From a virus: 20,763 bases of DNA. Of the stretch, positions 1 through 20,763 are shown one piece after another. The translations under genes were made by a program, and so were the position numbers. The first letter of the stretch is position 1, and every line of letters starts with the position of its first letter. The notes beneath the pieces were generated by a model that ran no database searches, was not told the origin of the DNA, and saw only the letters and a list, made by a program, of their open reading frames with translations. The stretch spans positions 1 through 20,763 of the IMG/VR virus record IMGVR_UViG_3300049216_000413. One strand, 5' to 3'.

Positions 1-127
1 GACGATCGGCAAGCTCAAGCGTTTCAAACGCGTCGCCATGCGCTGCGAGAAGACCGACATCAGCTACTCAGCCATCATCAGTTTCGCGTGCGGGCTCATG
101 CTGGTGAAATCCGTCCACACGGCCTAA
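1..127 (+). mobile_element. Right end of an IS5-family insertion sequence (partial, runs off the left edge)
   Basis: The first bases encode the C-terminus of an IS5-family transposase, and the endolysin sequence begins immediately after it on the other strand. The outer IS boundary must lie at about 124-127, because the endolysin reading frame is intact up to the codon at 125-127. The likely outward terminal repeat, read on the minus strand, starts GGCCGTGTGGACGGATTTC; its partner lies outside the window, so the inverted repeat and the target duplication could not be checked. The TAA/TTA at the junction would fit a short TA-type or TNA-type target, as used by several IS5 subgroups. Confidence 0.8.
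2..127 (+). CDS. IS5-family transposase, C-terminal fragment
   Basis: This is an open frame from the window edge to TAA at 125-127, giving 41 residues. It begins TIGKLKRFKRVAMRCEKT and ends in ILVKSVHTA-like sequence (here LMLVKSVHTA). The KLKRFKRVAMRCEKT segment and the KSVHTA terminus are characteristic of the DDE transposase C-terminus in one large IS5-family branch common in Alphaproteobacteria. The third acidic catalytic residue normally sits a little upstream and is outside the window. The stop codon lies exactly at the IS/phage junction, so it is probably supplied wholly or partly by the target site. It is the only plus-strand gene here and is unrelated to the phage operon it disrupts. 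Confidence 0.85.
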   Translation, partial: TIGKLKRFKRVAMRCEKTDISYSAIISFACGLMLVKSVHTA

Positions 128-484
128 CGTCTCGGGGCCGAACGTCCCATCCGCGGTCACGCCGACCGCCGTCTGCAGCCAGCGCACTGCCCGACCGACG
201 CCATTGTTGACCGCCGCGTCGAACAGCAGCAGCGCCAGCGGTGCCGGAACCTGATCGGCGCCGACCCGCTGCCAGTAGTCGCGCTGGTAGATCGCCCGCG
301 CCTCCTCCACGGTCAGGGCGGCAATGTCGACGGACGGATAGGCCGCCGCGGAGATGCCGAACTTGCTGCCGCGGCAGACGCCGCTGCCGACCGCGCCGCC
401 CGACCAGTTGCCGGGGTCGGCCGGATTCGTGGTCAGCCCCCCCTCCTCGCCCACGACGATTGCGAAGATCTGCTCGAATGCCAT
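68..484 (-). pseudogene. GH108-type endolysin, 3' end lost to an IS insertion
   Basis: This is the N-terminal part of a glycoside hydrolase family 108 phage lysozyme that cleaves peptidoglycan at the end of the lytic cycle. The EEGG motif near residues 13-16 carries the expected catalytic Glu. It is followed by NPADPG, a KFGIS block and FDAAVNNG, in family order. A type-3 peptidoglycan-binding domain begins around residue 108 (GVTADGTFGPET) and then breaks off. From the codon at 125-127 the frame reads antisense through the IS end and stops at 68, so the last ~19 residues are not native. GH108 proteins usually run to about 170-200 residues, so roughly 50-70 are missing. The ATG at 484 follows GGGAGG and overlaps the stop of the upstream gene (TGATG); a GTG at 487 is an alternative start. 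The retained catalytic domain might still have some activity. Confidence 0.85.
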
Positions 485-804
485 CACCCGCCTCCCGTGA
501 CGTGATGCAGCGCGAAGGCGCTCAGGGTTCCGAACGCGGCCAGCAGCAGCGCCCGCACCATCGCCATCTCGTCCCGGCTGGCGAACTTGCCGCCGATGCG
601 ATCGAGGCTGTCGCGGAACTCCTGGCTGTGCTCGTTCAGCGAGGTCTGCATGCGTTCGGCGAGTGTGCGCAGACCTTGGTCGAGATCCACGTCGCGCGTG
701 GCGAGCCGCTCGACCGATCCGGAAAGGCTACGAATTTGCTCCTCGAGTCGGGTGAGACGTTCGATCAGATCTTCGGCCGCGGTGGCCGGTGCTCGCGGCG
801 GCAT
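484..804 (-). CDS. Small holin-like membrane protein with coiled coil
   Basis: This protein of 106 residues directly precedes the endolysin. Residues ~10-75 are highly charged and heptad-like (LIERLTRLEEQIRSLSGSV and onward), predicting a coiled coil. Residues ~81-100 (MAMVRALLLAAFGTLSAFAL) form one hydrophobic segment that can span the inner membrane, followed by a short HHVTGGG tail. This soluble-helix-plus-C-terminal-anchor layout, together with the TGATG overlap with the endolysin, suggests a role in lysis such as a holin, a holin accessory or a pinholin-type protein. Classical holins more often have two or three membrane segments, so the name is tentative. The ATG at 804 is preceded by an in-frame GTG at 807; no strong ribosome-binding site separates them. 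Confidence 0.6.
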   Translation of the reverse strand: MPPRAPATAAEDLIERLTRLEEQIRSLSGSVERLATRDVDLDQGLRTLAERMQTSLNEHSQEFRDSLDRIGGKFASRDEMAMVRALLLAAFGTLSAFALHHVTGGG

Positions 805-873
805 CACGCGCCATCTTTGATATGCATGTCAGGTCACCATCCATGATCAGGGTTTCCGTCAGATGAGGCCGCG

Positions 874-3195
874 CTAGACAAGCGGGAACATCGCGGGCGT
901 GATGATCGCAGCCGAGACCGCGGCGTTGTGCCCGGTTGGATTCGGATGCACGCCATCCGCGGTCCAGGCACCGCCATTGCTCCGCCACTTTCCGGGGTTG
1001 GCCGGGTCCTCGACGATCTGCGCCAGGTCGACGACGCCGGCGAAGCCGTAGCCCGCGTAGTTCGCCCGCATATCGGCGTTGTAGATCTGCCGCTGCATTT
1101 CGCCGTACGACGCGACGAGCGACTGGCCGGCATTGATCTGCGCCGGCAGCGGCGTCGACAGCGTGACACTGGCATTGGCGACGAACGAGGCCACCGTGAC
1201 CGATCCGACGATGCCGGGGCCGGAGACGGGGATTCCCACCTGCACGCCGGTCGTGCTGGCCGTCTGCAACGTGCTGCTGCCGGCCGGCGCTGCGGCAGAG
1301 AGTGTGATCAGGCTGCCGCCGGCGAAGGCCTGTCCCGACACGCTGGTCCAGCCATCGGTGCTGGTCGTGTAGGGCGGCGAGGTGAAGGCCCAGACGCGCA
1401 GACCCGCGCCAAGGAACGGGGCGGCCAGTGCAATCAGGTCCTGACGCAACGACACCGCCGGTCGGAACAGCGAGAACAGGTCGTTGCGGCACCACCCCAG
1501 CAGCACGTCGGTGATCCCGGTCTCGACGGCGAGCGCATAGGCCCCTCGATTGCCGGCCTGCACTGCCTGGTTCGCCGTGGTGCTGCCGCGCGCCAGCGAC
1601 AGCCATGGCAGGTTGTTCGCCAGGCCGCGCTGGATATAGCCCATCCTGCCGCTCGCATCGGCCGCGTCCCCGGTACCGATCGCGATGGAATCGCCAAGGA
1701 TCAGCACGGCCGCGGCGTTCACCGTGCAGAGGCCCAGCAATCCGACCGGACACCAGAAGCCGCCGCCGGAATTGGCCGGGACGGAGGCATTCAGCGTCTG
1801 GTCGGTCAAGCCCACACCGCGCTGGCTCGCCTCCCCCGCCAGTCGCGTGCTGCCGGAGGCCGGCGTCGGATAATCGGCGATCTGCAGGCCCGAGCCGGAG
1901 AACTGCGCGAAGCCCCGGACGAAGAATTGTTGTCCCGCGGCCAGCGGACAGTCGATCTTGTCGGAGATCAGCACGTCATGCATCGGCTGCAGCGTCATCG
2001 TCCGGTTGCCGCCGAAGCGGGCCGGGTAGAAGCCGCCGGTGAAGGTGACGTTCGCTCCGGCGGCGATCGTGACGACGGTGTTCAGCGTGACCGTCTGCGC
2101 CGTCGGCTGGTTCGTCGCGGAGTAGGTGACGACGTTGGACACGACGAACGTGTTCGCCGGGATGCCGGTCCCGGTGACGGTCTGGCCGACCTGGACGCCG
2201 TTCGTCGTCACCGCGGTACCTGGCGCGAAGGTAAGGGTCGAAGCGCTGCTCGTCGCCGCGGTCGTGGCCATCGTGAAGGACGGCAGCGGCAGATAGAGCG
2301 AGGCCGTGCCTGCCGTCACGGAGACCTGGCGGTCGATCTCGCCGAGCGAGGTCACATCGAACCCGGCATAGACCAGCTTGACCGCATTGACGGCGGAGAA
2401 GGCGGGCGCCTGCCAGGACGTCTGGTCGATCACCGACGTGCTGGCGGCGTCGAAGGCCCCCCCGGATCCCGGCGCGCCGCGCCCGCGGAACCCGATCGGC
2501 AGCCAGATCTGCCGCCCGCCCTGCGCACGCAGCGAGCGTGTCGGTCCGGCGGGCCCGGTCGCACCCTGCGGGCCTGCCACGCCCTGTGGCCCGGTCGAAC
2601 CTTGCGGACCGGCTGGTCCCTGCGGCCCTGCCGCGCCGGCACTTCCTGGCGCGCCCGCCGGCCCCTGGGTCCCTGGCGTGCCCTGTGGGCCGGCCGGTCC
2701 CTGCGGACCGGCGACGCCCTGTGCACCCGCGGGACCGGCGCTTCCCGGCGCGCCCGCCGGCCCTGGGGAGCCGGCCGGCCCTTGCGGCCCGACCGGCCCG
2801 GCGGGGCCCTGGAGATTGCCCGTCCGGCTCCACACACCGCCGGCCCGGGCGAACACGTCGCCGGTCGAGGTGTCGATGTAGGTGTCACCGTCCGCACCCA
2901 CCGAGGAGCCGGGCGCGACCGTGCCGGACAGCACGGAGGCACCCGAACCACCGACCAACCCGCTGACCGAAAGCACCCCGCCGGACAGCATGAGCCCCGC
3001 ACCCAGCGAGACCGTCTCCGGCAGGCCGCCAGAGGCCGAATCCCGCCCGAGCAGCGTCCCGGCCGGCAGGGTCGGCAGCGCCTGCGACAGCAGGCTGGCA
3101 ACACCGATCTGCGCGGTGACGCCATTCTGGTCGATGACGACGACATCGTTCGGCCCCGGCGCATTTGCCGCCGGCAGCTGCGAGATCTTCGGCAT
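874..3195 (-). CDS. Tail fibre with collagen-like repeats and SGNH/GDSL esterase domain
   Basis: This 773-residue fibre has several modules. Residues 1-80 form the N-terminal module shared with the next two fibre genes ([21 protein letters not shown]). Residues ~100-129 are a small [19 protein letters not shown] module. Residues 130-219 are 30 perfect Gly-X-Y triplets. Residues 220-490 are beta-rich and predicted to trimerise. From ~495 onward is an SGNH hydrolase: GDSIA at 501-505 (nucleophile Ser503), a GWCRND block at 567-572 containing the Asn, and [10 protein letters not shown] with Asp747 and His750. Such domains deacetylate surface polysaccharides, so the protein probably binds and trims host O-antigen or exopolysaccharide. 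A second beta-module is inserted within the esterase at ~623-695. The start follows GGGGA about ten bases upstream. The last residues (MFPLV) fall just before the holin-like gene, with 66 bases of apparently empty sequence between. Confidence 0.85.
2539..2808 (-). repeat. Collagen-like Gly-X-Y repeat (30 triplets)
   Basis: This stretch encodes 30 consecutive Gly-X-Y triplets, rich in GPA, GPQ, GAP and GPT units. In phage fibres such segments form trimeric collagen-like triple helices that act as a stalk. The repeats are GC-rich and internally similar, so copy number could vary by slippage or recombination. Confidence 0.9.
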
Positions 3196-3230
3196 GTCAC
3201 ATCATCCCCAAACCCGGTTGATCCGGACGG

Positions 3231-5693
3231 TCAGGCGATGCTGACCACGCCGTTGTTGTTCCAGACCTTGCCGGTGCCGGCTCCGGGATTGGTTTTCGGC
3301 AGGTTGGTGAGGTAGAGCGCGCCGCCGGCGACCGCGCCGATCGTCAGACTGGGAGTTTCCCCATCGGAGGACTCGGTGGTGATGATGACGCCGTTTCCCG
3401 CCGTGGCATTATGCACCGCAAGATTGTTCTTCGAACCGGAGCTGTTGTACAGCGACAGCATGTTGCCGCTGGTTCCGTCGCCGCTCGCGGTGAGATACAT
3501 ATTGCCGCCCTGCGACTGGATCGTCGCGTTGACGGTGCCGTCGGTGCCCTTGAAGCGCAGGGTCGGCGGATTGCCGGTCGTTGCCGGCGTGATCTGCACG
3601 TAGTTCGCACTGCTTTTGATGTTGTCCAGGACCAGCAGCGGCTTCCCATCGGATGCCGCCTTCACGATCTGTGGCGAGCTGTAGCCGACCGACCCGGTGC
3701 TGGTCAGCCAGGAGATGTAGTTTGTTGCATTGCCGCTGCTGTCCTGCCAGGCGCTCGACAGCGCATTGGTCGAGCCGCTCGGATTGAGGCAGGTGCAGAA
3801 GTCGATGATGTTCTGGAACACGTTCACGCCGAACAGCGCAGGTGTCGCGAACTGCTCGAAGTGACAGCAGGTGAAGGCGTTACCGCTGCAGTTCAGCGAC
3901 CCGTAGGACAGCCGGACGCCGATCGCGGTTGCCACGGCGGTATTGCCGATCGCGACCACGCCGGTATGCGTCGTATCGACGCAGTCGGTGTAGTCGAACA
4001 CGACGTAGCTCGATGACGCGGTGGCCGCGGGATAGTAGCTGAAATGCGTCGCGTTGATGAAGCCCAGCTGCAGGAGCTGCGCCTTGACGCCGCCCTGATA
4101 GGTGTTGACCTCGCCCCCATCGACGTAGAAGCCGACGAGGTAGTAGGGCGAAACCGCGGTCGTGTTGAAGGTGGCGGGGTTTTGCTTGAACAGATAGTTG
4201 GCGCCGACGACGGTCGGCCGATGCAGCCGGATGCCCTCGCCGTAATCGGACTGCAGCACCATCGTGTCGCCGTAGTAGCAGGCGCACTGGTCCAGCCAGG
4301 TGTCTTCGCAGCGGCCAAGGTCGAAGGCCGCGGTGCCGGAAAGCCCCGGGATCACCGGTGCGGCGGTGAACTGCACGTCGCGAATGCGCGCCGACCAGCA
4401 CCAGCGCAGGACGAAGCCCTTGGTAAAGCTGCTGCCATAAGGTGATGCCGTCGCGGTGGACGCGCTGAGCGCTTCGAGGTTGGCAAGCGCCAGGGTCGCC
4501 TCGGCGTCGCTCGCCGTCGTGGTCGGGAAGCTCACCTGTACCGCCGCGGCCGTCGGCCCGGCCGAGCTGTAGGCGCGGCAGGAAAAGTCGCGCAGCGTGA
4601 CCTTCTTCCAGCCCTGATCGATCGAGATCGTGATTCCGGTCCCCGTGTGCTGGAAATACAGAGTCGTGACGCCCTTGCCGGCACCGCGCACCAGCAGGGG
4701 CTTGTTCGCCCAGACCAGCGGGGACATCAGCAGGTACGACCCCGGCGGGATCTCGATGACGCCGCCGGTCGCGGGCAGCGCGTTGAAGGCGGCATTGAAG
4801 GCCGGCGCACAATCGGTCGTGTTCGCCGGGTTCGCGCCGAAATCCAGCACGTTCGCCACATCGCCGGCCCGCGCGGCGAGCGTGCGCGGCGTGGTGGAGG
4901 TCGGTGTCAGCACCGTCGCGGCCGAGGCATCCATGCCGCCAAGCGCGAGGTTCAGCGCGCCGCTGCTCAACGCCAGGCCGGATCCCACCGTGACCGACTG
5001 CAGCGCCCCAGATCCGCCGCCCAGCAGCGGCGCGCTCGGGACGGTGATCGCGGGGGACGCCGGACCGGCGATATTGCCGGTGCGCGACCAGACGCCCGCA
5101 CTGCGCAGATAGACATCGCCGGTGCTGACGTTGATGTAGGTATCGCCGTCATTGCCGATGCTGGAAGTCGGCGCCCCTGTCCCCGAACGCAGGCTGGCAC
5201 CCGGCGGTCCGGCGATATTGCCGGTGCGCGTCCAGACGCCCGCGGCGTGCGCGTAGACGTCGCCGGTGGTCGTGTTGACATAGCTATCCCCATCGACCCC
5301 CAGGCTGGCGGCCGGCGCAGCGGTGCCGGATCGGACGCAGAAGCCCTGCGGACCGGTCGGCCCGGTCGCACCGGGGGCGCCGGTGGAGCCGACCGGACCC
5401 GCAACCCCCTGCGGCCCCGCAGGCCCGGTCGGACCGGCCGGCCCGACCACCCCGCTGACGGTCAGCGCCCCCGCGGAAATCGCCAGCCCAGTGCCGAGCG
5501 CCACCTGCTCCGGCGTGCCGGAGGTGGATGAAATCCGTCCCACCAGGGTGCCCGGCGCCAGCGTCATCGTCGCCTGCGTTCCGGACAGCAGCGTGCTGAG
5601 CGGGACCTGCGCGGTGGTGCCGCTCTGCTCGATCGGCAGCACATCGGTCGCTGACACCGTCGTCGCCACGGGCAATTGCTGAATTGTCGGCAT
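3231..5693 (-). CDS. Tailspike with collagen stalk and pectate-lyase-like beta-helix
   Basis: This 820-residue protein starts with the shared fibre module (MPTIQQLPVA, VGRISSTSG, LGTGL; residues 1-80). A short Gly-X-Y stalk follows at 84-116. Next come two tandem copies of a DGDxYxN-TGDVY-VW(T/S)RTGNIAGP module at ~133-164 and ~181-212. From ~278 (DVANVLDFGANPANTTDCAPAF) the sequence matches the start of the Pectate_lyase_3 right-handed beta-helix family, used by phages to bind and often cleave polysaccharide. It contains GGVIEIPPGSYLL and a long run of beta-rich rungs. The C-terminus ends in LTNLPKTNPGAGTGKVWNNNGVVSIA-like sequence, a motif common at phage fibre tips. Specific catalytic residues cannot be assigned from sequence alone. 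AAGGA lies about seven bases before the ATG. It is separated from the next fibre gene by 35 bases. Confidence 0.85.
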   Translation of the reverse strand: MPTIQQLPVATTVSATDVLPIEQSGTTAQVPLSTLLSGTQATMTLAPGTLVGRISSTSGTPEQVALGTGLAISAGALTVSGVVGPAGPTGPAGPQGVAGPVGSTGAPGATGPTGPQGFCVRSGTAAPAASLGVDGDSYVNTTTGDVYAHAAGVWTRTGNIAGPPGASLRSGTGAPTSSIGNDGDTYINVSTGDVYLRSAGVWSRTGNIAGPASPAITVPSAPLLGGGSGALQSVTVGSGLALSSGALNLALGGMDASAATVLTPTSTTPRTLAARAGDVANVLDFGANPANTTDCAPAFNAAFNALPATGGVIEIPPGSYLLMSPLVWANKPLLVRGAGKGVTTLYFQHTGTGITISIDQGWKKVTLRDFSCRAYSSAGPTAAAVQVSFPTTTASDAEATLALANLEALSASTATASPYGSSFTKGFVLRWCWSARIRDVQFTAAPVIPGLSGTAAFDLGRCEDTWLDQCACYYGDTMVLQSDYGEGIRLHRPTVVGANYLFKQNPATFNTTAVSPYYLVGFYVDGGEVNTYQGGVKAQLLQLGFINATHFSYYPAATASSSYVVFDYTDCVDTTHTGVVAIGNTAVATAIGVRLSYGSLNCSGNAFTCCHFEQFATPALFGVNVFQNIIDFCTCLNPSGSTNALSSAWQDSSGNATNYISWLTSTGSVGYSSPQIVKAASDGKPLLVLDNIKSSANYVQITPATTGNPPTLRFKGTDGTVNATIQSQGGNMYLTASGDGTSGNMLSLYNSSGSKNNLAVHNATAGNGVIITTESSDGETPSLTIGAVAGGALYLTNLPKTNPGAGTGKVWNNNGVVSIA
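5061..5243 (-). repeat. 39-bp near-identical direct repeat within a duplicated fibre module
   Basis: The bases at 5061-5099 and 5205-5243 are the same 39-base sequence with two substitutions (core CCGGCGATATTGCCGGTGCG). They encode the VW-RTGNIAGP end of two tandem protein modules about 144 bases apart. This looks like an internal in-frame duplication of one 48-residue unit in the fibre neck. Confidence 0.85.
5346..5444 (-). repeat. Short collagen-like Gly-X-Y repeat (11 triplets)
   Basis: Eleven Gly-X-Y triplets lie between the shared N-terminal module and the duplicated DGD module of the second fibre. It is a shorter version of the 30-triplet stalk in the neighbouring fibre gene. Confidence 0.85.
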
Positions 5694-5741
5694 GAACGAT
5701 CCTTGTCCGGAGATGTCGAAGGCGGCTGCGGGGCGCCGCGA

Positions 5742-8291
5742 TCAGGCGATCGCGTACCAGCCCGACGCGTCCTGGCCCGACTGCTTGATCCACAGCGTCG
5801 AACCGGCGCCACCATCGAGATTGCGATAATCGGAACCCGGCGGCGCGACGACGACGCCGACCGGTGATCCGTGGCCGATGCAGGCGATATAGCCCCAGGG
5901 GTCGGCGTCCCGGCCGATCCGGACACGGCCGCTGCCGGCCGGCCGCAATGTCAGGTCACCGTTCGCGGCGGTGCGCATCACCAGGCCGCCATCTCCGGTC
6001 GGGGCGAGGTAGTCCGAGCCCGGAAATTGCACCGCGCGCCAACCGCCCCAGGTGCCGACCCATTCGACGGTGGCCTCTGCCGGGATGGTCAGATCGAACA
6101 GCGTCCAGTTGTCCTGGAACGGGACCGAGCCGACGCGGCTGAAATGGACGACGCAGTTGCAGGCGACACGCAGGCGCCGCTCCTCTAGGACCGGCAGGCC
6201 GACCTGCGCCGTGGCCGCGGCACCGGTGCCATCGCCGGTGATCACCACGCTCGCCGTGCCGCCCGCCGCATACCCCACGCCCGGGCTGGTCAGGGCAATC
6301 CCGATGACCGCGCCGGCCGAGACATAGGCGATCGCCGTTGCACCGCTGCCGGACCCGCTGATCGCGACACTGGCATGCGTATAGCCGGAGCCGCCGGCGG
6401 TCACCTTGATGAAGCCGATCTGGTCCTGCACCGCCGCGGCATGCTGCGGCAGCATCGACTGCACCCCGGACGGTGCCGCGGTGATCATCACGTCATCGGC
6501 GATGTCCGGGAACAGCACCTGCTGCAGCGCGCCATCGGTCGATGGATTGCAGATGAAGCGCTGCTGATTGTTCCAGGAATTGCCGCTGATCACCGCGGCG
6601 TCGGTATGCGCCCAGAGCGCCTGCGATTCGACGGCACCATTGGTCCCGACGAAGCTGTTGCGGCAGACCGAGATCCCCTGCGGCGCATCGACCAGATACA
6701 CGCCGCCCTCGCTGCTGCCGCTGAGGGTGATCCAGTTGCCATCCAGGGTGATCGCCTGCGCGGCGATCCCGAAATTGTTGCCGTGCCCGTCGGTTTCGAC
6801 ATTGTACGCGGTCACCGCCCAGCCGCATTGCTGCACGAAATTGCCGCACACGCGCAGCCGCTGGCTGCCGCCGACATTCAATCCCACCGCCGAGCCGGTG
6901 ACGTGGTTGCCGCCGATATCGGTGTCGATCGAGCCGCCGGCATCGATGCCGTACTGCCCGCTCCCGGTGACCAGGTTGCCGCAGATCCGCGAGGACGCGC
7001 AGTTCGCCAGGATCCCGGCGCCGCCGTTGGCGACCGACCCGTTGTCCGACAGCAGGTTGCCCTGCACCGCGATGCCCTGGCCTGACACGGCGATGCCATA
7101 CACCGCGTTGTCATGGCATTCGTTGGACGCGATCAGCGCGCCGATCGCGTCCGGATTGGCGTTGCCCCAGACCGGCGGCTGCGCATTGGTTGCGTTGTAA
7201 TTGCCCAGCGAGATGCCGCGCTGATTGTTCCAGCAGCGATTGCCGACGATCTGCGTCAGCCGCAGCTTGGCGACCAGCGTCGGATCGGTGAAATCGACGC
7301 AGAGTCCGTAGCCGCCATTGTCATGCGCCCGGCAGTCGCTGATCTGCACGCCGTCGACGGCCTGCACCCACACTCCGTGCGCGCCATTCCGCGTCATCTC
7401 GCAATCCCGCACCACATGGCGGCTCGCCGCCGGGTCGGAGGTGAGGAAGGCGAGGCCGCATCCCAGCGTCGCGCCGGCGGTGTTGGCAAAGCAGCAATCC
7501 GCGAACTCAGCGGCACTGCATGCCGCGGTGACCAGCACGCCCCAGCCGTCCTGGGCGACCGCGGCGCTGTTGGCGTCGAAAGTGACGCCCTCGGCGACGA
7601 AGCTGGCGCCCTGGATGCTGATCCACGGCCCGGTGCCGACCTGCTTCATCCGCCGCAGCACCGTCGCCCCGGGAACACCCAGCAGCACCAGTGACGCCGC
7701 AATCGTCCACTGGCCATTGACGACATATGTCCGCGCGCCCAGCCGGACCGGCTTGCCGGATGCCGCCGCGGCGGCGAGTGCGGGGGAGTCGTCGGTGACG
7801 CCATCGCCGGCGGCGCCGAAGGCCTCCACCGGCAAGGCGTCGCCCAGGCTGTCGGCGAGCAGACGCGCCGTGGTGCCGCCACGCCCCGTCACCGTCATGA
7901 TCGAGGCATCGACGCCAGGCAGGGTCGCCAATCCGCCCATGAACTGCGCGTAGCCGATCGCGCCGTCGCTGCCGCCCTGGGAGAGTGCCACAAGATCGGT
8001 CCCCGCCGGCACGCGCCCGGCGGGCAGGCCGCCGATCGAATACGGGGTGGACGTCGCGGAGAGGGTTCCGTTGGCAAGCGTCAGATTGCCGCCCAGCGTG
8101 ATCGCCTCGGGCCCGCCGCTGCCGGCGGACACGCGGCCCAGCAGCTCGCCCGCAGCCAGCACGATTTGCGGCTGCGCGCTGGCAACCAGTTGCGCGCGGG
8201 TCGCGCGGCGGGTGACCCCTGCCTGGCTGACCAGCACTTCGTCGGTATCCGCCGCCGCGGCTGCGGCCGGAAGTTGATCGATCGTCGGCAT
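5742..8291 (-). CDS. Tailspike with parallel beta-helix domain
   Basis: This is an 849-residue protein with the shared N-terminal module (MPTIDQLPAAAAAADTDEV, LLGRVSAGSGGPE, LGGNLTL). It lacks collagen repeats. From about residue 155 (PVEAFGAAGDGVTDDSPAL) it enters a pectate-lyase-like right-handed beta-helix. This continues through many NxxxxN/GIxV-type rungs, such as GVWVQAVDGVQISDCRAHDN, to about residue 600. Two GGSGYT/GVGYA-type repeats with GSGSGATA and GDGTGAAATA follow at ~635-700. The C-terminus (LVMRTAANGDLTLRPAGSGRVRIG, then STLWIKQSGQDASGWYAIA) resembles the trimerising ends of other phage spikes. The likely role is recognition and perhaps depolymerisation of a host capsule or exopolysaccharide. 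It begins four bases after the stop of the upstream adaptor-like gene. Confidence 0.85.
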   Translation of the reverse strand: MPTIDQLPAAAAAADTDEVLVSQAGVTRRATRAQLVASAQPQIVLAAGELLGRVSAGSGGPEAITLGGNLTLANGTLSATSTPYSIGGLPAGRVPAGTDLVALSQGGSDGAIGYAQFMGGLATLPGVDASIMTVTGRGGTTARLLADSLGDALPVEAFGAAGDGVTDDSPALAAAAASGKPVRLGARTYVVNGQWTIAASLVLLGVPGATVLRRMKQVGTGPWISIQGASFVAEGVTFDANSAAVAQDGWGVLVTAACSAAEFADCCFANTAGATLGCGLAFLTSDPAASRHVVRDCEMTRNGAHGVWVQAVDGVQISDCRAHDNGGYGLCVDFTDPTLVAKLRLTQIVGNRCWNNQRGISLGNYNATNAQPPVWGNANPDAIGALIASNECHDNAVYGIAVSGQGIAVQGNLLSDNGSVANGGAGILANCASSRICGNLVTGSGQYGIDAGGSIDTDIGGNHVTGSAVGLNVGGSQRLRVCGNFVQQCGWAVTAYNVETDGHGNNFGIAAQAITLDGNWITLSGSSEGGVYLVDAPQGISVCRNSFVGTNGAVESQALWAHTDAAVISGNSWNNQQRFICNPSTDGALQQVLFPDIADDVMITAAPSGVQSMLPQHAAAVQDQIGFIKVTAGGSGYTHASVAISGSGSGATAIAYVSAGAVIGIALTSPGVGYAAGGTASVVITGDGTGAAATAQVGLPVLEERRLRVACNCVVHFSRVGSVPFQDNWTLFDLTIPAEATVEWVGTWGGWRAVQFPGSDYLAPTGDGGLVMRTAANGDLTLRPAGSGRVRIGRDADPWGYIACIGHGSPVGVVVAPPGSDYRNLDGGAGSTLWIKQSGQDASGWYAIA

Positions 8292-8295
8292 TGCG

Positions 8296-8775
8296 TCAGC
8301 CCAATGTCAGGGGGTTGCCGTTCTCGTCGGTCAGCGGCACGCCGCTGTCGGTCAGCAGCCCGTCCGACGCGACCGATGTCGCCAGTGCCAGCACCGGAAG
8401 CTGCACGGCGCGGGAGATCGTCCGCCCGCCGCCGGTCCCGAGCGTGAGCATGACGGTGTAGGTCGTGCCGATCTGACCGCCCGACAGCCACAGCACCGCG
8501 CGGCACCCTTCGGCGCCGGATGCGGTCATCGTCAGATCGCCCTGGGCGTCGGGCGTGATCTGCACGTCCAGCGTGGTGATCGCGTCCGCCTCGTCGCCCG
8601 CCAGGGCTTCGGTGACGTCCAGCTGGTAGTCCAGCAGGTCGGACGGATCCTTCGCCGGCCAGGCCAGCAGCACGGGCACCGTCTGGGTGGCGCCCCGCGG
8701 CACCGGTGCAAAACCATCCAGCACGATCAGCCGTGCGCTGGACGGTCGCCAGAGGTGGGTGACAGGCGTTGGCAT
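8296..8775 (-). CDS. Fibre-tail adaptor-like protein
   Basis: This 159-residue, beta-rich protein lies between the glycine-rich protein and the first long fibre. The pattern LLDYQLDVTEAL-(G)DEADAI-TTLDVQITPDA, then RAVLWLSGGQIGTTYTVMLTL and GGRTISRAVQLPVL, resembles small phage fibre-tail adaptor proteins with one Ig/FnIII-like domain. Its C-terminus (GVPLTDENGNPLTLG) is a short flexible tail. From its position it could attach the following fibres to the baseplate; this is inference. The ATG follows GGGAG at a normal distance, and the gene sits 38 bases after the glycine-rich gene. Confidence 0.6.
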   Translation of the reverse strand: MPTPVTHLWRPSSARLIVLDGFAPVPRGATQTVPVLLAWPAKDPSDLLDYQLDVTEALAGDEADAITTLDVQITPDAQGDLTMTASGAEGCRAVLWLSGGQIGTTYTVMLTLGTGGGRTISRAVQLPVLALATSVASDGLLTDSGVPLTDENGNPLTLG

Positions 8776-8813
8776 GTCAGGAACTCCCGGTCAGGCGTGA
8801 TGCGTGTCAGGCC

Positions 8814-10046
8814 TCAGAACTCGACGACGACCAGGCCCGAAGCACCTGCTCCGCCATTCCCCGCGGTCTCGTAGGAGCCGCCACCGCCGGACCCGGGCGC
8901 CTGGCCGGACACGCCCCCGCCGGAACCGCCGCGGCCGCCGCCGCCGAACGCGGAGTCGCCGCCGCCGCCGGCAAAGTTGCTGGTCGAGGTATGGCCGTCC
9001 GCACCACTGCCACCGGTGAAGTTCAGGGTCCCGCCATAGCCCACCCCGCCCATCCCGCCCGCGCTGTTCGGATTGGCCGAGGACCCGCCCAGACCGCCGG
9101 TGGCATTGAGGTAGCTGCCGAACGCGGTGGTCCCGCCGGTCGCGGCCGTCGCCTGCGCCCCGCATCCGCCGCCGCCGCCGCCGATGGTCACGGTGATGAC
9201 CTGGCCAGGCGCGAGATTCACGATGCCCTCGGCATAGCCGCCGGCGCCACCGCCCCCGCCGGAATTGGCCGCGGTCGACCCGCCGCCGCCGCCACCACCA
9301 CCGACCAGGCGGATCCGCGCGCGCGTCACGCCTGCCGGCACCGTCCAGCTCGCGCTGCTGGCGAACGCCACCTGGCGGGAGAAGCCCGGCGTTAGCGACG
9401 GCAGCTTGAAGGCAATGAAGGGCGCTGCCGGCAGCACGGCGATCGCCGGCGCATCGACTTCCGTCTGGCCGTAATTGACCGTCACCACATACAGCCCGAC
9501 CCAGCCGTTATCGACCGGCGGTGTCGCCTGTGTTCCGGCCGGCGCCGGTGCGCCCGGCTTCATCTCCAGCTGCACCCGTTGCAGCCGCTGGGTGTTCTGC
9601 GCCGTCCCGGAGTTGTTCGGACCGGCATAGGGTTGCGACGGATTGGCCGCGTTGTAGTACGGCAGCACGATCGGCGTCGCATCCGCTTCCGACAGGCTCG
9701 CCTGGATCAGGTAGTTCACCGCCTGGCCCGACGCGGTCGGCGCGGTGACCGGGAAACTGGTCGGCGCGAGGTTGACGCCGACCTTCACCAGCGGGCTGAC
9801 CGGATCGGCCGGCAGCGTGCCGAAGGCGAGCGTGTCGAGCACGGTGAGCACCGCGATGCTGCCGGGCCCGACGGTGACGCCCATGCTCGCCGGCACGGTC
9901 GGCTGACAGAGCAGCCCGTCCACCACCGGCCCGGCACCCAGCGTCGCCTGGGCGATATAGCCCAGCGCCACCATGGTGTTGCGCTGAACGTTCAGCAGGT
10001 CGGTGTCGAGCGGGATGGAGCCGGGAAATACGATCTGGCGATCCAA
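8814..10046 (-). CDS. Tail protein with C-terminal glycine-rich adhesin-like domain
   Basis: This protein of 410 residues is read from a TTG start. The first ~230 residues begin DRQIVFPGSIPLDTDLL, resemble phage baseplate/fibre-attachment proteins and are rich in beta and Pro. From FASSASWTVPAGVTRARIRLVGGG onward is a glycine-rich domain with many GGGGG and GGxGG runs, ending GASGLVVVEF. Similar domains occur at phage fibre tips; the gp38 adhesins of some T-even-like phages use polyglycine helices for receptor binding. The TTG at 10044-10046 follows GAGGG by seven bases and gives the DRQIVFPG start expected for the family. A longer in-frame TTG at 10112 would overlap the upstream gene by 26 bases and adds a poorly conserved-looking stretch. 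Confidence 0.75.
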   Translation of the reverse strand: MDRQIVFPGSIPLDTDLLNVQRNTMVALGYIAQATLGAGPVVDGLLCQPTVPASMGVTVGPGSIAVLTVLDTLAFGTLPADPVSPLVKVGVNLAPTSFPVTAPTASGQAVNYLIQASLSEADATPIVLPYYNAANPSQPYAGPNNSGTAQNTQRLQRVQLEMKPGAPAPAGTQATPPVDNGWVGLYVVTVNYGQTEVDAPAIAVLPAAPFIAFKLPSLTPGFSRQVAFASSASWTVPAGVTRARIRLVGGGGGGGGSTAANSGGGGGAGGYAEGIVNLAPGQVITVTIGGGGGGCGAQATAATGGTTAFGSYLNATGGLGGSSANPNSAGGMGGVGYGGTLNFTGGSGADGHTSTSNFAGGGGDSAFGGGGRGGSGGGVSGQAPGSGGGGSYETAGNGGAGASGLVVVEF

Positions 10047-10053
10047 TGATGTG

Positions 10054-10058
10054 CCCTC
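10054..10058 (-). promoter_or_regulatory. Ribosome-binding site deciding a TTG start
   Basis: GAGGG lies seven bases before the TTG at 10046 and after the stop of the upstream gene at 10087. It favours this start over the upstream TTG at 10112, which would overlap the upstream gene. Confidence 0.55.
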
Positions 10059-10086
10059 GGTTGCGCGCGAAAAGGGGGTCCGCGCG

Positions 10087-10737
10087 TCAGTCGGAAATGC
10101 GTGTCCAGGCAATGGCGGTCGCCGGAAGCGTGTCGGCGACGGCGGCGTAGATGTCGGCGTCGGTGACCTGCCCCTGGATCATGTCCAGGCTGGCATAGGA
10201 GGAGATCCCGGCGCCCCAGCCGCCCGCGTCCCAGCCGGGCAGATAGGCGATGCCGCCACCGACCGGCCGGAACGCCGAGACGAAGCACTGGCCGGGCAGC
10301 ATCAGCGAGCCCCAGGCGCCGGCCGCGCCGTAGCCGGTGGCGATGCCCCAGGCCCCGGTATCGGCCGGCCGTGCGGGTTCGAACACCGTCGGCGCGCGCC
10401 CGGTCAGGTCCTGCAGCGCCTGGATCACCGCCGCCCGCGTGGCGCGCGGCCGGCGCAGCTCCAGCATGATGCGCTGGCGAAACGCCGCATCCGCCTCGGT
10501 GGCCCGACGCGGCAGCCGCGTGCCGAAGAAATCGGTGGAAATGCGGTCCAGCCAGTCGTCGGTCGCCGTCGCGATCCGGGTCTGCTGCCGCACGCCGGCG
10601 AGCAGCCCGAGCAGCCACACCCAGCTGGTCGCCAGGCCGGTCAGCAGGGCATCGAGCACCGGCGTCGCGTCGGCGAACCAGCGCGATGGCAGCACCGATT
10701 TCAGCCGCGCGAGGATATCCGCCTGATCTCCGACCAT
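10087..10737 (-). CDS. Baseplate protein, gpI-like
   Basis: This 216-residue protein directly follows the gpJ-like gene, in the position of P2 gpI or Mu gp48, the baseplate component that links the wedge to the fibres. The N-terminal half is helical and contains DDWLDRISTDFFGTRLPRR, followed by AAFRQRIMLELRRPRATRAAVIQAL, a typical block in this family. The C-terminal half is Gly/aromatic-rich (AWGIATGYGAAGAWG, PGWDAGGWGAG) and probably mediates contact with fibres. It ends in DTLPATAIAWTRISD. The start ATG lies one base after the gpJ stop (TGAGATG). The family is assigned from gene order and these blocks; overall identity to P2 gpI is not obvious by eye. Confidence 0.65.
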   Translation of the reverse strand: MVGDQADILARLKSVLPSRWFADATPVLDALLTGLATSWVWLLGLLAGVRQQTRIATATDDWLDRISTDFFGTRLPRRATEADAAFRQRIMLELRRPRATRAAVIQALQDLTGRAPTVFEPARPADTGAWGIATGYGAAGAWGSLMLPGQCFVSAFRPVGGGIAYLPGWDAGGWGAGISSYASLDMIQGQVTDADIYAAVADTLPATAIAWTRISD

Positions 10738-10738
10738 C

Positions 10739-11863
10739 TCAGTTCACCGCGACGGTGGAGGTCTTGATCACGCCGTTGCCGGCCGGGACCACATCGGCCG
10801 CGGCGCCGTTCAACGTGACCTGGGAGACATTGGTCACCAGCGAGGATGCGCCGTACGCCAGTGTCGCAATCCGCGTCAGCGGCAGGGTCGCGCCGATCGG
10901 CAGCGCGTTCACCCAGGCCGAGATCGCGGCCGCGACCGGCCCGACCACGGCGGCCTTGCTGACGCCGGCGGCGACACTGATGGTCAATGACACGGCCACC
11001 GGCACCAGCAGCGGGGCCAGCACGTCATAGGTCGTGCCGACCGGCCGCACCGCATCCACCGCGCCGGCGACCGTGCTGAGCAGTGAAGCGGGCGGCGTGC
11101 CGGAGCCGTCATCCACGGTGACGACGAAATGTCCGCTGCGGGCATTGCCGGCCGCGTCCACCCCCTCGGCGATCACGCTGGCCAGGTTCTGCTGCACCGA
11201 GGCGATGGCCGACTGGATCGCCAGCGGCGTCGCCCGCGCCAGGCTTGCCGCCCAGCTCTGGAAGCGCTGACGCAGTGCCGCATCGCTCTCGCCATCCACC
11301 CCGTTCTGCAGCGGCGCCGGATTGTCGACGGTATCGACACCGGGCAGCGCATCGACCAGCAGGGTGATGGCGTTCGCCTGCACATTGCCGGCCGCGCCGG
11401 CCGCCACCGCCTGCACCGGCACGCTCAGCGAGGTTGCCGCCGGCGGCAGCGCGAAGGCGTTGGCCACGGGATCGAACGCGGTGTTCGTCGGATCGGCGAC
11501 CACGTTGAAGCTGGTGGTGCCGTCGGCGGTGCGCACCTGCGTGCCCACCGGGATCGATGCGGCGACCCCCGGCGAGAAGCGGGCGAACTGGACCTGGCCG
11601 GACGCCGCGACTCCGGGCAATCGGGCCACGCTGAAATCCGCCACCCAGCTGTCCAGATCGGCGCCGGAGCTGGTGGCCGCACGGGTGGTCAGCAGCAGCT
11701 GCACGATCAGCCATTGCAGCCACAGTGCCAGCGAGGCATTCGCCTCCAGCACGGCACGCAGCACGCTGCCGACGGTCAGGTCGATCAGCGCGCGCGACGC
11801 GCCCTGCACGCCGGCCGCCATGTTGCTGACCAGCGTGGGGAAGTCCTGCAGGGGAAGTTTCAT
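10739..11863 (-). CDS. Baseplate wedge protein gpJ
   Basis: This 374-residue member of the Baseplate_J family (P2 gpJ, Mu gp47, T4 gp6-like) forms the ring of baseplate wedges. Diagnostic features are the N-terminal LTVGSVLRAVLEANAS helix, LDSWVADFSVARLPG, and then GQVQFARFSPGVAASIPVGTQVRTADG. VQAVAAGAAGNVQANAI and DGESDAALRQRFQSW follow, near the middle. The C-terminal half has the VDDGSGTPPASLL and VRPVGTTYDVLAP blocks. The order matches intact members, and the length is normal for compact phages of this type. The ATG overlaps the gpW stop as ATGA, indicating translational coupling. Confidence 0.92.
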   Translation of the reverse strand: MKLPLQDFPTLVSNMAAGVQGASRALIDLTVGSVLRAVLEANASLALWLQWLIVQLLLTTRAATSSGADLDSWVADFSVARLPGVAASGQVQFARFSPGVAASIPVGTQVRTADGTTSFNVVADPTNTAFDPVANAFALPPAATSLSVPVQAVAAGAAGNVQANAITLLVDALPGVDTVDNPAPLQNGVDGESDAALRQRFQSWAASLARATPLAIQSAIASVQQNLASVIAEGVDAAGNARSGHFVVTVDDGSGTPPASLLSTVAGAVDAVRPVGTTYDVLAPLLVPVAVSLTISVAAGVSKAAVVGPVAAAISAWVNALPIGATLPLTRIATLAYGASSLVTNVSQVTLNGAAADVVPAGNGVIKTSTVAVN

Positions 11864-12228
11864 GATCCCACCGGGAAGCTGAGGAGCTGGGTCTCGCCGG
11901 TATCGGCATCGCCGTAGCGGATCTCGACGTAGAACGTGCCATCGGTCTGCGCCTGCACGTCGATCGTCGGCTGCGGATCGGTGGCGACCGCCGGCTCCAG
12001 GAAGATCTGGCTGCGGATCACCGCGCGGATCTGCGACAGGCCGCCGGGCTGGCCGACGAACTGCGCCAGGCCGGCGCCGTACCCGGGCTGCCAGATATAA
12101 TCGCCCGGATTGGTCAGCAGCCGGCGCAGCACACGCTGCGCGGTGCGCGACGATCCCGCGACGAGGGCGAGGTCGCCGGTCGGCCCGATCGACAGATCGG
12201 TGCCCCAGAGATGCGCGAGTTCCTGCAT
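11860..12228 (-). CDS. Baseplate protein gpW / gp25-like
   Basis: This 122-residue protein is of the gpW/gp25 lysozyme-like baseplate family, which joins the wedge to the hub and sheath base. It shows LWGTDLSIGPTGDLALVAGS, followed by RVLRRLLTNPGDYIWQPGYG (the family's core LLT-GE/D-hydrophobic-P-YG motif), and IRAVIRSQIFLEPAV. The ATG at 12226-12228 lies two bases after the spike gene's stop. An upstream in-frame extension to 12426 has no family character and would overlap the spike gene, so it was rejected. It overlaps gpJ by four bases. Confidence 0.88.
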   Translation of the reverse strand: MQELAHLWGTDLSIGPTGDLALVAGSSRTAQRVLRRLLTNPGDYIWQPGYGAGLAQFVGQPGGLSQIRAVIRSQIFLEPAVATDPQPTIDVQAQTDGTFYVEIRYGDADTGETQLLSFPVGS

Positions 12229-12230
12229 GT

Positions 12231-12746
12231 TCAGTCCTGCGGGCTGGGTGTTCCGGTCTGTCCGCCGCGGCTGTCCACGTGCGTGTGCGCGTCGTAATCC
12301 TGCCGCAACGTGTCGAGCGCGCCCTGCTGGTCGAAGATGCGGCCTGCCACGTGCAGGTCGCCGCCGATGCGCACCGTGCCGTCGTTCTGCAGCTTCACGA
12401 ACGCGCCGGAGGCATGCACCAGCCACATCTCGCCGACCGGCGCCTGCGGCGGTGGCGCGGCGGCGGAGAAGGCGCGACCGGCAATGATGCCATGCTCGGC
12501 ATCGCCCTCCTGCGCCAGCACCAGGACCTGGTCGCCGGGCGCCGGCGGCGCGGCCAGACCCCAGCCGGAGCCGACCCAGCCGGACAGGATCGGCAGCCAG
12601 CCGGACAGCACGCCCTCCGGCTGCAGCAGCACGCGGGCGGTGTACGTGGCCGGATCGAAACTGGCGACCACGCCATAGCGGGCCTGGCCGCGGGCCGCGT
12701 CCAGCGCCGCCGATTGCTGCTTGAGCGCATTGAGGAAACGGTCCAT
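12231..12746 (-). CDS. Baseplate spike protein gpV
   Basis: This 171-residue protein matches the P2 gpV/Mu gp45 family, the trimeric membrane-piercing spike at the tip of the tail. An OB-fold region (GVVASFDPATYTARVLLQP, then WLPILSGWVGSGWG and PGDQVLVLAQEGD) spans residues ~24-82. A short beta-helical part (VKLQNDGTVRIGGDLHVAGRIFD) follows at ~117-139. Near the end, YDAHTHVDS includes His154 and His156, the HxH pair that coordinates a metal ion at the spike apex. The remaining 15 residues are Gly/Pro/Ser-rich. The ATG overlaps the upstream gpD stop by one base (TGATG). Confidence 0.9.
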   Translation of the reverse strand: MDRFLNALKQQSAALDAARGQARYGVVASFDPATYTARVLLQPEGVLSGWLPILSGWVGSGWGLAAPPAPGDQVLVLAQEGDAEHGIIAGRAFSAAAPPPQAPVGEMWLVHASGAFVKLQNDGTVRIGGDLHVAGRIFDQQGALDTLRQDYDAHTHVDSRGGQTGTPSPQD

Positions 12747-13834
12747 CAGGATCCCGGTGCAGGCGGAAAGTCGGTGGCGGGAATGGTGCTCTGCGATGCA
12801 GGGGAGGCGTTCTTGGCCCGCACCCGCTGGATGAAGCCGCGCTGCAGGCTGATCGTGCGATCGAGCTCGGCGACGAAATACGCCTGATCGAATTCGGTGC
12901 CGGTGCCGGTGAGGATGACCTGGCCGCGCGGCGTCAGGCTAAGCTCGCCCGGCATGCTGCAGGTGATGACACGCTCGTGCTGCGACAGCTCGGCGAGCAT
13001 CGATTGCGCCATGCTCAGCGCCTGATCGGGCGTCAGGTTCGGACGCACCACCACGTATTGCTGGCGGGCCGTGCCCGCCGTTCCGGGCGTGCCGCGCGCC
13101 GCCCGCGCGGTTTCGGTGAAGGCGGTCTTGCGCAGGCTGTTCCAGCTCTTGACGGTGACCTCGATGTCGCGCGCCAGGGTCAGCGCACGCTCCAGCCGCA
13201 GCTCGGTCAGATCGGCCGGGGTCACCGTCAGTGCCGTCGCGGTCGCGGTCTGCGGCTGCTGGAAATACAGCGTGCTGCCCTCGACCCGCAGGTCGAATCC
13301 TTCCTGCCGTGCGAGGAACACCAGCAGGTCCCATTCGCTGGTCGCACGGGCAAACTGATCGAGCGTGATGTGGTCGTGCTCCAGCTGGTAGTAGCGCCCG
13401 ACCGGCGTCGTCGTCGGCGTCACCGAAGCCTGCAGCCCGTGGCGCGCGGCAAGGAGCTGCGCGATCTCGCTGGCGGTGCGGTTCTGGAAGCTCTCCTGCG
13501 TGCGCGCCTCGATCAGCCGCGCGGTCAGGTCGCGGCCGGAGATGCGCAGCGTGCGCTGCACCGCATCGATCTCGACGGTGTCGACCTCGCCCTGCAGCAG
13601 CGATGCCCAGCTGCCGTCGATGCCGATGCGGATCTCGATCGGCACCTGGCTGGCCGAGGCCCAGCTGGAGAGGTCGGTCGCCGAGAGGGCGACGGTGACG
13701 GCGAAACGGTCGCATCCGTAATGGTTGTTGCTGGTCACCCGTGCATCGATCACCCCCGCCAGCGCGCTGCCATTTGCCAGCACCAGGACGGCGGGGGTGT
13801 GCAGTTCATTGCTCGGCAATGCCGCCCCCCGCAT
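12746..13834 (-). CDS. Baseplate hub protein, gpD-like
   Basis: This protein of up to 362 residues resembles the P2 gpD/Mu gp44/T4 gp27 hub family (late control D), which joins the tube to the spike. Supporting blocks are RVTSNNHYGCDRFAVTVAL, EIRIGIDGSWASLLQGEVD, the ISGRDLTARLIEA signature and the long TPVGRYYQLEHDHITLDQFARA / LLVFLARQEGFDLRVEGSTLYF segment. Its C-terminus is Pro/Ser-rich and flexible. The start is uncertain. The ATG at 13834 overlaps the LysM gene by 29 bases. A TTG at 13819 has GGGGGG just upstream and overlaps by only 14 bases, giving a product that starts PSNELHTPAVLVL. The family match begins only after this region. Confidence 0.85.
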   Translation of the reverse strand: MRGAALPSNELHTPAVLVLANGSALAGVIDARVTSNNHYGCDRFAVTVALSATDLSSWASASQVPIEIRIGIDGSWASLLQGEVDTVEIDAVQRTLRISGRDLTARLIEARTQESFQNRTASEIAQLLAARHGLQASVTPTTTPVGRYYQLEHDHITLDQFARATSEWDLLVFLARQEGFDLRVEGSTLYFQQPQTATATALTVTPADLTELRLERALTLARDIEVTVKSWNSLRKTAFTETARAARGTPGTAGTARQQYVVVRPNLTPDQALSMAQSMLAELSQHERVITCSMPGELSLTPRGQVILTGTGTEFDQAYFVAELDRTISLQRGFIQRVRAKNASPASQSTIPATDFPPAPGS

Positions 13835-13991
13835 TCGGATCGACGTCCGGGATCACCAGCGTGACCAGCCCTTCCAGCTCGGGATCGCTGAGGTTGTTGG
13901 CCTGGGCGATGCGCAGCCATTGCGTGGCGTCGCCCAGCTGCTCGGCGGCGATCTGGAACAGGTTGCCGCCGGCGACGGTGATCGTGCGCAT
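13806..13991 (-). CDS. Small LysM tail protein, gpX-like
   Basis: This protein of 61 residues consists almost entirely of one LysM-type fold (ITVAGGNLFQIAAEQLGDATQWLRIAQANNLSDPE, then LVTLVIPD). It corresponds to P2 gpX, or to the separate LysM unit of XkdP-type baseplate proteins. In tails this domain is thought to sit at the hub/tube boundary rather than to bind peptidoglycan. The ATG at 13991 overlaps the previous stop as TGATG, and the reading continues into the gpD-like gene by overlap. It is short but lies in a strict overlap chain, so it is a real gene. Confidence 0.85.
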   Translation of the reverse strand: MRTITVAGGNLFQIAAEQLGDATQWLRIAQANNLSDPELEGLVTLVIPDVDPNAGGGIAEQ

Positions 13992-14677
13992 CAGGTCGAG
14001 GCATTCGCCAGATTGACGCGGGCGCGCCCGAGATAGGCGCTCGCCTGCGACAGGCTGGCGAGCTGGCCGGCGGCGGCGCTGACCGCCAGCGGATCGTCGC
14101 CGCCGAGCGCCGCGCCGGCCGCAGCGAGCTGCGTGCCGAGCGCCGCCTGGCTGGCTGCCAGGCTCGCCACCGCCGCGGCATTCGCCGCCGTCCCGGCCGT
14201 CGCCGCCCCGGTCACGCCGACCGCGGCGAGCGGCGCGGAGACGTCGAACGCGGTCGAGGCCGACGTCAGGTCCGCCGTCACCGAGGTCAGCAGATCGGCC
14301 GCCGCCTGCACCACCGGCGCCGCCGGATCCAGCACCACGGTGCAGACCAGCCGGTACGGCACCCACCAGGGGGCGCTGTAATCGGCGGAAAACTCGGCGA
14401 TGACCACGGTGTAGAAGAAGGCATCCCAGGTCAGCGTGACCTGCGCCCCCGCCATGCGCAGCGCGTCCAGCAGCCGCGCCCGGTCGGCGGCATCGGGTCC
14501 GGAGAACACGCCCGACCAGGCGAGGTCCGCGTCATCCGCCCCCAGCGCATCCACCACGCGTCCGCCGCCGACCAGGCGATGGATCGCCAGGCGCTGCCGG
14601 CCGCCGAAGGTGATGCGATCCGGCACTTCGAAGCCGGCAAAGGCGACCGGGCCGAGCAGCAATTGGGTGGTTGGCAT
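13991..14677 (-). CDS. gpU-like tail/baseplate protein
   Basis: This 228-residue protein lies between the tape-measure position and LysM. Residues 1-110 (LLLGPVAFAGFEVPDRITFGG, then LVGGGRVVDALGADDADLAWSGVFSG and LLDALRMAGAQVTLTWD) look like the beta-rich N-terminal region of P2 gpU, Mu gp43 or XkdP-type tail proteins. Residues ~135-228 are Ala/Ser-rich and predicted helical, without recognisable motif. Both ends are fixed by TGATG overlaps. Position suggests a link between the distal tube/tape and hub. P2-type gpU caps the head-proximal end of the tail, so the match is only to fold and order. Confidence 0.6.
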   Translation of the reverse strand: MPTTQLLLGPVAFAGFEVPDRITFGGRQRLAIHRLVGGGRVVDALGADDADLAWSGVFSGPDAADRARLLDALRMAGAQVTLTWDAFFYTVVIAEFSADYSAPWWVPYRLVCTVVLDPAAPVVQAAADLLTSVTADLTSASTAFDVSAPLAAVGVTGAATAGTAANAAAVASLAASQAALGTQLAAAGAALGGDDPLAVSAAAGQLASLSQASAYLGRARVNLANAST

Positions 14678-15777
14678 CAGAGCGCTCCCGAAATCCAGGT
14701 CGGCGAGAGGCGCGGATCGAAACCGATCGCGCCGGCGGGCGGCTGGGAGGCCTCCCGCGCGAGGCGATTGGCCAGCCAGCGGCCGACCAGTTCGCCATCG
14801 AGGAACACATCGCCGCCTTGCGGCCCCTCCCGCGGTGCCGCGGGCGGCGGGCTCGCCGGCCGATCGGCCGGAGCCGCGCCGGGCGGCGTCGGAGGCGCAT
14901 CCGGGGTCGATCTCGCCGGGGCGCCGGCCGACGGCCGTTGCCACGGCGTTCGCGGCGCCACCGGCGTCTCGGCGGCGAGATGTGCCGCATCGGCCGGCAT
15001 GGCGGGCCGCGACGGCATGGCGGACGCGGCGGCGGAGGCCGGCGTGAGCGATGGTGCGACGGAGATCTGCGGCCGCACCTGCGGGGCCGGCATGTCGGCC
15101 GGCGCCGCCGACCGCTGCCGCGGCGCGGCGGCCGCGGCCGGTTCGGTCCGGACCACCCGCGTCTCGGCCGGCAGCGTGGACACGACGACCCGATGTCGCG
15201 GCACCGGCCGTTCCTGCGGCGCCGGAGCGGCCGGGGCGGCCGCCACGGCCTGGGCCGGCGGTGCCGGCGCGGGGATGGCGGGAGCGGAAGCCGGCTGCGG
15301 TGCCGCGACCGGCGGGACCACAGGCGAGGACGCCGCATCAGGCGTGCGTGCCGGCGGCGCGGGGACCATGGCCGGCGGCGACATTCGCGGCACGGGCGCC
15401 GCGGCCGGTGGCGCGGCGGCGCCGGGCGGCTCGGGCACCGGCGGGGCCGACGCGCCTGGCATGGGTGGCATCTCGGCCGCCCGCCGCACCGCCGGCGCCG
15501 GCGCGGCCGCCGGCGCGGGTTCGCCCGCATGCAGCACCGCCGGCGCTGCCGCATCGGCCTCGGCCGGCCGCGTCGCCGCCTGTACCACCGGTTTCGGGGC
15601 CGTTCCGGGCGCCGCGGCCAGGGTGGTCCGCGCCGTCTCCGACAGTCGCAGCAGGCCGAGCCGGCTCGCCTCGATGCCGCGGTCCAGATCGCGCAGTTCG
15701 CGCTCGATCACCGCGATCCCATCCGACACGCCATCCTGCAGGGCGAGGGTGATGCCGATCGTGTAGGCGTCGTCCAT
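14677..15777 (-). CDS. Tape-measure-position protein, Ala/Pro-rich
   Basis: This 366-residue protein occupies the tape measure slot, between the tail chaperone block and the hub genes. Residues 1-50 (TIGITLALQDGVSDGIAVIERELRDLD and on) form a heptad-like helix. Residues ~51-320 are almost purely Ala, Pro, Val, Met and Arg in low-complexity order, predicting disorder or polyproline helix rather than the long coiled coil and membrane segments usual for tape measures. The last 46 residues regain complexity (GGDVFLDGELVGRWLANRLAREA, then GFDPRLSPTWISG), a block that resembles conserved C-termini of phage tail tape proteins. The start follows a strong GAGGAGAGG. If it is the tape, it is very short; long plus-strand open frames over this region are composition artefacts. 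Confidence 0.65.
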   Translation of the reverse strand: MDDAYTIGITLALQDGVSDGIAVIERELRDLDRGIEASRLGLLRLSETARTTLAAAPGTAPKPVVQAATRPAEADAAAPAVLHAGEPAPAAAPAPAVRRAAEMPPMPGASAPPVPEPPGAAAPPAAAPVPRMSPPAMVPAPPARTPDAASSPVVPPVAAPQPASAPAIPAPAPPAQAVAAAPAAPAPQERPVPRHRVVVSTLPAETRVVRTEPAAAAAPRQRSAAPADMPAPQVRPQISVAPSLTPASAAASAMPSRPAMPADAAHLAAETPVAPRTPWQRPSAGAPARSTPDAPPTPPGAAPADRPASPPPAAPREGPQGGDVFLDGELVGRWLANRLAREASQPPAGAIGFDPRLSPTWISGAL

Positions 15778-15814
15778 GCCACCTCTCCTCGCAACCGTAT
15801 TGTCGGGACTGCCG

Positions 15815-16183
15815 TCAGCGCCGGGTGGCCTCGCCGATCAGCCCGGCGAGCGCGGCACCGATCTGCGCCGCAAGCGCGTGGCCCTGTGCGACGGCGGCCG
15901 GCAGCAGGAATGGCCGCGGCGGCATGCGCGCGGTTCCGTTCTCCTGGAACACCGCGACATCGCTGGTGCTGCCGACCTGCGCGCCCGCGTCATCCGCCTG
16001 GTGCCCGATGCTGTCGCGCAGCGCGCCGCTGCGTGGCCAGGGCGTGTCATGCGCCGCATCGGCATCCGACAGCTCGGCGCGCACCGCAGCCGCCAGCTGC
16101 GCGCCCGCGTCGTCCAGCGCGGCATGCAGCGCCGGCCGGATCGGCAGGGCGCGCAGCCGATCGGCAAGCTCGGCCGGTGTCAT
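15815..16183 (-). CDS. HK97-gp10-like tail/neck protein
   Basis: This 122-residue protein resembles the HK97 gp10/phage virion morphogenesis group, which act as head-tail joining or tail completion factors. The key block is PWPRSGALRDSIGHQ, followed by GAQVGSTSDVAVFQENGTARMPPRPFLLPA, with the characteristic [YF]-x-x-x-x-x-GT-x-x-M/x-PRPF motif. The N-terminal LADRLRALPIRPALHAALDD is helical. The ATG overlaps the end of the tail chaperone extension (ATGA), so the two are translationally coupled. Its place between the chaperone and tape-measure genes is unusual, since such proteins are normally encoded upstream of the sheath. Confidence 0.78.
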   Translation of the reverse strand: MTPAELADRLRALPIRPALHAALDDAGAQLAAAVRAELSDADAAHDTPWPRSGALRDSIGHQADDAGAQVGSTSDVAVFQENGTARMPPRPFLLPAAVAQGHALAAQIGAALAGLIGEATRR

Positions 16184-16679
16184 GTCCAGCTCCGTGTCGA
16201 CCAGTCGTAGCTGCCGCGGCCGTCATGCACGCCCATCACCACGACCCAGGCATGCCGCTCCTCGTCATCCAGCGAGAAGGCGACGTCGAACGGCACCCCG
16301 TGCCTGACCAGATAGAGACAGTCGATCAGCGCGGGGTGCCGGCTCAGTTTCCCGCCTGGCCCTCGCTCGCCGGTTCCGGCCGCAGCGCCGCGGCGACGGC
16401 GGCACAGCCGGCATCGCCCAGGCGGGCGATCAGGGCCTCCAGCTGCGCCTCATTGGCCGGCTGCGGCTGCGGCACGCCGTCGATCTCGGTGACGCAGAAG
16501 GCCAGCACCGCGAGGCCCATATAGGCGACGTTCTGCGACAGCGCCGGACCGAGCGCCTTGAACATGCGCAGCTTGTCCAGCGAGTTCGGTCGCTTCACCG
16601 TCAGCCGCCGCCCGGCGGCATCGGCCACCGCAATGCAGGCATTGGCGGCGGCGACGATCTGCTCCGCGGGCCCCTGCAT
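16180..16679 (-). CDS. Tail assembly chaperone, -1 frameshift fusion product (G-GT/E-E' type)
   Basis: The predicted fusion is 166 residues: the first 111 from the zero-frame chaperone and 55 more from the -1 frame. The extension starts LSRHPALIDCLYLVRHGVPF and ends DWSTRSWT, stopping at 16180-16182 in an ATGA overlap with the next gene. It is protein-like (FDVAFSLDDEERHAWVVV) but has no plausible start codon or ribosome-binding site of its own. The slippery GGGAAAC is at 16347-16353, directly before the zero-frame stop. This matches the lambda G/GT and P2 E/E' arrangement, where both short and long products are needed to load the tape measure and tube. Confidence 0.82.
16291..16341 (-). promoter_or_regulatory. 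Frameshift-stimulating stem-loop
   Basis: On the minus strand CGGCACCCCG (16341-16332) pairs perfectly with CGGGGTGCCG (16300-16291), a 10-bp GC-rich stem. It starts five bases after the slippery heptamer. Within the 31-base loop, CTGATC can pair with GGTCAG (six pairs, one G-U), extending the hairpin after a 2x3 internal loop. The distance and strength fit a -1 frameshift stimulator. A terminator is unlikely, because there is no U-tract and genes continue downstream. Confidence 0.78.
16344..16679 (-). CDS. Tail assembly chaperone, short form
   Basis: This 111-residue, mostly helical protein follows the tail tube gene (TGATG overlap). It contains GRRLTVKRPNSLDKLRMFKALGP, then QNVAYMGLAVLAFCVTEIDGVP and EAQLEALIARLGDAGCAAV, matching a family of small phage tail proteins in the gpG/gpE-like chaperone position. 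It ends EGQAGN. It acts in assembly and is usually absent from the mature particle. Most ribosomes should stop here; a minority should slip into the extension. Confidence 0.82.
   Translation of the reverse strand: MQGPAEQIVAAANACIAVADAAGRRLTVKRPNSLDKLRMFKALGPALSQNVAYMGLAVLAFCVTEIDGVPQPQPANEAQLEALIARLGDAGCAAVAAALRPEPASEGQAGN
16347..16353 (-). promoter_or_regulatory. Slippery heptamer GGGAAAC for -1 frameshifting
   Basis: Read on the minus strand, the zero-frame codons are GGA AAC followed directly by TGA, with G before them, so the heptamer has the canonical X XXY YYZ form. Slippage by one base places the tRNAs on GGG AAA and continues with CTG. It differs from the lambda G/GT site (GGGAAAG) by one base. 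Confidence 0.82.
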
Positions 16680-17107
16680 CAGACGCGCATGCGCCGGGCG
16701 GCGAAGAATTCCAGCTTCTGCTTGACGCTGGCATCGCCCTTCCAGGCGCCCGAGCTGGTCAGCTTGAACACCACGCTGTCGAACTGATACGTCGAGGTGC
16801 TGCCATCCGTCTCGGTGACGTACTGGTACAGCGTCCCGTACGGCAGGCTGCCCGAATTGTAGTAGGACTGCTCGGCCTGGGCGATGAAATCGTCCACCGC
16901 GCTGGTGCCGCGCTCGACGTCGAAACTGCCCTCCCAGCCCTTCGGCAGCTCCGCGCCGAGCTGCGTGCCGTCCAGCCGATCGACGCGCAGCGCCTGGGTG
17001 AGCTGCCGCGCCTCGAAGCCGGTGACGTGGCTGAGATCGACGCGCCCGAACGGCCCCATGACCACGACCTGGCAGTCGCGGCCGAGCGAGAAATTCGTTG
17101 CCGGCAT
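16679..17107 (-). CDS. Tail tube protein
   Basis: This 142-residue protein follows the sheath, in the position of P2 gpFII, and matches the phage tail tube group. It shows SLGRDCQVVVMGPFGRVDLSHVTGF, then PKGWEGSFDVERGTSAVDDFIAQAE and GTLYQYVTETDGSTSTYQFDSVVFKL, with the typical alternating beta-strands and the final KQKLEFFAARRMRV strand. It forms the inner hexameric tube through which DNA passes. A strong AAGGAG sits nine bases before the ATG and overlaps the sheath stop codon, as expected for an abundant structural product. Confidence 0.88.
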   Translation of the reverse strand: MPATNFSLGRDCQVVVMGPFGRVDLSHVTGFEARQLTQALRVDRLDGTQLGAELPKGWEGSFDVERGTSAVDDFIAQAEQSYYNSGSLPYGTLYQYVTETDGSTSTYQFDSVVFKLTSSGAWKGDASVKQKLEFFAARRMRV

Positions 17108-17115
17108 GTCAGTGG

Positions 17116-17121
17116 CTCCTT
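17116..17121 (-). promoter_or_regulatory. Strong ribosome-binding site for the tail tube
   Basis: AAGGAG is placed eight to nine bases before the tube ATG and overlaps the TAA of the sheath gene. Confidence 0.7.
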
Positions 17122-18694
17122 ATTGCACCTGGCCCGAGGGCAGGGTCTGGCGCTGCACCGTGACGGTCTGGCCGCCTTCCATGTTGACGATGAACTTCTC
17201 GTTGATCGCCTGGTACTGCACCTGCGTGTCCGATTGCACATAGCCGAGGCTGGTGCGGCTGTTCGGGTTGTTCGAGGTGTCGCAGATCACGCTGAACGGC
17301 AGCGATCCATCGGTACTGCCGAGGATGCCCTGGCCCAGCAGGTTCTGCAGGAAGCTCATCTGCGTCGCGCGGATCTGGCGGAACAGGTTGGCGTTGATCA
17401 CCTGGCCGACATACTGGCCCATGCCCGAGGCGAGCGTCGCGGCAATGAAGTTTGTCAGCCGCGTGTAGTTGTCGCCATTGGTCGCCGCGTTGGACGAGGA
17501 GTTGTGCCCGCCGCGCACGCCCCAGAAACTACCGGCCGGCTGCGGGTTGGCGATCACGTCGATCCCCGCGCCGAGCAGTGCCGAGAGCTCCGCGCTGCTG
17601 TAGCTGGTCGACTGACCGGAACCCGGCGTGCCGGATTTCTGGCTGCCGATCACACCATACAGCTGCTTGTTCAGGCTGGACTGCTCGGGCGAGAGATTGC
17701 CCAGCCTGCCGGCCGCGAAACCCTGCGGGGAGACCAGCCGCACCTGCCCGTTGGTCGCATCGTTCCACCACAGCCAGTCGCCGAACATCAGCTTGGCCGC
17801 GTAGCTGTCCAGCCCGGCCTGCTGCTTGATCGCGATCGCATCGGTGATGGTGTCGCCCGACGGACCGGTCAGGATCATGTAGACGCCTTCCTCCAGGCCG
17901 AACCCGGCCTGCAGCGTCCAGGTCGTCGGATCGTCGGAATCGGCGAGCAGCGCGATCCCGCAGCCCTGGCCGCGCAGCGCGTACATGCCGGCCCGCGGCA
18001 GCGTATCGGACCCGACCAGGGTCTGCGCGGTCACGCCGGTCGCCCCGTCGGTGCCGTTCAGCAGCGTCTGCGCCGACAGCGCCGCCGGCGGCGTGGTGGT
18101 CGCCGCACCCAGCGAGGCGACGCAGAGCTGCGACGGCCCGCGCAGCGGACCGGTGCCAAGGTTCACCGCATTGACCAGGTTCTTCCAGAACGCCGCCGGC
18201 GTCGGCGCCGCGATATTGTCGTACACCTCCGGCGTCAGGCCGGGCAGACCCAGCGTTAGCCGCCAGCGGCCCGCCTGGCTGCCCGAGGAGAGCACCACCG
18301 AGATGCTGTTGCCGAGTGATCCCGAGTAACGCGCGACCAGCACCGCCGGGTAGGCATTGTTGGCGTAGAACAGCGCATAGCTCGCCGCCACGTCAGTGCC
18401 GTCGGTGACCCGCACGCAGCGGAACGAGGAGGCGCCCTGCTGCACCGCGGTCGCGACCTGGGTTCCCATGTCGTATTTGCGCGCCACCACCGGGCCGAAC
18501 CCGACGGCGTAGTCGGCCATCGTGCCGACGATGCTGGGCTGGTTCACCGGTCCCCAGGACGCGGTGCCGACGACGCCCACGACATTCGTCGGCACGCCAT
18601 TGAGCACCAGGTTCTGCGGCGGCACGATCTGCACATAGAGATCGGGAACCACCAGCGCCGTCGTGTTGATCGACCCTGCCTGGACGATCGGCAT
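17120..18694 (-). CDS. Contractile tail sheath protein
   Basis: This 524-residue member of the phage tail sheath family (P2 gpFI, Mu gpL) forms the contractile outer cylinder. It starts PIVQAGSINTTALVVPDLYVQIVPP, with NVVGVVGTASWGPVNQP and DGTDVAASYALFYANNAYPAVLVARYSGSLGNSI blocks. The later core holds GIALLADSDDPTTW and DWLWWNDATNGQVRLVSPQG, then SSYSSAEL-type, NPQPAGSFWGVRGGHNSSSN and NYTRLTNFIAATLA. The last is the conserved sheath motif containing the family R(L/V)xNFI. The C-terminus (QYQAINEKFIVNMEGGQTVTV) supplies the arm strands. This shows the particle is of contractile type. The gene begins three bases after the preceding small gene and carries a perfect AAGGAG. Confidence 0.93.
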   Translation of the reverse strand: MPIVQAGSINTTALVVPDLYVQIVPPQNLVLNGVPTNVVGVVGTASWGPVNQPSIVGTMADYAVGFGPVVARKYDMGTQVATAVQQGASSFRCVRVTDGTDVAASYALFYANNAYPAVLVARYSGSLGNSISVVLSSGSQAGRWRLTLGLPGLTPEVYDNIAAPTPAAFWKNLVNAVNLGTGPLRGPSQLCVASLGAATTTPPAALSAQTLLNGTDGATGVTAQTLVGSDTLPRAGMYALRGQGCGIALLADSDDPTTWTLQAGFGLEEGVYMILTGPSGDTITDAIAIKQQAGLDSYAAKLMFGDWLWWNDATNGQVRLVSPQGFAAGRLGNLSPEQSSLNKQLYGVIGSQKSGTPGSGQSTSYSSAELSALLGAGIDVIANPQPAGSFWGVRGGHNSSSNAATNGDNYTRLTNFIAATLASGMGQYVGQVINANLFRQIRATQMSFLQNLLGQGILGSTDGSLPFSVICDTSNNPNSRTSLGYVQSDTQVQYQAINEKFIVNMEGGQTVTVQRQTLPSGQVQ

Positions 18695-18697
18695 GGA

Positions 18698-18868
18698 TCA
18701 GAGCTCCTTCTTCTGGGATTGCGTGGTGCCCGGCTGCGGCGCGCGGATCGCCACGACATCGGCCGCGTGCTCCCCTTGCTGCAGCAGCTTGACCTGCGTC
18801 GCGTCGGTGATGACGTCGCCGCGCCGATACGACCCGAAAGGCCGCACGACAACGAGAGTGGGATCCAT
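18698..18868 (-). CDS. Small phage protein of unknown function, before the sheath
   Basis: This protein of 56 residues begins MDPTLVVVRPFGSYRRGDVITD and continues ATQVKLLQQGEHAADVVAIRAP. It has the look of a small beta-barrel phage protein often found next to sheath genes; its C-terminus is polar (TTQSQKKEL). The ATG at 18866-18868 is preceded by GGAGA. It ends three bases before the sheath ATG and carries the sheath ribosome-binding site in its last codons. No function can be named; a connector or a sheath-loading factor is possible. Confidence 0.75.
   Translation of the reverse strand: MDPTLVVVRPFGSYRRGDVITDATQVKLLQQGEHAADVVAIRAPQPGTTQSQKKEL
18704..18709 (-). promoter_or_regulatory. Strong ribosome-binding site for the tail sheath
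   Basis: AAGGAG ends nine bases before the sheath ATG. It is built into the codons for the C-terminal Lys-Glu-Leu of the upstream small protein. Confidence 0.7.
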
Positions 18869-18879
18869 GCCGGTCTCCG

Positions 18880-19689
18880 TCAGGAAAAATAGGTCGCGCC
18901 GCCGAGCGTCAGATCGCCGAACAGCATGCTGGGCTGGGTCGCGGTCGCCGTCGTCGGATAGTCCACGGCGTAGAGCAGGTCGCGCCGATACAGCGACGCA
19001 TCCTGGCTCTGGTCGAAGGTCGTGGTGCCGCGGAAGCGGTACCGGCCGGTGCTGCCATCGGCCAGGCCGATGAACCGGTTGGCCGACAGCGCGCCATCGA
19101 CGCTGCTGCAGACCGCATCGCGCAGCGCCGGCGTGGGGCACCAGGCGCTGATGCGGAAGACCTGCTCCTGCCGCCGCAGCTCCTGCATCGCGGTCGCATC
19201 GGCCGCGGTGCGCGCGACCAGACGCCACGCGCCGGGGATGGTGACGGTCGCGCCATTCACCACCGCCGGCGTGTCATTGGCGACCAGCGCGCCGAGCGCC
19301 GCCGCGACCAGCTCCGGCGTGTAGCCGGCCTGCATCCGCACCACGTAGGCCTGCGCATTGACCAGCAGGCCGGCGGTCTGCCCGAGTGCGGCCGTGCCGG
19401 CGAAGCTCGCGACCTGGCCGTCGACCCGCGCGGTCAGCTGCGGCCGCGGTGCGGCGGCCTGCCATTCGTTGGTGAAGCGCGTCGTATTGCGCGCCGCACC
19501 CTCGACCGGGAAGACCGTGACGTTCACCCGCCCGGCCGCCAGGTCGGCGTCCAGCGCCGCGGAATTCGGCCAGCCGCGGAACACCCGGCAGGCGGGTCCG
19601 ACGATCGAGGTGCCGTTGGCACCCGGGGGATACAGCGCCGCCGTCACCGCGGCCACCAGCGCCGTCTCCACATCCGACTGGTCCGCCAT
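18880..19689 (-). CDS. Phage neck/tail-terminator-like protein, unnamed
   Basis: This 269-residue protein is read from the ATG at 19687-19689, overlapping the upstream stop (TGATG). It begins MADQSDVETALVAAVTAALYP and has the RVFRGWPNSAALDADLAAGRVNVTVFP block near residues 34-61. The first half has a short helix then beta strands, as in tail terminator or tail-completion proteins. The second half (TIPGAWRLVARTAADATAMQELRRQEQVFRISAW and onward) includes strands and GSTGRYRFRGTTTFD, ending GGATYFS. Its position just before the sheath suggests a role at the head-tail joint. Family identity could not be fixed by eye. A longer upstream extension overlaps the next gene and was not used. Confidence 0.7.
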   Translation of the reverse strand: MADQSDVETALVAAVTAALYPPGANGTSIVGPACRVFRGWPNSAALDADLAAGRVNVTVFPVEGAARNTTRFTNEWQAAAPRPQLTARVDGQVASFAGTAALGQTAGLLVNAQAYVVRMQAGYTPELVAAALGALVANDTPAVVNGATVTIPGAWRLVARTAADATAMQELRRQEQVFRISAWCPTPALRDAVCSSVDGALSANRFIGLADGSTGRYRFRGTTTFDQSQDASLYRRDLLYAVDYPTTATATQPSMLFGDLTLGGATYFS

Positions 19690-20324
19690 CAGGTCGCCGC
19701 CTGCTTGACGATCAGCCGCCAGCCGAGCGCGCTCTGCTCCGCCATCGAGACGACGTAGCTGCGCCCGAGATCGTCGGAGATCAGGTCCGCGCCACGCAGC
19801 GCGACCGGCAGCACCGGCAGCATCACCTGCCAATAGGGAATGCTGGCATCGGACGGCAGCTCGCCGGCCGCGCCGCCGGCCGCGGAGAGCACCGCGCCCG
19901 GCCAGTTCTGCATCAGCGGCGTCGCGGTCGCCGCGGTGACGCCGCCATAGGTGTTCGTCCCGGTGGTCGAAGGCGGCGCCGGACGGGCGAAGCTGAGCGT
20001 CCGGTTGGTCCGCACGCACAGCACCGGCAGCAACGGATCCTGTGCCGCGACGAAGAACACGCCGGCCTGGCCGCGCAGATAGTCGCCGGGACGGACATAG
20101 GCGCTGTCGAACACGCCATACCACAGCGCGTGGCCATAGCTGGTCGATTGCCGATAGGCGTTGTCCTGCACGTTGAAGCTGGCCGGCAGCCGCATGACGC
20201 GATTGGCCAGGCGGCAGGGATCGTTGACGCCGGACGGGCGCAGCACGTCGTGCGGCAGGCCGATGCGGAAGGCGGCACGGCCCCAGCCGCGGCTGATCCG
20301 GTCCTGGATGATCTCGGCGCGCAT
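19689..20324 (-). CDS. Phage neck/connector-region protein, unnamed
   Basis: This protein of 211 residues is read from the ATG at 20322-20324, which overlaps the upstream stop by one base. It starts MRAEIIQDRISRGWGRAAFRIG and has DVLRPSGVNDPCRLANRVMRLPASFN. It then shows aromatic- and Gly-rich beta sequence (SYGHALWYGVFDSAYVRPGDYLRG, GVFFVAAQDPLLPVLCVRTNRTLSF). The C-terminal part (IPYWQVMLPVLPVALRGADLISDDLGRSYVVSMAEQ) looks like a head-tail stopper-type barrel with the (S/D)D-x-x-GR-x-Y pattern. A stopper or adaptor role fits its place between putative connector and terminator genes. The longer frame to 20405 lies inside the neighbouring gene and was rejected. Confidence 0.68.
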   Translation of the reverse strand: MRAEIIQDRISRGWGRAAFRIGLPHDVLRPSGVNDPCRLANRVMRLPASFNVQDNAYRQSTSYGHALWYGVFDSAYVRPGDYLRGQAGVFFVAAQDPLLPVLCVRTNRTLSFARPAPPSTTGTNTYGGVTAATATPLMQNWPGAVLSAAGGAAGELPSDASIPYWQVMLPVLPVALRGADLISDDLGRSYVVSMAEQSALGWRLIVKQAAT

Positions 20325-20701
20325 CAGACGATCCACTCGAGCCCGGCATCGCCCAGCGCCGGGCCCGGCGGCAGGCCGAGGAAGCCGCACAGGCGGCGCG
20401 ACCACGCGGCCAGCAGGCGGGCGCGGTCGCGCACCTCGTCGCGGTTGCGGGTCCAGACCGCCGCCTGGTCGGTGTCGAGATTCTCCGCCGCGCGCGGCAC
20501 CGCCGCCTCCAGCGCGTTCAGCGTGCCGAGCTGCGAGCGTACCACCGCCTCCTCGCTGTCGGAGAGGTTGGAGAGGCGGTATTCCATCGCGCCGTACGCC
20601 TGGTAGAAGCGCCAGCCCATGTTGCCGGCCTGGCCCGCGCCATAGGCGGGATAGCCCATGAACCGGCGCGCGTCGGTCCGTTCGGCATCGCTCAGCGCCA
20701 T
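20324..20701 (-). CDS. Phage head-tail-region protein, unnamed
   Basis: This 125-residue, mostly helical protein is the first complete gene of the operon seen in this window. It starts MALSDAERTDARRFMGYPAYG and continues with NMGWRFYQAYGAMEYRLSNLSDSEEAVVRS. It then has NLDTDQAAVWTRNRDEVRDRARLLAAW, a long charged helix, and ends LCGFLGLPPGPALGDAGLEWIV. The size and all-helical look fit an adaptor protein that binds the portal ring. GGGGGAC lies upstream of the ATG at a suitable distance. The function is inferred from position only. Confidence 0.7.
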   Translation of the reverse strand: MALSDAERTDARRFMGYPAYGAGQAGNMGWRFYQAYGAMEYRLSNLSDSEEAVVRSQLGTLNALEAAVPRAAENLDTDQAAVWTRNRDEVRDRARLLAAWSRRLCGFLGLPPGPALGDAGLEWIV

Positions 20702-20732
20702 GCTGCGTCCCCCGATATCGGCAGAAGCGGGC

Positions 20733-20762
20733 GGGGGGGGTCGCCCCGGGCGCGCCCCCCCC
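20733..20762. other. Extreme GC hairpin at the right edge
   Basis: Eight consecutive G at 20733-20740 face eight consecutive C at 20755-20762, with CGCC/GGCG complementarity between them. The sequence can form a very stable hairpin of about twelve pairs. It lies about 30 bases upstream of the first complete minus-strand gene. It could be a structured leader or an intergenic terminator; it could also be an assembly breakpoint, as it coincides with the window end. No U-tract is visible inside the window. Confidence 0.4.
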
Positions 20763-20763
20763 T

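Follow-up and report, generated by a model that had tools for sequence, protein, structure and literature searches.

A probable programmed −1 frameshift cassette in the tail chaperone gene of an Acetobacteraceae phage family, with two unrelated hairpins at equal spacing

Two overlapping open reading frames lie directly downstream of the tail tube gene in the virus record studied here, the second in the −1 frame relative to the first. The window, by which we mean the whole stretch of DNA analysed (20,763 nt), is a 20.8-kb virus record carrying the tail module of a contractile-tailed phage on its minus strand, with sheath, tube, chaperone, a tail completion/neck-type gene, baseplate genes and fibres. 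The gene preceding the tube gene encodes the tail sheath (phrog_23, 9e-45), and the genes around the overlap are as follows:

16679..17107 (−), tail tube protein gene, 142 aa (phrog_12993, 4e-41)
16344..16679 (−), likely tail assembly chaperone, zero-frame product (gpG-like), 111 aa (phrog_20383, 2e-23)
16180..16347 (−), −1-frame extension (putative gpT-like domain), 55 codons, LSRHPALIDCLYLV...STRSWT and a stop
15815..16183 (−), next gene, tail completion/neck type, 122 aa (phrog_5, 1e-13)

The TGA of the tube gene overlaps the chaperone ATG. The −1 frame runs from CTG at 16347 to 16183, and its stop TGA (16180–16182) overlaps the ATG of the next gene as ATGA, just as a preliminary description of the locus had it; the identical −1-nt stop/start overlap between extension and next gene is found in 96 of 172 relatives. 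The next gene also matches PF04883 (HK97-gp10-like) at 18.7 bits, below the cut-off.

Assignment of the zero-frame product draws on fold and on position. Pfam returned nothing meaningful for the chaperone or the extension, and among PHROGs the window product matches only an unnamed family, phrog_20383. When 58 relatives were compared with PHROGs, four matched phrog_508 and one phrog_344, weakly; both families are annotated ‘tail assembly chaperone’. The AlphaFold2 model of the zero-frame product (pLDDT 92) has as its first PDB match the HK97 tail assembly chaperone 2ob9 (Foldseek E 0.25), with a modest VIA-align Z of 5.2 and an rmsd of 4.8 over 95 residues at 12–16% identity. This best fold match is a −1 frameshifted chaperone from a siphophage. 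Taken with the position after the tube gene, the modelled fold makes a tail assembly chaperone the likely, though not proven, identity.

At the end of the chaperone frame, which reads GCG GGA AAC TGA, the following elements are arranged (class A denotes the window-type hairpin; a second class is described below):

16360..16364 (−), GAGGG, possible Shine–Dalgarno (SD)-like upstream stimulator, 6 nt before the heptamer
16347..16353 (−), slippery heptamer G_GGA_AAC, in X_XXY_YYZ phase
16344..16346 (−), zero-frame stop TGA, abutting the heptamer
16341..16346 (−), spacer from heptamer to conserved stem, 6 nt, equal in length in both hairpin classes
16332..16340 (−), 5′ arm of the conserved 9-bp stem (GGCACCCCG), with 98% of cells paired in 111 relatives and synonymous sites frozen
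16304..16329 (−), possible inner 6-bp stem, CTGATC (16324–16329) with GGTCAG (16304–16309)
16292..16300 (−), 3′ arm of the conserved 9-bp stem (CGGGGTGCC), GGG and GTG near-invariant in class A

The in-phase GGGAAAC and its adjacency to the zero-frame TGA, both reported in the preliminary description, are seen here. In the window itself the stem is a perfect 10 bp, CGGCACCCCG (16332–16341) pairing with CGGGGTGCCG (16291–16300) across a 31-nt loop, and it starts 5 nt past the heptamer, after TGAGC. The 74-nt region folds at −35.5 kcal/mol, with a z-score of −3.0 against dinucleotide shuffles.

This arrangement very probably serves programmed −1 frameshifting of the tail chaperone of the lambda G/GT type, with a 166-aa fusion as the second product. 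Most ribosomes would read G-GGA-AAC and stop at the adjoining TGA, releasing the 111-aa chaperone. Ribosomes paused on GGA (P site) and AAC (A site) would meet the GC-rich hairpin 6 nt downstream, and in a minority, helped by this pausing, both tRNAs would slip simultaneously and re-pair on GGG and AAA. Translation would then continue in the −1 frame at CUG to give a chaperone–T fusion of 111 + 55 = 166 aa, the length predicted earlier. By analogy with lambda gpG and gpGT, the tape measure would be coated by an excess of short chaperones and a few long ones, and tube subunits would be brought to this coat by the T-like domain. We infer that frameshifting happens, its rate and its role in tail assembly; a few percent would be the expected rate. 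Measured frameshifting in the chaperone genes of an HK97-like phage cluster is 6–7% (PMC3711429). The G/GT scheme is widespread in tailed phages (reviewed in PMC5009743, citing Xu, Hendrix and Duda 2004, 2013). Frameshifting in tail chaperone genes is textbook knowledge, and the cassette family described here is a newly recognised case of it.

A direct tblastn search of phage records with the chaperone and the extension gave no match, and as a direct query the chaperone found almost no relatives. Relatives were therefore gathered through the tube and sheath genes: both proteins served as queries against viral contigs, an alignment of the tube served for bacterial genomes, and phage records were included as well; a collection anchored in this way involves no selection for the site under test. 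It holds 236 relatives with a readable chaperone gene, from viruses and proviruses of acid-loving bacteria. In 235 of the 236, an in-phase slippery heptamer is followed by the same −1-frame domain, which supports the frameshift interpretation that had been put forward on the precedents of lambda G/GT and P2 E/E′. Scoring was automatic in 229 and by eye in 6 whose site was hidden by a contig end or by ORF choice; the seemingly heptamer-less L023, L026, L249, L074, L118 and L088 are such artefacts and carry GGGAAAC or CCCAAAC.

The 229 automatically scored relatives have GGGAAAC (201), AAAAAAC (22), GGGAAAT (4) or CCCAAAC (2). At other positions in the relatives' tube and chaperone genes, any in-phase X_XXY_YYZ occurs at 80 of 39,344 codons (0.2%) and the four types used at the site at 3 of 39,344, and a heptamer abuts the tube stop in none of 172 relatives. 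On a tree of the tube protein, which is approximate (FastTree, 142 aa) and whose members are not independent, the heptamer switched type at least 8 times without ever breaking the slippery rule, and the zero-frame stop moved at least 13 times. That stop directly follows the heptamer (offset 0) in 199 of 229 relatives and lies 3, 15 or 18 nt further on in the rest; adjacency of heptamer and stop is common, not required. Heptamer, hairpin, spacing and −1-frame domain are kept from the window to Komagataeibacter phage phiKX1, whose tube protein is 35% identical.

A −1 product might also come from slippage of RNA polymerase instead of the ribosome, for which the six As of AAAAAAC in 22 relatives could be prone. 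GGGAAAC and CCCAAAC contain no long homopolymers, however, and a downstream RNA hairpin at a fixed 6-nt spacing is a ribosomal signature; we regard a transcriptional origin as extremely improbable.

The sole true exception is L204, a prophage in a metagenome-assembled genome, which has no heptamer and an intact extension. Its site reads GCG CAT TTT CCG TCG ACC CCG ACC TGA: at L204:4767-4850, CATTTTCCGTCG replaces the heptamer and half of the stem, half of the 5′ arm is gone, and an in-phase T_TTT tetramer lies 6 nt before a residual ACCCCG/CGGGGT. Decay of the prophage may explain this, or L204 may be a weaker variant. The search of the 236 relatives for homologues that speak against frameshifting yielded this one without a heptamer and none with a conserved separate start.

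The hairpin was analysed in class A on 161 dereplicated sequences, 111 of which entered the pair count. The tenth outer pair forms in 48% of relatives and is rejected as a conserved feature; because the conserved stem is 9 bp and this outer pair is inconstant, the conserved spacer is 6 nt. The 10-bp stem five bases after the heptamer in the preliminary description is thus correct for the window, and the family keeps a stem one pair shorter. Its inner 6-bp stem is possible, with 74% of cells paired and a weak covariation that scores above shuffles, but is absent from the RNAalifold consensus. An alignment of relatives had been proposed as a way of seeing conserved heptamer and stem with compensatory changes: heptamer and stem are conserved, and compensatory changes occur in class B (below) but are nearly absent from the class A core, because that core hardly varies. 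For the same reason, the class A argument is one of synonymous constraint, not covariation.

Codon homozygosity along the extension is close to the codon-usage background almost everywhere. At the arm codons for His (CAC), Gly (GGG) and Val (GTG) it reaches 0.96–1.0, with 0.34–0.50 expected, and at the arm Pro (CCC) 0.75 against 0.36, while at Pro21, whose third base is the would-be tenth pair, it is at background. Codon choice is also above background at the heptamer, at the codons across the zero-frame stop and, more weakly than in the arms, at loop codons 9–10 and 15–17, which leaves room for an inner stem. From about codon 21 on, synonymous variability is at background, which gives no support to a pseudoknot with sequence downstream of the stem. 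The 52 nt after the spacer have a mean folding energy of −28.4 kcal/mol, against −16.3 kcal/mol in control windows.

A second class of 15 loci (class B) has an insert of about 10–14 codons just past the heptamer, and this insert holds a different hairpin. Its stems are of the GCGCGGCCGGG/CCCGGCCGCGC type with compensatory changes (in L106, for example, GCGCGGCCGGGT-TAGGCG-ACCCGGCCGCGC), and the 11-bp helix has 95.8% of cells paired in 13 sequences, among which GC pairs are exchanged for CG or AU; L102, which folds less clearly, was omitted from this count. The class B hairpin begins 6 nt past the heptamer, as in class A, and stimulatory structures generally begin 5–8 nt past the motif (PMC4066793). 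At the Gly-Val codons of the old 3′ arm, class A has GGG in 159/161 and GTG in 161/161, whereas class B has them in 6/11 and 6/11 (Fisher p 7e-12, nominal since the sequences share descent), the substitutes being GGA, GGC, GGT, GTT and Ile codons. Because the relocated hairpin released these codons, their freeze in class A served RNA pairing, and class B is strong comparative evidence for an RNA signal rather than a protein constraint.

A strong, conserved hairpin within an operon might be another kind of RNA element, such as a terminator, a processing site or a translational operator, with the heptamer incidental. No T-run follows the stem, though, and Rfam gives nothing meaningful, only one chance-level snoRNA match. 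The 6-nt distance between heptamer and hairpin is kept even where an unrelated hairpin substitutes, and the heptamer varies within the slippery rule only, which leaves such a role with next to no probability.

The −1 frame behaves as coding sequence. Its pN/pS is 0.37, against 1.23 and 1.95 in the other frames, indicating that the extension is under purifying selection, and AlphaFold2 gives a compact helical model for a 57-aa stretch of it (pLDDT 93.5), so that the extension is predicted to fold as a domain. The protein-like character ascribed earlier to the 55-codon frame is borne out by both results. A PDB fold search with the extension returned only matches with E > 7, and no fold was assigned.

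The extension could alternatively be a separate small gene, started internally (for instance at a GTG in the 3′ arm) or by ribosomes that reinitiate once they have passed the overlapping stop. Overlapping stop and start codons are common in the operon, the annotation of phiKX1 has a 59-aa gene here, and all 161 class A sequences have GTG at −1-frame codon 20; the earlier statement that the frame lacks its own start codon is correct for the stretch before the heptamer and fails at this GTG inside the 3′ arm. Against a separate gene, the start annotated in phiKX1 (ATG, −1-frame codon 9) is ATG in only 5/161 class A sequences, and in 66/172 relatives the stretch between the upstream stop and codon 19 contains no start codon at all; upstream of the heptamer, 135/172 have no ATG, GTG or TTG in the −1 frame. 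In class B, whose stem does not need it, the codon-20 GTG becomes GTT, ATT or ATC in 5/11. Conserved residues lie upstream of that codon, and internal initiation leaves the heptamer unexplained. We therefore consider a separately started gene very unlikely, and frameshifting the preferred explanation of how the extension is expressed.

Among described systems, phiKX1 (phiKX1/phiKX2, PMC8566455) is a direct relative with AAAAAACTGA, the same stem and a −1 extension. Its record has no frameshift annotation, and PMC8566455 nowhere uses the word ‘frameshift’. PhiKX1_590 (L158:4791-4970, LC644975), annotated as a separate gene, is most likely the C-terminal part of a frameshifted chaperone extension. 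A large and uncharacterised family of Acetobacteraceae phages and prophages gains a confidently predicted second chaperone product that annotation has broken up.

Upstream of the heptamer, the window's SD-like site has a duplex energy down to −7.8 kcal/mol. Across relatives the mean best duplex is −5.0 kcal/mol, against −4.3 kcal/mol in codon-shuffled controls (0/30 as low), a modest overall enrichment, and strong sites are found in a minority; a universal SD-like stimulator is unsupported. One subclade (L017, L019, L020, L033, L053, L063 and their relatives) has GGGGAG or GGGAG about 10 nt upstream of the heptamer, an SD-like distance, and this is a possible extra stimulator.

The lambda slippery sequence is GGGAAAG, whereas the A-site codon in the window family is AAC or AAU; the family also differs from lambda G/GT in its conserved hairpin 6 nt downstream and in a stop that usually abuts the heptamer, and no sequence similarity to lambda G/T was detected in library searches. 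P2-like phages have a contractile tail and a −1 chaperone extension, E/E′, between tube and tape measure, with a slippery sequence different from that of the window family. The window phage shares with them the contractile tail and the −1 extension of the chaperone gene, but no protein similarity was detected, and a tail completion-type gene lies directly downstream. For P2-like phages, PMC5009743 gives a 2–3-fold higher frameshifting efficiency. The cassettes of dnaX and IS3/IS911 likewise combine an X_XXZ_ZZN heptamer with a structure a few nt downstream and sometimes an SD-like upstream element, in genes unrelated to those of the window; their most efficient motifs end in AAG in E. coli (PMC3711429, PMC4066793).

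Two traits of the window family are unusual: its hairpin is nearly universal, and its A-site codon is always Asn (AAC in 225, AAU in 4), never AAG or AAA. In E. coli, G_GGA_AAC and A_AAA_AAC are of low efficiency, yet IS elements very likely use them; AAG motifs rank near the top there, since tRNA-Lys(UUU) re-pairs well, while tRNA-Lys(CUU) should lower AAG slippage, although it is compatible with AAG motifs in IS elements (PMC4066793). ARAGORN found tRNA-Lys(CUU) in 8 of 9 host genomes (checked via L193, L228, L160, L205, L233, L200, L169, L178 and L222); in the ninth, a fragmented assembly, the UUU gene alone was detected. In class A, the first −1-frame residue after the heptamer is always Leu, which by itself requires the heptamer to end in C or U; class B, with mostly Ser, Arg, Pro or Gln there, still ends the heptamer in C or U. 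The bearing of tRNA-Lys(CUU) on the use of AAC/AAU rather than AAG heptamers is suggestive only. A tentative and somewhat doubtful proposal is that tRNA-Lys(CUU) in the hosts, which should blunt slippage on the AAG heptamers favoured in E. coli, led the family to settle on Asn A-site heptamers with a near-universal hairpin. If this were true, the rules for bacterial frameshift motifs would vary with the tRNAs of the host, and hairpins could be swapped as modules at a fixed 6-nt spacing. With more than 230 copies of the cassette, two unrelated hairpins at equal spacing, released codons and slippery-site exchanges, the family amounts to an unusually clean natural experiment in which rules of stimulator spacing and A-site tRNA become testable outside E. 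coli.

Some further features of the tail module were observed. Pfam and PHROG searches of the window gave no recognisable tape measure gene. At the expected tape measure position lies a Pro/Ala-rich ORF of 366 aa (14677–15777, −), without a Pfam or PHROG match, which would be a short tape measure if it is one; in phiKX1, a 742-aa gene lies two genes downstream of the extension. Three consecutive tail-fibre/spike genes (877–3195, 3234–5693 and 5745–8291, all −) share an N-terminal motif (MP.I.QLP.A) and differ in their C-terminal parts, two being spike-like; one of the three has collagen-like repeats and an esterase domain (phrog_8480). Together they resemble a set of alternative fibres.
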